Assembly (NCBI RefSeq): GCF_014522265.1
Contig: NZ_CP017024.1
Coordinates: 717,501-781,500, forward strand
DNA length: 64,000 nt
From: Pseudomonas oryzihabitans
GTDB taxonomy: Bacteria > Pseudomonadota > Gammaproteobacteria > Pseudomonadales > Pseudomonadaceae
Direction of reading: 5' to 3'
Position numbers and translations under genes: made by a program. The notes beneath the pieces were generated by a model. That model was given only the letters and a program-made list of their open reading frames with translations. It was not told the DNA's origin and ran no database searches. Of the stretch, positions 1 through 64,000 are shown piece by piece (the first letter of the stretch is position 1; the number at the start of each line of letters is the position of its first letter).

Positions 1-1
1 C

Positions 2-187
<186 letters not shown>

Positions 188-197
188 AGACGTGGCC

Positions 198-690
198 GTA
201 GGTTGGCACTGAGCGCAGCGAAGCCCAACAAGGGGCAGGCGACCTCACCCCAACCCTCTCCCAGAGGGAGAGGGGCGGTTCAGCGGATCGTGTTCAGGTT
301 CGGCGTTAGCCGAGATCATCGGCGCGTGAAAAAGCCGCGCGCTCGACGTAGGTTGGCGCTGAGCACAGCGAAGCCCAACGAAGAGGACCACGGCAAGGCA
401 CCTGTAGCGTGGACAACGGCGCAGCCTTGTCCACCCGCCGGGCACCGAAACCGCCGCTAAGGTGCAGGCCTGCCGCCGTGACCACCCTCACCCCAACCCT
501 CTCCCGGAGGAGAGGGGGTGGCATCGGTGTCAGTGGCAGGATCATCCGTACGTGGAAAACGCTGCACGGTTTTCCACGCTACCCATCCACCGGAGGTTGG
601 CGCTGAGCACAGCGAAGCCCAACGAAGAGGACCGCAGCGAGGCACCTGTAGCGTGGACAACGGCGCAGCCTTGTCCACCCGCCGGGCACC
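198..690. repeat. cluster of extragenic palindromic repeats with a 96-bp direct duplication
   Basis: No gene is supported here. The stretch holds three copies of a GTAGGTTGG..GAAGCCCAAC element (198-229, 348-379, 593-623), two copies of a CTCACCCCAACCCTCTCCC / GGGAGAGGGG element (244-278, 485-520), one GTGGAAAAC..GTTTTCCAC palindrome (551-582) and GTGGACAA..TTGTCCAC palindromes. A 96-bp unit at 351-446 recurs at 595-690 with only a few mismatches, so the cluster grew by segmental duplication. The same elements recur at 17.3, 37.6, 44.4, 51.1, 57.0, 58.9 and 63.3 kb. Confidence 0.8.
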
Positions 691-697
691 CAACTCG

Positions 698-835
698 CTA
701 ACGCTTCGGACTCAAGGGACTGTCGTCCTGGTCTTCGCGCTCCTCGGTGGTGGTGGTGTTCGCCGAATCCGGCACGTCGCCGTATTCGTCGTAGTCGTGG
801 GGGGTCTGCTGGTCGTCCGCGGGTTCGGGATTCAT
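698..835 (-). CDS. small acidic hypothetical protein (45 aa)
   Basis: A short reading frame with ATG at 835 and TAG at 698-700. A GGAG lies a few bases upstream of the ATG, which is good evidence for translation. The product is very acidic and probably disordered: it begins MNPEPADDQQ, has a DYDEYGD segment, a run of four Thr, then EEREDQDD and ends LSPKR. There is no signal peptide or membrane segment and I recognise no domain. It lies downstream of, and in the same direction as, the TetR gene, so it could be co-transcribed with it. Function unknown. Confidence 0.55.
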   Translation of the reverse strand: MNPEPADDQQTPHDYDEYGDVPDSANTTTTEEREDQDDSPLSPKR

Positions 836-895
836 GAGGTACTCCAATAAAAGAAGTGCCCTCGGTGGAGTCCACCAGCCCTGGTGGCGTTCCCG

Positions 896-1459
896 CTAGA
901 CCAGCGCCACCAGACGTTCGGCCACCCGGTCGAAGGGGTCGATGCTGCGCTGGGCCCGGCACAGCGGGATCACTCCCTGCACCGCCGCCACCAGCAGCGT
1001 GGCCAGCCCCGTGGCCGCTTGCTCTGTATGGCCGTGCTCGACCAGCGCCACCTGCAAGCGCGCCTCCCAGCGGCGATAGATGCCCGCCGCCGCGTCCAGC
1101 TCGCGCTGGGCGATCTCGTCCACCGGTTCTTCCACCGCCACCGCCATCACCGGGCAGCCGACGCGAAAATCCGAGTCCAGCAGGATGTCGCGCCAGAGCC
1201 GTAAAAAGCCCTGGATCCCCGCCAACGCCCCGGCCTGCAGCTGCCGCTCCAGATCGCGACTGACCTGGGCGCCGGCCAGCTCCACCGCTTCCACCACCAG
1301 CTGGTGCTTGCCGCCGGGAAAGTGATGATAGGTGGACCCCAGCGGCGCCTCGGCGCGCTTGATGGTCTCGCGGATGCTGGTGGCATTGAGGCCGTGCTGC
1401 GCCAGCATGGCCGACGCCGCCACCACCACCCGCTCCCGTACCGTCGACTGCTCGGTCAT
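896..1459 (-). CDS. TetR/AcrR family transcriptional regulator
   Basis: A 187-residue one-component repressor. The N-terminal 60 residues form the TetR DNA-binding domain: VRERVVVAASAMLAQHGLN, then the helix-turn-helix around residues 26-47 ending in STYHHFPGGK, the typical STY/LYxHF recognition end. The rest is the helical ligand-binding and dimer domain, most like the LmrA/YxaF-type C-terminus. It is divergent from an alpha/beta hydrolase at 1533, with two matching half-palindromes between them. The likely model is autorepression plus repression of the hydrolase, relieved by an unknown small molecule. Confidence 0.92.
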   Translation of the reverse strand: MTEQSTVRERVVVAASAMLAQHGLNATSIRETIKRAEAPLGSTYHHFPGGKHQLVVEAVELAGAQVSRDLERQLQAGALAGIQGFLRLWRDILLDSDFRVGCPVMAVAVEEPVDEIAQRELDAAAGIYRRWEARLQVALVEHGHTEQAATGLATLLVAAVQGVIPLCRAQRSIDPFDRVAERLVALV

Positions 1460-1471
1460 CCATTCTCCTTG

Positions 1472-1522
1472 CTATGACAGTCGTCATAATCTACCGTCCA
1501 GCCATTATAACAACTGTCATAG
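1472..1522. promoter_or_regulatory. paired TetR-type operator between regulator and hydrolase
   Basis: CTATGACAGTCGTCATAAT at 1472-1490 is mirrored by ATTATAACAACTGTCATAG at 1504-1522, giving a large inverted repeat with one or two mismatches per arm. Each arm is itself a dyad: ATGAC-N4-GTCAT on the left and ATAAC-N4-GTCAT on the right. This is the size and symmetry expected for two TetR-family dimer sites covering both divergent promoters. The site ends about 10 bases before the hydrolase start. That the TetR at 896-1459 binds it is inference. Confidence 0.7.
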
Positions 1523-1532
1523 GGACCACCCC

Positions 1533-2405
1533 ATGCCAAGCGACGCCCTCGTCGAGGATTTGATCACCGCGGACGGTTATCGCCTCAGCACCAGTCGCTT
1601 TCCCGCCCAGGGGCCGCTGCAGGGACGGCTGATCGTCGCCGGCGCCACCGCCGTGCCCCAGGGCTTCTATCGGCGTTTCGCCCAGCACGCCGCGGCCCGC
1701 GGTTTCGAGACCCTGACCCTGGACTATCGCGGTGTCGGCCGTTCGGCGCCGGCCTCGCTCAAGGGCTTTCGCATGGACCTGCTGGACTGGGCGCGCCAGG
1801 ACCTCGCCGCCGCCGTGGACGTCATGGCCCAGGGCGACGTTCCCCTCTATCTGGTCGGCCATTCCTATGGCGGCCATGCCTTCGGCCTCCTGCCCAACCA
1901 CGCCAAGGTCGCCGGCTTCTATGTCTTCGGCACCAGCGCCGGCTGGTACGGCTACATGCCGCCGCTGGAAAGACTCAAGGTGCTGACCATGTGGAAACTG
2001 GTGCTGCCGGTGCTGACCTGGTGGAAGGGCTACTGCCCCTGGAGCGCCCTGGGCCTGGGCGAAGACCTGCCCCGCGACGTCTATCGCCAGTGGCGTCACT
2101 GGTGCAGCTATCCCCACTACTTCTTCGACGACCCGGCCATGCAGGGCATCGAAGCCGGCTACGCGGCGGTGCGCACCCCCATCGTCGCGGTCAATGCCCT
2201 GGACGATCTCTGGGCCACCCCGCGCTCGCGCGACGCCTTCATGCAGGCCTATCGCAACGTCGACCTGCAGCGCGAAGACCTTGACCCCCGCCAGCACGGC
2301 GGCGCCATCGGCCACATGGGTTATTTCCGCGCCAGCGCCGAGCCACTCTGGGACCGCGCCCTGGACTGGTTCGCCGCCCTGCCCCGGGCACCGGGCGTGA
2401 ACTGA
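1533..2405 (+). CDS. alpha/beta fold hydrolase
   Basis: A 290-residue cytoplasmic alpha/beta hydrolase. The ATG at 1533 is chosen because the open frame upstream runs through the operator and the regulator gene; an AGGGA precedes it. The nucleophile elbow is GHSYGG with Ser near residue 111; the DYRGVG segment near residue 65 sits at the usual oxyanion side; a candidate acid is in NALDD and a candidate His in GAIGHMGYF near the C-terminus. The family covers esterases, lipases and related enzymes, so the substrate cannot be named. The divergent TetR and shared operators suggest induction by a xenobiotic or lipid-like ligand. Confidence 0.85.
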   Translation: MPSDALVEDLITADGYRLSTSRFPAQGPLQGRLIVAGATAVPQGFYRRFAQHAAARGFETLTLDYRGVGRSAPASLKGFRMDLLDWARQDLAAAVDVMAQGDVPLYLVGHSYGGHAFGLLPNHAKVAGFYVFGTSAGWYGYMPPLERLKVLTMWKLVLPVLTWWKGYCPWSALGLGEDLPRDVYRQWRHWCSYPHYFFDDPAMQGIEAGYAAVRTPIVAVNALDDLWATPRSRDAFMQAYRNVDLQREDLDPRQHGGAIGHMGYFRASAEPLWDRALDWFAALPRAPGVN

Positions 2406-2528
2406 GCCCCGAACAGGCCGCCCCAGGGCGTGCCTGTCGCTTTTCCAAAAGCTCTCCGTCGTTTCCGGACAGTCATCCCGCTGCCCCAGGTCCCATTGTG
2501 GCGGCACGAATAACAAGGAGAAACACCC

Positions 2529-3647
2529 GTGCTGATCGGCATCCCGATGGAAACCGGTGCGGGGGAAACGCGCGTGGCCGCGACCCCCGAAACCCTCAAG
2601 AAACTGATCGGCCAGGGCCACCAGGTGGTGGTGCAACGGGGTGCTGGCGAGCGCGCCAGCGTACCCGACGCGGCCTATGCCGCCAGCGGTGCCCAGCTCG
2701 GCGATGCCGCCGCGGCGCTGGGCGCCGACCTGGTGCTCAAGGTGGCGGCGCCCGATGCCGCCGAGCTGGCGCTGATGAAGCCCGGCGCCGTGCTGATCGG
2801 CATGCTCAACCCCTTCGCCCAGGAGACCCTGGACCAGCTCAACGGCCGCGGCCTCACCGCCTTCGCCCTGGAAGCGGCGCCGCGCACCTCCCGCGCCCAG
2901 AGCCTGGACGTGCTCTCCTCCCAGGCCAACATCGCCGGCTACAAGGCGGTGATGCTGGCCGCCGACCACTATCCGCGCTTCATGCCCATGCTGATGACCG
3001 CCGCCGGCACGGTGAAGGCCGCGCGGGTGCTGATCCTTGGCGCCGGGGTGGCCGGCCTGCAGGCCATCGCCACCGCCAAGCGCCTCGGCGCGGTGATCGA
3101 GGCCTCGGACGTGCGTCCGGCGGTCAAGGAGCAGATCGAGTCCCTCGGCGCCAAGTTCGTCGACGTGCCCTTCGAGACCGAGGAAGAACGCCAGTGCGCC
3201 GAAGGCGTCGGCGGCTATGCGCGGCCCATGCCGGCCACCTGGATGGAGCGCCAGGCCAAGGCCGTGCACGAGCGCGCCAGGCAGGCCGACATCGTCATCA
3301 CCACCGCGCTGATCCCCGGTCGCCGCGCCCCCACCCTGCTGCACGAAGCCACCGTGGCCGAGATGAAGCCTGGCTCGGTGGTCGTCGACCTGGCCGCCAG
3401 CCAGGGCGGCAACTGCCCGCTGACCGAGCTGGACCAGGTGGTGGTCAGGCACGGCGTCACCCTGGTCGGCTACGGCAACCTGGCGGCGCGCGTCCCGGCG
3501 GACGCCTCGGCGCTCTATGCCCGCAACCTGCTGGACTTTCTCAAGCTGGTGCTCAAGGACGGGGCCTTCCACCTCGACCTGGCCGACGACATCGTCGCCG
3601 CCTGCCTGATGTGCCACGGCGGCGAATTGCGCCGCAAGAACGCCTGA
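2529..3647 (+). CDS. pntAA: NAD(P) transhydrogenase, alpha subunit part 1
   Basis: A 372-residue soluble NAD(H)-binding domain (domain I) of the proton-translocating transhydrogenase, which moves hydride between NADH and NADP+ coupled to proton entry. It belongs to the alanine dehydrogenase/PNT superfamily: an N-terminal domain starting LIGIPMETGAGETRVAATPE, then a Rossmann segment VLILGAGVAGLQAIATAKRLGA with a following EASDVRP. The start is GTG at 2529, with AAGGAG eight bases upstream. The alpha subunit is split into separate AA and AB genes, as in Pseudomonas and Rhodospirillum, unlike E. coli. First gene of the pntAA-pntAB-pntB operon. Confidence 0.96.
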   Translation: MLIGIPMETGAGETRVAATPETLKKLIGQGHQVVVQRGAGERASVPDAAYAASGAQLGDAAAALGADLVLKVAAPDAAELALMKPGAVLIGMLNPFAQETLDQLNGRGLTAFALEAAPRTSRAQSLDVLSSQANIAGYKAVMLAADHYPRFMPMLMTAAGTVKAARVLILGAGVAGLQAIATAKRLGAVIEASDVRPAVKEQIESLGAKFVDVPFETEEERQCAEGVGGYARPMPATWMERQAKAVHERARQADIVITTALIPGRRAPTLLHEATVAEMKPGSVVVDLAASQGGNCPLTELDQVVVRHGVTLVGYGNLAARVPADASALYARNLLDFLKLVLKDGAFHLDLADDIVAACLMCHGGELRRKNA

Positions 3648-3682
3648 GCGCCCGCTCTCCGCCCTTCACAAGGACTGCCCCC

Positions 3683-3997
3683 ATGGACCTGATTTCCGAC
3701 GGCCTCTACAACCTGATCATCTTCGTGCTTGCCATCTATGTCGGCTACCACGTGGTCTGGAACGTCACCCCCGCGCTGCACACCCCGCTGATGGCGGTGA
3801 CCAACGCCATATCCGCCATCGTCATCGTCGGCGCCATGCTCGCCGCGGCCCTCACCGTCACCCCGCTGGGCAAGACCATGGGCACCCTGGCCGTGGCCCT
3901 GGCGGCGGTCAACGTCTTCGGCGGCTTCCTAGTCACCCGCCGCATGCTGGAGATGTTCAAGAAGAAGGCCCCCAAGGCCCCGGCGGAGCAGCGCTGA
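3683..3997 (+). CDS. pntAB: NAD(P) transhydrogenase, alpha subunit part 2
   Basis: A 104-residue inner-membrane protein supplying the alpha-side transmembrane helices of the transhydrogenase proton channel. Three hydrophobic segments are visible (about residues 8-28, 36-58 and 64-84), followed by a basic, lysine-rich cytoplasmic tail. It starts at the ATG at 3683, 35 bases after pntAA, and its stop is one base from the pntB start, so translation is probably coupled. Length matches the short PntAB subunits of split systems. Confidence 0.95.
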   Translation: MDLISDGLYNLIIFVLAIYVGYHVVWNVTPALHTPLMAVTNAISAIVIVGAMLAAALTVTPLGKTMGTLAVALAAVNVFGGFLVTRRMLEMFKKKAPKAPAEQR

Positions 3998-3998
3998 C

Positions 3999-5435
3999 AT
4001 GAGCATGAACCTCATCACCCTGCTCTACCTCGTCGCCTCGGTGTGCTTCATCCAGGCGCTCAAGGGCCTTTCCCACCCCACCACCTCGCGCCGCGGCAAC
4101 GCCTTCGGCATGGCCGGCATGACCCTCGCCGTGCTCACCACCCTGGCGCTGATCCACAAGCTCGGCAGCGAGCTGGCAGTACAGGGCATCGGCTACGTCA
4201 TCGTCGGCCTGCTGGTGGGCGGCAGCGCCGGCGCCTACATGGCCAAGCGCGTGGAAATGACCAAGATGCCCGAGCTGGTCGCCTTCATGCACAGCATGAT
4301 CGGCCTGGCCGCGGTGTTCATCGCCATCGCCGCGGTGGTCGAGCCGCAGTCCCTGGGCATCGTCGCCACCTTCGGCCAAGCGATCCCCAGCGGCAACCGC
4401 CTGGAGCTGTTCCTCGGCGCGGCCATCGGCGCCATCACCTTCTCCGGTTCGGTGATCGCCTTCGGCAAGCTCTCCGGCAAATACAAGTTCCGCCTGTTCC
4501 AGGGCGCCCCGGTGCGCTTCGCCGGCCAGCACCCGCTCAACCTGGTGATCGGCCTGGCCATCCTTGCCCTGGGCCTGGTCTTCACCTTCAGCGGCAACCT
4601 TGGCGCCTTCGCCGTGCTGGTGGCCCTGGCCTTCATCATCGGCGTGCTGATCATCATCCCCATCGGCGGCGCCGACATGCCGGTGGTGGTCTCCATGCTC
4701 AACAGCTACTCCGGCTGGGCCGCCGCCGGCATCGGCTTCTCGCTCAACAACTCCATGCTGATCATCGCCGGCTCGCTGGTGGGATCGAGCGGCGCCATCC
4801 TCTCCTACATCATGTGCAAGGCGATGAACCGCTCCTTCTTCAACGTCATCCTCGGCGGCTTCGGCGGCGCGACGGAAGCCGCGGCCAGCAATGGCAGCGG
4901 CGAGCAGCGCCCGGTCAAAGCCGGCTCGGCGGACGACGCCGCCTTCCTGCTCGGCAACGCCGACAGCGTCATCATCGTCCCCGGCTACGGCCTGGCCGTC
5001 GCCCGCGCCCAGCACGCGCTCAAGGAGCTGACCGAAAAGCTGGTCCATAACGGCGTGACGGTGAAATACGCCATCCACCCGGTGGCCGGCCGCATGCCCG
5101 GCCATATGAACGTGCTCTTGGCCGAGGCCGAGGTGCCCTACGACCAAGTGTTCGAGATGGACGACATCAACTCCGAATTCGGCCAGGCCGACGTGGTGCT
5201 GGTGCTCGGCGCCAACGACGTGGTCAACCCGGCCGCCAAGAACGACCCCACCTCCCCCATCGCCGGCATGCCCATCCTCGAAGCCTTCAAGGCCAAGACG
5301 ATCATCGTCAACAAGAGATCCATGGCCAGCGGCTACGCGGGTCTGGACAACGAACTCTTCTACCTGGACAAGACCCTGATGGTCTTTGGCGATGCCAAGA
5401 AGGTCATCGAGGAGATGGTCAAGGCGGTGGATTAA
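3999..5435 (+). CDS. pntB: NAD(P) transhydrogenase, beta subunit
   Basis: A 478-residue inner-membrane subunit. The N-terminal 260 or so residues hold many transmembrane helices of the proton channel; the C-terminal part is the NADP(H)-binding domain III, with IIVPGYGLAVARAQHAL, the VKYAIHPVAGRMPGHMNVLL segment, VLGANDVVNPAA and KRSMASGYAG, all diagnostic of PntB. The enzyme makes NADPH at the expense of the proton gradient. The ATG at 3999 overlaps the intercistronic region with pntAB by spacing of one base. A strong hairpin follows the stop. Confidence 0.97.
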   Translation: MSMNLITLLYLVASVCFIQALKGLSHPTTSRRGNAFGMAGMTLAVLTTLALIHKLGSELAVQGIGYVIVGLLVGGSAGAYMAKRVEMTKMPELVAFMHSMIGLAAVFIAIAAVVEPQSLGIVATFGQAIPSGNRLELFLGAAIGAITFSGSVIAFGKLSGKYKFRLFQGAPVRFAGQHPLNLVIGLAILALGLVFTFSGNLGAFAVLVALAFIIGVLIIIPIGGADMPVVVSMLNSYSGWAAAGIGFSLNNSMLIIAGSLVGSSGAILSYIMCKAMNRSFFNVILGGFGGATEAAASNGSGEQRPVKAGSADDAAFLLGNADSVIIVPGYGLAVARAQHALKELTEKLVHNGVTVKYAIHPVAGRMPGHMNVLLAEAEVPYDQVFEMDDINSEFGQADVVLVLGANDVVNPAAKNDPTSPIAGMPILEAFKAKTIIVNKRSMASGYAGLDNELFYLDKTLMVFGDAKKVIEEMVKAVD

Positions 5436-5441
5436 GCCGTG

Positions 5442-5475
5442 GCTCCTCGCGACCGCCTGAGTGGTCGCGAGGAGC
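5442..5475 (+). terminator. hairpin terminator after the pnt operon
   Basis: A perfect 13-bp stem (GCTCCTCGCGACC with GGTCGCGAGGAGC) and an 8-base loop starts seven bases after the pntB stop. The following TGTTCGTTGG is only weakly T-rich, so it may act as a 3' stabilising hairpin or a weak intrinsic terminator. The 5476-5692 stretch beyond it is AT-richer than its surroundings and probably holds the promoter of the next gene; I could not fix -35/-10 boxes. Confidence 0.6.
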
Positions 5476-5692
5476 TGTTCGTTGGCACCCCATAAGACAT
5501 ACGTTTCTCTCTCGAAGTCTTTAGGCTTACGCACTCAACGCAAGGCTATTCAAGCAAGGATCAGCATCGCTCCTTCGACCGATTGCGCCTTCAGCCTTAC
5601 TAATCAGATTATTTCTCAGCGCCTCACCTATCCCCTACCCCCCAATCGAACGCTCACGCTCCGGGCTCTCCCAGCCCTCAAGGACCGTCCCC

Positions 5693-6814
5693 ATGCCAAC
5701 CTCCCGCTCCCTCCTGGTCGCGTTGCTGCTAGCCAACACCGGTGCCGCCTGGGCCGCGTCCAATACGGCCAACGTCCAGCAGAACGGCGGCTTCAACGTG
5801 GTGAACCTGAACCAGGGCAGCGAGCTGTCGGCGCGCAACCAGGCGGATATCCAGCAGCGCGGCAGTTTTCTCAATGCCCAGGTCACCCAGCAGAACGATG
5901 CCGATGACCGCGTGCGGGTGCTGCAGACCAATGGCAAGAGCGCTGTCGAGATCAACCAGGCGTGGGGCTCGCAGCGCCTGGTTGATATCGAGCAGCGCGA
6001 TGGCGGCTATGACCGGGTGCAGGTCGATCAGGGGCCGGGCAGTGGTAACGAGACGGTGGTGCGGCAGAGTGGTTTGCGGCAGGACACCTCTGTCCATCAG
6101 GACGGCGGCTATCACCGGATCGATATCGAGCAGGACAGCTACGCCGCAGGCCAGAACACCCTGACGGTGCGGCAGGATGGCCTCGACGGCAAGCTCGACC
6201 TGGCGCAGCATGGTGACCGCCAGGACCTGCAGGTGACCAGTTTCGGCCTGCGCAACGGGGTCTGGGTGAGCCAGAACGGCGAGGACTCCAAAACGCTCAT
6301 CGAGCAGCGCGGCAATGACAACTATGTCGGCCTCAAGCAGGCCGGCGAGCGGGTGGATTCCAAGGTGGTGCAGGAAGGCAACGGCAACGATGCCCGGGTC
6401 CGGCACTCCAGCGGCTACTCGCGCCCCAGCAGCGTCGACATCGCCCAGCGCGGCGATCTCAACCGCGCCGATGTCAATGTCTATGGCGTGGGCAGCACCC
6501 TGACCCTGGCGCAGACCGGTAACGGCAATGGCGCCTCTGCCACCGTCTCGGGCGAGGGCAATCAGCTGGACCTCGCGTCCACTGGCGACGGCAATGGCAT
6601 CAATGCCTATTACCTCGGCAACGACGGCCAACTGAAGGTGGATCAGCAGGGCAACGGCCTTGGGGTAACGGCCTACGTCACCGGCGACGCCTCCCGCATC
6701 ACCGCCAGCCAGAGCGGCTTCCAGCACACCGCCGACCTGACCCAGAACACCGCCGGCAATGCCATCAACATCACCCAGAGCGGCTTTTCCAACCACGCCG
6801 TCATCAGCCAGTAG
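5693..6814 (+). CDS. curlin-repeat secreted protein (orphan CsgA/CsgB-like)
   Basis: A 373-residue exported protein. Residues 1-21 are a Sec signal peptide (basic start, LLVALLLANTG core, AWA cleavage site). The mature part is about 15 imperfect repeats of roughly 22 residues with the curlin pattern: alternating beta-strand residues with regularly spaced Gln and Asn and Gly turns, for example VSQNGEDSKTLIEQRGNDN and ITQSGFSNHAVISQ at the end. Curlin repeats stack as a beta-solenoid and nucleate or form functional amyloid. It is much longer than CsgA or CsgB (about 150 residues). None of csgC, csgD, csgE, csgF or csgG is adjacent, so the secretion route is unknown. Early repeats are more degenerate and charged than the later ones. 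Confidence 0.8.
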   Translation: MPTSRSLLVALLLANTGAAWAASNTANVQQNGGFNVVNLNQGSELSARNQADIQQRGSFLNAQVTQQNDADDRVRVLQTNGKSAVEINQAWGSQRLVDIEQRDGGYDRVQVDQGPGSGNETVVRQSGLRQDTSVHQDGGYHRIDIEQDSYAAGQNTLTVRQDGLDGKLDLAQHGDRQDLQVTSFGLRNGVWVSQNGEDSKTLIEQRGNDNYVGLKQAGERVDSKVVQEGNGNDARVRHSSGYSRPSSVDIAQRGDLNRADVNVYGVGSTLTLAQTGNGNGASATVSGEGNQLDLASTGDGNGINAYYLGNDGQLKVDQQGNGLGVTAYVTGDASRITASQSGFQHTADLTQNTAGNAINITQSGFSNHAVISQ

Positions 6815-6824
6815 TTAGGGATCA

Positions 6825-6841
6825 GCGGGGCCAGCCCCCGC
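6825..6841 (+). terminator. possible hairpin after the curlin-like gene
   Basis: GCGGGG at 6825-6830 pairs with CCCCGC at 6836-6841 across a 5-base loop, ten bases after the stop. No T tract follows, so this is only a weak candidate. Confidence 0.3.
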
Positions 6842-6938
6842 GCGCTCCGGCGGCGGCTGAGGTTGCTGCCGCCCCGCTCGCTCAATCTTTGCCCCAGGCG
6901 GCCGCTACCCTTGAGATGTACCTTTCAAGGAGTCCGCG

Positions 6939-7418
6939 ATGTCCAGCACGCTGTCGGTGAATGGCATTGGCCACGGCATCTTGCGCGCGCCCACGCTCAG
7001 GCTGGGTGGCGCGACTGCCAAGCCCACCGCCGAGGACGAGGCGGCCAAGGTGGAGCAAGCCAAGAAGTCCAAGGGCATCGGCAAGCCCAATCCGCTGAAC
7101 CAGATCAAGGACCAGGCCGAAGCCGACGCCGCCCCTGCCAGCGAGAAAGGCAGCACCGGCAACAAGACCCTGGATAGCCTGCAGAAAGCCATCGACATGG
7201 CCAAGCGGCAACTGGAGCTGGCGCAGAAGCAGTTGCGCGCGGTGGAGGCCCGGAGCAAGGGCGAAGGCAAGGCTGACGAGGCCAGCCAGGCCGCGCGCGA
7301 GGCCGCCCAGGCCAATGTCGCTGCCGCCAGCGAGGCCCTGACGACCGCCTATGCTGCCTACACCGAAGCCCTGAAGAAGGCCGGCGAAACCACCAGCGGG
7401 GTCAGCGCCCGGGCGTGA
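6939..7418 (+). CDS. hypothetical coiled-coil protein
   Basis: A 159-residue soluble protein of unknown function. The ATG at 6939 has a good AAGGAG seven bases upstream. The N-terminus (MSSTLSVNGIGHG) is followed by a charged, disordered stretch and then two long Ala/Gln/Lys-rich helices (about residues 80-110 and 118-150) likely to pair as a coiled coil. There is no signal peptide or membrane segment. The organisation resembles FlxA-like small coiled-coil proteins, but I do not see enough to assign it. Monocistronic between the curlin-like gene and an SDR. Confidence 0.7.
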   Translation: MSSTLSVNGIGHGILRAPTLRLGGATAKPTAEDEAAKVEQAKKSKGIGKPNPLNQIKDQAEADAAPASEKGSTGNKTLDSLQKAIDMAKRQLELAQKQLRAVEARSKGEGKADEASQAAREAAQANVAAASEALTTAYAAYTEALKKAGETTSGVSARA

Positions 7419-7487
7419 TGCTGGCCCCCTGACCGAACCGCCTGGGCTACCCTCGGAGGCTAGTCACGATCTGGAGGGCGCACTCGC

Positions 7488-8318
7488 ATGGCAGCCAAAC
7501 TCAAGGACAAGACCGCGCTGGTCACTGGCGCGGCCCAGGGCATAGGCGCCGCCATCGCCCGGGCCTTCGCGGCGGAAGGCGCCTTCGTCTATATCACCGA
7601 CCTCAACGCTGACCTTGGCCGCGCCGTCGCCGCCGAGCTGGGGGACGGTGCCTGCTACTTGCCCCTGGACGTGCGCCTGGAAGCCGACTGGCAGCAGATC
7701 ACGCGGCAGATCCTCGATGAGCGCGGCCGGCTGGATGTGCTGGTGAACAACGCGGGGATCACCGGCTTCGAACAGGGCATGGTGGCCCACGACCCGGAAC
7801 ACGCCAGTCTCGAAGACTGGCATGCGGTGCATCGCACCAATCTCGATGGCGTCTTTCTCGGCTGCAAATACGGCATCCGTGCCATGCGGCAGGCAGGCGC
7901 CGGGTCCATCATCAATATTTCGTCGCGCTCCGGGCTGGTAGGCATCCCCGGCGCGGCGGCCTATGCCTCGTCCAAGGCGGCCGTGCGCAATCACAGCAAG
8001 ACGGTAGCGCTCTATTGCGCGGAGCAGGGCCTGGCTATCCGCTGCAATTCCATCCATCCCGCCGCCATCCTCACGCCCATGTGGGAGCCCATGCTGGGCG
8101 ATGGCCCGGACCGCGCGGCGCGCATGGCGGCGCTGGTGCGAGACACGCCGCTGCGGCGCTTTGGCCGCCCCGAGGAGGTGGCGGCCGTCGCGCTGCTGCT
8201 GGCGTCGGACGAAGCCGCCTACATGACCGGCAGCGAGCTGAATCTGGACGGCGGCCTGCTGGCCGGTTCGGCGGTGACGCCCGCGACGGCGGAAGCGCCC
8301 TCGCCCACTATTCCCTGA
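7488..8318 (+). CDS. SDR family NAD(P)-dependent oxidoreductase
   Basis: A 276-residue classical short-chain dehydrogenase, cytoplasmic. Visible motifs: TGAAQGIG cofactor loop (residues 13-20), an acidic residue after beta-2 in ITDLN (Asp38) suggesting NAD preference, NNAG at 87-90, catalytic Ser at 145/146 in NISSRSG and YASSK (Tyr159, Lys163). The end has the usual [11 protein letters not shown] segment plus a short extra tail. Closest in pattern to glucose 1-dehydrogenase/cyclopentanol dehydrogenase-type SDRs; substrate unknown. A GGAGG lies upstream of the ATG. Confidence 0.9.
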
Positions 8319-8487
8319 CCTTGACGCTCAGCCGCCACTGGGCGCCAGGCTGTCCGGCCAGGTCCTCGCGGCGGCGGCCAGAGGTCCGTACTGGCGATGT
8401 CGATATCCATCGCCAGCAGTCCGCCGTGGCCATCCGTGAGCAGCCACCTGCGGCAGGCCCTAGGCGGCTGCCAGGTAGAAGGATCGC
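8308..8487 (-). pseudogene. possible decayed gene remnant
   Basis: On the minus strand a frame reads through DLRDPSTWQPPRACRRW, LLTDGHGGLLAMDIDIAS and TDLWPP, then the neighbouring frame continues [20 protein letters not shown] to a TAG at 8308-8310 that overlaps the convergent SDR stop region. The two pieces join sensibly across a GCC repeat near 8370 if one base is removed, and together look like a real C-terminus. There is no start codon with a ribosome site and I recognise no family. Could be chance. Confidence 0.25.
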
Positions 8488-8495
8488 GCAGGTCG

Positions 8496-8747
8496 CTAGC
8501 TATCCGGATAGATGTCTGCCGCGGTGATGTCCGGGAGGCTGCCGCCGGCGCGCAATTCGTTGATGGCGTCGCGGATCACCTCGTAGAGCAGCGCCGTGTT
8601 GCGCACCAGGGCTTGGTTGAGGGTACGCGACACCCGCGCCGGCCGGGCGGGGTCGATGAGGGTGATCAGCAGGTTGTCACCCTGGGATTGGATTTCGTGC
8701 TTGATGGGAGGGTCCAGCGCCGCCAGTTGACTACGAAGAGCTTGCAT
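8496..8747 (-). CDS. DUF3509-like small protein
   Basis: An 83-residue soluble protein starting at the ATG at 8747 (MQALRSQLAALDPP). The pattern fits the small Pseudomonas DUF3509 family: a short beta hairpin (NLLITLID), a central VSRTLNQALVRN segment, then the helix LYEVIRDAINELRAGGSLP and a short tail. An open frame continues upstream of this ATG but has the composition of non-coding DNA. The function of the family is unknown. The assignment rests on remembered family pattern, not a search. Confidence 0.6.
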   Translation of the reverse strand: MQALRSQLAALDPPIKHEIQSQGDNLLITLIDPARPARVSRTLNQALVRNTALLYEVIRDAINELRAGGSLPDITAADIYPDS

Positions 8748-9055
8748 AGAGCCAAGGGTTCTCCAGGTGGTATTGCTCTTTACGACTCGACCGCTGGCGC
8801 CCGTGTTCCAGCGCTTCGCTCGCCAACGTCGGTCAGGGCTGACGGGAGCCCTTACCCGCCCCGCCCTGCACAGCGCCGTTTCACAACGGGCGCGCACCTG
8901 ACCCTCAGCGCACCGACTCAGCGGCGGAGACGAGAGAGTGCCTGGCTGCGGCGGGACGACTGCCGCGGTGGCCGAGCGACTGAGTTGTCAGCGGCGCCGT
9001 TAGGACTTATACCTTTCGATTCATCATTATTTTAATAAGAAACGGAAAGGCCTCA
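8748..9055. other. intergenic region upstream of two divergent genes
   Basis: About 310 bases between the DUF3509-like gene and the exported hydrolase. No coding frame is convincing. The last 55 bases are AT-rich (ACTTATACC, CATTATTTTAATAAG) and must carry the hydrolase promoter; GGAAAGG just before 9056 is its ribosome site. Confidence 0.5.
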
Positions 9056-10153
9056 ATGAACAGCATTCGCACCGTGCGACGCGCCACGGCCACCCTGTAC
9101 TCGGCCATGACCTTCCTGCTGCTGCTGACCACCCTGGGCGTCAAGGCGGACGAGCCACCCAAGCCGGTCGAAGGCGACTTCGTGGTGCCGCGCTTCACCT
9201 TCCATACCGGTCAAACCCTCGACGACTTCCGCCTGCACTACCTGACGCTGGGCAAGCGCGGCAATCCCGTGGTCCTGGTGCTGCACGGCACCGGCCAGCA
9301 GGCGGCGGCGATGCTGAGCAAGGATGTCGGCGGTCAGTTGTTCGGTCCGGGCCAGCCGCTGGATGCGAGCAAGTTCTTTATCGTGATTCCGGATGCGATC
9401 GGCACCGGTAGCTCGACCAAGCCGTCGGATGGCCTGCGCGCCGCCTTTCCCCATTACAACTATGCCGACATGGTGCAGGCGCACTACCTGCTGCTGACCC
9501 AGGGGCTGGGGATAGAGCACCTGCGGCTGATCATCGGCAATTCGATGGGGGGCATGCAGACCTGGCTGTGGGGCGGCCTGCACCCCGGCTTCGCCGATGG
9601 CCTGGTGCCCATGGCGGCGCAGCCGACGGAGATGGCCGGCCGCAACTGGATCATGAGGCGCATGCTGGTGGAGTCCATCAGGCAGGACCCGGCCTGGAAC
9701 CAGGGCAATTACCAGTCCCAGCCGCCGTCCCTGCGCCTGGCCAAGACGATGTTCGAATTCGCCACCAGTGGCGGCACCCTGAACTACCAGGAGATCGCCG
9801 GCACCCATGCCCAGGCGGATGCGCTGGTCGACAAGCGCCTGGCGGCCTCGGTGGCCGTCGACGCCAATGACTTCATCTACCAGTGGGAGTCCTCGGCCGA
9901 CTACAACGCCGAGCCGGGGCTGGCTAAGATCAAGGTGCCGGTGCTGGCCATCAACGCCGCGGATGACGAGCGCAATCCACCGGAAACCGGCCTCATGCAG
10001 GCAGCGCTCAAGCAGGTGCCGAGTGCCCGCTATCTGCTGATTCCGGGCAGCGCCGACACGCGCGGGCACGGTACCACCGGGCTGGCCAGGCTCTATGCGG
10101 CGGAGCTGGCGCAATTCGTCGCTAAGCTGCCCAGCGTCCCTGCCGGGCGCTAG
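9056..10153 (+). CDS. exported alpha/beta fold hydrolase (homoserine acetyltransferase-like)
   Basis: A 365-residue protein with a signal peptide (basic start, LYSAMTFLLLLTTLGVKA, cleavage near residue 31), so probably periplasmic. The fold is the MetX/homoserine O-acetyltransferase branch of alpha/beta hydrolases: FRLHYLTLGKRGNPVVLVLHGTG, PDAIGTGSSTKPSDGL, nucleophile elbow GNSMGGMQTW, a late Asp in INAADDERNP and His in ADTRGHGTT. Export argues against a real methionine-pathway transferase; such periplasmic relatives are usually annotated only as hydrolases. GGAAAGG precedes the ATG. It is convergent with the GNAT gene. Confidence 0.88.
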   Translation: MNSIRTVRRATATLYSAMTFLLLLTTLGVKADEPPKPVEGDFVVPRFTFHTGQTLDDFRLHYLTLGKRGNPVVLVLHGTGQQAAAMLSKDVGGQLFGPGQPLDASKFFIVIPDAIGTGSSTKPSDGLRAAFPHYNYADMVQAHYLLLTQGLGIEHLRLIIGNSMGGMQTWLWGGLHPGFADGLVPMAAQPTEMAGRNWIMRRMLVESIRQDPAWNQGNYQSQPPSLRLAKTMFEFATSGGTLNYQEIAGTHAQADALVDKRLAASVAVDANDFIYQWESSADYNAEPGLAKIKVPVLAINAADDERNPPETGLMQAALKQVPSARYLLIPGSADTRGHGTTGLARLYAAELAQFVAKLPSVPAGR

Positions 10154-10162
10154 GGCCCTGGC

Positions 10163-10663
10163 CTAGAGCGGAGTCGTTTCTTCCTGGTAGATCCGCAATC
10201 CACGCGCCTGGTAGTTGGCCAGGGCCGCCGGGTGATCCAGGGTGCAGGTATGCACCCAGACGCGCTCGGTGCCCGCCCAGTCCCAGGCGCAGCGGAGGGC
10301 GTGGCTGAGCAGCGGACCGCCGAAGCCGAGCCCCATGAAGGCGCCGGCCAGGCCGAAGTAGCGGATCTCCACGTTGCGGCCATCCGGGCGGTACAGCTCG
10401 TAGTAACCGGCGATGGCACCGCGGTGATAGGCGACCCAGGTGCGATGCCCCTCCTGCTCCACCAGTTCGCGCCACTGCGCCTCGCTCCAGCTGTCGAGAT
10501 CGCTCCAGTCCCATGCCTGGCCGACCAGGGCATAGAGAAAGCGGTTGAGTTCGGGTTGCGGCACCTCGCACTCGACGATCTGCAGGTCGGGCCTTGGCGG
10601 CTTCTCGCGCAACTCGGCCGAGGACGTCATTTCAAGGTAGAAGGTGGTGCAGGTCCGGTCCAT
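10163..10663 (-). CDS. GNAT family N-acetyltransferase
   Basis: A 166-residue cytoplasmic acyl-CoA-dependent acetyltransferase. The start at 10663 (MDRTCTTFYLEM) is preceded by AGGGAG eight bases away. The GNAT core is visible: beta-4 VEIRYFGLAGAFMGLGFGGPLLSHAL holds a motif A variant (GLGFGGPLL in place of Q/RxxGxG/A), followed by VWVHTCTLDHPAALANYQARGLRIYQEE, the usual acetyl-CoA side and C-terminal beta strand. The acceptor is unknown. Confidence 0.85.
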   Translation of the reverse strand: MDRTCTTFYLEMTSSAELREKPPRPDLQIVECEVPQPELNRFLYALVGQAWDWSDLDSWSEAQWRELVEQEGHRTWVAYHRGAIAGYYELYRPDGRNVEIRYFGLAGAFMGLGFGGPLLSHALRCAWDWAGTERVWVHTCTLDHPAALANYQARGLRIYQEETTPL

Positions 10664-10843
10664 CGCCAAGACTCCCTGGAAAAGGTCAGCGCCGATTGTG
10701 ACCAGACCCGGGGGTGCGCTGCCAGTCTGATTGCGACCCTTGGCAAGACTGTTCGAGCGCGGCAGCGCGACCTTGCCCTGGGGGTCCGAGGTGGTATTGG
10801 ATGAGCCAACCGAGCCGCCCGCTCCCTTTCGAGGATCACTGCC

Positions 10844-11404
10844 ATGCCCCTCTCGTCGCGCCTGACGCCCCTGTCCGAACAGAACACCACGCCAGAACAG
10901 CAGCGGGTGCTGGACGCCATCCAGAGCGGTCCAAGGGGCAATCTCGACGGTCCCTTCCTGGCCTGGGTGCACAGCCCGGCGCTGGCCGATCACGCCCAGC
11001 GGCTGGGCGCCTTCTGCCGCTATGGCACCCGCCTGGACCTGCGCCTCACGGAGCTGGCGATCCTCACCACCGCGGCCTGGTGGCGCTCCCAGGCGGAATG
11101 GCAGATCCATGAACCCATCGCCCGCCAGGCGGGCCTGGCGGAGGCCGTGATCGAGGCGCTCAGGCTAGGCGCCGTGCCGGCCTTCGAAACGCCCGCGGAG
11201 ACCTGTGTCCATGCCATAGGCGTCGCGCTCTACGATACTCGGCGGATTCCCGAGGATCTCTATCAGCAGGGAGTGGCGCTGTTTGGTGAAGCGGGAATGG
11301 TCGAACTGGTGGGCGTCTATGGCTACTACAGCCTGGTGGCCATGACCCTCAATGCCTTCGCGGTGGATCGGGGCGGCGATACGCCCCGCCCCTTCGCCGA
11401 ATGA
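10844..11404 (+). CDS. carboxymuconolactone decarboxylase family protein
   Basis: A 186-residue all-helical AhpD-fold protein. It has the family layout: LRLTELAILTTAAWWRSQAEWQIHEPIARQAGL, then a second helical half ending in LVAMTLNAFAVD. The CxxC of peroxidase-active AhpD proteins is absent (SQAEWQIHE instead), as in the branch common in Pseudomonas whose activity is unknown. GAGGA stands eight bases before the ATG. It is convergent with the MFS transporter; the gap is 13 bases. Confidence 0.88.
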   Translation: MPLSSRLTPLSEQNTTPEQQRVLDAIQSGPRGNLDGPFLAWVHSPALADHAQRLGAFCRYGTRLDLRLTELAILTTAAWWRSQAEWQIHEPIARQAGLAEAVIEALRLGAVPAFETPAETCVHAIGVALYDTRRIPEDLYQQGVALFGEAGMVELVGVYGYYSLVAMTLNAFAVDRGGDTPRPFAE

Positions 11405-11417
11405 CGCCGACGCGGCC

Positions 11418-12587
11418 CTAGGCGGCCACCGCCGCAGCGCCGGCCCGACCGCGCCAGGCCAGGACCAGGGCCATCGCCAGGCCCAGGGCGGCCATGCCGG
11501 CGCCGGCCAGGGAGATCGCCGGATAGCCGAGACCGGCATCGATCACCGCGCCGCCCAGGGCCGCGCCGAGGGCATTGCCCAGGTTGAAGGCGCCGATATT
11601 GACCGCCGAGGCCAGGTTGGGAGCGTCCTTGGCGGCTTCCATCACGCGCATCTGCAGCGGCGGCACCAGGGCGAAGCTGGCGATACCCCAGACGAGGATG
11701 GCCACGGCGGCCGCCAGCGGCCAGCGCATCAGCACGCTGAAGGCCAGCAGCACCACGATGAGCACGCCCAGGGAGGCGATCAGGGTGCGGTCGATGGATT
11801 TGTCCGCCGCCTTGCCACCCCAGAGATTGCCCAGGGTCAGGCCGACGCCGAACAGCACCAGCATGGCGGTGATGAAGGCGGTGGAGCCATGGGTCTCGCG
11901 GGCGAGGATGGGCGCGATATAGGTGAAGACGGTGAACATGGCGCCCGAGCCGACCACGGTCAGCCCCAGGGCGGCCAGCACCGGCGGGCGACCCAGCACG
12001 CGGATCTCGGCCAGCACCCCGTCGCTGGGTGGCAGGGCCACGTTGGGCAGGGCGAACCAGAGCGCGGCCATGGTCAGCAGGCCGAGACCGGCGATGCCCC
12101 AGAAGGCCTGGCGCCAGCCGAGCAATTCGCCGAACCAGGTGGCCAGGGGCACGCCGCCGATGGTGGCCAGGGTCAGCCCCAGGAACATGGCGGCGACCGC
12201 CCCGGCGCGCTTGTCCGGGGCGACCACGCTGGCTGCCACCAGGGCGCCGACGCCAAAGAAGGCGCCATGGTTGAGCGAGGTCACCACCCGGGCGATCAGC
12301 AGGCTGGTGTAGTCGGTGGCCAGCGCCGACATCAGGTTGCCCAGGGTGAAGATGGCCATCAGGCCGATCAGCAGATGACGGCGCGGAATGCGGCCGGTGG
12401 TCAGGGTCATCAGCGGCGCACCGATCAGCACGCCCAGGGCATAGGCGCTGATCAGGAGGCCCGCCGCCGGGATGGAGACGCCAAGATCGGCGGCGATGCC
12501 GGGCAACATGCCCATGGGCGCGAATTCGGTGACGCCGATGCCGAAGGCACCGGTGGCCAGGGCCAGCAGGGGTGGATTGATACGCAT
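11418..12587 (-). CDS. MFS transporter (AraJ/YdhP-type)
   Basis: A 389-residue inner-membrane major-facilitator protein with 12 predicted helices. The start (MRINPPLLALATGAFGIGVTEF) and the GVTEFxPMGMLPxIAxDLGVSIPxAGxLISAYALGV pattern are typical of the DHA1 AraJ/YdhP/chloramphenicol-exporter branch, proton-driven exporters of drugs or sugars. AAGGAG sits eight bases before the ATG at 12587. It is divergent from a LysR regulator 97 bases away, which probably controls it. The exported substrate is unknown. Confidence 0.9.
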   Translation of the reverse strand: MRINPPLLALATGAFGIGVTEFAPMGMLPGIAADLGVSIPAAGLLISAYALGVLIGAPLMTLTTGRIPRRHLLIGLMAIFTLGNLMSALATDYTSLLIARVVTSLNHGAFFGVGALVAASVVAPDKRAGAVAAMFLGLTLATIGGVPLATWFGELLGWRQAFWGIAGLGLLTMAALWFALPNVALPPSDGVLAEIRVLGRPPVLAALGLTVVGSGAMFTVFTYIAPILARETHGSTAFITAMLVLFGVGLTLGNLWGGKAADKSIDRTLIASLGVLIVVLLAFSVLMRWPLAAAVAILVWGIASFALVPPLQMRVMEAAKDAPNLASAVNIGAFNLGNALGAALGGAVIDAGLGYPAISLAGAGMAALGLAMALVLAWRGRAGAAAVAA

Positions 12588-12683
12588 GGGAAGGACTCCT
12601 TATCTATGCCGTGAATGCTAAGCTCCTCGCTCAAACGCCGGTAGACGGCGGTTTTGGCATGCACCTTTGCCCTGGAGTCACAA

Positions 12684-13577
<894 letters not shown>

Positions 13578-13761
13578 AGGTGCGCGGCGCGCCCGGCCGG
13601 CCCACCTCGGGAACTCCAGCCGGCATCCCTGCCCTAACCCCCCACGCCCGCATCCATGGCGCCCCTTCGCTGACTCGCAACGCTCCAATCGTTCGCTTCG
13701 CTGGCCTGAGGGCGCCCCGTTCGCCGGTCCCTCTCGTGTCTTGCCAGGATCCCGCTCTGCC

Positions 13762-15174
13762 ATGTCCGCTTCCGCTTCCCCCGCCGTCGACCCCGACCAG
13801 AAGGCCTCGGCCCGTCGGCTGATCTTCATTACCGTGCTGGTCGCCACCATGGGCGCCCTGGCCTTCGGCTACGACACCGGCATCATCGCCGGCGCCCTAC
13901 CCTTCATGACCCTGCCACCCGACCAGGGTGGCCTGGGCCTCAACGCCTACACCGAGGGGCTGGTGACCGCCGCCCTGATCGTCGGCGCGGCCTTCGGCTC
14001 GCTGGCGGCGGGTTATCTCGCCGATCGCTACGGCCGCCGCACCACCCTGCGCCTGCTGTCGATCCTCTTCGTCGTCGGCGCCCTGGGTACCGCGGTGGCG
14101 CCCTCGGTGGAGCTGATGGTGGTCGCGCGCTTCGTGCTCGGCCTGGCGGTGGGCGGCGGATCGGCCACGGTGCCGGTGTTCATCGCCGAGATCGCCGGGC
14201 CCAAGCGCCGCGGTCGCCTGGTGAGTCGCAACGAGCTGATGATCGTCAGCGGCCAGCTGCTGGCCTATGTGCTCAGCGCCCTGCTCGCCTGGCTGGTGCA
14301 CGACAACGGCATCTGGCGCTACATGCTGGCCATCGCCATGGTGCCGGGCATCCTGCTGTTCGCCGGTACCTTCCTGCTGCCCACCTCGCCGCGCTGGCTG
14401 GCGGCCAAGGGCCGCATCGAAGAAGCCGAAGCCGTGCTGGAGCGCCTGCGCGACACCCCCGAGGAGGTCGAGCGCGAGGTCCAGGAGATGCGCGAGAGCG
14501 AGGAGCAGGCCAGGCATCGCCCACCCCTGCGCGAACTGCTCGGCCAGGACTGGGTGGTCAAGTTGCTGCTGCTGGGCATCGGCCTGGGCTTCGTCGCCCA
14601 GTTCACCGGGGTCAACGCCTTCATGTACTACACCCCGATCATCCTCAAGAGCACCGGCATGGGCACCAGCGCGGCCCTCACCGCCACCATCGGCAATGGC
14701 GTGGTCTCGGTGATCGCCACCCTGCTCGGCATCTGGGCCATCGGCCGCGCCGGACGGCGCACCCTGCTGCTGATCGGCCTGGTGATCGTGGTCGTGGCGC
14801 AACTGGCGCTGGGCAGCGTGCTGCTGTGGCTGCCGCAGAACCTCACCCAGAGTTACCTGGCGCTGGCCTGCATCCTGGTGTTCCTGCTGTTCATGCAGAT
14901 GTGCATCGCCCCGGTCTACTGGCTGCTGATGTCCGAGCTGTTTCCCAACCAGGTCCGTGGCCTGCTGACCGGGGTGGCGGTGGCCGTGCAATGGCTGTGC
15001 AACGCCACCGTGGCCTTCAGCTTTCCGGTGGCCCTGGAAGCCATCGGCAACTACACCTTCTATGTATTCGCCGCCATCAACCTGGGCTCGCTGGTATTCG
15101 TCTATTTCTGCCTGCCGGAGACCCGCGGCAAGTCTCTGGAAGAAATCGAACGCCATCTGAAGAAAGAGCTATAG
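13762..15174 (+). CDS. sugar porter family MFS transporter
   Basis: A 470-residue inner-membrane proton:sugar symporter of the XylE/GalP/AraE branch, with 12 helices. Signature motifs: GYDTGIIAGALPF in helix 1, LADRYGRRTT after helix 2, PTSPRWLAAKGR before the central loop, QFTGVNAFMYYTPII in helix 7, GRAGRRTLLL, and the C-terminal PETRGKSLEEIE. The ATG at 13762 is preferred over an earlier TTG. The sugar cannot be told from sequence. No regulator or catabolic gene adjoins it; 13578-13761 holds nothing I recognise. Confidence 0.93.
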   Translation: MSASASPAVDPDQKASARRLIFITVLVATMGALAFGYDTGIIAGALPFMTLPPDQGGLGLNAYTEGLVTAALIVGAAFGSLAAGYLADRYGRRTTLRLLSILFVVGALGTAVAPSVELMVVARFVLGLAVGGGSATVPVFIAEIAGPKRRGRLVSRNELMIVSGQLLAYVLSALLAWLVHDNGIWRYMLAIAMVPGILLFAGTFLLPTSPRWLAAKGRIEEAEAVLERLRDTPEEVEREVQEMRESEEQARHRPPLRELLGQDWVVKLLLLGIGLGFVAQFTGVNAFMYYTPIILKSTGMGTSAALTATIGNGVVSVIATLLGIWAIGRAGRRTLLLIGLVIVVVAQLALGSVLLWLPQNLTQSYLALACILVFLLFMQMCIAPVYWLLMSELFPNQVRGLLTGVAVAVQWLCNATVAFSFPVALEAIGNYTFYVFAAINLGSLVFVYFCLPETRGKSLEEIERHLKKEL

Positions 15175-15246
15175 CGGGTCGTTAGCCGACCGATCGGCGA
15201 TTTTCCGGCTTGCTGCGGACCAAATGGAATAATTTTTCATTCCGTA

Positions 15247-15273
15247 TCAAGCCGGACTTATCCAAGCCGATGC
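15247..15273 (+). promoter_or_regulatory. candidate sigma-28 (FliA) promoter of the chemoreceptor
   Basis: TCAAGCC at 15247-15253, a 12-base spacer, then GCCGATGC at 15266-15273. This is close to the Pseudomonas flagellar sigma-factor consensus TCAAGTT-N12-GCCGATAA, with the GCCGAT core intact. It lies 55 bases upstream of the chemoreceptor ATG, as expected for a chemotaxis gene in the flagellar regulon. Confidence 0.6.
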
Positions 15274-15327
15274 AGAGTGAAGGCATGTTGCCGTCACTCT
15301 TCGCGCAGCGCGCGACCGGGGCTTTCG

Positions 15328-17271
15328 ATGAACATCAAACAAAAACTCACCTCGCTTTTCGCGGTAACCGCCTGCCTCCCGGTGATCCTGGTGGCGGGCG
15401 TGGTCATCATGAACGTGCGCAGTCAGGCCACCGGCGACTTCCTCGACGGCAGCGGGCGCGAAATCCGCCAGATCGATCGCAACATCCAGCAGTTCTTTGC
15501 CGGCATCCAGCAGAACGTCGACTTCCTCGCCAAGGAGCCGAACATCCTGGCCCTGGAGGGGCTGAAGAACTACAGCGGCGCCGATGCCGCCCAGATCCCG
15601 CAACCGGCAGCCGGCCAGCAGGCGCTGAGCTATTTCACCCGCTTCGCCAAGACCCATCCCACCACCGCCTACCTGTCGGTGGGCCTGGCCGATGGCGGCT
15701 ACGTCAGCTGGCCGGACGACGCCAAGCTGGCCAACTACGATCCGCGCGTGCGCCCCTGGTACCAGGCGGCCATGAACAATCCGGGCAAGGTGGTGCGCAC
15801 CCCGGCCTACTACTGGGCGACCGACGACGTCTCGCTGATGGGCGTGGTACGGACCATGGAAGACGCCAGCGGCAAGGTCCGCGGCGTGGTGGGCCTGGAC
15901 ATCTCGCTCAAGCAGCTCACCGACCTGGTCAAGAGCATCACCCTGGGCCAGAGCGGCTACCTGATGCTGGTGGAAGACAACGGCAACGTGCTGGTCGACC
16001 CCCGCGATCCCAAGCACAACTTCAAGCAGCTCAAGGAGCTGGGCGACGCCTACCAGACCCTCAGCGGCATCCAGAGCGGGCTGGGTGAGGTCAATCTCAA
16101 CGGCACCGACTACATGGTCAACGTCTATCAGGCCAAGGACCTCGGCTGGAAATTCATCGGCCTGATCGAGCGCAGCGAAGTCATGGGTAAGGCCACCGCC
16201 CTGACCTGGCAGATCGCCGGCATCACCGCGGTGCTGGCGCTGCTGTTCGCCGTGCTCGGCGCGGCCTTTGCCGGCATGATCGTGCGGCCGATCCGCGGTG
16301 TCTCCGCCGGCCTGGAATCCATCGCCCAGGGCGAAGGCGATCTGACCAAGAGCCTGAACGTGCAGGGCAAGGACGAAACCGCCGCCCTGGCGGGCTGGTT
16401 CAACCAGTTCCTCGCCAGCATCCGCCAGCTGGTGCAACGCATCGGCCAGGCCTCCAACGATCTGCAGCAGGCCTCGCAGACCACCACCCAGGCGGCGGCC
16501 AGCATGAACGAAGTGGCCGGGCGCCAGCGCGAAGCCGTGGAGCTGGTCTCCACCGCCTTCAACGAGATGGTCGCCACCTCCAACGAGGTCGCGCGCTCCT
16601 GCAGCCAGGCCGCGGCCTCCGCCGACGCCGGTCATCACAAGGTGCAGGAAGGCTACGGCCAGATCGAGAAGGCCACCGGCAACGTCAACCGCCTCAGCGG
16701 CAGCCTGGCCCAGTCGGCCCAGGCCATGGCGGTGCTGGAGCAGGACAGCCACAACATCAACACCATCCTCGACACCATCCGCGGCATCGCCGAACAGACC
16801 AACCTGCTGGCGCTCAACGCTGCCATCGAAGCGGCGCGGGCCGGCGAGCAGGGGCGCGGCTTCGCCGTGGTGGCCGACGAAGTGCGGGCCCTGGCCAAGC
16901 GCACCGCCGACTCCACCGGCGAGATCGACGGCCTGCTCGGCAGTCTGGCGCGGCGCACCCAGGAGGTCACTCGCCAGATCGAGACCAGCCTGGAGCTGTC
17001 GCAGACCAGCGTGACCTCCATCAGCGAGGCGCGTGGCAGTTTCGAGGGCATCCGCCAGTCGGTGGACGAGATCCGCGACCAGGCGCTGCAGATCGCCGCG
17101 GCGGCCGAGGAACAGCATCAGGTGGCCGAGGACATCAACCGCCACATCGCCCAGATCCACGACGACGCCCAGCAGGTGGAAGGCCTGGCCCAGTCCACCA
17201 CCCGCGACTCCTCGCGCCTGTCGCAACTGTCGGGCGAACTGGATGGCCTGGTAAGGCGCTTCAAGGCCTGA
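15328..17271 (+). CDS. methyl-accepting chemotaxis protein with dCACHE sensor
   Basis: A 647-residue transmembrane chemoreceptor. First helix at about residues 8-28; periplasmic double-CACHE sensor to about 280 with the VRPWYQAA and [12 protein letters not shown] segments typical of amino-acid-binding receptors like PctA; second helix about 282-305; HAMP near 305-360; cytoplasmic signalling hairpin with the tip [20 protein letters not shown]. The sensor resembles Pseudomonas amino-acid receptors, but the ligand needs testing. The ATG at 15328 starts MNIKQKL, the normal N-terminus; an earlier ATG would add a non-homologous leader. Confidence 0.95.
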
Positions 17272-17283
17272 TGACTTTTTGGC

Positions 17284-17792
17284 GGTAACAGAAGCCCCGC
17301 GGGTTATTCCGGCGGGGCTTTTTGTTGGGCGGGATGTCGGTGGCGCGTGGATAAGGCTGCGCCGTTATCCGCCCTACGGACGTTGAACCTACCCACTGCG
17401 CCGAACGGCCCCCTCCCCCTGGGAGAGGGCTGGGATGAGGGTGCCTCTAGCAAAACCGTAGCGTGGAAAAGGGCGCAGCCTTTTCCCCTGAGTATCGAAC
17501 ACCCCGTTGGGCTTCGCTCAACCTAGCCTACGACGCTGGTGGTAGCAGAAACCCCGCGGGTGATCTTGGCGGTTTTTTTGTTGGGCGGGATGTCGGTGGC
17601 GCGTGGATAAGGCTGCGCCGTTATCCACTCTACGCAAGCTCCCGCGCTGGATTGCCCCCTCCCCCCCCCTGGGAGAGGGCTGTGATGAGGGTGCCTCTAG
17701 CAAAACCGTAGCGTGGAAAACGGCGCAGCCTTTTCTACTGCTGGATCTGGAAACCCCGTTGGGCTTCGCTGCGCTCAACCCAGCCTACGACG
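17284..17792. repeat. tandem duplication of about 255 bp carrying a terminator and repeat elements
   Basis: Two diverged copies lie side by side, 17284-17533 and 17538-17792. Each begins with a hairpin (AACCCCGCGGG.. type), then TTGTTGGGCGGGATGTCGG, a GTGGATAAGGCTGCGCCG..TTATCC element, a CCCCCTCCCCCTGGGAGAGGG element, TGCCTCTAGCAAAACC, GTAGCGTGGAAAA..CGCAGCC, and a GTTGGGCTTCGCT..CTCAACC element. The terminator is intact only in the first copy; the stem is broken in the second. No gene fits here. Confidence 0.8.
17292..17323 (+). terminator. intrinsic terminator of the chemoreceptor gene
   Basis: AAGCCCCGC at 17292-17300 pairs perfectly with GCGGGGCTT at 17312-17320 across an 11-base loop, and the downstream arm runs into TTTTT. 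It lies 20 bases after the chemoreceptor stop. Confidence 0.85.
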
Positions 17793-17819
17793 CCATGACG
17801 CGGTCCCGATACACTCCCC

Positions 17820-19256
17820 TCAAGCTCCGGACGGCAAGCCCTGGTCGCGATCGCCACGCAGGCTGCTATGGGCGGCCTGGCAGATCTCGCGCAGGCCGCT
17901 CTTGAGGCCTTCTTCGAGGGTGGGGTGGTAGAAGGGCATGTCGAGCAGCGAACTGGCGGTCTCGCCATGGATCAGCGCCAGCACCAGCAGATGGCCGATA
18001 TGGTCCATGCCCGGCCCGACCATGGCCGCGCCGGTGAGCTTGCCGGTGCCCGGCTCGGCATAGAAACGGGCGATGCCCTGGTTGCGCGCCTCGACCCGGG
18101 CGCGGCCCTGGTCGTGGTAGGAAGAGGTGCCGATCAGACTGCCTTTGTCGGGCGGACTGCCCAGCACGGCCACCGGCGGATCGGTGAAGATCAGCGAAAA
18201 CAGCGGCGACCTGGGGGTGGGTCGGACCTCGGGATAGCAGGCGGCATTGTGCCCGGCGATGGCGCCCTCGTCGGAGGCCTCATGGAGGATCGGCCGGTCG
18301 TGGTCGGCATCGCCGGCGATGAAGATCGACGAAGAGCCGCACTGCAGCGTCTCAGGGTCGTAGACCGGGGTGCCATGGTCGTCCAGCTCGATGCCGGTGG
18401 TTTCCAGCCCCAGGCCCTTGAGCCGTGGCGGTCGCCCGGCGGCCACCAGCACGTAGTCGAACGCGCCCTCGCCGCTCGCCGCGCCGGACCAGGACAATCG
18501 CACGCCCTCGCCTTCGCGGCGGGCGTCCACCTCGACGTCCAGCAGCAAGGTCAGGTCCTGTTCCAGGATCTTGCGCAACTCGGCCTTGACCTCCAGATCC
18601 TTGAGCGCGCCCAGGCCATCGTCCTGGCCGAACAGGGTGACGGCCACGCCCAGACGGGCCATGGCCTGGGCCAGTTCCAGGCCCACCGGACCGGTGCCGA
18701 TCACCGCCAGGGAGCGCGGCAGATCGGGCAGCTCGAAGATCGTCTCGTTGGTCAGCGCCCGCTCGCCCAGCGCGGCGAAAGGTTCCGGCACCAGGGGATA
18801 GGAGCCGGTGGCGATGACCACGCTGCGAGCACTTATAGTCTTACCATTACTGAGCTGTAGACGATCCGCCGCCACGAAGCGCGCCGTGGCCTGCTGGGCC
18901 ACGCCCGTGGGCAACTTGGCGAAACCCTGCTTGGTGGCGGCGACGAAATGGTCGCGCTCACGGCGTACCCGCGCCATGACCGCCGCGCCATCGACGCTGA
19001 CGCTACCCACTTCGATGCCAAAGGTAGCGGCACGGCGGACAGCGTGATGAGCCTCACCGGCAACGATCAGCAGCTTGGAGGGCATGCAGCCCACGGAGGC
19101 ACAGGTAGTCCCGGCCCAGCGATCGTCGATCAGCAGGGTCCGCGCGCCCTGGCGCCGGGCGGCGCGTTCGGCGGCGAGGCCGGCGGTTCCGGCGCCGATC
19201 ACGGCGACATCGCAGTCGAGATCGGCAGAGCTGGAAGGGGCTGCGGGATCACTCAT
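17820..19256 (-). CDS. dihydrolipoyl dehydrogenase-like flavoprotein
   Basis: A 478-residue class I pyridine-nucleotide disulfide oxidoreductase. FAD site GAGTAGLAAERAARRQG near residue 21; redox pair GTTCASVGCMPSK with Cys52 and Cys57; NAD site VIGTGPVGLELAQAMARLG near 180; second FAD motif IFIAGDADHDRP; C-terminal HPTLEEGLKSGLR with the active-site His-Glu. It is a stand-alone gene: no pyruvate or 2-oxoglutarate dehydrogenase E1/E2 genes adjoin it, so it is probably a paralogue of Lpd rather than the complex subunit. AGGTGA precedes the ATG. Confidence 0.9.
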   Translation of the reverse strand: MSDPAAPSSSADLDCDVAVIGAGTAGLAAERAARRQGARTLLIDDRWAGTTCASVGCMPSKLLIVAGEAHHAVRRAATFGIEVGSVSVDGAAVMARVRRERDHFVAATKQGFAKLPTGVAQQATARFVAADRLQLSNGKTISARSVVIATGSYPLVPEPFAALGERALTNETIFELPDLPRSLAVIGTGPVGLELAQAMARLGVAVTLFGQDDGLGALKDLEVKAELRKILEQDLTLLLDVEVDARREGEGVRLSWSGAASGEGAFDYVLVAAGRPPRLKGLGLETTGIELDDHGTPVYDPETLQCGSSSIFIAGDADHDRPILHEASDEGAIAGHNAACYPEVRPTPRSPLFSLIFTDPPVAVLGSPPDKGSLIGTSSYHDQGRARVEARNQGIARFYAEPGTGKLTGAAMVGPGMDHIGHLLVLALIHGETASSLLDMPFYHPTLEEGLKSGLREICQAAHSSLRGDRDQGLPSGA

Positions 19257-19437
19257 CTCATCACCTGACGTTGCGAAGGATTAACCCGACTCGCGCCAGG
19301 GCTCCAGCAAGGGACCCCAAGCGCAGCGTTGAGGTTGCATTCCCAAGGCGTGACCCACTTCGACAAAAAACCGACAATTCTTGTCAGGACTGTCAAATTC
19401 CATGCCACTCGTCACTTTATACTGGCGAACTGGAACC

Positions 19438-19460
19438 ATTGAGGGTGTCCTATCCTCAAT
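19438..19460. promoter_or_regulatory. inverted repeat in the leader of the 19491 gene
   Basis: ATTGAGG at 19438-19444 and CCTCAAT at 19454-19460 form a perfect 7-bp dyad with a 9-base centre, 30 bases before the next start codon. A TATACT at 19418-19423 could be a -10 box upstream of it. It may be an operator or a leader hairpin; the direct TGTCA repeats at 19382 and 19391 are also notable. No binding protein can be named. Confidence 0.35.
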
Positions 19461-19490
19461 TAGCCAACTTAAATGGACGCAGGCACTCAC

Positions 19491-20012
19491 ATGGAACGTG
19501 ACATCAGCAAGATTCCGCTCATCAACGATTGGTCCTACCTGATCGCCCTGGAAACCGGCCTGTTCACCCGTGGTGAACTCAGCGGCGTGGTACTCAAGGC
19601 CCTCAATGACCAGGCTCGTCTGCTCTCCCGTCGCTACCTGGTGCAGAAGTCCAAGCTGGATGTGCGCAAGCTGTCGCCGGCCGAGACCGAGATCCTCGAT
19701 ACCCTCAGCGACACCGCCGCCAGTCTGAGACGCCGCCAGCGGCTGCCGCACAACATCGTCAAGAGCCTCAGAGCCGGCGGCCTGATCGCCGCGGTCGAGC
19801 GCAGCGTCTGCGCCTCGGGCATCCTGCAGTGCCACAACGGCTTCTACGAAGACGGCCTGGAGCCGGGCGCCTTCGAACAGATCGTCATGCGCCATCCGCA
19901 TGAATTCGGCGATCACGCCCGCCAGAGCGCCGCCCTCTATTTCGCCCAGGAACCCTTCGCCCTGGAACAGTCGCAAGACGTGCACGAACAGCCGCTGCAG
20001 GCCAGCGCCTGA
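19491..20012 (+). CDS. hypothetical protein
   Basis: A 173-residue soluble protein of unknown function, starting MERDISKIPLINDWSYLIALETG. An in-frame ATG six codons earlier (19473) is possible, but AGG is better spaced for 19491. The protein looks mostly helical, with a basic RRQRLPHNIVKSLRAGG segment in the middle and no signal or membrane region. Two Cys close together (SVCASGILQCHNGF) could be functional. It is divergent from the flavoprotein gene. I recognise no family. Confidence 0.75.
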   Translation: MERDISKIPLINDWSYLIALETGLFTRGELSGVVLKALNDQARLLSRRYLVQKSKLDVRKLSPAETEILDTLSDTAASLRRRQRLPHNIVKSLRAGGLIAAVERSVCASGILQCHNGFYEDGLEPGAFEQIVMRHPHEFGDHARQSAALYFAQEPFALEQSQDVHEQPLQASA

Positions 20013-20363
20013 TGAGCGAGGCGTACGCAACGACCGGGGCGGCCGGGAGGCCCCAGACCCCGATCGCCTGCGCGCGCCTCGCCGCCCCCGTTCCTTCTTG
20101 CAGTACCGCTTTTCCGGAGTCCTGGCGCATGACGCCCGCTTTCGCGCCGCTCAGCCCCCCATAGCGCCCCTGCCCTCGCCGGCCGACCGATCGCGCTGAT
20201 CGCGTCGGCTGTCGCCCTTTCGCTGCCGGTCCAGCCGGCAGCGGCCTTTGCCTGCGCGCGTCTCACGACGGGCGTTTCCGCCGATGCCGTCTGCGTCGCT
20301 GTCCGCCTGGAGTTCGCTCCCGGGCGGCGGCCGCGGCATGGGCCACGGCTGCGAGGAGCAGAC
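20013..20363. other. 351-base gap before the acyltransferase gene
   Basis: No supported gene. The sequence is very GC-rich with several short GC dyads (for example CGGTCC.. / ..CCGGCAGCGG around 20230) but no repeat family found elsewhere in the window. It probably carries the promoter and an untranslated leader for the acyltransferase; GAGGAG precedes its ATG. Confidence 0.4.
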
Positions 20364-21416
20364 ATGACCACCGCTCACGTCCCCCACGGACGCAACAACT
20401 TCGATTTCCTGAGATTCGCCGCGGCGTCCACCGTGGTGATCGGCCATGGCTTCTGGCTCTCGGGACACATCGGCGCCGAGCCGATCCTCAATTTCACCGG
20501 CTTTACCGACGCGGCCAATATCGCCGTCTATGTGTTCTTCGTGATCAGCGGCTTCCTGATCACGGCGTCCTTCCAGCGCAGTCGCAATCCCCTGGACTTC
20601 ATCCTCAAGCGCGCCCTGCGGATCTTTCCGGCGCTGATCGTCTCGGTGCTGTTCTCGGTGCTGGTGGTGGGCTGGCTCGCCACCAGTCGCGAGACGAGCG
20701 CCTACTTCAGCGATCGCCAGACCCTGGGCTTCTTCAAGAACATCCTGCTGATGACCCGCTTCGAGCTGCCCGGCGTCTTCACCGGCAATCCCTTTCCGGA
20801 CACGGTGAACGGCAGTTACTGGACCCTGCCCTACGAGGTGTTCATGTACCTGTCGCTGCTGATCATCGGCGTGCTGGGGCTGCTGACCCGCTCGGTGGTC
20901 ATGGCCACTCTGGTGGTGCTGGTGCTGGGCAACTTCCTGCTGCTGCCGCAGATGGGCGTCGCCAGTTTCGTGCTGCACAAGGTGTTCAGCCTGGGGATGT
21001 TCTTTTTCGCCGGCGCCCTGCTGCAACTCGCGGGGCCGCGCATCCCCTGGCGCCTGGATATCGCCCTGGCGCTCTGCCTGCTGTCGCTGGCGGCCATCGT
21101 CTGGCATATCCTGCCGGTGATCCACCTGGTGTCGCTGGCCTATGTGATCATCTACCTGGCCCAGGTGCAGGTACCGGTGCTGCACGGCTTCGGCCGCTTC
21201 GGCGACTATTCCTACGGCCTCTACCTGTTCAACTTCCCGGTCCAGCAACTGCTCATGCACTGGTTTCCCGACAGCTTCTCGCTGCCCGGCTTCCTGCTGG
21301 TGAGCTACGTCCTGACCCTGGGCTTCGCGGTGCTCTCCTGGCACCTGATCGAGGCGCCGGCGCTGAGATTCAAGCCGCGCCGCCAGGCCCCGACCGCGCC
21401 GGTGGCACCGGCCTGA
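20364..21416 (+). CDS. acyltransferase 3 family protein
   Basis: A 350-residue integral membrane acyltransferase of the OafA/NodX/YrhL type, with about ten helices. Characteristic features are NNFDFLRFAAASTVVIGHGF with the conserved His in helix 1, FFVISGFLITASF, the KRALRIFPAL segment after it, NGSYWTLPYEVFMY, and DYSYGLYLFNFPVQQ. These enzymes acylate sugars of lipopolysaccharide, exopolysaccharide or periplasmic glucans. No polysaccharide genes adjoin it. A clear paralogue lies at 53.9-55.0 kb. The GAGGAG before ATG supports this start. Confidence 0.92.
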   Translation: MTTAHVPHGRNNFDFLRFAAASTVVIGHGFWLSGHIGAEPILNFTGFTDAANIAVYVFFVISGFLITASFQRSRNPLDFILKRALRIFPALIVSVLFSVLVVGWLATSRETSAYFSDRQTLGFFKNILLMTRFELPGVFTGNPFPDTVNGSYWTLPYEVFMYLSLLIIGVLGLLTRSVVMATLVVLVLGNFLLLPQMGVASFVLHKVFSLGMFFFAGALLQLAGPRIPWRLDIALALCLLSLAAIVWHILPVIHLVSLAYVIIYLAQVQVPVLHGFGRFGDYSYGLYLFNFPVQQLLMHWFPDSFSLPGFLLVSYVLTLGFAVLSWHLIEAPALRFKPRRQAPTAPVAPA

Positions 21417-21435
21417 CCCCGGATGGCCGGTCGCC

Positions 21436-21813
21436 TCAGCCGAGGCGACCGGCGAGGGCGAAACCGGCCAGGGTCAACAGCAAGGATCCCAGCACATGGA
21501 TGGTGATGGTGAGCGCCGCCCAGCCCAGGCGACCGCTCTGCAGCAGCCCCACCACCTCGGCGGAAAAGGTCGAGAAGGTGGTGAAACCGCCGCAGAAGCC
21601 GGTCACCAGCAGCAATCGCCACTGGGCTTCCAGCCCCGGATAGCGGGAAAACAGTCCCAGCGCCAGACCGATGACGAAGCCGCCGACCAGGTTCACCAGC
21701 AGGGTGCCCAGGGGCAGCAGTGGGAACAGCGCATTCAGCCGCAGGCCGACCCACCAGCGACAGGCGCTGCCCAGGGCACCGCCAACCATCACCGCGAACA
21801 GCGCATAGGGCAT
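21436..21813 (-). CDS. crcB: fluoride exporter CrcB (Fluc)
   Basis: A 125-residue dual-topology membrane protein forming the Fluc fluoride channel. Four helices; the conserved [14 protein letters not shown] start, [15 protein letters not shown], and the signature [15 protein letters not shown] near residue 70-84 are all present. It starts 12 bases after the nhaA stop, so the two form an operon, and the antiporter may support fluoride/proton balance. I looked for a fluoride riboswitch before nhaA and did not find one. Confidence 0.95.
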
Positions 21814-21825
21814 CTCAGGTTCCTC

Positions 21826-22995
21826 TCAACGACGGCGGGCGGCCAGGAGCAGGACGGCAATGCCGGCCAGGGCGGACAGCAGCGACCCCAGCAGCACGCC
21901 GATCTTGACCTCGTCGACCAGGAAGGGCGCACCCGGAAAGGCCAGGGCACCAATGAACAGACTCATGGTAAAGCCAATGCCGCAGAGTAGCGCCACGCCA
22001 TAGAGCTGTAGCCAGCTGGCACCTTCGGGCAGTCGCGCCAGACCGCTGCGGATGGCCAGCACCGCCATCAGCGTGATGCCTACCTGCTTGCCGAGAAACA
22101 GCCCCAGGGTCACACCCAGCGGGACCGGATCCAGCAGGTTGGCGGGCGACATCCCGGCCAGGGACACCCCGGCATTGGCGAAGCCGAACAGGGGCACGAT
22201 CAGAAAGGCCACCCAGGGGTGCAGCGCGGACTCCAGCCGGAGCAGCGGCGAGGCATCGTCGGCCTCGGTATCGCCCAGCGGAATGAACAGCGCCAGGATC
22301 ACCCCGGCCAGGGTCGCATGGATGCCCGAGCGCAGCATGCAGAACCACAGCAGCGCCCCGACCAGCAGATAGGGCAGCAGGGCGGTGACCTTGAGGCGAT
22401 TGAGCAGGAACAGCACGGCCACCAGACCGGCCGCGGCCAGCAGCATGGTGGTGGAGAGGTCGCTGGTATAGAACAGCGCGATGATCAGCACGGCGCCGAG
22501 GTCATCGAGGATCGCCAGCGCCGAGAGAAACACCTTGAGCGATGCCGGCACCCGCGAACCCAGCAGCGACAGCACACCGAGGGCGAAGGCGATGTCGGTG
22601 GCGGCGGGAATGGCCCAGCCGGCGAGCGTCTGGGAGTCGTGGCGATTGACCAGGGCATAGAGCAGCGCCGGCACCAGCATGCCGCCCAGGGCGGCGAGAC
22701 CCGGCAGGGCGCGATCGCCCCAGCTGGCGAGTTGGCCGACCGCCATCTCGCGCTTGATCTCCAGCCCCACCAGCAGGAAGAAGATGGCCATCAGGCCGTC
22801 GTTGATCCAGTGACCGAGCGAAAGGCCACCCACATACCAGTGCAGACTGGCGAAATAGCCGTCGGCCAGCGGCGAGTTGGCGACGATGAGGGCGATGGCC
22901 GCGGCCACCATCAGCACGATACCGCCGGCCGCTTCGGCGGCGCAGAAGCGATTGAGAAAGGCCAGGGCCTTGGCGGGGGAAGGCAGAGGTGACAT
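21826..22995 (-). CDS. nhaA: Na+/H+ antiporter NhaA
   Basis: A 389-residue inner-membrane antiporter (E. coli NhaA has 388). The start [17 protein letters not shown] at 22995 matches the family; an upstream ATG would add an unusual 15 residues. The ion-binding Asp pair is in AILDDLGAV (Asp164, Asp165), and the family segments [20 protein letters not shown] and [17 protein letters not shown] are present. It exports sodium at alkaline pH. Followed 12 bases later by crcB, and divergent from the HPP-CBS gene. Confidence 0.96.
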
Positions 22996-23252
22996 GGGCA
23001 GCAGGACTCCGCGCGGCGGCCCGACCTGCGCTCGATTCAACCTGTCCTACCGCACGATTGCGGCGACACCCAGCCGATAATCCTACTACGGCAGCGCGGG
23101 TGGTCGCAGCAGAAAATCGCCTCACGGTGGCGGGCGCTCTGGGACGCCGCCTGGCCGCTTGCGGTGGCGGCCCGCGGTCTTCGCCGGTATTGCCAGGGCT
23201 CCGTACAGGGAGGACCATCAGCGCCCGCGTTCTGCCCAGCAGTTGCTAGCCC

Positions 23253-24416
23253 ATGCCCCAGGAACCCCTTACGCCGTCTCCCTCCCTCTTCGCCCGTCTG
23301 CTCCAGGGCCTGCGTGCCTTCTGGCCAGCGCCCTTGCCCATCGACGGTCGCGAACGCCTGCGCGCCAGCCTGGGCGCCGGCCTCGGCATCCTGCTCGCCG
23401 CGCTCCTGGCGGCCTGGTGGCTGGAAGGCCAGCCGGTGCATCAGCATGGCGCCCTGGCGCTGGCCCTGGTGGCGCCGCTGGGCGCCAGCGCCGTGCTGGT
23501 GTTCGCCCTGCCCTCCAGTCCGCTGGCGCAGCCCTGGTCGGTGGTGGGTGGCAATACCCTGTCGGCGCTGATCGGCATCGCCTGCGCGCTGTGGATTCCC
23601 GAAGCCAACCTGGCCGCCGCGGTGGCGGTTGCGCTGGCCATCGCCGCCATGTTCACGCTGCGCTGTCTGCACCCCCCGGGCGGCGCCTCGGCGCTGCTGA
23701 TGGTGCTGATCGGCGCCCAGGATTTCAGCTATGCCTGGAGTCCGGTGGCGCTGGACTCGCTGCTGCTGGTGAGTGCCGGCCTGCTCTACAACAACCTGAC
23801 CCGGCGCCCCTGGCCCCATGTGCCACGCCCGGCCGAGCCGAGCGGCGAGACGCGCCTGCAGCGCGCCGACCTGGACGCCGTGCTGGCGCGCTACAACCAG
23901 GTGCTGGACATCAGCCGCGACGACCTCGCCGAATTGCTCGAACAGGTGGAGGCGCGTGCCTACCAGCGCAAGATGGGCGAATTGCGCTGCGCCGATGTCA
24001 TGAGCCACGAACCGGTGACGGCCCGTGCCGAGATGCCGCTGCAGGAAGCCTGGGCGCTGATGCGCGCCCGCCGCATCAAGGCGCTGCCGGTGGTGGATCG
24101 CCAGGGCCATCTGCTGGGCATCGTCACCGTCGCCGACTTCATGCGGCAGATCGACCTGGACGTCCACGAAGGCCTCGGCTGGCGCCTGCGCTCGCTGGTC
24201 CGGCCGAAGGCCCGCCAGGACGAAAACAGCGTCGGCCACATCATGACCCGCACCGTGCGGGTGGCCAGCGCCGACCGCCTGCTGATCGACCTGGTGCCGG
24301 TGTTTTCCGAGAACGGCCACCGCCACATCCCCATCATCGATGGCTCGCGCCGCCTGGTCGGCATCATCACCCAGTCGGATCTGATCCGGGCGCTGTACCA
24401 GGCGGTGCGGGCCTAA
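23253..24416 (+). CDS. HPP family membrane protein with two CBS domains
   Basis: A 387-residue protein. Residues 30-185 carry four to five helices of the HPP family, including the LRCLHPPGGASALL motif that names it; relatives include nitrite transporters of plastids and cyanobacteria. A linker helix follows and then a pair of CBS domains at about 245-300 and 325-385 (DVMSHEPVTAR.., HIMTRTVRVAS..), which usually bind adenine nucleotides and gate the partner domain. The transported solute is unknown. It is divergent from nhaA-crcB. Confidence 0.9.
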   Translation: MPQEPLTPSPSLFARLLQGLRAFWPAPLPIDGRERLRASLGAGLGILLAALLAAWWLEGQPVHQHGALALALVAPLGASAVLVFALPSSPLAQPWSVVGGNTLSALIGIACALWIPEANLAAAVAVALAIAAMFTLRCLHPPGGASALLMVLIGAQDFSYAWSPVALDSLLLVSAGLLYNNLTRRPWPHVPRPAEPSGETRLQRADLDAVLARYNQVLDISRDDLAELLEQVEARAYQRKMGELRCADVMSHEPVTARAEMPLQEAWALMRARRIKALPVVDRQGHLLGIVTVADFMRQIDLDVHEGLGWRLRSLVRPKARQDENSVGHIMTRTVRVASADRLLIDLVPVFSENGHRHIPIIDGSRRLVGIITQSDLIRALYQAVRA

Positions 24417-24486
24417 CCGCATTCAACTGCCCTCGGCTGGGGCTCTGCAGCGAACCTCGCCGCGTTTTCGCCGTCTCAAAGGCACT

Positions 24487-24505
24487 GTCGCCCATTCCGG
24501 GCGAC
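24487..24505 (+). terminator. short GC hairpin between the HPP-CBS gene and a lipoprotein gene
   Basis: GTCGCCC at 24487-24493 pairs with GGGCGAC at 24499-24505 around a 5-base loop. No T tract follows. It may be a weak terminator or a leader hairpin of the lipoprotein gene 18 bases downstream. Confidence 0.35.
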
Positions 24506-24522
24506 CTGCCAGGAATGTTCGG

Positions 24523-24954
24523 ATGAAAACCGGTCCCTCTCGCGCCTCCCCGTTCTCCGCGCCTCGTGCGCTGCTCGCCAGCCTGGTCCTGGGCGGCGGT
24601 CTGCTGCTCGCGGGCTGCGCCGGCAATCCGCCGACCGCGCAGATGGCCGTGACCCAGTCGGCCGTCAACGAAGCCGTGAGCGGCGGCGGCAACCAGTTCG
24701 CTCCGATCGAGACCAAGTCGGCCCAGGACAAGTGGACCCAGGCCCAGGCGGCCTTGTCCAACGAGAAGTACGACGAAGCCAAGCAACTGGCCGAGCAGGC
24801 CGAGTGGGATGCCCGCCTGGCGACCCGCAAGACCCAGGCCGCCAAGGCCGCGGCGGCGCTGCAGGATGCCCAGAACAGCATCCAGCAGATCCGTGAGGAA
24901 GGTCAGATCAACCTGCAGCTGCAACAGAATCTACAGAAAAAGGTGCAGCAGTAA
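24523..24954 (+). CDS. DUF4398 lipoprotein
   Basis: A 143-residue outer-membrane or periplasmic lipoprotein. The signal has a hydrophobic core and lipobox LLAGC near residue 29. The mature part is mainly helical and Gln/Ala-rich: KSAQDKWTQAQAALSNEKYDEAKQLAEQAEWDARLA, a TPR-like helix pair typical of DUF4398, then a long coiled coil ending in Gln-rich QLQQNLQKKVQQ. In Pseudomonas such proteins are usually encoded beside a second one and an OmpA-like protein; here the second follows but no OmpA-like gene does. Confidence 0.85.
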   Translation: MKTGPSRASPFSAPRALLASLVLGGGLLLAGCAGNPPTAQMAVTQSAVNEAVSGGGNQFAPIETKSAQDKWTQAQAALSNEKYDEAKQLAEQAEWDARLATRKTQAAKAAAALQDAQNSIQQIREEGQINLQLQQNLQKKVQQ

Positions 24955-24983
24955 GGCTGCCCGCTCTCTTGAAGGACGAAACC

Positions 24984-25373
24984 ATGCGTAAACGTTTTCT
25001 GCTCCCGCTGATGTCGGCGCTGACCCTGACCCTGGCCGCCTGCGCCACCCCGCCCAACCCCAATCTGGAAAAGGCGCGCAACGACTACGCCGCCCTCGAA
25101 TCCCAGCCCCAGGCCACCCAGCTGGCGGCACTGGAAACCAAGGATGCCGGCACCTGGCTGGCCAAGACCGACAAGGCCTACAAGGACGGTGAGAACGAGC
25201 GCACCGTCGACCAGTTGGCCTACCTGACCCAGCAACGCATCCAGACCGCCATGCAGACCATCAAGCTGCGCATGGCCGAGGTCGAGCTGAAGAAGGTCGA
25301 CGCCCAGCGCGGCGAAACCCGCCTGAACACCCGCACCGAGCAGCTGCAGCAACTGCAGAAGGCGATCAAGTAA
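24984..25373 (+). CDS. DUF4398-type lipoprotein, second copy
   Basis: A 129-residue lipoprotein with lipobox TLAAC at about residue 20. The ATG at 24984 has AAGGA seven bases upstream; an earlier TTG is less likely. The mature part begins TPPNPNLEKARNDYAALES and has the same helical, Gln-rich composition as its neighbour, including KIKLRMAEVEL-type heptads. It sits 29 bases after the first lipoprotein gene, so they form an operon. The cellular role is unknown; envelope localisation is inferred from the signal. Confidence 0.85.
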   Translation: MRKRFLLPLMSALTLTLAACATPPNPNLEKARNDYAALESQPQATQLAALETKDAGTWLAKTDKAYKDGENERTVDQLAYLTQQRIQTAMQTIKLRMAEVELKKVDAQRGETRLNTRTEQLQQLQKAIK

Positions 25374-25384
25374 GGTCGCGCGTC

Positions 25385-25405
25385 GCGGAGCCCCAGGGGC
25401 TCCGC
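25385..25405. terminator. hairpin between convergent genes
   Basis: GCGGAGCCC at 25385-25393 pairs with GGGCTCCGC at 25397-25405 over a 3-base loop. It lies between two convergent transcription units and could end both, though no T tract is seen on either side. Confidence 0.5.
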
Positions 25406-25418
25406 AACCACCCTCCCC

Positions 25419-27080
25419 TCAGCCGTCCTGACGGCGAAGGCGCCCAGCCGATTCGGCCTGCCCCGCAGACTTGCCCAGGCGATCCTGCTGCACCAGATAG
25501 CGCTCCAGTGCCTCCAGATCGGTGATGGCGGTCTCCCGTCGATTGCTGCCGTCCCTGAGCAGGGCTGCGCCATCGCCGCCGTCGGCGAGGAAACTGTTAG
25601 CTACTATCCGATAGCGGCGATCGTCGGCCAGCGCTTCGCCATTCAGGCGAATGCTGCCCGGTACGACGCGCTGCCCGACCGGGCGACGTCCATCCCATAC
25701 ATAGGTGAAGCCTTCCGATACCTGCAGTGGCCTGGCGTCAGGATCGCGACTCCATTGCTGCTCCAGCAGCTCGCGCAGCTGGGCGCCGGTCAGATCGATC
25801 AGGGTCAGGGTGTTGGCGAAGGGCTGGCAGCTGGCGAGCTGAGCATAGGTCAAGCGCGACTGCCCGGGCACCAGGGCCAGTTCGTTGCGGATGCCGCCGC
25901 TGTTCATCAGGGCGATCTGGGCACCTTGATCGCGAACGGCCGCCAACTGGGCATCGGCGATGAGATCACCCAGGGCACTTTCTCCAGCGGTGTCGTAGCG
26001 CGGCTCCAGACGGGATACACCCAGGCGGGCAATCGGACGCTCCAGCACCGTCTTGCTGCGGGCCACGACCCCGGCGACCCAGGCCGCCAGTTGCGGATCC
26101 GGCGGATAGTGCCCCGGGACCACCGGCAGGTTTTCCATCTGAACCCCTGTCACACGTCGCTGGTGCGGATCGATCTGCAGGCTCACATGGCTGACCAGCT
26201 GACCATAGGCGCCGCCCTGGAATACCGGCATCCGGCCTACATGGCAGGTATAGGCCTTGTGACTATGGGCGCTGGCGACCAGGTCGATGGCAGGGTCCAG
26301 GCGCTTTACCACCTCGACGATCGGCCCCTGGAGGTCCTGGCAATCAGGACCTCCCGCCAGGCTGGTACCGCCCTGGTGGATGATGGCGACGATGGCGTCA
26401 ACCTTTCGAGCCTTCAGCTCGGGAATCACTGCATTGATGCTATCCGCCTCGTCCGTCACCTTGAGCCCGGCCAGCCCCTTCGGCGAGACCACCTGGTCCA
26501 GCGCCTTGAGCACGGCCCCAACGAAGGCGATCTTCTGCCCGTGGGCCTGGAGGATGCGATAGGCCGGGAACAACGGCTGGTTGGTGCGCGCGTCCAGCAG
26601 GTTGGCCGCTAGATAGGGAAAGCGCGTGCCCTGCCAGCGCGGCTCGAACTGGCAGGCCTTGGCTGGTCGGCTGGAATCGCAGCCGCCCCGGACCTGGCGC
26701 AGCAGCTCGGCCTGGCCATTGTCCAGCTCGTGATTGCCCACCGCCGAGAGTTGCAGGCCGAGCAGGTTCATGGCCTGCAGGGTGGGTTCGTCGGCCCACA
26801 GCGCGGAGACCGCAGGACTCGCGCCGATCAGATCGCCACTGCCGATCACCAGGGTCTGGGGATCCTCCTGGCGGAGGTGATCGATGAGCCCGCCGACGTT
26901 GGCGATACCGCCCATGAGCTGTCCCTTGCGTCCCTGGTCGAACAGCGCCGGATTGGGTTCCAGATAGCCGTGGAAGTCGTTGATCAGGGCCAGGTTGACC
27001 GTGACCGGTTGGGACGGTGGGCTGGCACAGCCGGTGAGTAGCAGGGCCAGAGCAAGAGACGCGGGGAAACGAAGCAACAT
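25419..27080 (-). CDS. 5'-nucleotidase / metallophosphatase lipoprotein (UshA family)
   Basis: A 553-residue exported enzyme with a lipoprotein signal (lipobox LLLTGC, Cys near residue 18), so probably anchored at the outer membrane. N-terminal calcineurin-like phosphoesterase domain: LINDFHGYLEP, GSGDLIGASP, VGNHELDNG and AHSHKAYTC supply the metal ligands. C-terminal 5'-nucleotidase domain from about residue 345 with NSGGIRNEL and NSFLADGGDGA. The family removes phosphate from nucleotides or splits UDP-sugars in the periplasm. It is divergent from a complete exbD-tonB-receptor-exbB operon, which suggests a joint role in nutrient capture. Confidence 0.9.
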   Translation of the reverse strand: MLLRFPASLALALLLTGCASPPSQPVTVNLALINDFHGYLEPNPALFDQGRKGQLMGGIANVGGLIDHLRQEDPQTLVIGSGDLIGASPAVSALWADEPTLQAMNLLGLQLSAVGNHELDNGQAELLRQVRGGCDSSRPAKACQFEPRWQGTRFPYLAANLLDARTNQPLFPAYRILQAHGQKIAFVGAVLKALDQVVSPKGLAGLKVTDEADSINAVIPELKARKVDAIVAIIHQGGTSLAGGPDCQDLQGPIVEVVKRLDPAIDLVASAHSHKAYTCHVGRMPVFQGGAYGQLVSHVSLQIDPHQRRVTGVQMENLPVVPGHYPPDPQLAAWVAGVVARSKTVLERPIARLGVSRLEPRYDTAGESALGDLIADAQLAAVRDQGAQIALMNSGGIRNELALVPGQSRLTYAQLASCQPFANTLTLIDLTGAQLRELLEQQWSRDPDARPLQVSEGFTYVWDGRRPVGQRVVPGSIRLNGEALADDRRYRIVANSFLADGGDGAALLRDGSNRRETAITDLEALERYLVQQDRLGKSAGQAESAGRLRRQDG

Positions 27081-27141
27081 GAAAGAACTCCGGGCAAGAA
27101 CCTCAGGCTAGAGCGGGCGGCTCTACACAGGGCGGGGCAGC

Positions 27142-27161
27142 ATGACGAGCTTTTATGACAG
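27142..27161 (-). promoter_or_regulatory. weak Pho-box-like sequence upstream of the nucleotidase
   Basis: Read on the minus strand: CTGTCATAAAAGCTCGTCAT, 62 bases before the nucleotidase ATG. The first half matches the PhoB half-site CTGTCAT exactly and the AAAA spacer fits, but the second half (TCGTCAT) is displaced by two bases and has two mismatches. Phosphate control would make sense for a nucleotidase. This is a candidate only. Confidence 0.3.
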
Positions 27162-27278
27162 TTCCTGCTCGTCCAGAAAGTGACGCCAAACTGTCAGCGC
27201 AACGCAAGAAATCGGTCGCGGAAGCGTCAAGGACGGTTGTTAGGGTCTCCGGCTTCCGACCAACGGTAGACCCCGACC

Positions 27279-27686
27279 ATGAAAGCCTGGGACGAACCCA
27301 AGAAGCGCAAAGCCCATATCGAACTCATTCCGATGATCGATGTGATGATGTTCCTGCTGGTGTTTTTCGTACTCATCAGCCTCAACGTGATTCCCGCCCT
27401 GGGCATCAAGACCCAATTGCCAGGCGCCAGCAGCGCCGTGCAACTCAAACCACAGAACAAGGCCATCGTCACCCTGGCCGCCAGCGGCGATCTGCAGCTC
27501 GATGGCGAGCCCCTGACCCTGGCCGAGTTGCCCGGGCGACTCGAGGCGCAAGCCAAGCCCGACAGCCAGACCACCATCATCATCAACGGCGACAAGGCGG
27601 TCGCCATCGAGCGACTGGTGGAGGTTATGGACAGCCTCCGCCAGGGTGGCTTCAACGCCATCTCCATCGCCACCCGCAAGCCCTGA
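27279..27686 (+). CDS. exbD: biopolymer transporter ExbD
   Basis: A 135-residue inner-membrane protein with one N-terminal helix (about residues 17-38) and a periplasmic domain. The essential proton-handling Asp is Asp21 in IPMIDVMMFLLVFFV, matching Asp25 of E. coli ExbD. With ExbB it forms the proton channel that energises TonB. It is the first gene of an exbD-tonB-receptor-exbB operon; tonB starts two bases after its stop. The ribosome site is weak. Confidence 0.93.
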   Translation: MKAWDEPKKRKAHIELIPMIDVMMFLLVFFVLISLNVIPALGIKTQLPGASSAVQLKPQNKAIVTLAASGDLQLDGEPLTLAELPGRLEAQAKPDSQTTIIINGDKAVAIERLVEVMDSLRQGGFNAISIATRKP

Positions 27687-27688
27687 CC

Positions 27689-28467
27689 ATGTACGCCCTC
27701 TATCGCTCCCGCCATGTCCTCGGCTGGTTGCCGGCGGCGCTGGCAGCCGTGCTCATCGCCTGGACCCTGCAACGGGTGCCGCTGAAGATCCAGCCCAGCT
27801 ACGACGAGCCGCCGGTGCAGCTCGCCCTGGCCGAACCCGAGCCCGAAGCGCCGACACCACCGGTGCCGGAAGTAGAGACACCGCCGCCACCGCCAGTCCT
27901 GGAGCCCGAACCCGAGCCCACGCCGGACGTGCCGCCAGTCGTGACGGAGCAACCGGTCGCCCCGCCACCACCGCCCAAGCCACGGGTGGAGCCCAAGCCC
28001 CAGCCGAAACCGAAGCCCAAGCCGCGGGTGGAGCACCACCCCAAACCCGTGGCCAAGCCACAGCCCGTCGCGCCCCCGTCGCAACGCCGCCCAAGGCGAT
28101 GGAAGCTGCGCCGCACCCTGTACCGCCTGCCCCACCGCCACCCAAACCGCGAGTGGATGCCCAGGCCCTGGAAGGCGGCTACCTGCACGGCGTGCGCGGT
28201 GATCTGGAGCGCTACAAGCAATACCCCACTGGCCGCCAGGCGTCCCTGGAGCGCCCCAGCGGCAAGGTGGTGGTCTGGCTGCTCGTCGACCGCAACGGCA
28301 AGGTCCTCGACCGCGGCCTGGAAGAGCGCGCCAGCAGCATGCTACTCAATCGCGCCGCCACCAGCAGCCTGGCGCGCATCGAGCAGGTCAAGCCCTTCCC
28401 ACCGGAGGCCTTCGCCGGACGCAGCCAGCTGCGCATCACCGCCACCTTCGACTATTCGCCCCGTTAA
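27689..28467 (+). pseudogene. tonB: energy transducer TonB, frameshifted
   Basis: The first frame from the ATG at 27689 gives a membrane anchor (LGWLPAALAAVLIAWTLQ) and a long Pro-, Glu- and Lys-rich periplasm-spanning linker, up to a C5 run at 28073-28077. The TonB C-terminal domain (YLHGVRGDLERYKQYPTGRQ, SGKVVVWLLVDRNGKVLDRGL, VKPFPPEAFAG) is in the frame one base back, ending at TAA 28465-28467. Adding a single C restores PVAPPVATPPKAM and one continuous protein of about 259 residues. As written, the ribosome would run out of frame to 28495 and lose the receptor-contacting domain. Either a real mutation, a slippage site, or a homopolymer error. Confidence 0.88.
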
Positions 28468-28491
28468 CCACCAGCCTTTCGAGGATTCGAG

Positions 28492-30780
28492 ATGAACCGT
28501 AGCAAACTCTGTCTCGCCATCATGGCGGCCAGCCTGGGCCCCGGCCTGGTATGGGCCGACGGCACCGCCGAACGCGACGTGGGCACCATCGGTGTCCAGG
28601 GCAACACCACCCAGGGCGGCGGCTACCTGGCCCCGGAGCAGAGCGCCAAGTCGCGCTCCAGCCTGACCCGCGAGGCGATGGACAAGCAGACCGCTACCGC
28701 CAACGCCATCGATCGCCTGCAATACACGCCCGGCCTGCACGTCAGCAGCAACGACGCCAGCGGTATTTCCGGTTTCAACTTCACCATGCGCGGACTCAAT
28801 TCCAGCGAGATCGGGGTCTCGGTGGATGGCATGCCGCTCAACGACTCCGGCAGCTACAAGGTCTACGCCAACCTGCTGGGCGATCCGGAAAACCTGGACC
28901 AGATCTTTGTCACCCAGGGCTCCTCGGAACTGGACGGCCCGCACATCGGCTCCAGCGGCGGCAACATAGGCTTCACCACAGTCCGTCCAACAAAGGACAG
29001 CGACGTCTTGGTCAAGCAGGCGGTAGGCAACAATGGCCTGACCAAGACCTTCGCCCGGCTCAACACCGGCGAATTCAACGGCTTCAGCAACTGGCTGTCG
29101 GCCTCTCATACCGAGGGCGAACTCTGGCGTGGCAAGGGTGCGGTGCGTGCCGACCGGGTCGAATTCAACAGCTTCTTCGACCAGGGCAACGGCAATACCG
29201 GCAACCTGATCCTCAAGTACTACCGGCAGGACAACGACAGCTACACCAAGCTGACCAAGGCCCAGTTCCAGCAGGGGGGCCGTAGCTACACGCCGGCGCC
29301 AGACAACCCGGTACTGGGCAGCAACGGCAAGATCGCCCGCTACTACGAGTTCAGCAAGAACCCCTTCGAGAACTTCAGCGCCATCTTCAACGGCCACCTG
29401 CAGTTGCAGGACAATCTGGCGCTCAGCTTCAACCCCTATTTCTACTGGGGCGACGGCAGCGGCAATGGCTACTTCAGCAGCGCGCTGAATCGCAATTCCA
29501 GCCGCAATGGCGTCTATGACCTGAGCAACCTGAACAGCGCCGCCGGTTATGCCGCCGATGGCACGCCCAACTCCGGCGTCTACTACCGGCCCTCGCGCAC
29601 CCAGACCTGGCGCCCAGGCGTGACCACCAAGCTGACCTGGGACGTGAATGACGCCCACAGCCTGCAATTCGGCTACTGGTTCGAATATGCCCGGCAATCG
29701 CAGACCCAGCCCTATATCCCGATCGATGCGGCGGGCAAGGCAGATGACAACTTCTGGCCGGATGCCCGCAGCGTGGTGGACGCTCGCGGCAACCGGATCC
29801 AGGGCCGCGACCGCTACACCGAAACCCCGGCGCACAAACTCTGGGTGCAGGACACCTGGACCCTGAGCCCGGACTGGACCCTGAACGTCGGCACTGCCTA
29901 CCAAAAGGTGGAGCGCAAGGCCGACAACCATGGCGATCTTGGCAGCCTGCCCTTCGAGCGCTCGCGCAGCTACGACGCCTTCCTGCCCAGCGCCGGGCTG
30001 AGCTACCAGCTCGATGCGCAGAATCAGCTGTTCTACAACGTCAACCGCAACATGCGGGTGCCGGCCAACTACGTGCTGTACGACAGCAGCCCGGACTCCC
30101 TCAACCTGCGACCGGAATTCAGCTGGAACCAGGAACTGGGCTGGCGCCAGCAGCGCGAGACCATGGCCTTCTCGGCAAGCCTGTTCTTCCTCAAGTTCAA
30201 GGATCGCCAGGCCTCGAGCAAGGACATCAACGGCGACAGCCTCAGCTTCAACGGTGGCGACGTCGACAACAGCGGCCTGGAGCTGGCCTGGAGCGGCCTA
30301 CTGCCCCACCATTTCAACTACTACACCTCCTACACCTATACCCGCTCGATCCAGCAGGACGACCTGCCGGTCTATAACAAGGGGCAGCGCATCGAGCTGC
30401 CTACCAAGGGCAAGCAATTCGCCAACGTGCCGCGCACCATGCTGGCCGCCAATATCGGTTATGACGACGGCCGCTACTACGGCACCTTCGGCGGCAAGTA
30501 CAGCAGCAAGCTCTATGGCGATCTGACCAACGACGAGAGCGTGTCGGGCGCCACGGTCTTCAACCTGGGTGCCGGCGTCTACCTGCCCACCGACAAACGC
30601 TTCCTCAAGGACGCCACCCTGCGGCTGAACGTCGACAACCTGTTCGACAAGAGGTACCTGGACGACGTCGACAGCGTGCAGACCAATGCCGTTGCCTACC
30701 AGGGCTATGCCGGTAGCAGCCCGACCTACAACGTCGCCATGGAACGCACCGTGACCGTTTCCCTGGAAGGCCATTTCTGA
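28492..30780 (+). CDS. TonB-dependent outer-membrane receptor
   Basis: A 762-residue receptor. Signal peptide at 1-22 (MAASLGPGLVWA). The plug domain spans about 45-165: YTPGLHVSSNDASGISGFNFTMRGLNSSEIGVSVDGMPLND and the GSSGGNIGFTTV end. The 22-strand barrel follows and ends in Phe (SLEGHF), the insertion signal. LRLNVDNLFDKRYLDD is the usual C-terminal TonB-receptor box. The substrate is not readable from sequence; its own exbD, tonB and exbB genes in the operon suggest a dedicated uptake route, and a divergent nucleotidase hints at a phosphorylated ligand. GAGG is eight bases before the ATG. Confidence 0.94.
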   Translation: MNRSKLCLAIMAASLGPGLVWADGTAERDVGTIGVQGNTTQGGGYLAPEQSAKSRSSLTREAMDKQTATANAIDRLQYTPGLHVSSNDASGISGFNFTMRGLNSSEIGVSVDGMPLNDSGSYKVYANLLGDPENLDQIFVTQGSSELDGPHIGSSGGNIGFTTVRPTKDSDVLVKQAVGNNGLTKTFARLNTGEFNGFSNWLSASHTEGELWRGKGAVRADRVEFNSFFDQGNGNTGNLILKYYRQDNDSYTKLTKAQFQQGGRSYTPAPDNPVLGSNGKIARYYEFSKNPFENFSAIFNGHLQLQDNLALSFNPYFYWGDGSGNGYFSSALNRNSSRNGVYDLSNLNSAAGYAADGTPNSGVYYRPSRTQTWRPGVTTKLTWDVNDAHSLQFGYWFEYARQSQTQPYIPIDAAGKADDNFWPDARSVVDARGNRIQGRDRYTETPAHKLWVQDTWTLSPDWTLNVGTAYQKVERKADNHGDLGSLPFERSRSYDAFLPSAGLSYQLDAQNQLFYNVNRNMRVPANYVLYDSSPDSLNLRPEFSWNQELGWRQQRETMAFSASLFFLKFKDRQASSKDINGDSLSFNGGDVDNSGLELAWSGLLPHHFNYYTSYTYTRSIQQDDLPVYNKGQRIELPTKGKQFANVPRTMLAANIGYDDGRYYGTFGGKYSSKLYGDLTNDESVSGATVFNLGAGVYLPTDKRFLKDATLRLNVDNLFDKRYLDDVDSVQTNAVAYQGYAGSSPTYNVAMERTVTVSLEGHF

Positions 30781-30794
30781 TCCCGGAGCCCCGC

Positions 30795-31445
30795 ATGAAT
30801 ACCCAACTCCTGCACGACGCCACCTTCTACATCCTCTATGGCTGCATCGCCCTGGCGCTGTTCATTGCCATCGAGCGTGGCCTGTTCTTCGCCTACACCC
30901 GTCGCCAGGCCAGGCACCTGGCCGAGGCCCTGATCCAGCGCGAGGTGCAGCAGAGCGGTCGGCTGCCAGCCGCCCTGGCCGAGCGACCCGGTCTGCCGGT
31001 CAACATGATCGAGCCGATCCTGGCCCAGCGCGGCCGGCTCGATCACCAGGCGCTGGAAGATCTGGTCGATACCCAGTACCTGGCCACCCGGGCACCCCTG
31101 GCGCGCAGCCTGTGGATCATCGAGACCATCACCACCGCCGCTCCGCTGCTGGGCCTGCTCGGTACCATCCTCGGCATCATCGACACCTTCAAGGCACTGG
31201 CCTCGGCCGGGGTGTCCGATCCGGGGCAGATCTCCGGTGGCATCGGCACGGCGCTGTTCGCCACCGGCCTGGGCATCGCCGTGGCTCTGCTTTGCGTGGT
31301 CTTCCATAATTTCTTCCAGGACCGCCAGGAGCGCATCAACGAACAGCTCAAGATCGTGCTGATCCGGGCACGTGGCGCCGCCAGCTCGCCTACCCAGGCC
31401 GAGCTGGCTGAAGACCTGTCGCCCACGCGGCTCCGTCAGGCTTGA
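30795..31445 (+). CDS. exbB: MotA/TolQ/ExbB proton channel protein
   Basis: A 216-residue inner-membrane protein with three helices: about 8-28, then after the cytoplasmic domain, 114-136 and 150-175. The signature ETITTAAPLLGLLGTILGIIDTF and the helix 3 GGIGTALFATGLGIAVALLCVVFHNFF with its conserved Thr are typical of ExbB/TolQ. It partners ExbD to drive TonB. It is unusual that the receptor gene separates it from exbD and tonB. It starts 14 bases after the receptor stop; a GC palindrome follows. Confidence 0.93.
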   Translation: MNTQLLHDATFYILYGCIALALFIAIERGLFFAYTRRQARHLAEALIQREVQQSGRLPAALAERPGLPVNMIEPILAQRGRLDHQALEDLVDTQYLATRAPLARSLWIIETITTAAPLLGLLGTILGIIDTFKALASAGVSDPGQISGGIGTALFATGLGIAVALLCVVFHNFFQDRQERINEQLKIVLIRARGAASSPTQAELAEDLSPTRLRQA

Positions 31446-31451
31446 GTCGAA

Positions 31452-31475
31452 GTCCTCGCGGCGCGCCGCGAGGAC
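31452..31475 (+). terminator. 24-base perfect palindrome after exbB
   Basis: A self-complementary sequence of GTCCTCGCGGC and GCCGCGAGGAC around a central GC, seven bases after the exbB stop. It would form a very stable hairpin and probably ends or stabilises the operon transcript. No T tract follows. Confidence 0.5.
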
Positions 31476-31502
31476 GCCCTACGCTGCTGCCGGAGGACCG
31501 CC

Positions 31503-32057
31503 ATGCTGCCGCAACCCAGCCTGCTCACCGAACGCCTGGCGCTACGTCCCTGCAGCGAGCGGGACGTACCTGCCCTGGTGACTCTGGCCGGCGACCCGCG
31601 TATCGCCGCCACCACCGGTACCCTGCCCCATCCCTACACCGAGGCGATCGCCCACCAGTGGCTCGCCACCCATGCACCGGGCTGGTCCACAGGTAGCCAA
31701 GCCCACTTCGCCATCGTCGACCGGACGCGCGACGATCTGCGCGGCGTTATCTCGCTGCGCCGCGATGGCCAGGATACGGCCAATATCGGCTACTGGATTG
31801 GCGTGCCCTCCTGGGGCCAGGGCCTGGCAACCGAAGCCTGCGCCGCCCTGATTGCCTTCGGCTTCGACCATTGGGCGCTGAGCGCCATCAACGGCCGCCA
31901 CCTGCCAGAGAATCCCGCCTCGGGGCGCGTACTGCTCAAGAACGGCTTTACGCTGCAGGGACAGGTCCGCGCCCTGTTCCCCATCCGTGGTGGTGAGGAG
32001 AAGCTGGACAGCTACCAGCTCACCCGCGAGCGCTGGCTGGCTCGTCTGCTGGATTGA
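31503..32057 (+). CDS. GNAT family N-acetyltransferase (RimJ/RimL type)
   Basis: A 184-residue acetyltransferase. The RimJ/L-like layout is clear: LLTERLALRPCSERDVPALVTLAGD at the start, GVISLRRDGQDTANIGYWIGVPSWGQGLATEACAALIAFGFD with the acetyl-CoA motif WGQGLATEA, and NPASGRVLLKNGFTLQG near the end. Such enzymes acetylate ribosomal proteins, other proteins or small molecules; the acceptor here is unknown. GGAGG-like sequence precedes the ATG. Confidence 0.9.
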   Translation: MLPQPSLLTERLALRPCSERDVPALVTLAGDPRIAATTGTLPHPYTEAIAHQWLATHAPGWSTGSQAHFAIVDRTRDDLRGVISLRRDGQDTANIGYWIGVPSWGQGLATEACAALIAFGFDHWALSAINGRHLPENPASGRVLLKNGFTLQGQVRALFPIRGGEEKLDSYQLTRERWLARLLD

Positions 32058-32131
32058 ATTCCCGCGCGACGCCTGGGGTCCCTTCTGGATCGGCAGGCCA
32101 ACCGCGGCCTGCGCCCCAAAGGAGAACGCTC

Positions 32132-33139
32132 ATGCACGCCATACGCCTACGCAAACCCGGTGGTCTGGACCAGCTGGAAGCCTGCGAACTGCCTGATCCC
32201 GGGCAGCCGGGGGCTGGTGAGATCCGGGTGCGGATCAAGGCCAGCTCGCTGAATTTCCATGACCTGGGCGTGGTGCTGGGCAAGATGCCGACCGCCGATG
32301 GGCGCATTCCCATGTCCGATGGCGCCGGCGTGGTCGAGGCCGTGGGCGCCGGGGTCAGCGAGTTCGCCGTGGGCGATCACGTGGTCTCGACCTTCTTTCC
32401 CCACTGGCTGGATGGCGAGCCGCCCATCGATGACTTTTCCACGACCCCTGGCGATGGCGTCGACGGCTTCGCCTGCGAGGTGGTGGTACGCCCGGCCACG
32501 GCCTTCACCCTGGCGCCCAAGGGCTACAGCCATGCCGAGGCGGCGACCCTGACCACCGCCGGACTCACCGCCTGGCGCGCCCTGGTGGTGGATGGCGGAC
32601 TCAAGGCCGGCGACAGCGTGCTGATCATGGGGACCGGCGGGGTGTCGATCTTCGCTCTGCAGATGGCCAAGGCCATGGGCGCCACGGTGATTGCCACCTC
32701 CTCCTCGGACGAGAAGCTGCAGCGCGCCTATGCCCTGGGCGCCGATCACCTGATCAATTATCGCGACGAACCGGAATGGGGTGCCAAGGTGCAGGCCATC
32801 ACCGGCGGCCGTGGCGTCGACATCGTGGTGGAAGTGGGCGGCCCGGCGACCCTGGCGCAGTCGATCCAGGCCGCGCGTATCCATGGTCACCTGGCGCTGA
32901 TCGGGGTGCTCACCGGCGTCGAGGGGCAAGTCCCCACGGCCAATCTGATGCGCCGCCATCAGCGGCTGCAGGGGCTGATCGTCGGCAGCCGTCGCCAGCA
33001 GCAGGAGATGATCAAGGCGCTGGAAGGCAACGGCATTAAGCCGGTCATCGATCGCAGTTATCCGCTAGACGAAATTGCCGCGGCCTTCGCCTTCCAGAAG
33101 GACGGCAGCCACTTCGGCAAGATCGTCCTGGAGTTCTAA
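32132..33139 (+). CDS. zinc-independent medium-chain dehydrogenase (quinone oxidoreductase-like)
   Basis: A 335-residue medium-chain dehydrogenase/reductase. The ATG at 32132 has AAGGAG seven bases upstream. GroES-like half: IRVRIKASSLNFHDLGVVLGKMP.. GVVEAVGAGVSEFAVGDHVV; Rossmann half: LIMGTGGVSIFALQMAKAMGATVIATSSSDEKLQ. The catalytic and structural zinc cysteines of classical alcohol dehydrogenases are missing, which places it with NADPH:quinone oxidoreductases/enoyl reductases. The substrate is unknown. The next gene is a response regulator preceded by a strong hairpin. Confidence 0.9.
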   Translation: MHAIRLRKPGGLDQLEACELPDPGQPGAGEIRVRIKASSLNFHDLGVVLGKMPTADGRIPMSDGAGVVEAVGAGVSEFAVGDHVVSTFFPHWLDGEPPIDDFSTTPGDGVDGFACEVVVRPATAFTLAPKGYSHAEAATLTTAGLTAWRALVVDGGLKAGDSVLIMGTGGVSIFALQMAKAMGATVIATSSSDEKLQRAYALGADHLINYRDEPEWGAKVQAITGGRGVDIVVEVGGPATLAQSIQAARIHGHLALIGVLTGVEGQVPTANLMRRHQRLQGLIVGSRRQQQEMIKALEGNGIKPVIDRSYPLDEIAAAFAFQKDGSHFGKIVLEF

Positions 33140-33183
33140 CAATGGTCAGACAAAAGCCGGACTGACGCCGGCAAGGCTCTGCT

Positions 33184-33220
33184 AGACTTCCGGAATCGTC
33201 TCGTCGCGTTCCGGAAGTCT
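33184..33220 (+). promoter_or_regulatory. hairpin sequestering the ribosome site of the receiver gene
   Basis: AGACTTCCGGAA at 33184-33195 and TTCCGGAAGTCT at 33209-33220 are perfect complements with a 13-base loop. The only Shine-Dalgarno-like sequence (GGAAG, 33213-33217) is inside the 3' arm, and the ATG follows two bases after the stem. In RNA this should block initiation; as DNA it is also a good dimeric operator. It may additionally end the upstream dehydrogenase transcript. Confidence 0.6.
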
Positions 33221-33222
33221 CG

Positions 33223-33615
33223 ATGACCTCGCCAGATCCCCTTCCCTATCTCGTCGTCATCGAAGACAACAGCCTGCTCGCCGAGCTGCTGAGCAACCAT
33301 CTCGAAGACCGCCTCTGCTGGACCTGTCGGCAGTTCGACAATGCCGACGATGCCCTGGTGCATCTGCTCCAGCAGCAGCAGGCTCCCGGGCTGGTAATCA
33401 CCGATCACCTGATGCCCGGCCAGCTGCGCGGCGGTGAATTGGCCGAAATGCTGCTCCAGCGCTGGCCCGCGCTGCCCATGGTCATCACCTCGGGCTATGG
33501 CTACGAGATCACCACGGCGCTGCCCCCGCAGGTGATCTTCCTGCAGAAGCCCTGGACGCTCGATGAGGTGGATTCGGCGGTACGCCTCGCACGCGCGCGT
33601 CAGGCGGGCGGTTAG
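33223..33615 (+). CDS. single-domain response regulator
   Basis: A 130-residue stand-alone receiver protein, with no output domain. Acidic pocket Glu14-Asp15 in VVIEDNSLLAE, phospho-acceptor Asp61 in LVITDHLMPG, the Thr/Ser in VITSGYG and the Lys in FLQKPW. It is tail to tail with a second receiver gene, the stop codons overlapping, and both lie beside a hybrid kinase. It may act as a phosphate shuttle or sink. Its start is buried in a hairpin, which suggests translational control. Confidence 0.9.
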   Translation: MTSPDPLPYLVVIEDNSLLAELLSNHLEDRLCWTCRQFDNADDALVHLLQQQQAPGLVITDHLMPGQLRGGELAEMLLQRWPALPMVITSGYGYEITTALPPQVIFLQKPWTLDEVDSAVRLARARQAGG

Positions 33616-33995
33616 ACGCCCAGCTGGCCGCAGGCCTTCAGCAACTGGTCGATGGTCCAGGGCTTGGGCAGGAACAGCGCCCGGTCTTCGCGTTCGGCGT
33701 ACTGCTGTCCGGTATAGCCGGACGACACCAGTATCGGCAACTGCGGAAAACGTTGGCGGACCTGTTTGGCCAGGGCGAGACCATCCAGCCGACCGGGCAT
33801 GCGCACGTCGGTGAAGAGGAGATCAGGCGGCAGCGGGTCGGCTTCGAACCAGCACCAGGCGGCATCGGCGGTGTCGAACGACTGGACGGCATAACCCTCC
33901 ATCTCGAACACCTCCGTCGCCAGCGATCGCAGTACAGGATCGTCCTCGACCACCAGCACAGTGGTAACGGCTGCGGAAGAAACTACATCGGTCAT
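33612..33995 (-). CDS. single-domain response regulator
   Basis: A 127-residue receiver protein. Acidic pocket Glu-Asp-Asp in LVVEDDPVLRSL, phospho-acceptor Asp63 in LFTDVRMPG, Ser/Thr in LVSSGYTG and Lys in FLPKPWTID. It resembles the receiver that ends hybrid kinases of the neighbouring type. It is convergent with the other receiver, overlapping by four bases, and divergent from the hybrid kinase at 34240, with a 244-base AT-rich gap holding both promoters. The likely partner is that kinase, by position only. Confidence 0.9.
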   Translation of the reverse strand: MTDVVSSAAVTTVLVVEDDPVLRSLATEVFEMEGYAVQSFDTADAAWCWFEADPLPPDLLFTDVRMPGRLDGLALAKQVRQRFPQLPILVSSGYTGQQYAEREDRALFLPKPWTIDQLLKACGQLGV

Positions 33996-34239
33996 GGCAA
34001 CGCTACTTCATTAGTACGACTAAATAGACCGAAATTACTCGAATTGGATCACAACCCTCGGATGGACGGCTGGCCGCTTGGTACCGGCACTTGTCTGATG
34101 CCGTAACGGCTACTTAATTCCCTGCCTGTCGGAAAAAGGTGCTGGCAGATCGCTAGCCGGCGCCCGACTCTCTTACTCTAAGGCTCTTGCTGGACGTCAT
34201 TGGCGTCCGCTTCCGCTGCCCACGCGCTTGAAAGATCCC

Positions 34240-37200
34240 ATGGCTGAATCCGCTCCCTCCTACGCTGAACTCCAGGCCGAAGTCCGCCGCCTCCGCGCCG
34301 CGCTCGACCAGTGCACCGCGCTGCCACCCCAGGACGCCCAGCGGCGCCTGGCGATCTTCGATGGCGCCATCGATTTCGCCATGGTCGTACTGGATCCGGC
34401 CGGGGTCATCACCGACTGGAACACCGGCGCCGAGCGCCTGCTGGGCTGGACCGCCACGGAGATCCGCGGCGCCCCGGCAGAGTGCTTCTTCACCCCGGAA
34501 GACAACCGGAACGGCCGGGCCGCGCTGGAAATGCGGCTGGCGCTGCAGGACGGTCGCGCCGAAGACGAACGCTGGCACCTGCGACGCGACGGCACCCGCT
34601 TCTGGGCCAGCGGCGAGATGCATCCGCTGCACGACGACGCCGGCCGCCATACCGGCTTCGTCAAGATCCTGCGCGACCGCACCCCCCAGCACCTGGCCGG
34701 CGAGGCCCTGCGTGACAGCCAGCGCCACGTCGGCGAGGTGCAGCGGCAACTGGCGGAGAGCGAGCGCTACTGGCGCGGCCTGTTCGAGCAACTGGACGAG
34801 GGCTTCATCCTTGGCACCATCCTGCGTGATGACCAGGGCCATGGCCGGGACTGGCGCTATGACCAGGTCAACCGCGCCTGGTGCACCCACTTCGGCCTGA
34901 GCGCGGAACAGACGATCGGCCAGACAGCCCGCACCCTGTTTCCCGAACTCGAAGACCTCTGGGTGGAGGATTTCACCCGGGTGGTAGATACCGGCCAGTC
35001 GTTCAGTTACGTGCGGCAATTCCAGTTCAACGGCCGCTGGTACGAAGGCCATGCGCACAAGGCTGGCCCGGACAGCTTTCTGGTGCTGTTCCTGGATGTC
35101 ACCGAGCGCGAGCAGGCCGCCCAGGCCACCCGTGACGAAGAGCGCTATCGCCGCGCCCTGGCGGAGTTGGGCGAAGGCTTCAGCCAGCTGAACGACATCG
35201 AGGCGGTCACCGAACTCGCCTGCACCGCCCTGGGCACCATCCTGAATGCCCATCTGGTGGGCTACGGTCTGGTGGACGCCGAGACCGAGACCATCACCGT
35301 GGAACGCGACTGGACGATCCCGGGCGCCCGCAGCCTGATGGGCACGCTGAATTTTCGCGACTACGGCAGCTACAGCGAGGCCTTCAAGCGCGGCGAAACC
35401 GTGGTGATCGAGGACGTGCAGCAAGACCCTCGTACCCGTGACAACCTCGCGGCCCTGCAACGCCTGGAGACCCGCGCCCTCGTCAACCTGCCGCTGTTCG
35501 AGCACGGCAACCTGGTGGCCCTGCTCTATGTCTGTTCCAGTCAGCCGCGGCGCTGGACGCCGGCCGAGCTGCAGTTCATACGCGAGGTCGCCAATCGCAC
35601 CCGCTCGGCCACGGCGCGACTGACCGCGGAACGTGCCTTGCGCGACAGCGAACTCAATCTGCGCCTGGTGGCCGACACCCTGCCCTGCCTGATCGCCTTC
35701 GTCGATCGCGACCTGATCTATCGCTTCGCCAATATCGAGGCGCCCAAGTGGTTCAGGGACGCGCCGCAGAGCATCCTGGGCCGCAGCATGGCCGAGGTGT
35801 TCGCGCCGGAACTGTTCGCCGCCCGGCGTCCGGCCATCCAGGCCGCCCTGGACGGTACCCCGGCGCGACTGGACCTGCCGTGGGCCTGGCCGGATGGCCG
35901 CCGGCGCATCGCCGACATCCACTACCGCCCACGGCGCGATGCGCGCGGTGCGGTGGACGGCTTCTATGTCTTCGCCCAGGACGTCACCATCCAGCGCGAC
36001 GCCCAGGCGCTGATCCAGGCGCAGAATCTCAGCCTCAGCCAGGAGGTCCAGGCCCGTACCGCCGAGCGCGACCGGCTCTGGGCGCTCAGCGAAGACCTGC
36101 TGCTCACCGCCGACTTCACCGGGCAGCTCCTGCGGGTGAGTCCGTCCTGGTCGCGCGGCCTGGGCTATTCCGAGGCCGAGTTGCTCAGCCGCCCTTACAC
36201 CGAACTCATCCATCCCGATGATCTGCCCGGCGTGCTGATGGCGCTGGACGAACTGCGCCGCAGCGGCCTGCCGGCGCGGGTGGAGAATCGCGTCCAGGCG
36301 GCGGACGGCAGCTGGCGCTGGCTGTCCTGGACGCTGTCGATGGACACCGAACAGGATCGCCTCACCGGCGCCGGGCGCGACATCACCCGGGAAAAGGACG
36401 CCGCGGAAACCCAGGCGCTGCTGGAAGAGCAGTTGCGCCAGTCGCAGAAGATGGAAGCGGTCGGCCAACTCACCGGCGGCCTGGCCCACGACTTCAACAA
36501 CCTGCTCGCCGGTATCGTCGGCAGTCTGGACCTGCTCACGGTGCGCATCGGCCAGGGTCGGCTGAACAATCTCGAGCGCTACACCACCGCCGCCCAGGGC
36601 GCCGCCATTCGCGCCGCCGCCCTGACCCACCGGCTGCTGGCCTTTTCCCGCCGGCAGACGCTGGACCCCAAGCCCACCGACGTCAATCGCCTGGTGGCCG
36701 GCATGGAAGACCTGATCCGCCGCACGGTGGGGCCGGCGATCCAGATCGAGGTGGTGGCCAGCAGCGAGCTGTGGTCGACCCTGGTCGATCCGCCGCAGCT
36801 GGAAAACGCCCTGCTCAATCTCTGCATCAACGCCCGCGACGCCATGCCCGAGGGCGGCCGGATCTTCATCGAGACCGCCAATCGGGCGCTGGATGCGCGC
36901 ATGGGCCGGGTCCGCGACCTGGACCCGGGCGACTACATCGCCCTCTCGGTGACCGACAACGGCTGCGGCATGCCGCCCGAGGTGATTGCCAAGGCCTTCG
37001 ACCCCTTCTTCACCACCAAGCCGATCGGGGTGGGCACCGGGCTGGGCCTGTCGATGATCTACGGCTTCGTGCGCCAGTCCGGCGGCCAGGCACGCATCCA
37101 TTCCCAGGTCGATCAGGGCACCAGCGTCACCCTCTTCCTGCCGCGCCATCGCGAAGTGGCCACTGGCGTTGACCTCGCCGCCAGCCAGCCGACCCTGCCG

Positions 37201-37581
37201 CGCCAGGGCCACGGCGAAACGGTGCTGGTGGTGGATGACGAACCCACGGTGCGGATGCTGGTGGTGGAGGTGCTGGAAGAACTGGGCTACGCCGCCCTGG
37301 AAGCGGCGGATGCCAGCTCCGGGCTGCGCCTGCTGGAATCCGATGTGCGCATCGACCTGCTGATCAGCGATGTCGGCCTGCCTGGCGGGATGAACGGCCG
37401 GCAGATGGCCGATGCCGCCCGCCAGCGCCGCCCCGGACTCAAGGTGCTGTTCATCACCGGCTACGCCGAAAACGCCGTGGTCGGCAACGGCCACCTGGAG
37501 CCCGGCATGCACGTGATGACCAAGCCCTTCGCCATGGACGCCCTGGCGGTGCGCATTCGCGATCTGATCGTAGGGACCTGA
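34240..37581 (+). CDS. multi-PAS/GAF hybrid histidine kinase
   Basis: A 1113-residue cytoplasmic sensor kinase with no membrane helix. Order: PAS (about 30-150), PAS (165-285), GAF (305-460), PAS (470-590), PAS (615-720), HisKA with His750 in [16 protein letters not shown], HATPase (about 840-970; N, G1 and G2 boxes [31 protein letters not shown]), then a C-terminal receiver with acceptor Asp1044 in [11 protein letters not shown]. The ATG at 34240 is used in preference to a nearby upstream TTG. The signal is unknown. Separate receiver genes upstream suggest an extended phosphorelay. Confidence 0.93.
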
Positions 37582-37601
37582 GGGCCACTTTTGAGTGGGT
37601 C

Positions 37602-37857
37602 CACCCTCACCCCAGCCCTCTCCCGGAGGGAGAGGGGGCGGTTGGAATGCCCTGGGTGGATAAGGGTGCAGCCTTCCACGAATGGAGGCAGGCTTGCCCA
37701 GTGGAAAACACTGCGCGGTTTTCCACGCTACCGTGACGCGGCCAAGGTGCACGAGCCACAACCCCGCACCCGACTTAATCGCCCCCTCTCCCTCCGGGAG
37801 AGGGTTGGGGTGAGGGCGCTCCAGCACAGAGGCTTCGCCGCGCTCAACCCAACCTAC
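37602..37857. repeat. extragenic palindrome cluster
   Basis: Contains two CCCCCTCTCCC / GGGAGAGGG elements (37602-37641 and 37781-37817) in opposite order, one GTGGAAAAC..GTTTTCCAC palindrome (37701-37732), and one GGCTTCGCCGCGCTCAACCC element (37831-37857) that overlaps the stop of the PrpF-like gene by a few bases. It lies between two convergent genes. No coding content. Confidence 0.75.
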
Positions 37858-39005
37858 CGGATCTCCGTCGGTACCCGCACCCAGCCTTCCATCAGGCGGC
37901 GGGCGCTGCGGCTCATGCTGGCCTTTTCCACCTGCCAGATACCAGCGACCTCGCGGGCCTGGGCGCCGACCGCCACGGTGCCGGCGGTGTGCGCTATCCG
38001 TACCTGGCGACCGCCCAGGTCGCCGGTCAGGGCATGAACCAGGGTCCCGGGTAGCGCCGCGGCCACCGCCACGGCGACCGCGCCGGTACCGGGGATGGCG
38101 TGATGCAGACTGCCCATGGAGATCATCCGCGCGATGACATCGAGTTCCTCGGCCTGCACCTGCTTGCCCCCGGCCACCCGGTAGGTCTGGGGCGCGGCGA
38201 CCAGGCACAGCTTGGGCGTATGCGGGCGTTCCGCCGTCGCCTGGGCAGCCGTGGCGGCCAGGCCCATGGCGACCGCGCCCGCAGCGCGCAGGGCTTCCAG
38301 GCGCGCCAGCAGCGCCGCATCGCCGTTGATCTGCGCCTGGGTCTCGGTGCCGCTGAGACCCAGGGTCTCCGCCCGCACGAAAATGGTGGGATTGCCGGCA
38401 TTGAGCAGGGTCACCGGCAGTCGGCCCAGCTCCGGAACATAGAGTTCGTCAACGGCTCGCCCGGTGGGCAGCACGCTGCCATCGGTACCGGTGGGATCGA
38501 GAAAATCGAGCACCACCTCGGCCGCCGGAAAGGCCACGCCGTCGAAGCGAAAATCGCCTTCTTCCTGCACCTCGCCATTGGCCATGGGGACATGGGCGAG
38601 AATGCGCTTGCCGAGATTGGCCTGCCAGATGCGTACCCTGGCCATGCCCTCGCGCGGCGCCTCGACCAGCCCCTCGCTGATGGCGAAGGGCCCGACGGCG
38701 GCGCTGAGATTGCCGCAGTTGCCCGACCAGTCGATCACCGGGGCCTCGATGGCCGGGGCGCCGAACAGGTAGTCGACGTCACAGTCCGGGCGGCTGGAGG
38801 GCGCGATCACCACCACCTTGCTGGTGCTGGAGGTGGCGCCGCCCATGCCGTCGATCTGCTTGCCGTAGGGATCGGGGCTGCCGATCACCCGCAGCAGCAG
38901 CGCATCGCGCGCCGGACCGGCCGGCGGCAGGTCGCGGGCATGGAAGAACACGCCCTTGCTGGAACCGCCGCGCATGTAGACGGCGGGAATACGCAGTTGC
39001 GGCAT
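37854..39005 (-). CDS. PrpF family protein (aconitate isomerase / tautomerase type)
   Basis: A 383-residue cytoplasmic protein of the diaminopimelate-epimerase-fold PrpF family. It starts RIPAVYMRGGSSKGVFF, a family hallmark, with DGMGGATSSTSKVVVI (Lys in the catalytic position) and DWSGNCGNLSAAVG (catalytic Cys). Known members isomerise 2-methylaconitate or tautomerise 4-oxalomesaconate. The prpB, prpC and acnD genes are absent, so methylcitrate-cycle function is not supported by context; a tautomerase of aromatic-acid breakdown is possible. It follows the dienelactone hydrolase by 21 bases, probably as one operon. Confidence 0.85.
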   Translation of the reverse strand: MPQLRIPAVYMRGGSSKGVFFHARDLPPAGPARDALLLRVIGSPDPYGKQIDGMGGATSSTSKVVVIAPSSRPDCDVDYLFGAPAIEAPVIDWSGNCGNLSAAVGPFAISEGLVEAPREGMARVRIWQANLGKRILAHVPMANGEVQEEGDFRFDGVAFPAAEVVLDFLDPTGTDGSVLPTGRAVDELYVPELGRLPVTLLNAGNPTIFVRAETLGLSGTETQAQINGDAALLARLEALRAAGAVAMGLAATAAQATAERPHTPKLCLVAAPQTYRVAGGKQVQAEELDVIARMISMGSLHHAIPGTGAVAVAVAAALPGTLVHALTGDLGGRQVRIAHTAGTVAVGAQAREVAGIWQVEKASMSRSARRLMEGWVRVPTEIR

Positions 39006-39026
39006 CTAAGGTCTCCGTCGGGGTGC

Positions 39027-39917
39027 CTAGGCGAGATAGCGCCCGAACCAGCCCAGGGTACGGTCCCAGGCCAGGCGCGCGGCGGCTTCGTCGTAGCGCG
39101 GGGTGGAATCGTTGTGGAAACCATGGTTGGTGCCGGCATAGCGATGCACCTCATAGGTCTTGCCAGCCGCCTTGAGCGCCGCTTCGTAGGCGGCAGCGCC
39201 CTCGTTGATGCGCGGATCGTTCTCGGCGTAATGGATCAGCAGCGGCGCCTTGATCGCGGCCACCTCCTCGGCGCGCGGCTGGCGACCATAGAAGGGCACG
39301 GCCGCAGCCAGTTCGGGATAGGCCACGGCGGCCGCATTGGCCACCCCGCCGCCGTAGCAGAAACCGGTGATGCCGACCTTGCCGGTGCTGAATTCGTGGC
39401 CCATCAGGGTTTCCACGGCGGCGAAGAAGTCGTTCATCAGTTTCTCGGGATCGACCTGCTGCTGCAGTTCGCGGCCCTTGTCGTCGTTGCCGGGATAGCC
39501 GCCCATGGAGGTGAGGCCGTCCGGCGCCAGGGCCAGATAGCCGGCCTTGGCCAGGCGTCGGGCGACGTCTTCGATATAGGGATTGAGGCCGCGATTCTCG
39601 TGGACCACAACCACCGCTGGCACCTTGCCGCTGGCCTTGGCCGGGCGCACCAGATAACCGCGGACCCGACCATGCCCCTTGGGCGAGGGATAGTAGACGT
39701 ATTCGGCGACGATATCCGGATCGGTGAACTCGACCTGGGTGGCCAGGGCATAGTTGGGCGTCAGGGCCGCCAGCACTCCGGTGGCCGACAGCCCCAGCAC
39801 CGCGGCGCAGGCGCCGGCACGGTCGAGGAAGTCGCGACGGCTGATGCGACCGTGCACATAGAAGTCGTAGAGTTCGAGCAGTTCGGGCGAGAAATCCTTG
39901 GCGGTGAGGCGGGTCAT
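39027..39917 (-). CDS. dienelactone hydrolase family protein with Tat-like signal
   Basis: A 296-residue protein. The N-terminus has a twin-arginine motif (SRRDFLDRAG) before a hydrophobic stretch (AVLGLSATGVLAAL), so export by Tat is likely. The hydrolase domain has VVVVHENRGLNPYIEDVARRLA, nucleophile elbow GFCYGGG with Cys, and a late Asp in HYAENDPRI and His in GTNHGFHN: the Cys-Asp-His triad of dienelactone hydrolases. Similar to E. coli YghX. Dienelactone hydrolysis itself is not proven. First gene of the pair with the PrpF-like gene. Confidence 0.87.
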   Translation of the reverse strand: MTRLTAKDFSPELLELYDFYVHGRISRRDFLDRAGACAAVLGLSATGVLAALTPNYALATQVEFTDPDIVAEYVYYPSPKGHGRVRGYLVRPAKASGKVPAVVVVHENRGLNPYIEDVARRLAKAGYLALAPDGLTSMGGYPGNDDKGRELQQQVDPEKLMNDFFAAVETLMGHEFSTGKVGITGFCYGGGVANAAAVAYPELAAAVPFYGRQPRAEEVAAIKAPLLIHYAENDPRINEGAAAYEAALKAAGKTYEVHRYAGTNHGFHNDSTPRYDEAAARLAWDRTLGWFGRYLA

Positions 39918-40021
39918 CGCGGCGCTCCTCTGGCGGGAAACAAGGCATCCGGCCCGATTGGCCAGGCGCCCTGGGGGCTCCCGAGTGTGCCGCGAATCAT
40001 CTGACTATGCCACTGCCCGTC

Positions 40022-43000
40022 TTAGCTGGAGACCTGCAATGCATGCAGCACGGCGATCAGCGCCTCGAAGCTGACCGGCTTGTTCAGATGCCGGTTGAAG
40101 CCCGCCGCCCGCGCCTTGTCGACGTCCAGCCGGGTGCCATAGCCGGACAGCGCCACCGCCGGGGTGCCGACGTTGCGATCGCCCGCCCGCACCTGGCGCA
40201 GGAATTCGTGGCCGTCCATCTCCGGCATGCCGATGTCGGAAAGGATGATGTCGAAATCCTGCGTCTGGGCCAGCAGCAGGCCCTGCCGGGAATCGGTGGC
40301 GGTAGTGACCCGCACGCCCTCCTCCTCCAGCAGCAGCTGCAGGGTCTCGACGATGTCGGGAGAGTCGTCCACCAGCAGGACCCGCAATCCGGCGATGGAT
40401 TGGTCATCCGCGCGCGCCTCCGGCGCAAGCCGCCGCTCGTCCTCGCACAGGGGCAGCCAGACGCTGAAGCGCGCGCCCTGGTCGAGTCCGGCGGAATGGG
40501 CTTCGATGCGCCCGCCGTGGGCTTCCACCAGTTGTTTGACCAGTGCCAGGCCGATCCCAAGGCCGTGCTGGGCGCGGGCGGTGTACTTCATTTCCGCCTG
40601 GCCGAACATCTCGAACACCCGCGGCAGGAAGTCCGGCTCTATACCCTGGCCGGTATCGGTGACGTCCAGCCGGGCTTCAACGCCTTCGATCCCCAGGGCG
40701 ATCTCCACCCGCCCACCGGCCGGGGTGAATTTGACGGCATTGTTGAGCAGATTCCAGACGATCTGGCCGACACGGGTCGCGTCCGCCTGCACAAACAGCG
40801 GCGCTTTCGGTAGCTGCAGGCTGCTGACCTCGACCTCACCCGCCAGCGGCCGGATCACCTCGACGATCTCGCGCAGCTGCTGCACCAGATCCAGGCTCTG
40901 GCGCTCCAGCTTGAGCTTGCCGGTACGGATACGCGACAGGTCGAGCAGGTCGTCGATGATCTGCGCCTGGCTGCGCACGGCGCGCTGGATGGCCTCGGTG
41001 GCACGCCGCGCCAGGGGCACGTCGCGCAGCACCGGCGAACGGGTCAGCAGCTCGCTGTTGAGCTGGATGAGATTGAGCGGGTGCTTGAGTTCGTGGGACA
41101 TCACCGCGAAGAACTCGTCCTTGAGCTGCACCAGGGCGCGCTGCTGTGCCTGCTGATTGGCATTCTCGCTGGCACGGACGTGATCGGCGGTGGCGTCCCG
41201 GGCGATCTTGGCATAGCCGCGACCGCCCGAGGCATTGCTCATGCGACTGAGTACCCCGGTGCAATAGAGGCGGCTGCCATCCTTGCGCCTGAGCCAGCGT
41301 TCATCCTGAGCGGCGCCCTGCTCGTCGGCCTGGCGCAGCTCCGCTTCCGGAACCTGGGTGGCCAGGTCTTCCGGCGTGAAGATCAGGCCCATGGGCTGCC
41401 CCAGCGCCTCGCGTTCGCTATAGCCGAACAGCCGGGTGGCGCCCCCGTTCCAGCTGTTGATGATGCCGCCGGCATCCAGGGTGACGATGGCATAGTCATG
41501 GATGTTCTGCGCCATGAGGCGCATGTTTTCCTCGCCATCGCGGGCACGATCCTGAGCCTTGCGCCGCTCGGTGATGTCGATGAAGGTCAGCACCGCACCT
41601 TCGATGCGGTCCTCCGCGGTACGGTAGGGCAGCAACCGGGCCAGGTACCAGCGGTCATCGTGGCTGCGAACCTCCCGCTCGATCTGGCCGAGGGACTCGA
41701 AGACCTGATTGGCATCGGTGGCCAGCTCCGGATAGTCCAGGCGATGGGTGATGTCGAGCAGCGAGCGGCCGGTATCGCTGACGATGATGTTGAAGATGCT
41801 GGCGGCGCGCGGCGTGAATCGCTTGATGCGCATGCCCCGGTCGACGAACACCGTGGCGATGTCGGTGGAGGTGATGAGGTTCTGCAGATCGTCGTTGATC
41901 TTGCCGGTTTCCTCGATCTTGGACTTGAGCTCGTAGTTGACGGTGATCAGCTCTTCGTTGATCGACTGCAACTCTTCCTTGCTGGTCTCCAGCTCCTCGG
42001 TGGCCGAGCGCAATTCCTCGTTGATCGCCTGCAGCTCTTCGTTGGAGGCCTTGAGCTCCTCGGTGGAGGTCTCGGACTGCTCGATGGTCAGCTGCAGCTG
42101 CTCCTTGGTGCGCTGCAACTCGGCTTCCAGCTGGGTGAGGACGCTGTCCTTGGCTTCGACGTGATCGCTGACGGAATCGGCGCTCATGACATCTTCGACT
42201 TCATCGAAGAGCACCAGCAGGTAGTCGGTGTTGGTGTCGCTGTCGCGGAACGGCCGCACCACCATGTTGATGTAGTAGCTGCGGTCGTCGCGCTGGATAT
42301 GCACGCGTCGCGCCTCGACGCTCTTGTTGCTCTGCAGCGCCTGAAACAGGGCGGTACGCAGCTCCAGGCGCAACTCCTCCAGCACCAGCGCCGGCAGGCT
42401 GTAGCTGGGCTCGCCGCCGACGTACCTCAGGAAGCGCCCGGCCCGCTCGGAGAGGTGCACGATGTTGGATTCGCGATCAACGATGATGCTTGGCGGGGCA
42501 TATTGCTCCAGCACCCGCTGATGCACCTCGGCAAAGGACACCTTGTTGCGCCGACCGACCTGGTGCGGTGGCAGGCGCACGCTGTGCACACCCGGATTGA
42601 GATTGAGCAGCGGCGTGGGACGCACCACGCTGGTCGTGTGCTTGGCCCGATAGATGCGGTTCTTCTTGTCGACCGTGGCGAACAGGCTGCTCTGCACATC
42701 GGCCGACTCGGAACTGCCGAGAAACAGGTAGCCACCCGGCTTGAGGGCGAAATGGAAGGTGTGCAGGATCTCGGCCTGCACCTCGCGATCCAGATAGATC
42801 AGCAGATTGCGGCAGCTAATGAGATCGAGCCGGGAAAACGGCGGATCGCTGAGCAGGTTGTGCTGGGCGAACAGCACCTTCTCGCGCAGCTCCTTTTTCA
42901 CCCGGTACTGATTCTGCTCCCTGAGCAGGTGCTGGCGCAGCCGGGCGGGGGCGACGTCGGTGACGATGGAACCGGGATAGACGCCATAGCGCGCCATCGC

Positions 43001-44137
43001 CAGGGCGTGCTCGTCGAGATCGGTGGCAAAGACCTGCAGGCGCGCGTCCGACTGGCGCAACTCGGCCTGCTCGGTCAGCAGCATGGCCAGCGAATAGGCC
43101 TCCTCACCGCTGGAGCAGGCGGCGCTCCACACCCGCAGCTCCTGATCCTCCCCGGCCGGCAGGTGCTCGAATAATTCCGGAATGACGTCGCGTTCCAGGG
43201 CCTCGAAGGCCTCGCGGTCGCGGAAGAAATTGGTCACGCCGATGAGCATGTCCTTGAGCAGCGCCGGTGTCTCTTCCGGATGATCATGGAGAAAACCGGC
43301 ATAGGCCGGCATGTCGGCGATGGCGTTCACCTGCATGCGCCGCTCCACCCGGCGCAATACCGTGGCGGTCTTGTATTGCTTGAAGTTGTGCCCGGTACGG
43401 GTGCGCAGCAGGGTGAGGATGTCGCGCAGCGCCAGTTGCATGGCCTTGCTCGACGGACCTGGAATCCGGGCTTCGAGATCGAGCTGGTGCAACTCGCCCT
43501 GGCTCAGGGTACTGAGGGTGGCGGCCAGCTCCAGCAGCTTTTGCGGCATCTCCACCACCGGCAGGACGAAGTCCACCACGCCGGCGGTGATGGCGCTCTT
43601 GGGCATGGAATCGAATTCGGCATCTTCCGGCGCCTGGGCGAGGGTCACCCCGCCCTGCTCCTTGATACGCCCCAGGCCCACCGAGCCATCGGCACCATTG
43701 CCAGACAGGACGATGGCGACGGCATGGGTCTTGTGCACGTCGGCCAGGGCGCGAAAGAATAGGTCTACGGCGACATGATCGCCCTGGGGACGCTCCGCCG
43801 GAGCCAGTCGCAGGTAACCGTCGTTCATGGTCAGATCGGAGCCGGGCGGGATCACATAGACGTGCTCGGCCTGGATGGGCACCGGCTGGGTGACCTGCTG
43901 CACCGGCAAGCGGGTCACCCGCTGCAGGATCTCGTCGAGATGACTCTGGTGCTCCCGCGACAGGTGCATCACCACCACGAAGGCCATGCCGCAATCGGCC
44001 GGCAGGGCTTCGAAGAAATGCAGCAGCGCCTGGATACCCCCGGCAGAGGCCCCAATCCCCACCACCGGAAACGGCAGGTCGCTGGGGGTCAGGTTCCTGG
44101 AGTTGTTGGGTCGGGCCACATCCGCCTGGTCGCTCAT
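40022..44137 (-). CDS. CheB-CheR-PAS hybrid histidine kinase fusion
   Basis: A 1371-residue cytoplasmic signalling protein. Order: CheB methylesterase without its usual receiver (about 22-205; GIGASAGG with Ser31, VVMHLSREHQSHL, GNGADGSVG), CheR methyltransferase (about 225-490; YKTATVLRRVERRM, ACSSGEEAYSLAM, FSRLDLISCRNLLIYL), a PAS-like region, a long coiled coil of EELxxxNEEL heptads (about 650-735), PAS domains, HisKA (MSHELKHPLNLIQ), HATPase, and a C-terminal receiver (FDIILSDIGMPEMDG). Such CheBR fusions control methylation-linked, non-flagellar responses. No receptor or cheA gene adjoins it. Confidence 0.93.
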   Translation of the reverse strand: MSDQADVARPNNSRNLTPSDLPFPVVGIGASAGGIQALLHFFEALPADCGMAFVVVMHLSREHQSHLDEILQRVTRLPVQQVTQPVPIQAEHVYVIPPGSDLTMNDGYLRLAPAERPQGDHVAVDLFFRALADVHKTHAVAIVLSGNGADGSVGLGRIKEQGGVTLAQAPEDAEFDSMPKSAITAGVVDFVLPVVEMPQKLLELAATLSTLSQGELHQLDLEARIPGPSSKAMQLALRDILTLLRTRTGHNFKQYKTATVLRRVERRMQVNAIADMPAYAGFLHDHPEETPALLKDMLIGVTNFFRDREAFEALERDVIPELFEHLPAGEDQELRVWSAACSSGEEAYSLAMLLTEQAELRQSDARLQVFATDLDEHALAMARYGVYPGSIVTDVAPARLRQHLLREQNQYRVKKELREKVLFAQHNLLSDPPFSRLDLISCRNLLIYLDREVQAEILHTFHFALKPGGYLFLGSSESADVQSSLFATVDKKNRIYRAKHTTSVVRPTPLLNLNPGVHSVRLPPHQVGRRNKVSFAEVHQRVLEQYAPPSIIVDRESNIVHLSERAGRFLRYVGGEPSYSLPALVLEELRLELRTALFQALQSNKSVEARRVHIQRDDRSYYINMVVRPFRDSDTNTDYLLVLFDEVEDVMSADSVSDHVEAKDSVLTQLEAELQRTKEQLQLTIEQSETSTEELKASNEELQAINEELRSATEELETSKEELQSINEELITVNYELKSKIEETGKINDDLQNLITSTDIATVFVDRGMRIKRFTPRAASIFNIIVSDTGRSLLDITHRLDYPELATDANQVFESLGQIEREVRSHDDRWYLARLLPYRTAEDRIEGAVLTFIDITERRKAQDRARDGEENMRLMAQNIHDYAIVTLDAGGIINSWNGGATRLFGYSEREALGQPMGLIFTPEDLATQVPEAELRQADEQGAAQDERWLRRKDGSRLYCTGVLSRMSNASGGRGYAKIARDATADHVRASENANQQAQQRALVQLKDEFFAVMSHELKHPLNLIQLNSELLTRSPVLRDVPLARRATEAIQRAVRSQAQIIDDLLDLSRIRTGKLKLERQSLDLVQQLREIVEVIRPLAGEVEVSSLQLPKAPLFVQADATRVGQIVWNLLNNAVKFTPAGGRVEIALGIEGVEARLDVTDTGQGIEPDFLPRVFEMFGQAEMKYTARAQHGLGIGLALVKQLVEAHGGRIEAHSAGLDQGARFSVWLPLCEDERRLAPEARADDQSIAGLRVLLVDDSPDIVETLQLLLEEEGVRVTTATDSRQGLLLAQTQDFDIILSDIGMPEMDGHEFLRQVRAGDRNVGTPAVALSGYGTRLDVDKARAAGFNRHLNKPVSFEALIAVLHALQVSS

Positions 44138-44412
44138 CTATCCGCCGTCTGCACATCCACAAGAAATCGTGATCGCCGCGTCCGCACCGATCCTGGCACG
44201 CCACCTATCCTTCCCACGGAAAAGACCTGTCGCCGGCCGGAGTATAACGAGCCCAGGCCGGGAGAGCGGGCATCATCCAGCAGTGAGACTGACCGGCGGC
44301 CGCACCGCCTAACTGAGACTGGCGCGTGCAGGGCAAGTGCGAGCGCAACGCGGGAAAGCCTGGGTGAGACGGTCTTATGGAGGATTCGCAGCGCTTGTCC
44401 TCGCCGCCGAGC

Positions 44413-44752
44413 CGCGTGGACGAGGCCTTGCCGTCATCCACCCTACCCTGGACCCACCACCCTGCGTCGAACCCGCCATTCGCACCGTGCCGCCCCCTCT
44501 CCCGCCTGCGGGAGAGGGTTGGGGTGAGAATGTTCCAGCCTGAGCGATTGGCCACTCCGGGAAGCCCGCGTGGATGAGGCCTTGCCGTCATCCACCCTAC
44601 CCTGGACCCGCCACCCTGCGGAGAAACCGCCATCCGCACCGTGCCGCCCCCTCTCCCGCCTGCGGGAGAGGGTTGGGGTGAGGGTGTTCCAGGCTGAGCG
44701 CTTGGCCACGCCGGGAAGCTCGCGTGGATGAGGCCAGGCCGTCATCCACCCT
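44413..44752. repeat. tandem 154-bp repeat, two full copies and a third partial
   Basis: Copies at 44413-44566 and 44567-44720 have the same length with no gaps and about 12 mismatches; a third begins at 44721 and fades after about 32 bases. Each unit holds CGCGTGGA.GAGGC..GTCATCCACCC, a GCCCCCTCTCCCGCC / GGGAGAGGG palindrome and a TTCCAG.CTGAGCG.TTGGCCAC end. The unit sits between the CheB-CheR gene and polB. The 44138-44412 part upstream holds promoter-like sequence and no gene. Confidence 0.85.
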
Positions 44753-44776
44753 AAACCGCTCCCACTCCAGACCGCG

Positions 44777-47130
44777 CTAGAACAACCCCATCTGCCGATC
44801 CAGCAACCGATCGAAGCGGTCGCCGACGAAGGGCAGGATGGCGTCGGCCACCGGCGCCAGCTGGCGCTGCACATAGTGGTCGTAGTCCGGCGGCGCATGG
44901 GGCAGCTCGACCGGTTCGGCGCCCGCGGTGGTGATCAGGTAGCTGATCCAGCCGCCGCGGCGAAAGCGGCTGCGGCGTCCCAGGCGGGCGTTTTCCGCCT
45001 CCAGCAGCCGCGCCGCGCGGACCTGCGGCGAGAGGTTGCTCTGGTACTCCTCCAGCGGCCGGCGCAGGCGCTTGCGATAGACCAGCAGGTCTTCGAAGTC
45101 GCCGGCGCGGGTCTGGGCGACGAAGTCACGCACATAGTCCTCGTGGGGCTCGCCGGTGAAGATGCGCAGATACAGCTCGCGCTGGAAGCGCTGGGCCAGC
45201 GGCGACCAGTCGCTGCGCACCGTCTCCAGGCCCTTGAACACCAGTTCCGGCTGACCCTCGGCACCCGGTCGCAGCCCGGCGTATCTTTTCTTGCTGCCCT
45301 CCTCCGCGCCGCGGATGGTGGGCATGAGAAAGCGGCTGAAGTGGGTCTCGTACTGCAGCTCCAGGTGGCTTTCCAGTCCCAGCTCGGTCTGCAGCTGCGC
45401 GCGCCAGTGGGCATTGACCGCCGCCACCAGGTCGCGACCGATGCGCTCGGCCTCGGCTTCGGCATGGGCAGCCCCGAGCCAGACGAAGGTGGAGTCGGTG
45501 TCGCCATAGATCACCCGATGACCACGCGCCTCGATCAGCTCGCGGGTCTGGTGCATCACGGCGTGGCCGCGCAGGGTGATGGACGAGGCCAGGCGGTGAT
45601 CGAAGAAGCGGCAGTGCGGGGTGCCCAGCACGCCATAGAAGCTGTTCATGATGATCTTCAGCGCCTGGGCCAGGGGTGCGTTGCCGGCGCGCTTGGCGGC
45701 GTCGCGCCCCTCCCAGACCCGCGCCACCATCTCCGGCAGGCAGTGCCGGGTGCGATGGAAGCGCGCGCCGCGAAAGCCCGGTACCGTCTCGTCCTCGGGC
45801 AGCGCCAGGCCCTCCACCAGGCCCACCGGATCGATGAGAAAGGTGCGGATCAGCGAGGGATAGAGGCTTTTGTAGTCCAGCACCAGCACCGAGTCGTAGA
45901 GCCCGGGCCGGGAATCCATGACGAAGCCGCCGGGGCTGCCTTCGGGCGGCTGGGCGCCGAGATTGGGCGCGACGAAACCCTGGCGGTGCATCAGCGGCAG
46001 ATAGAGGTGGTAGAAGGCGGCGATGGAGGCGCCATGACGCTCCAGCGGCAGACCGGTGACACTGGCGCGCTCCAGCAGGAAGCGCAGCAGCCCGGTCTTG
46101 GCGAAGATCCGTGTGACCAGTTCGCAATCCACCAGGTTGTAGCGCGCCAGGGCGCTCTTCTCGCCGGCGAACATGCGGTTGATGGAGGCCATGCGGTCGT
46201 GGGGATTGTCGATGGCCTTGCCCTCGCCCAGCAGGCTGCGGCTGACATTCTCCAGGCTATAGGAGGGAAACACCCAGGTCGCCGACTTGAGCGCCTCCAC
46301 CCCGTCGATGATCGGCCGTCCGGCCAGCAGGGCGTGGAAGGGCCGGCCCTGGCCGCCGGGTTCGTAGCGATCGTCCTCGGCGGCGCCCCGGCCCAGGTGC
46401 AGCGGCACATCCAGTTTGCGCGCGTGCTCGTGAAGCACGCGGATGTCGAACTGCAGCACGCTCCAGCCGATGATGACGTCAGGATCATGGCGCGCCATCC
46501 AGGCGTTGAGGCGTTCGAGCAGAGTGGCGCGGTCGGCGACGTATTCCAGGTCGAAGTCCACCGCGGCGTCTTCGCCGGTGGGGGGCCGAGCATGTACACC
46601 TGGCGCTGGCCGCAGCCGTGCAGGCCGATGCTGTAGAGCTCGCCGCGCTCGCTGGTCTCGATGTCCAGCGACAGGGTGCGCAGCGTGGGGCGATAGTCGG
46701 GATCCGGCCGCAAGGGCGCGCCGTCGGCGGTGGGCAGCGTCACCGGCGCGGTGATGAAGCGCTCCATGAGGAAGCGATCCGCCGGGGCGATGTCCGTCTC
46801 GTAGACCTCGATGCCGGCGGCGGGGAGCCGCTGCTCCAGTTCGCGCAGGGTGCGATAGCGCGGCGCATAGAGCCCCAGGACGGGGCGCCGCTGGAAGTCC
46901 TGCAGCGCCAGCTCGCGGATCTCCACCCCGGCCGGCAGCAGGCGCTCGATGTCCGCCCGTCGCGCGGCCGGGGCGAAGGCCACCGCCTGCTGCCCCGGCA
47001 CTCGCAGCTGGTGCGGACCGCTGTCGGTGGCGAACCAGAACACCAGCTCCATCCCGGTGGAAGTCTCGCGCCAGAGGCGTGTCAGCAAGAAACCCTGGAC
47101 GGCGGCCAAAGCAATGGCGCTCCTCGACAT
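44777..47130 (-). pseudogene. polB: DNA polymerase II, frameshifted
   Basis: Full-length family B polymerase related to E. coli PolB (783 residues), but split between two frames. From the ATG at 47130 ([20 protein letters not shown]) one frame holds the N-terminal domain and exonuclease motif I ([20 protein letters not shown]) to QVYMLGPP. At a G6 run (46580-46585 on the plus strand, C6 in the gene) the homologous sequence moves to the frame one base back: [17 protein letters not shown], then palm motifs DYKSLYPSLIRTF and YGDTDSTFVW, ending QMGLF. One extra C repairs it. The run also makes C_CCC_CCA, a possible -1 slippery site. As written, the 379-residue product lacks polymerase activity. 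Confidence 0.88.
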
Positions 47131-47318
47131 GGATGAAGGGCCCATTCTCGCAAGGCCAGCCGATACCGGCGACCTCGACGTGCCAGATGGTCCGCTCGTC
47201 GCCCCCGCCGAACGGCCTGTGTCCTGTGGCGATGATCTTGCATCGAATGCCCACACCCGTCGTAGAGCCGACTTGTCGGCTTTTGGGCGCACCCTTGGTT
47301 ATAGCTGTCAGGCCGTGT

Positions 47319-48011
47319 ATGAATCCGTTGTCATCGTCTTTTTCCAGCCCTGTCTCCCCCCGCTACAACGCCCAGCAAGCACGGGTGCGCGAGCAGGCGC
47401 GTCGCTGGCTGGAGCAAGACGTCCTGGTGCTGGATACCGAGGCGACCGGGCTGGGCGAGGATGCCCAGCTGATCGAGGTGGCGGTCATGACCCTCAGCGG
47501 TCGGGTGCTGCTCGATACCCTGGTCCGCCCGAGCATCGCCGTACCGCGCGAGGCGACCCTGATCCACGGTCTGACCGATGCCCACCTGGCCCAGGCGCCA
47601 CGCTTTCCCGAGGTGTTCGCCACCCTCTGGCCCCTGCTGCAGGGCCGCACCGTGCTGGCCTATGGCATGGCCTTCGACTATCGCCTGCTGGCCCACAATG
47701 CCCGCCGCCACGGTCAGGCCCTGCCGCCGGAACTGGAGCGCGAGACGCCGCCGGTGCAACTGGTGGATGGCACCCGTCTGCACTGCCTGATGCAGCTCTA
47801 TGCGCACTTCTGGCAGGAGCCGAGTCTGGACAGCCGCAGCCAGGACGGCTGGCGCCGCAAGTCCCTGGCCATGGCTGCCCGCCAGCAAGGCATCGCCGTG
47901 CAGGAAACCCATCGCGCCCTGCCCGATTGCCGACTCAAGGCCGCTCTGGTGCAGGCGCTGGGCGAGGACGCACCGGCTACCTGGAGCGGGCTGCAGGCCC
48001 TGGCGGGCTAG
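47319..48011 (+). CDS. DnaQ-like 3'-5' exonuclease
   Basis: A 230-residue protein of the DEDDh exonuclease superfamily. Exo[23 protein letters not shown]; ExoII region with [17 protein letters not shown] and [18 protein letters not shown]; ExoIII-like [14 protein letters not shown] with the His and Asp. It resembles the exonuclease proteins annotated beside or as homologues of the Pol III epsilon subunit. The ATG at 47319 is chosen because the upstream frame lies over the polB start. It is divergent from polB, so the two could share a damage-response promoter region (47131-47318), although I found no clear LexA box. Confidence 0.87.
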
Positions 48012-48105
48012 CCGGGCAGCAGTCCGCCGGCAACACCGGCAAGCAGACCGGCTAAATTCGCGCGGCTTGCCATACTGGAGGCGTCATCCAGCCCGAGGCA
48101 CCGCC

Positions 48106-49149
48106 ATGAAAGCCGTCGTCTATGAAGCCTTTTCCGCGCCACCCCGCCTGACCACGGTCGCCGACCCCACCCCCGAGCCCCACGGCGTCGTACTCAAGGT
48201 CATGGCCACTAGCGTCTGCCGCAGCGACTGGCACGGCTGGGTCGGCCATGACAGCGACATCGAGCTGCCCCATGTGCCAGGCCACGAACTGGCCGGGGTG
48301 GTCGAGGCGGTGGGCAGGGACGTGACCCTCTGGCGCATCGGCGACCGGGTGACGGTGCCCTTCGTCGGTGGCTGCGGCGCCTGTCCGCAGTGTCATGCCG
48401 GCCACCAGCAGGTCTGCGATCACCAATTCCAGCCCGGCTTCACCCACTGGGGGTCCTTCGCCCAGTACGTCGGCATCCACCAGGCCGATCTCAATCTGGT
48501 CGCCTTGCCCGAGCAGCTGGACTTCGCCACGGCGGCCAGCCTCGGCTGTCGCTTCGTGACGGCCTTTCGCGCGGTGGTCGATCAGGGCCGGGTCAGCGCC
48601 GGCCAGTGGGTGGCAGTGCACGGCTGCGGCGGCGTCGGCCTCTCGGCGATCATGATCGCCCGCGCCCTGGGCGCCCAGGTGGTGGCCATCGACATCACCG
48701 CCGACAAGCTGGCCCTGGCGCGTCGTCTCGGCGCGGTGGCGACGATCGATGCCACCCAGGTGGCCAGCGTCCCCGAGGCGGTGCAGGAACTCACCGGCGG
48801 CGGTGCGCACGTCTCCCTCGACGCCCTGGGGCATCCCACCACCTGCTGCAATTCCATCGCCAGCCTGCGCAAGCGCGGCAAGCACGTCCAGGTCGGGCTG
48901 CTGCTGGGTGACCAGGCGACCCCGGCGCTGCCGATGAACCTGGTGATTGCCCGGGAACTGGAGATCCTCGGCAGCCACGGCATGCAGGCCCATCGCTACG
49001 ACGTGCTGATGACCATGCTGCGCCAGGGCACCCTGGCGCCGGAGCAGCTGATCGGCCGCGAGATCAGCCTGGCCGAATCCAGCGCGGCGCTGATGCACAT
49101 GGATACCTTCGCAGGCACCGGGGTGACCGTCATCACCCGCTTCGACTAA
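48106..49149 (+). CDS. zinc-dependent alcohol dehydrogenase
   Basis: A 347-residue zinc-containing medium-chain dehydrogenase. Catalytic zinc ligands are in [10 protein letters not shown] and [10 protein letters not shown]; structural zinc cysteines are in [15 protein letters not shown]; the NAD site is [27 protein letters not shown]. It oxidises an alcohol to an aldehyde or ketone with NAD(P)+. The substrate is unknown, but the whole family signature is intact. Its 3' end overlaps the convergent secreted-protein gene by four bases. Confidence 0.93.
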
Positions 49150-49637
49150 TCCGCCTCCGCCGCCTGCAACACCCAGCGCAGGCCCTGCAGGTCCTCGGCG
49201 GTCAAGGTTTCGCGCAGGCGGCAGAGACGATAGTGAACGCGGGTGTTCATGGCCACCCACTCCAGATCCTGGCGGGTGGGTTGGGCGACGAAATATTCAC
49301 CGTAGCGCTCGTCCAGCCCGGCCATGCGGTACTGGCCCTTGAGCGGCAGGTAGATCTGGCCGTTCATCTCCCAGCGACTGGCGCTGCAGCCATTGAAGCG
49401 CACCTTGTCGCCGAAGGTGGAGAGCTGGGTGCGGAAATCGGTGGTGGCGTTGCCGGCACTGGTCTTGAACTGACTGGCGATCACGCTGAAGACGATGCCT
49501 TCCGGCGAGGGCGCGCCCCGCCATTCGATGACCCGGCGATTGAGGGCCGCGTCGAATCCATCGGTGAAGATACCGGCGGCCTGCGCCGTGAGCGTTGGCA
49601 GGGTCAAGGCACCCAGCAACGCCATCATTGTTTTCAA
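49146..49637 (-). CDS. secreted hypothetical protein
   Basis: A 163-residue protein with a Sec signal peptide ([21 protein letters not shown], cleavage near residue 21). The mature part is about 140 residues of mixed composition with two Cys (NGCSASRW and YRLCRLRE) that may pair in the periplasm. No domain recognised. It is convergent with the alcohol dehydrogenase, overlapping its stop, and divergent from a short frame interrupted by a MITE. Confidence 0.75.
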
Positions 49638-49652
49638 AACGAGCTCCTGGTG

Positions 49653-49808
49653 ATGACCCCATCCTCCAGCCTGAGGCAGCAGGCCGAGGCGGCAAAGGGC
49701 CAGCTTCAGACTTTGGAGACCCGATTGGCTGAAAGGTGCCCCAACGGTCCGGATAAGCGGTATCTTTCACAGTCTAGGCTCTGTACGAAAAGTGCCTGCG
49801 CTCGGTGA
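49653..49808 (+). pseudogene. possible short gene truncated by a MITE
   Basis: A short frame beginning MTPSSSLRQQAEAAKGQLQ and reading through a charged helix (LETRLAERCPNGPDKRYLSQ) before it enters the MITE at 49774 and stops at 49808 inside it. The first 41 residues read like a coiled-coil protein. The ribosome site is poor and the frame is short, so this may be chance. Confidence 0.2.
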
Positions 49809-49920
49809 TGCTGCGTTAAAAATCAGCTCGGAATGCTCATTTACCCCTCGTAAACTCCGCTTCCTCGCCGATTTTTGTCTTGCCTGACCTTCGCTCGGCG
49901 ATTTTTCATACAGAACCTAG
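49774..49920. mobile_element. 147-bp MITE (non-autonomous, IS5-type ends)
   Basis: The element has terminal inverted repeats CTAGGCTCTGTACGAAAA and, at the far end, the complement of CTAGGTTCTGTATGAAAA: 16 of 18 match. Both ends carry CTAG, the typical YTAR/CTAG target of the IS427 branch of IS5-family elements. There is no transposase. The interior contains further dyads (AGCTCGGAATGCTCATTTAC.., GCCGATTTTT / TCGGCGATTTTT). It sits 102 bases before the ilvE start and probably inside its promoter region. Confidence 0.7.
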
Positions 49921-50022
49921 CGACGAGCCTGCCTCGTCCACCCCCTTGAACCGTCGCCGGCGAGGCGTACGGCCCGACCACGAAACGACCGGCCAAGCCG
50001 CCGGAGAGCACTGCGAGGATCT

Positions 50023-51042
50023 ATGAGCGCTGCGGACATCGATTGGAAGACCCTCGGTTTCGACTACATCAAGACCGACTTCCGCTATATCGCCACCTAT
50101 CGCAACGGCAGCTGGGGACCCGGCGAGCTGACTCGCGACAACCAGCTGCATATCAGCGAAGGCTCCACGGCCATCCACTACGGCCAGCAGTGCTTCGAAG
50201 GCCTCAAGGCCTATCGCTGCCAGGACGGCTCCATCAACCTGTTCCGTCCCGATCGCAACGCCGCGCGCATGCACAGGAGCTGCGCCCGCCTGCTGATGCC
50301 GCCGGTCCCCACCGAGATGTTCATCGACGCCTGCCAGCAGGTGGTCAAGGCCAACGAGGCCTGGATTCCGCCCCACGGTACCGGCGGCGCCTTCTACCTG
50401 CGTCCCTTCGTCATCGGCGTGGGTGACAACATCGGCGTGCGTACCGCCCCCGAGTTCCACTTCGTGGTGTTCGGCATCCCGGTCGGTGCCTACTTCAAGG
50501 GCGGCATGACCCCGCACAACTTCGTGATCTCCGGCTACGACCGCGCCGCGCCCCAGGGCACCGGCGCCGCCAAGGTCGGCGGCAACTACGCCGCCAGCCT
50601 GATGCCCGGCGCCCAGGCCAAGGCCGAAGGCTTCGCCGACTGCATCTACCTGGACCCCCTGACCCACAGCAAGATCGAGGAAGTCGGTTCGGCCAACTTC
50701 TTCGCCATCACCGGCGACGGCAAGTTCGTCACCCCGCGCTCCGAATCGGTGCTGCCGGGCGTGACCCGCATGTCGCTGATGGACCTGGCGCGCGAGCGGC
50801 TGAACCTAGAAGTGGTCGAGGGCGATGTCCATATTGACCAGCTCGACCAGTTCGTCGAAGCCGGCGCCTGTGGCACGGCGGCGGTCATCACCCCCATCGG
50901 CGGCATCCAGTACGGCGAGAAGCTGCACGTCTTCCACAGCCTGACCGACGTCGGCCCCGTGACGCGCAAGCTGTACGAAGAACTGACCGGCATCCAGACC
51001 GGCGACAAGCCGGCCCCGGAGGGTTGGATCGTCAAGGTCTGA
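50023..51042 (+). CDS. ilvE: branched-chain amino acid aminotransferase
   Basis: A 339-residue fold-type IV PLP enzyme that makes or breaks leucine, isoleucine and valine from 2-oxoglutarate/glutamate. The PLP-binding Lys is in TGAAKVGGNYAASLMPG; LDPLTHSKIEEVGSANFFAI and RMSLMDLARERL are typical of the BCAT II branch found in Pseudomonas. Stand-alone gene with a GAGGA close to the ATG. A MITE lies directly upstream and a strong terminator directly downstream. Confidence 0.95.
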   Translation: MSAADIDWKTLGFDYIKTDFRYIATYRNGSWGPGELTRDNQLHISEGSTAIHYGQQCFEGLKAYRCQDGSINLFRPDRNAARMHRSCARLLMPPVPTEMFIDACQQVVKANEAWIPPHGTGGAFYLRPFVIGVGDNIGVRTAPEFHFVVFGIPVGAYFKGGMTPHNFVISGYDRAAPQGTGAAKVGGNYAASLMPGAQAKAEGFADCIYLDPLTHSKIEEVGSANFFAITGDGKFVTPRSESVLPGVTRMSLMDLARERLNLEVVEGDVHIDQLDQFVEAGACGTAAVITPIGGIQYGEKLHVFHSLTDVGPVTRKLYEELTGIQTGDKPAPEGWIVKV

Positions 51043-51062
51043 CCTGGGGTTGGTTTGGTTCG

Positions 51063-51088
51063 AAAAAGGCGCCTCAGGGCGCCTTTTT
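51063..51088. terminator. intrinsic terminator of ilvE (bidirectional)
   Basis: AAAAAGGCGCC at 51063-51073 pairs with GGCGCCTTTTT at 51078-51088 over a 4-base loop, 20 bases after the ilvE stop. The stem is perfect and both strands end in T runs. Confidence 0.95.
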
Positions 51089-51601
51089 CGTTGGAGAAGG
51101 GGTTGGCGGTAGGTTGGGTTGAGCGCAAGCGAAGCCCAACGCCAAAGGCACGGCGTAGGTTGGCGCTGAGCGCAAGCGAAGTCCAACGGATTGCGGTTAG
51201 GGTTATAGGTGCCCTAGCTATTTATCGCGATCTGTTCGTGGCTCTTGTTTCGCCCACCCGGGCGACTCACTTTTTTCAATCGCGAAAAAAGTAAGCAAAA
51301 ACGCTTGCCCCGACCATCCGGCCCTACGCTTCGCTCCGGGTCCGCTCACGCCAGCGCCGTTCCGGGGTCGGCCTACACGGGCCGTCCATGGCCCGTTAGG
51401 CCTCTCGCCGCATCCATGCGGCTCGACCCACTCCACGACACTGGCGTTCACCCTGCTGAACGGGGCGATTCGCCAGCCTGAAAGTATTGGTGGAAGGACC
51501 TGTAGCGTGGACAACGGCGAAGCCTTGTCCACTTTTCGCGGTCAAGCACATCAGTGGAAAACGCTGCGCGGTTTTCCACGCTACGCCTTGACTCTACTGG
51601 A

Positions 51602-51665
51602 ATCGCGGCCATGGGCCGCTCCTACGGGATATCCGGCTACTGTAGGAGCGGCCCATGGCCGCGAT
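51602..51665. repeat. long perfect palindrome, 24-bp arms
   Basis: ATCGCGGCCATGGGCCGCTC (extended to 51625) is matched exactly by the complementary arm at 51642-51665, separated by 16 bases. It resembles the GTAGGAGCGG..-type palindromes common in Pseudomonas intergenic DNA. It may block exonucleases or transcription in either direction; it occurs once in this window. Confidence 0.7.
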
Positions 51666-51937
51666 AAAGACAATTGGTTCGGCAGTTAAAGGCTGCCAGT
51701 GGAAAACGCTCTGCGGTTTTACACGTTACAGATCTTGTGAACGCCCAAGCTTCAGGCTTGCGCCCCGTCCCCGTCAGTGAGGCCGAGTGCAGGCGTTGCG
51801 GAGGGGGTTGCGAGGCAGGACGCCGAGCAAGGCGCGAGGGGCAGGAGGCCCCTTCGTGCCGTGCCCCCGGAGCGGCGCCGGAGCGAGGGGACCCGGAGCG
51901 TAGCGAAGGGCCGAAACGTGGGGCGTGCTTTCTTTTG

Positions 51938-51986
51938 CTTACTTTTCTTTGCACCGGGCGGCGATCCGCAAGCAAAGAAAAGTAAG
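51938..51986. repeat. inverted repeat CTTACTTTTCTTTGC
   Basis: CTTACTTTTCTTTGC at 51938-51952 and its exact complement at 51972-51986, separated by 19 bases. It resembles AAAGAAAAGTAAG-bearing extragenic elements of pseudomonads and is unlike the GC-rich DNA around it. Confidence 0.65.
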
Positions 51987-52105
51987 TCGTCGGCTAGGCG
52001 AAACAGGGGCTACAAGCGAAACTCAACAACTAGCCGAAGCATCCAAGATCCAAGTCCGCAACGTTGGGCTTCGCTTGCGCTCAACCCAACCTACGCCGCC
52101 CTACC

Positions 52106-52669
52106 CTACACCCTCTCCCGCCGCCGCAGGATGGCGCGGGCGCCGATGAACAGCACCGCCACGCAGATCGCCGCCGCAAAGAACCACCGCTTCGACACAT
52201 GATGCTCGGCGAAGAAGTCCCGCAGGATCTCGCCCACCGCATAACCGATGCCGGTCATGAAAAAGCCCCAGAGCAGCGCGCCGATGATGTTGAAGAACAG
52301 GAAGCGCCGCGGGCGTACGCCGCTGGCGCCGATCAGCAGCGGGCCGATCAGGCGGAAGCCGTAGGCGAAGCGGATACCGATGATCCACAGCGCCTCGTGG
52401 CGATGGATGCGGCTGCGCAACCAATCGATGCGCGCCTGCTGACGCTTGAAGCGCCCCAGGATGCGGTCGCCATAGCGCCGCCCGAGAAAGAACAGCGTCT
52501 GGTCACCGATGAAGCCGCCCAGGGCCACACAGACGGCCGTGAGCGGATACAGCAGGTAGCCGTGGCGGGCGGCGATGCCGGCCAGGATGGCCACGCCATC
52601 GCCCTCGATCAGGGCGCCCAGGACGGCGGCGCCGTAACCGTAGTTGCTGATGACCTCGCTGTCGATCAT
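52106..52669 (-). CDS. DedA family membrane protein
   Basis: A 187-residue inner-membrane protein of the DedA/VTT family. The sequence has GYGAAVLGALIEGDGVAILAG, the GGFIGDQTLFFLGRRYG segment with the conserved Gly and Asp, and FRLIGPLLIGASGVRPRRF before the terminal helix. DedA proteins are thought to move lipids such as undecaprenyl phosphate and help keep membrane potential. It starts nine bases before the ChaA-type antiporter ends, so the two are probably one operon. Confidence 0.9.
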   Translation of the reverse strand: MIDSEVISNYGYGAAVLGALIEGDGVAILAGIAARHGYLLYPLTAVCVALGGFIGDQTLFFLGRRYGDRILGRFKRQQARIDWLRSRIHRHEALWIIGIRFAYGFRLIGPLLIGASGVRPRRFLFFNIIGALLWGFFMTGIGYAVGEILRDFFAEHHVSKRWFFAAAICVAVLFIGARAILRRRERV

Positions 52670-52678
52670 GGTGCGTCC

Positions 52679-53785
52679 CTAGAGACCGAGAATGGTCAGC
52701 ATGATGAAGGTGCCGAACAGCACGAAGTGGGTCATGCCCTCGATGGCGTTGGTCTCGCCGTCGTTGAGGTTGATGGCGGCGACGATCAGGGTCACGGCCA
52801 TCATCACCGTCTGCACCGGGGTCATGGCCATCTGGATGGGCTGGCCATTGTACAGGGCGATGGCTTCCACCACCGGCACGGTGAGGATCACCGTGGACAG
52901 GCTGGCGCCCAGGGCGATGTTGATCACCGACTGCATGCGATTGGCCATGGCCGCGCGCAGCGCGGTGAGGATCTCGGGGCTGGCGGAGATCACCGCCACC
53001 ACCAGCGCGGGGACCAGCGCCGGCACCGCCAGGCCTTCCAGGCCGGTATCCAGCGACTTGGACATCACTTCGGCCAGGGCCCCGGTGGCGACGATGCCGA
53101 CGATCAGCATGGCGATGGACAGGGTGGCGCTGCTTTCGCCATGGCCAGCGGTGGCGGCTTCGCCCTCGACCGCCGGACGCTTGCGCTTCTTGTCCGGGTA
53201 GTTGTAGCTGAAGAAATAGCTGTGCGGGCCGGTCTGCATGCGCAGGAACAGGGTATAGAGCAGCGCCATGGCGCCGATGGTGAAGAAGGAATAGACGTGC
53301 CACTGGGCCGAAGGGATGAATTCCGGCACCAGCATGGAGATGCTCACCGCGGTGATGATCATCACCCCGTAGCTGCGGCTGGAATCGTCGTTGTAGGGCT
53401 GTTCGCCATGCTTGAGGCCACCGAGCAGGGCGGCCAGGCCGATGATGCCGTTCATGTCCAGCATCACCGCGGCATAGATGGTGTCGCGGGCCAGGGTCGG
53501 CGAATGGTCGTGGCTCATCATGATCGCCAGGATGATCACCTCCACCAGCACGGCGGAGAGCGTCAGGATCATGGTGCCATAGGGATCGCCGACCTTTTCC
53601 GCCAGCAGTTCGGCGTGGTGGGCCACGCGCATGGCCGCGCAGATGATGGCGGCGATCAGACCGCCAGCCGCGATCAGCGCCAGGGTCTGGCCACCGCCGA
53701 GCAGGGTGTGTTCGAACACATAGGCCAGAACCGTGGCGCCGATGGCGACCAGCAGCAGGGTTTCGTCTTTGAGGGCGGCAAGCAT
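52679..53785 (-). CDS. chaA: calcium/sodium:proton antiporter ChaA-like
   Basis: A 368-residue cation exchanger of the CaCA superfamily with 11 helices. The two alpha-repeats are visible: GTMILTLSAVLVEVIILAIMM with the conserved Glu, and ALVVAVISASPEILTALRAAMANRMQS in the second half. ChaA exports calcium and sodium, and potassium, at high pH. The acidic/basic loop of about 25 residues between halves (KKRKRPAVEGEA..) is typical. DedA follows nine bases later. Confidence 0.88.
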   Translation of the reverse strand: MLAALKDETLLLVAIGATVLAYVFEHTLLGGGQTLALIAAGGLIAAIICAAMRVAHHAELLAEKVGDPYGTMILTLSAVLVEVIILAIMMSHDHSPTLARDTIYAAVMLDMNGIIGLAALLGGLKHGEQPYNDDSSRSYGVMIITAVSISMLVPEFIPSAQWHVYSFFTIGAMALLYTLFLRMQTGPHSYFFSYNYPDKKRKRPAVEGEAATAGHGESSATLSIAMLIVGIVATGALAEVMSKSLDTGLEGLAVPALVPALVVAVISASPEILTALRAAMANRMQSVINIALGASLSTVILTVPVVEAIALYNGQPIQMAMTPVQTVMMAVTLIVAAINLNDGETNAIEGMTHFVLFGTFIMLTILGL

Positions 53786-53891
53786 GGAAAGGGGCGTCCT
53801 TGGTTGAGCAATGCCTTGTTACGACCGCCATAGACGGCAAAACGCTCGCACCGCGATACTGCCCTGCCCCGATCGCCCGCGCGGCCGCTCC

Positions 53892-54992
53892 TCAGCCCAC
53901 CCGGGGGCGCGGCGCCAGGCGCTTCCACACCGCCTTGGTACCCGAGGCGCAGGCCTGGCGATAGCCCAGGGCATGGCGCTCCACCAGGAACCAGGAGACC
54001 ACCGCCAACGGCAGGGTGATGCCGATCGAGAGCAGCACCATGGTCCAGGCCTCGATGCCGGGGATCACCGCCGCCAGGGTCTGCTGCACCGGGAAGGAAT
54101 AGATGTAGAGCCCGTAGGAATAGTCGCCCACCTCGTTGAAGGCGCGGATGCGCCCGCCCGGAACGAAGGCGAGGTAGAGCAGCACGTAGCCCAGCGTCAG
54201 GTTGTAGACCAGGAAGAAGCTGTCACGGTCGGGGGTGGCCACCGCCAGCAGTGCCACGGCGGCAGCGAACAGCGCGCGCGACAGCGGAATGTAGCCGCGC
54301 AGCACATAGAAGGCACCCCCCAGAAAGAACATCTGGAACAGCCGCAGCAGGTGCGATTCGCTGGCGAAGAAGTAATAGGCGAACAGCTTGAACAGCACGG
54401 CACCGGCGGCGAACAGCAGGATGGCGCGCTGGAAGTGCCGGCTGTCCAGGCGCAGCCAGAGCACGGCCAGCCACAGCAGCGCCAGGGCACCGTACATGCC
54501 CACCTCGAAAGGCAGCGTCCACAGCGAGCCGTTGACGATGGTCTGTAGCGGATTGCCCTCGAACAGCCCGGGCAGGTCGAATTCGGCACCGGCGATCAAC
54601 CCGGTGTTCTTCAGCAGATAGAACCAGGTCTGGGGATCGCTCAGATAATCCTGCAGCGGTGCCCGGGTCAGCCAGGCGCCGAGGCCGAGCACCGTCAGCA
54701 TCAGCATCACCAGCAAGCCTGGCACCACGCGCAGGGCACGGCCCCAGACGAAGTCGATGATGTCGGCGCGGCTGAGCAGACTCTTGGTGACCAGGAAACC
54801 GCTGGTGATGAAGAAGATGTCGACCGCGATATCGCCGAGGGTCATGCCCAGGCTCTCGCGCCCGGGTTCCGCCGTGGCGGTGCCACTGGAGATGGCGAAA
54901 CTGTGGCTGAAGACCACGGCGAGCGCCGCGATCATGCGAATCAGATTGAGATTGTTGTTCTTGCCGCCAACGTAATCCTGAACGGTCTGCAC
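53892..54992 (-). CDS. acyltransferase 3 family protein (second copy)
   Basis: A 366-residue membrane acyltransferase related to the one at 20364. I chose GTG at 54992 because GAGGT lies just upstream; an ATG at 55022 would add ten residues. NLNLIRMIAALAVVFSHSF holds the conserved His, DIFFITSGFLVTKSL and WGRALRVVPGL follow, then NGSLWTLPFEVGMYG and DYSYGLYIYSFPVQQ. The latter two segments match the paralogue closely, although the chains differ elsewhere. The acylated glycan is unknown. Confidence 0.88.
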   Translation of the reverse strand: MQTVQDYVGGKNNNLNLIRMIAALAVVFSHSFAISSGTATAEPGRESLGMTLGDIAVDIFFITSGFLVTKSLLSRADIIDFVWGRALRVVPGLLVMLMLTVLGLGAWLTRAPLQDYLSDPQTWFYLLKNTGLIAGAEFDLPGLFEGNPLQTIVNGSLWTLPFEVGMYGALALLWLAVLWLRLDSRHFQRAILLFAAGAVLFKLFAYYFFASESHLLRLFQMFFLGGAFYVLRGYIPLSRALFAAAVALLAVATPDRDSFFLVYNLTLGYVLLYLAFVPGGRIRAFNEVGDYSYGLYIYSFPVQQTLAAVIPGIEAWTMVLLSIGITLPLAVVSWFLVERHALGYRQACASGTKAVWKRLAPRPRVG

Positions 54993-55037
54993 GGATACCT
55001 CACGCCTGGTGTTTGGAGCCATGCGTCCCGATTGTAG

Positions 55038-56980
<1,943 letters not shown>

Positions 56981-56998
56981 GGCTTGGCAGGCGGGGCC

Positions 56999-57126
56999 GT
57001 AGGTTGGGTTGAGCGCAGCGAAGCCCAACGCGGAGTTTGCCGTGATGCCTTGGTTTATCAGTGCCCTATTTGCTTATCGAGTGCTCGGATGGCTTTTGTT
57101 TCGCCTCCTAGGGCGAAACAAAAGCC
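56999..57126. repeat. extragenic element and 15-bp stem hairpin
   Basis: A GTAGGTTGGGTT..GAAGCCCAAC element (56999-57029) is followed by a GTGCCCTATTTGCTTATCG stretch and a perfect hairpin: GGCTTTTGTTTCGCC at 57091-57105 with its complement at 57112-57126 around a 6-base loop. The same order (AAGCCCAAC, GTGCCCTA, TTATCG, TTGTTTCGCC) is found at 51175-51260, so this is one composite element in two copies. Confidence 0.7.
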
Positions 57127-57245
57127 TCAGCAAACCTCGATAAACAGCCAAGACACCAAAAGCCATCGCGTCCCCTCGCCAACCTCTTAAGCCCCCTCTA
57201 AGCCAAGTCCCGTATACCGGCAGGATTCCACCAAGAGTCCCTGCC

Positions 57246-58925
57246 GTGCGCCCCTCTTCGCCCCCTGCCTCCTCCAGAGCCGCAAAGCTGGAGCGGGCCC
57301 TGCTGCTCGGCTGCCTGGCCGCCTACCTGCTCGCCGGTCTGTTCGGCCGTGGTCTGTGGAAGGCCGACGAGCCCTACTCCTTCGGCATGCTGTGGAATTT
57401 CCTCACCACCCCGGACTGGCTGATTCCCCGGGTCGGGACCGCGCCCTTCATGGAAAAGCCGCCGCTGATGTACTGGACCGGCGCCCTCGCCGCGCGGCTG
57501 TCCGCGCCCTGGCTGAGCGTCCCCGACGGCGCGCGGCTGGCGGTGCTGGGCTGGACGCTGGTGACCCTGGCCGCGCTCGCCTGGCTGACCCAGCGGCTGC
57601 TGCCAGGTCGCCGGCGCGAGGCCGTGCTCGCGCTGCTGGGCATGCTCGGGGTGGTGCAGCACAGTCATCTGCTGATCGCCGACGTGCCCCAGCTGGCCGG
57701 CGCCACCCTGGGCCTCGCCGGGCTGGCCGCGCACCTGCACGACAACCGCCACCCCTGGCGCCAGGGCCTGCTGTTCGGCAGCGGCCTGGGTATCGCCTTC
57801 ATGAGCAAGGGTCTGCTGGTGCCCGGGGTGCTGGGCCTCACCGGGCTGCTCTGCGCGCTCTGCTGGCCGCGGCGGCTGGTCGAGCCGGAAGGGCGTCACT
57901 GGCTGCTCGCCGCCAGTCTGGCCGCCCTGCCCTGGTTGCTGCTCTGGCCGGCGCTGCTCTGGCACCGGGCGCCGGAGCTGTTCCATACCTGGCTGTGGAC
58001 CAACAACATCGGCCGCTTCTTCGGCCTGGAGGCGCGCAACAGCGATACCGATGGTCTGGCTTCCAGCCTGGAGGATCTGCTGGCGCTGTCCTTCCCCACC
58101 GGGCTGATCCTGCTCGGCGCTACCCTCTGGCAGCTGTATCGCCGTGGCGGCAGCCCGCTGAAGCGGCTGGGTCGGCATCCGGGACTGGCCACGGTGGTGC
58201 TCTATGCGCTCGTCTGCCTGGCGGTGCTGCTCAAGTCGGCGGTGTTTCGCAGCCTCTATCTGCTGCCGCTGTTTCCGGCCCTGGCGCTGCTGGCGGCAAG
58301 GTTGCAGCCACCGCCGGTCATCGCTCGCCTCGGCCGTGATACCAGCCTGGCACTCTGGACGCCGCTCATCGTCCTGCTGGCCCTGGGCGGTATCGGCCTG
58401 GCCCTGGGTTGGGCCCTGCCCTGGCCGCAGCTGATCCGCGAGCACTTGCCGATCACGGAACGCCTGGCGCCGAGTCCCCTGGCCTGGGCGGTCGCGCTGC
58501 TGGCCCTGGTAGGCTGGGGCGTCACCCTGGCGCTGCGTGTACAGCTGGCAGCCGCCAGCGTCTGGTTCGTCGGCCTGACGGTCAGCTGGACCCTGGCCAA
58601 CAGCCTCTGGCTACCCTGGGTCGACCTGGGCAACAGCTATGCGCGGCCCTTCACCGCGCTGCAGCGGGTGCTCCCCGCCACGGATTGCGTGGCCAGCTAC
58701 GGCCTGGGCGAGTCGGAGCGCTCCATGCTGCACGTCTACAGCGGCTATCCCCCACAGGAGCTGAGCGGTCTGCACCAGGTGCCCTGCCGGGTACTGGTAG
58801 TGCAGGACGAGTGGCACGAAGCCGTGACGGTACCGCCAGGCTGGCAGTTGCTCTGGCAGGGCGCCCGCCCCGGCAATCTCAAGGAGCGCTTCCGCGCCTT
58901 CACGGTGTTGCCGAGGGTGCCCTGA
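57246..58925 (+). CDS. ArnT-like glycosyltransferase family 39 protein
   Basis: A 559-residue inner-membrane glycosyltransferase (GT-C fold) with about 12 helices. GLWKADEPYSFGMLWNF near residue 40 has the Asp-Glu pair of the first periplasmic loop, and EKPPLMYW, LGIAFMSKGLLVPG and SAVFRSLYLLPLFPALALLA are typical of the PMT/ArnT family. These use a polyprenyl-phosphate sugar donor to modify lipid A, proteins or glycans. The start is GTG at 57246. No arn operon adjoins it, so the sugar and acceptor are unknown. Confidence 0.88.
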   Translation: MRPSSPPASSRAAKLERALLLGCLAAYLLAGLFGRGLWKADEPYSFGMLWNFLTTPDWLIPRVGTAPFMEKPPLMYWTGALAARLSAPWLSVPDGARLAVLGWTLVTLAALAWLTQRLLPGRRREAVLALLGMLGVVQHSHLLIADVPQLAGATLGLAGLAAHLHDNRHPWRQGLLFGSGLGIAFMSKGLLVPGVLGLTGLLCALCWPRRLVEPEGRHWLLAASLAALPWLLLWPALLWHRAPELFHTWLWTNNIGRFFGLEARNSDTDGLASSLEDLLALSFPTGLILLGATLWQLYRRGGSPLKRLGRHPGLATVVLYALVCLAVLLKSAVFRSLYLLPLFPALALLAARLQPPPVIARLGRDTSLALWTPLIVLLALGGIGLALGWALPWPQLIREHLPITERLAPSPLAWAVALLALVGWGVTLALRVQLAAASVWFVGLTVSWTLANSLWLPWVDLGNSYARPFTALQRVLPATDCVASYGLGESERSMLHVYSGYPPQELSGLHQVPCRVLVVQDEWHEAVTVPPGWQLLWQGARPGNLKERFRAFTVLPRVP

Positions 58926-58928
58926 GGC

Positions 58929-59015
58929 GTTGGGCTTCGCTGCGCTCAACACCAACCTACAAGAACTCATTCCCCCGGTAGGTTGGTTGAGACGGCTCCA
59001 CCGTCGAAGCCCAAC
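58929..59015. repeat. pair of inverted extragenic elements
   Basis: GTTGGGCTTCGCTGCGCTC..CCAACCTAC (58929-58960) is followed in reverse orientation by GTAGGTTGGTTGAGACGG..CGAAGCCCAAC (58978-59015), in the gap between two convergent genes. Together they can form a large stem. No coding content. Confidence 0.75.
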
Positions 59016-59024
59016 GGGCCGTAC

Positions 59025-59717
59025 TCAAAGGTCGCCGCCATTACCCCAGGCCGCGAGCAGATCCTGGGATTCCATCACCAGCCCCAGGTGCAGGGAGACC
59101 ATGCTCAGCGCCGCCCGCTCCAGGCCTTCATCGGTTCCCCGCACTAGGTCGCGCAGGACGATGACCCGGTAGGTGCGGTTGCTGGCGTCGAAGGCGGTGT
59201 TGAGCACGCAGCAGTCGGTGAAGCCGCCATCCAGCACCAGGGTGGTGATGCGCTGGTTGCGCAGCAGGAAGTCCAAATCGGTGGGATAGAAGGCCGACAG
59301 CCGCCGCTTGTTTTCCACCCGCAGATCCTCGGGCAGGACCTCGGTGAGCAGCTCGGTCCAGGGCGAGCCTTCCAGGGCATGGGCGTCGGCATTGGGAATC
59401 GGCCCGACGTGCAGCGGAAAGGTCCGCCGCCAGGCCGCAGGAATACCGCCCAGGTCGTCGGCACCATTGGCACGCAGTACCGACTTCACATGGACGATAC
59501 GCACGCCCAGGGCGCGGGCCTGGCGGTGGAAGGCGTCCACCGGTGCCACCAGGTCGCGGGCGCGGGGCGCCGGGCAGGGGCACTCCGGCGAGGCGTCCAG
59601 GTGGCCGCGGTGCAGGTCGATGGACAGCACCGCCGTGGTGCTCGGGTCCAGGTAATTGGCGAAGTCCGCCCGCGCCAGCAGGCGGGGCTCCTCGTAGACG
59701 AAAGCACGCAGGTTCAT
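59025..59717 (-). CDS. isochorismatase-family cysteine hydrolase
   Basis: A 230-residue cytoplasmic hydrolase. The catalytic triad is visible: Asp in LSIDLHRGHLD, Lys in ENKRRLSAFYPTD, and Cys in GFTDCCVLNTAFDASN. Relatives hydrolyse amides such as nicotinamide, biuret, N-carbamoyl compounds or isochorismate. It is the last gene of the BMP-type ABC operon, overlapping the second permease stop by four bases. Known families in this setting act on ureido or purine-derived compounds; here that is inference from context. Confidence 0.85.
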   Translation of the reverse strand: MNLRAFVYEEPRLLARADFANYLDPSTTAVLSIDLHRGHLDASPECPCPAPRARDLVAPVDAFHRQARALGVRIVHVKSVLRANGADDLGGIPAAWRRTFPLHVGPIPNADAHALEGSPWTELLTEVLPEDLRVENKRRLSAFYPTDLDFLLRNQRITTLVLDGGFTDCCVLNTAFDASNRTYRVIVLRDLVRGTDEGLERAALSMVSLHLGLVMESQDLLAAWGNGGDL

Positions 59718-60640
59718 CGACGCTCCTCGCGGACATAGGCTTCGCCCAGGGCGCCGGGCTGGCTCAGGCGGTCACGCCCGGCCAGGGCGACCCAGATCAT
59801 CACGCCCAGGGTGACGGCATAGGGCGCCATCAGGATGAAGTATTGCGACAGCCGCACCCCGGCGGCGGCCAGTTGCGGAATCAGCGCCTCGATGCAGCCG
59901 AACAGCAGCGCCCCGGCCAGGGCGCGCCAGGGCGACCAGCGGGCGAAGATCACCAGGGCCACGGCGATCCAGCCACGACCACCGGTCATCTCGGCGATCC
60001 ACAGCTTGGTGCTGAGCACGGCGATGTAGCCCCCGGCCAGACCGACCAGCGCCGCGCCGGCGAGGATCGCCAGCAGCCGGTAGCCAGCCACCGAGAGTCC
60101 TGCCGCATCGGCCGCCTGGGGATTCTCGCCCACCGCCCGCAGGCGCAGCCCGGGGGTGGTGCGTTCAAGCCAGGCGATCACCGCGAAGAAGATCAGCGGG
60201 GTCAGATAGACCAGCAGGTTCTGCTGGAACAGCCGTCCCACCAGCGGCAGGTCCGACAGCGGCCAGAGTGCCAGCGCCGGCAGCCCGGACACCGGCTGGT
60301 TGGTCCAGCCCCAGAGGGTGCCGAGCAGGCCGGTGAGGCCCTGGCAGAAGAACACCAGGGTCAGGCCGGCAATCACCTGGTTGATGCGCAGCCAGATCAC
60401 CATGACGGCGAACAGCAGCGACACCAGCGCCGCGGCGCCCATGGCCGCCAGCAGCGCCAGGCCGGCATTGCCCAAGGCCAGTTGCGCGCCGATGCCGAAC
60501 AGCGCGCCGACCAGCATCAGGCCCTCGGCATGCAGGGCCAGCACCCCGGATCTTTCCGTGAGGATCAGCCCCAGCGCCGCCAGGGCGTAGGGTATGGCGA
60601 AGTCGGGGACGTTACCCAGCCAGCTGGCGAGCAGGTTCAA
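59714..60640 (-). CDS. ABC transporter permease (BMP/nucleoside type), second subunit
   Basis: A 308-residue inner-membrane permease of the BPD_transp_2 family. The TTG at 60640 has GGAGGTG just upstream and overlaps the stop of the other permease (TTGA), so it is translationally coupled. It starts LNLLASWLGNVPDFAIPYALAALGLILTERSGVLALHAEGLMLVGA, typical of the second permease in BmpA-linked uptake systems, and has GENPQAADAAGLSVAGYRLLAI. Downstream stop overlaps the isochorismatase start. Confidence 0.9.
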   Translation of the reverse strand: MNLLASWLGNVPDFAIPYALAALGLILTERSGVLALHAEGLMLVGALFGIGAQLALGNAGLALLAAMGAAALVSLLFAVMVIWLRINQVIAGLTLVFFCQGLTGLLGTLWGWTNQPVSGLPALALWPLSDLPLVGRLFQQNLLVYLTPLIFFAVIAWLERTTPGLRLRAVGENPQAADAAGLSVAGYRLLAILAGAALVGLAGGYIAVLSTKLWIAEMTGGRGWIAVALVIFARWSPWRALAGALLFGCIEALIPQLAAAGVRLSQYFILMAPYAVTLGVMIWVALAGRDRLSQPGALGEAYVREERR

Positions 60641-61764
60641 GCGGCACCTCCCTGGCTGCGTCTGAGCCGATGGCGGATGAAGAAATCCGAGGACGCCACG
60701 CAGATGACGATCAGCGCCTGGATCAGCTGCACCATGGCGAAGGGGATCTGGTAGAACACCTGCAGATTGCGCCCGGCGACGAACAGGGTCGCCACCAGGA
60801 AGGCCACCAGGGCGGCGGCCAGGGGGTTGTTGCGCGCCAGGAAAGCGATGAGGATCCCGGAGAAGCCGTAGCCCTGGTAGAAGGACTGGGTCAGTCGCCC
60901 TTCCTGCCCGGCCGCCACCACGAAACCGGCCAGCCCGGCCAGGGCGCCGGAAGCCAGCACCGTGGCAAGGATGGTGGCGCGCACCGGCACGCCGACGGCG
61001 CCGGCCACCCGCGGATTGGCGTCGACGAATCTCAGGTACAGCCCGGCGCGACTCAGGGCGACGAACCACCAGGCCAGCACCGCCACCAGCAGCGCCAGGG
61101 GTACCGCCAGGCTCAGCCCCGGCAACAACTCGGGCAGCCGCTCGAAGGGGCGGAACAGCGGCGAATAGGGAAAGGCGTCGCGTGGGTCCTTCCAGGGGCC
61201 GAACACCAGGTGCAGCAGGAAGTTGGCGGCGATGTAGTTGAGCATCAGCGAGGCGATGATCTCGTTCACCCCCAGGCGCAGCTTGAGCAGCAGGGGCGCC
61301 AGTGCCCAGAGCAGGCCGCCGAGCAGCGCCGCCACCAGCATCAGCGGCAGGCGCAGGGCTTCCGGGCCGATCTCGAACAGCGACACTGCCGTGGCGCCGA
61401 GGGCCCCCCAGATCATCTGGCCTTCCAGCCCCAGATTCCAGAAGCGCGCGCGAAAGGCCAGGCAGCCGGCCAGACCGACCAGGATCACCGGCGCGGCCTG
61501 GAACAGGGTGGCCTGCAGGCTCTGGGCATCGAACAGGGTGGCGACCACGAATTCGTTGAGCAACTCGCCAGCGGGCACCCCCGCCAAGACCAGGATGGCG
61601 GCCGACAGGCCCAGGCCCAAGAGCAGCGCAAGACCGAGGATCAGCGCCTGCCAGGGCCAGGCCAGCTGCTGGCGGATCTCCAGGGTGTAGCGGCGGCTGA
61701 ACAGCGGTTGCCGTGGTCGCGGGCTAGCGACCTCGGCCAGGGGAGCACTCAGGGGTTCAAGCAT
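60637..61764 (-). CDS. ABC transporter permease (BMP/nucleoside type), first subunit
   Basis: A 375-residue inner-membrane permease with about ten helices. FNLGLEGQMIWGALGATAVSLF and LRLGVNEIIASLMLNYIAANFLLHLV are family hallmarks (the EIIASLMLNYIA segment recurs in nucleoside/BMP-type permeases), and VDANPRVAGAVGVPV is the cytoplasmic coupling region. Its start overlaps the ATPase stop by eight bases and its stop overlaps the next permease. The cognate binding protein is the one at 63348. Confidence 0.92.
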   Translation of the reverse strand: MLEPLSAPLAEVASPRPRQPLFSRRYTLEIRQQLAWPWQALILGLALLLGLGLSAAILVLAGVPAGELLNEFVVATLFDAQSLQATLFQAAPVILVGLAGCLAFRARFWNLGLEGQMIWGALGATAVSLFEIGPEALRLPLMLVAALLGGLLWALAPLLLKLRLGVNEIIASLMLNYIAANFLLHLVFGPWKDPRDAFPYSPLFRPFERLPELLPGLSLAVPLALLVAVLAWWFVALSRAGLYLRFVDANPRVAGAVGVPVRATILATVLASGALAGLAGFVVAAGQEGRLTQSFYQGYGFSGILIAFLARNNPLAAALVAFLVATLFVAGRNLQVFYQIPFAMVQLIQALIVICVASSDFFIRHRLRRSQGGAA

Positions 61765-63271
61765 GATTCACCATGGCATGGCCGATCGCCTGGCGATCGG
61801 CGGGTCGCTGGAATTCGGCGACGAGGCGTCCGGCGCTCATCACCCCGATGCGGTCGGCGAGGGCCAGTACCTCGTCCAGGTCTTCGCTGATCAGCAACAC
61901 CGCGGCGCCGGCCTCGCGGGCGGCCAGCAGCCGTGCCTGCACCTCGGCACCGGCGCGCACGTCGAGGCCACGACTGGGACTGTGGGCCAGCACCAGCTGC
62001 GGTTCGCGGCCGAATTCCCGGGCGATCACCAGCTTCTGGGCGTTGCCGCCGGACAGCAGCGCCGCCTTCTGCCGCACCGAGCGCACGCCCTGGACATCGA
62101 ATTGCGTGACCGCCGCCTGGGTCGCGGCTTCCTGGGCGCGTCTATCCAGGCGGGCGAAGCCACCGAAGCGACCGCTGTGCACCGCGCCGATGGCGAAGTT
62201 GTCGGCCACCGACAGGGACCCGGCCAGGGCGCTGCCATAGCGGTCGGCGGGAATGGCGGCGATGCGCAGGTCGCGGCGTCGGGCGCTGGCGGCCGCGGCC
62301 AGATCGCCGAAGCCCTCCAGCCGCACCTCGCCTTCGTAGGGCTGCGGCAGGCCCATCAGCACGTCGGCCAGCTCGCCCTGGCCGTTGCCGCCGACCCCGG
62401 CGATGCCATAGATCTCGCCAGCGCGCAGCTCCAGGTCGATACCGTCCAGCGCGCGCCGTCCGCCGCGTTCCGGGGTGCGCAGGCCACGCACCGTCAGCAG
62501 CGGTACCCCGGCGGCGCCTCGCGGAGTGTCGGCGAGCGGCTGGGCATCGCCCACGGTGAGGCGCACCAGTTCGTCCACCGACACCTCGGCGGGGTCCAGG
62601 CTGCGCAGGGTGCGGCCGCCGCGCATCACCGTGAGGCGGTCGGCGTAGCTCAGGGCGTCCTGCATGCGATGGGTCACCAGCACCACCGCCGCGCCCTCTG
62701 CCGCCAGGGCGCGCAGGGTCTGCAACAGCCGCTCGCCTTCGCCGTCGGTGAGCACCGCGGTGGGTTCGTCGAGGATGAGGATGCGCGCCCCGGCCAGCAG
62801 CACCTTGAGGATCTCCACCCGCTGCTGTTCGGCGATGGACAGCTCCGCCACGCGCTGCTCCGGGCGAATGGCGAAGCCCAGGGCGGCGGCCTGCTGGCGG
62901 ATGCGTTCGCTGATCTCGGCCAGGCGCCGGCGATGGCTACCCTGCCCCGCCGGCAGGCCGAGCAACACGTTCTCCGCCACGCTGAAGGGTCGCACCAGCT
63001 TGAAGTGCTGGTGGACCATGCCGATGCGCAGCCGGGCGGCGTCCGCCGGACCGCGCAGCCGCACCAGGTTGTCGTCCACCAGGAGCTCGCCGGTCTCCGG
63101 CGCATAGAGGCCGGCGGCGATGTTCATCAGCGTCGACTTGCCCGCGCCGTTCTCGCCGAGCAGCGCATGCACCTCGCCCCAGCGCACCAGGAAGTCCGCC
63201 TGCTGCAGCGCCTGGAAGCCATCGAAGGTCTTGCCGACGCCACGCAGTTGCAGGGCGTTGTGTTTTTTCAT
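61757..63271 (-). CDS. ABC transporter ATP-binding protein, two nucleotide-binding domains
   Basis: A 504-residue cytoplasmic ATPase with two fused domains, like MglA/NupO. First domain: Walker A GENGAGKST, signature LSIAEQQRVEI, Walker B ILILDEPTAVL. Second domain: degenerate Walker A (GVGGNGQGEL), signature LSGGNAQKL, and a Walker-B-like LVLAHSPSRGLD with no DE dyad, so the second site is probably inactive. Start ATG at 63271 (MKKHNALQLRG). It powers the two permeases that follow in the operon. Confidence 0.93.
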   Translation of the reverse strand: MKKHNALQLRGVGKTFDGFQALQQADFLVRWGEVHALLGENGAGKSTLMNIAAGLYAPETGELLVDDNLVRLRGPADAARLRIGMVHQHFKLVRPFSVAENVLLGLPAGQGSHRRRLAEISERIRQQAAALGFAIRPEQRVAELSIAEQQRVEILKVLLAGARILILDEPTAVLTDGEGERLLQTLRALAAEGAAVVLVTHRMQDALSYADRLTVMRGGRTLRSLDPAEVSVDELVRLTVGDAQPLADTPRGAAGVPLLTVRGLRTPERGGRRALDGIDLELRAGEIYGIAGVGGNGQGELADVLMGLPQPYEGEVRLEGFGDLAAAASARRRDLRIAAIPADRYGSALAGSLSVADNFAIGAVHSGRFGGFARLDRRAQEAATQAAVTQFDVQGVRSVRQKAALLSGGNAQKLVIAREFGREPQLVLAHSPSRGLDVRAGAEVQARLLAAREAGAAVLLISEDLDEVLALADRIGVMSAGRLVAEFQRPADRQAIGHAMVNHA

Positions 63272-63301
63272 GCTGGTCGGCCTTTGTCCAAGGATCGCCT
63301 C

Positions 63302-63333
63302 CGTGGAAAACGCTGCGCGGTTTTCCACCCTAC
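63302..63333. repeat. GTGGAAAAC..GTTTTCCAC palindrome
   Basis: One copy of the window's fourth repeat family, in the 76-base gap between the binding-protein and ATPase genes. It would form a hairpin in the transcript and could lower expression of the transporter core relative to the binding protein. Confidence 0.65.
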
Positions 63334-63347
63334 CCAGGGGTGAACCG

Positions 63348-64000
63348 CTACTTCTGCGTCGTCACGCCCTGGACGAACCAGTCCATCTGCCACAGCGCCG
63401 GGTCGGACAGCACTTGGCCGGCGGCGACCCGCTCCTTGCCGTCGCGATCGCTCAGAGGACCGGCATAGATCTGCTTGCCCTTGAGCAGCGCTTCGCGCTC
63501 GGCGAGGATCTTTTCCTGGGCCGCCTTGGGCACGGCGTCGCCGAAGCCGGCGATGTCGGTGCCGCCGTCGGCCATGGACACCAGGGCACCGTTGGGTGCG
63601 GGTTTCCAGTGGCCGGCGATGACGCGCTTGAGCTCCGGCACCAGGAAGCGATCCCAGACCCACACCGAGGAGCAGAGGGTGGCCTCGGGCGCGAACTGGC
63701 GCATGTCGCGGTGGTGGCCGGTGCCATAAACGCCACGCTCCTGGGCGACGATCTGCGGCGTGGGGGTATCCACGTGCTGGCCGATGACGTCGGCGCCCTG
63801 GTCGATCAGCGCCGCGGCGGCGGCGCGCTCCTTGACCGGATCGTTCCAGCTGCCGGTGTAGATCACCGTGAGGGTGGCATTGGGATTCATCTGCCGGGCG
63901 CCCAGCTCGTAGGCGTTGATGGTCCAGTTCACCACGCCGAAGGGATTGGCGGCGACGAAGCCCAGCTTGCCGGTCTTGGACGCCGCGCCCGCGGCCATGC
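63348..64000 (-). CDS. BMP family substrate-binding protein, N-terminus missing
   Basis: The C-terminal part, about 217 residues, of a periplasmic Bmp/Med-type binding protein; the gene begins beyond the window's right edge. The segment KTGKLGFVAANPFGVVNWTINAYELGARQMNP, GADVIGQHVDTPTPQIVAQERGVYGTGHHRDM and the final DWFVQGVTTQK are typical. Relatives bind nucleosides, purines or lipid-like ligands. It leads the ATPase-permease-permease-hydrolase operon. The signal peptide is not visible. Confidence 0.9.
   Translation of the reverse strand, partial: MAAGAASKTGKLGFVAANPFGVVNWTINAYELGARQMNPNATLTVIYTGSWNDPVKERAAAAALIDQGADVIGQHVDTPTPQIVAQERGVYGTGHHRDMRQFAPEATLCSSVWVWDRFLVPELKRVIAGHWKPAPNGALVSMADGGTDIAGFGDAVPKAAQEKILAEREALLKGKQIYAGPLSDRDGKERVAAGQVLSDPALWQMDWFVQGVTTQK

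Follow-up and report, generated by a model that had tools for sequence, protein, structure and literature searches.

A hairpin at the start of a receiver gene

Why should the ribosome-binding site of a small receiver gene lie inside a perfect hairpin? The gene is found in a 64,000-nucleotide stretch of the Pseudomonas oryzihabitans chromosome (NZ_CP017024.1, positions 717,501 to 781,500; hereafter the window, whose numbering is used unless a locus is named). Its surroundings are as follows:

32132-33139, + strand: zinc-type alcohol dehydrogenase/quinone reductase (PF00107, PF08240), presumed source of read-through
33223-33615, + strand: stand-alone receiver of 130 aa (PF00072, E 1.7e-11)
33612-33995, - strand: second stand-alone receiver, convergent, with a 4-nt overlap (ORF, Pfam)
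34228-37581, + strand: hybrid PAS/GAF histidine kinase (ORF, Pfam)

PF00072 is the only Pfam family found in the first receiver at E 0.001, with no output domain. Gene position suggests a partnership between the kinase and the two receivers. A gene for a GNAT acetyltransferase also lies upstream, on the same strand as the receiver.

The hairpin consists of the following parts:

33184-33195, + strand: 5' arm, AGACTTCCGGAA (sequence, folding)
33196-33208, + strand: loop, 13 nt here and 13-16 nt across ten leaders
33209-33220, + strand: 3' arm, TTCCGGAAGTCT, bearing the ribosome-binding site (sequence, folding)
33213-33217, + strand: Shine-Dalgarno-like GGAAG, whose GGA is kept by all ten leaders

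The arms are 100% complementary and form a perfect 12-bp inverted repeat around the 13-nt loop. The 3' arm is followed by CG and then by the receiver ATG at 33223, leaving a gap of 2 nt, and GGAAG is the only Shine-Dalgarno-like stretch seen upstream of this start codon. An earlier, sequence-only reading of this DNA had described a perfect 12-bp stem over GGAAG that ends two nucleotides before the ATG, which the sequence confirms. It had also called the hairpin unusually clean for the window. Such stems are indeed unlikely to arise by chance, as the window contains eight perfect stems of at least 12 bp (loops of 3-20 nt), whereas 60 simulated first-order Markov sequences average 0.2 with a maximum of 1. 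However, seven of the eight are further stems that equal or exceed the receiver hairpin in length, so the description was overstated. Judged from the immediate flanks of these seven, the stem at 51061-51090 resembles a two-way terminator.

The 111 nt from 33150 to 33260 fold with an energy of -38.3 kcal/mol (z = -2.62), and one of 200 shuffles was as good or better. The full repeat with its 13-nt spacing has a single occurrence in the 5.05-Mb genome with up to three mismatches allowed, which rules out an element of a repeat family. A plasmid search gave no match.

Ten of the 13 genus genomes contain an orthologue of the receiver (72-100% identity). These ten, and no genome of another genus, were recovered when 298 family genomes were searched at E 1e-35. 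Among the 80 of 460 loci kept, seven reach at least 70% identity and the rest at most 50%; named relatives in this set put the group close to P. oryzihabitans and P. rhizoryzae. The dehydrogenase has the same distribution (10 of 13) and precedes the receiver on the same strand in all ten, its stop codon being separated from the receiver ATG by 65-85 nt. Each of the ten leaders is predicted to fold the hairpin (-15.2 to -26.5 kcal/mol) with both G of GGA paired. Pairing is imperfect, through mismatches or a bulge, in leaders L005, L007 and L008, and L007 leaves the A of GGA unpaired. The hairpin region is read as a conserved regulatory element.

A predicted promoter within the 5' arm

The decisive miss of the sequence-only reading appears to be a promoter that overlaps the 5' arm:

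33180-33188, + strand: predicted extended -10 promoter element TGCTAGACT, with no recognisable -35 (conservation, genome motif positions)
33195, + strand: predicted transcription start A33195, 7 nt past the -10 (from the usual -10 to +1 spacing)

By sequence, TGCTAGACT runs into the 5' arm of the hairpin. In the orientation-correct alignment, leader conservation begins five to seven bases 5' of the stem. All ten orthologous leaders share the motif CTGCTAnnCT without change. The 26 columns immediately before it, some of them gapped, include one that is invariant among the eight closer leaders and none that is invariant among all ten. Five invariant columns (33179-33183) precede the window's stem, so the constraint there is unexplained by a pure hairpin. 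The seventh position after the -10 is A in all ten leaders and is here the last base of the 5' arm. Transcription therefore probably starts near A33195, at the end of that arm, as read from these sequence features. A standard promoter scan found nothing at this site, because it demands a -35.

Support for the promoter comes from the rest of the genome, in which TGCTANACT occurs at 17 sites. At ten of these, the receiver site included, a same-strand start codon follows 33-45 nt from the first base of TGCTANACT, with start codons chosen by reading and the band fixed after the distances were seen. The ORFs at the ten in-band sites span 82-491 codons, some being cut at the locus end. Assuming 4,600 genes, 0.006 would be expected per site in this post hoc band, and the chance of finding nine of the 16 other sites within it is about 1e-16. 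With the band widened to 1-100 nt, where 0.046 would be expected per site, the other 16 sites contribute at least 12 (hand arithmetic).

Five of the downstream ORFs were compared with a family library. Those at L173 and L175 score as exonuclease I and RsgA; both exceed the curated cut-off, and the matches begin at residues 2 and 1, respectively. The ORF at L172 scores as Uup with a match beginning at residue 1 or 2, although below the cut-off because the ORF is cut by the locus end. The remaining two gave weak matches, including YciC for L178. Outside the band, start codons lie at +64 (or +10, same frame) in L182, +81 in L188 and +96 in L177; the site in L186 falls inside a coding frame, and for L176 and L181 the scanned range contains no start of an ORF of the set length. 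Overall, TGCTANACT appears to behave as a promoter word in the P. oryzihabitans genome.

A further site out of the band lies in L184, near position 1518, where the start of a short ORF follows that of TGCTACACT by about 17 nt; this ORF ends early. By eye, a one-base shift in a C run could account for the early end, whether through sequencing error or a real frameshift.

PMC5650638 gives KCTAYRCTTAA as a sigma-S-type or extended -10 consensus. Here, GCTAGACTT agrees with KCTAYRCTT at 8 of 9 positions and with the full KCTAYRCTTAA at 8 of 11, and like such promoters the site has no recognisable -35. Unlike sigma-S-type promoters, however, TGCTANACT also precedes RsgA and exonuclease I. Both have the look of housekeeping genes, and for the receiver promoter sigma-70 acting through an extended -10 is therefore judged at least as likely as sigma-S.

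Two predicted transcripts with different leaders

A promoter in this place would give the hairpin a different fate in each of two transcripts. The 42-bp element could quite possibly combine a promoter with an RNA insulator against read-through. With the -10 element overlapping the DNA for the 5' arm and transcription beginning at the last base of that arm, the receiver's own mRNA would have a leader of about 28 nt that lacks the 5' arm. It would thus be unable to form the hairpin, and its ribosome site would be much more accessible. RNA entering from the dehydrogenase would hold both arms and close the 12-bp stem over the ribosome site. Such read-through RNA would not be translated for the receiver, which would be made solely from its own promoter, independently of the upstream gene. 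The start site, the existence of read-through and the translational block are what we infer here.

Two proposals of the sequence-only reading take on a new form under this model. Sequestration of the ribosome site is predicted for RNA that enters from upstream, but not for the receiver's own transcript, which would begin without the 5' arm. Coupling to the dehydrogenase transcript survives in inverted form, as the hairpin would uncouple the receiver from that transcript. A transcript start inside the hairpin, which had been named as evidence against a regulatory role for it, is predicted for the own transcript (~33195).

Folding models are consistent with this division. In all ten leaders, freeing GGAn is predicted to cost 6.8-13.3 kcal/mol in read-through RNA versus 0.3-2.9 kcal/mol in the own transcript. 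For the stretch from GGA through AUG, the modelled costs are 11.6-21.1 and 5.9-12.4 kcal/mol, respectively, the latter remaining high because a second helix over the start codon persists. This helix (33221-33262) is predicted in both transcript types and pairs the start-codon region with the downstream VVIE codons. GGA can also pair in weaker structures of the modelled own transcript, with a probability of up to 0.99 in L011. The pairing between -10 region and ribosome site amounts to -21.2 kcal/mol here, compared with -2.6 to -9.8 kcal/mol at 12 other candidate promoters.

Read-through across the element would be compatible with the gene order, as the upstream gene lies on the same strand. 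None of the ten leaders has TTTT in the interval from the dehydrogenase stop to the receiver ATG, and a + strand terminator scan of 33000-33300 found none. An intrinsic terminator was likewise rejected for the hairpin itself, whose stem is followed by CGATGACC without a T-run. Yet no promoter was found upstream of the dehydrogenase by a consensus scan of 31400-32160, a scan that also misses the receiver promoter. The distance from the dehydrogenase stop to the stem is 44 nt here and 23-44 nt across the ten leaders, so ribosomes terminating on the dehydrogenase would probably leave the stem closed.

The same position raises the question of whether the hairpin acts on the dehydrogenase mRNA, stabilising its 3' end or marking a processing site, with no role in translation of the receiver. 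A stable stem at this distance past the stop in all ten leaders, with no + strand terminator found in the gap, would suit such a role. However, there is no T-run behind the stem, and the spacing from GGA to ATG holds steady at 6-7 nt while the distance to the dehydrogenase stop shifts from 44 to 23 nt. This explanation is considered improbable.

Two other features were observed in the gap between dehydrogenase and receiver. On the - strand, 33156-33172 forms a terminator-like hairpin with TTTT, whose stem is by eye lost in L003; antisense RNA coming from the second receiver through the first might terminate there. Just past the dehydrogenase stop, GTCAGAC (33145-33151) is exact in six of ten leaders, with the variants GTCGGAT in L008, ATCAGAC in L009 and GTCATAC in L010 and L011, where the gap is 21 nt shorter.

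Thermometers and riboregulators

Hairpins over ribosome sites are also familiar from RNA thermometers such as ROSE and FourU, in which the ribosome site lies in a stem. The receiver resembles them in this respect, and the sequence-only reading had proposed a thermometer or a riboregulator on the receiver's own transcript. However, when transcripts with both arms were folded at seven modelled temperatures from 20 to 70 C, GGAAG stayed paired with a probability of about 1.0 throughout. The closed 12-bp stem thus differs from those of ROSE and FourU, and a thermometer is ruled out in the model. For a known riboswitch or other Rfam cis-regulator, no match above the gathering score was found at the hairpin, the sole Rfam match in the window being an nhaA-I RNA some 10 kb away. 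Moreover, the predicted start would remove the 5' arm from the very transcript on which a ligand-binding riboregulator would act. Regulation of either kind is very improbable.

The nhaA-I RNA itself (RF03057, 46 bits) is located at 23012-23071 on the - strand and adjoins a minus-strand ORF at 21826-23040.

RNA pairing or a DNA site

If pairing of the RNA is what matters, compensatory changes between the arms might be visible among the orthologues. Some variants are suggestive. In L009, a longer T run in the 5' arm is accompanied by an extra A in the 3' arm, giving a 13-bp stem, although L008 has the same 5'-arm change without the 3' half. In L010 and L011, AGC replaces the GAC of the other 5' arms, and their 3' arms read GCT after a bulged C. 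With columns fixed by MAFFT, RNAalifold on the ten leaders found a two-sided change in 0 of 11 pairs, and the 12-bp stem has 0 of 12. In this stem, 83.2% of cells are paired versus 83.4% in shuffled controls, and the covariation score of 0.070 lies below the shuffled 0.087; sliding the partners by +1 gave three two-sided pairs. An arm-swap permutation favoured cognate arms at p = 0.0011, a value without correction for kinship. The 5' arms of L010 and L011 reach -16.6 kcal/mol with five of the eight other 3' arms versus -15.8 kcal/mol with their own. Evidence for selection at the RNA level is mixed: with no in-register covariation, an RNA function stays a prediction, and selection on RNA pairing rather than on a DNA site is likewise something we infer.

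The DNA reading starts from a palindrome in each arm:

33188-33195: first TTCCGGAA palindrome, possible operator half
33209-33216: second TTCCGGAA palindrome, another candidate operator half, its centre 21 bp from that of the first

These two sites, one over the -10 and start and the other over the ribosome site, may bind a putative repressor, with the hairpin as a by-product. The dyad operator of the sequence-only reading is a live rival in this form, and we regard it as possible but somewhat doubtful. The main argument in its favour is that the 8-bp palindrome in each arm is unneeded for RNA pairing. A paired site around +1 is a classic position for a repressor, and the two palindromes match this placement. 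TTCCGGA is also invariant in the 3' arm of the ten leaders, with a near form kept in the 5' arm, and the missing in-register covariation fits a sequence site as well as it fits RNA.

The distribution of the pair across genomes can be set on either side. Within the genus, 6 of 13 genomes contain an exact TTCCGGAA pair, and in each the receiver leader is its only place. However, the pair is found in nine of 398 family genomes, six at the receiver locus and three as single places in another genus, and a reversed control pattern matched more genomes (30). It is unique in its own genome and shows no sign of a regulon, although a dedicated single-target regulator would be compatible with this. A multi-gene operator was rejected, as the same paired site does not precede other genes in this genome or in the genus. 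Nine loci with other receivers of the genus (six distinct regions) have no TTCCGGAA.

Of 41 single TTCCGGAA sites in the genome, 36 were flagged as coding by an ORF/GC3 heuristic, two of which belong to the receiver leader and were flagged via an antisense ORF only; among the other 39, 34 were flagged as coding and five were not. Furthermore, Pfam finds no DNA-binding domain in either receiver, and the -10 flank is constrained outside the palindromes. Because the spacer length ranges over 13-16 nt, the palindromes do not keep to one face of the helix. The read-through insulator and the DNA operator are not exclusive, and both could hold together.

As a separate observation, TTCCGGAA is rare in this genome, with 41 sites compared with 209 for the reversed word. 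A search for it together with Pseudomonas in the open-licence PMC literature returned only seemingly unrelated work.

Relation to known systems

To our knowledge, long transcripts that pass through a gene without being decoded are familiar mainly from T4-like phages. In the insulator model, the receiver would join them from a bacterial chromosome.

In phage T4, gene e (lysozyme), along with soc, 49 and I-TevI, has a hairpin that blocks translation and that a promoter located in the hairpin's 5' strand circumvents (PMC3014915, PMC2988022). Long RNAs from upstream fold this hairpin over the ribosome site. For e and I-TevI, the 5' strand is missing from the transcript made at the gene's own promoter; ribosome-site sequestration is also given as the regulation of soc and others (PMC2988022). 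The receiver is alike in two respects: the ribosome site is predicted to be paired in longer upstream RNA in 10 of 10 leaders, and a promoter lies, by sequence, within the DNA for the 5' strand. It differs in that the T4 genes use phage late promoters for timing and are backed by experimental evidence, whereas the receiver is a chromosomal gene with an extended -10 promoter that is predicted only. By this analogy, the receiver hairpin is likely a new case of the arrangement at T4 gene e.

Tentatively, then, a chromosomal gene with a conserved promoter-in-arm hairpin may render every message initiated upstream untranslatable, insulating the receiver from a metabolic gene. Narrower searches for cases of read-through with sequestration, or of undecoded transcripts, found none in open-licence PMC, and a chromosomal precedent may exist in print. 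No start sites for P. oryzihabitans were found in the same literature.

If true, this shows a way for a gene in a compact same-strand cluster to be shielded from its neighbour by control of translation, with no terminator required, through a promoter set in the arm of a ribosome-site hairpin. The arrangement also provides a signature that can be searched for in other genomes, namely a -10 element complementary to the flank of a ribosome site. For ribosome-site hairpins more generally, it would be advisable to look for a promoter in the 5' arm before naming a thermometer or riboswitch.

Elsewhere in the genus, a paralogous module (L048, 1827-4845) combines a hybrid kinase with two stand-alone receivers, without TTCCGGAA. 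The ORF beside this module is presumably transposase-like.
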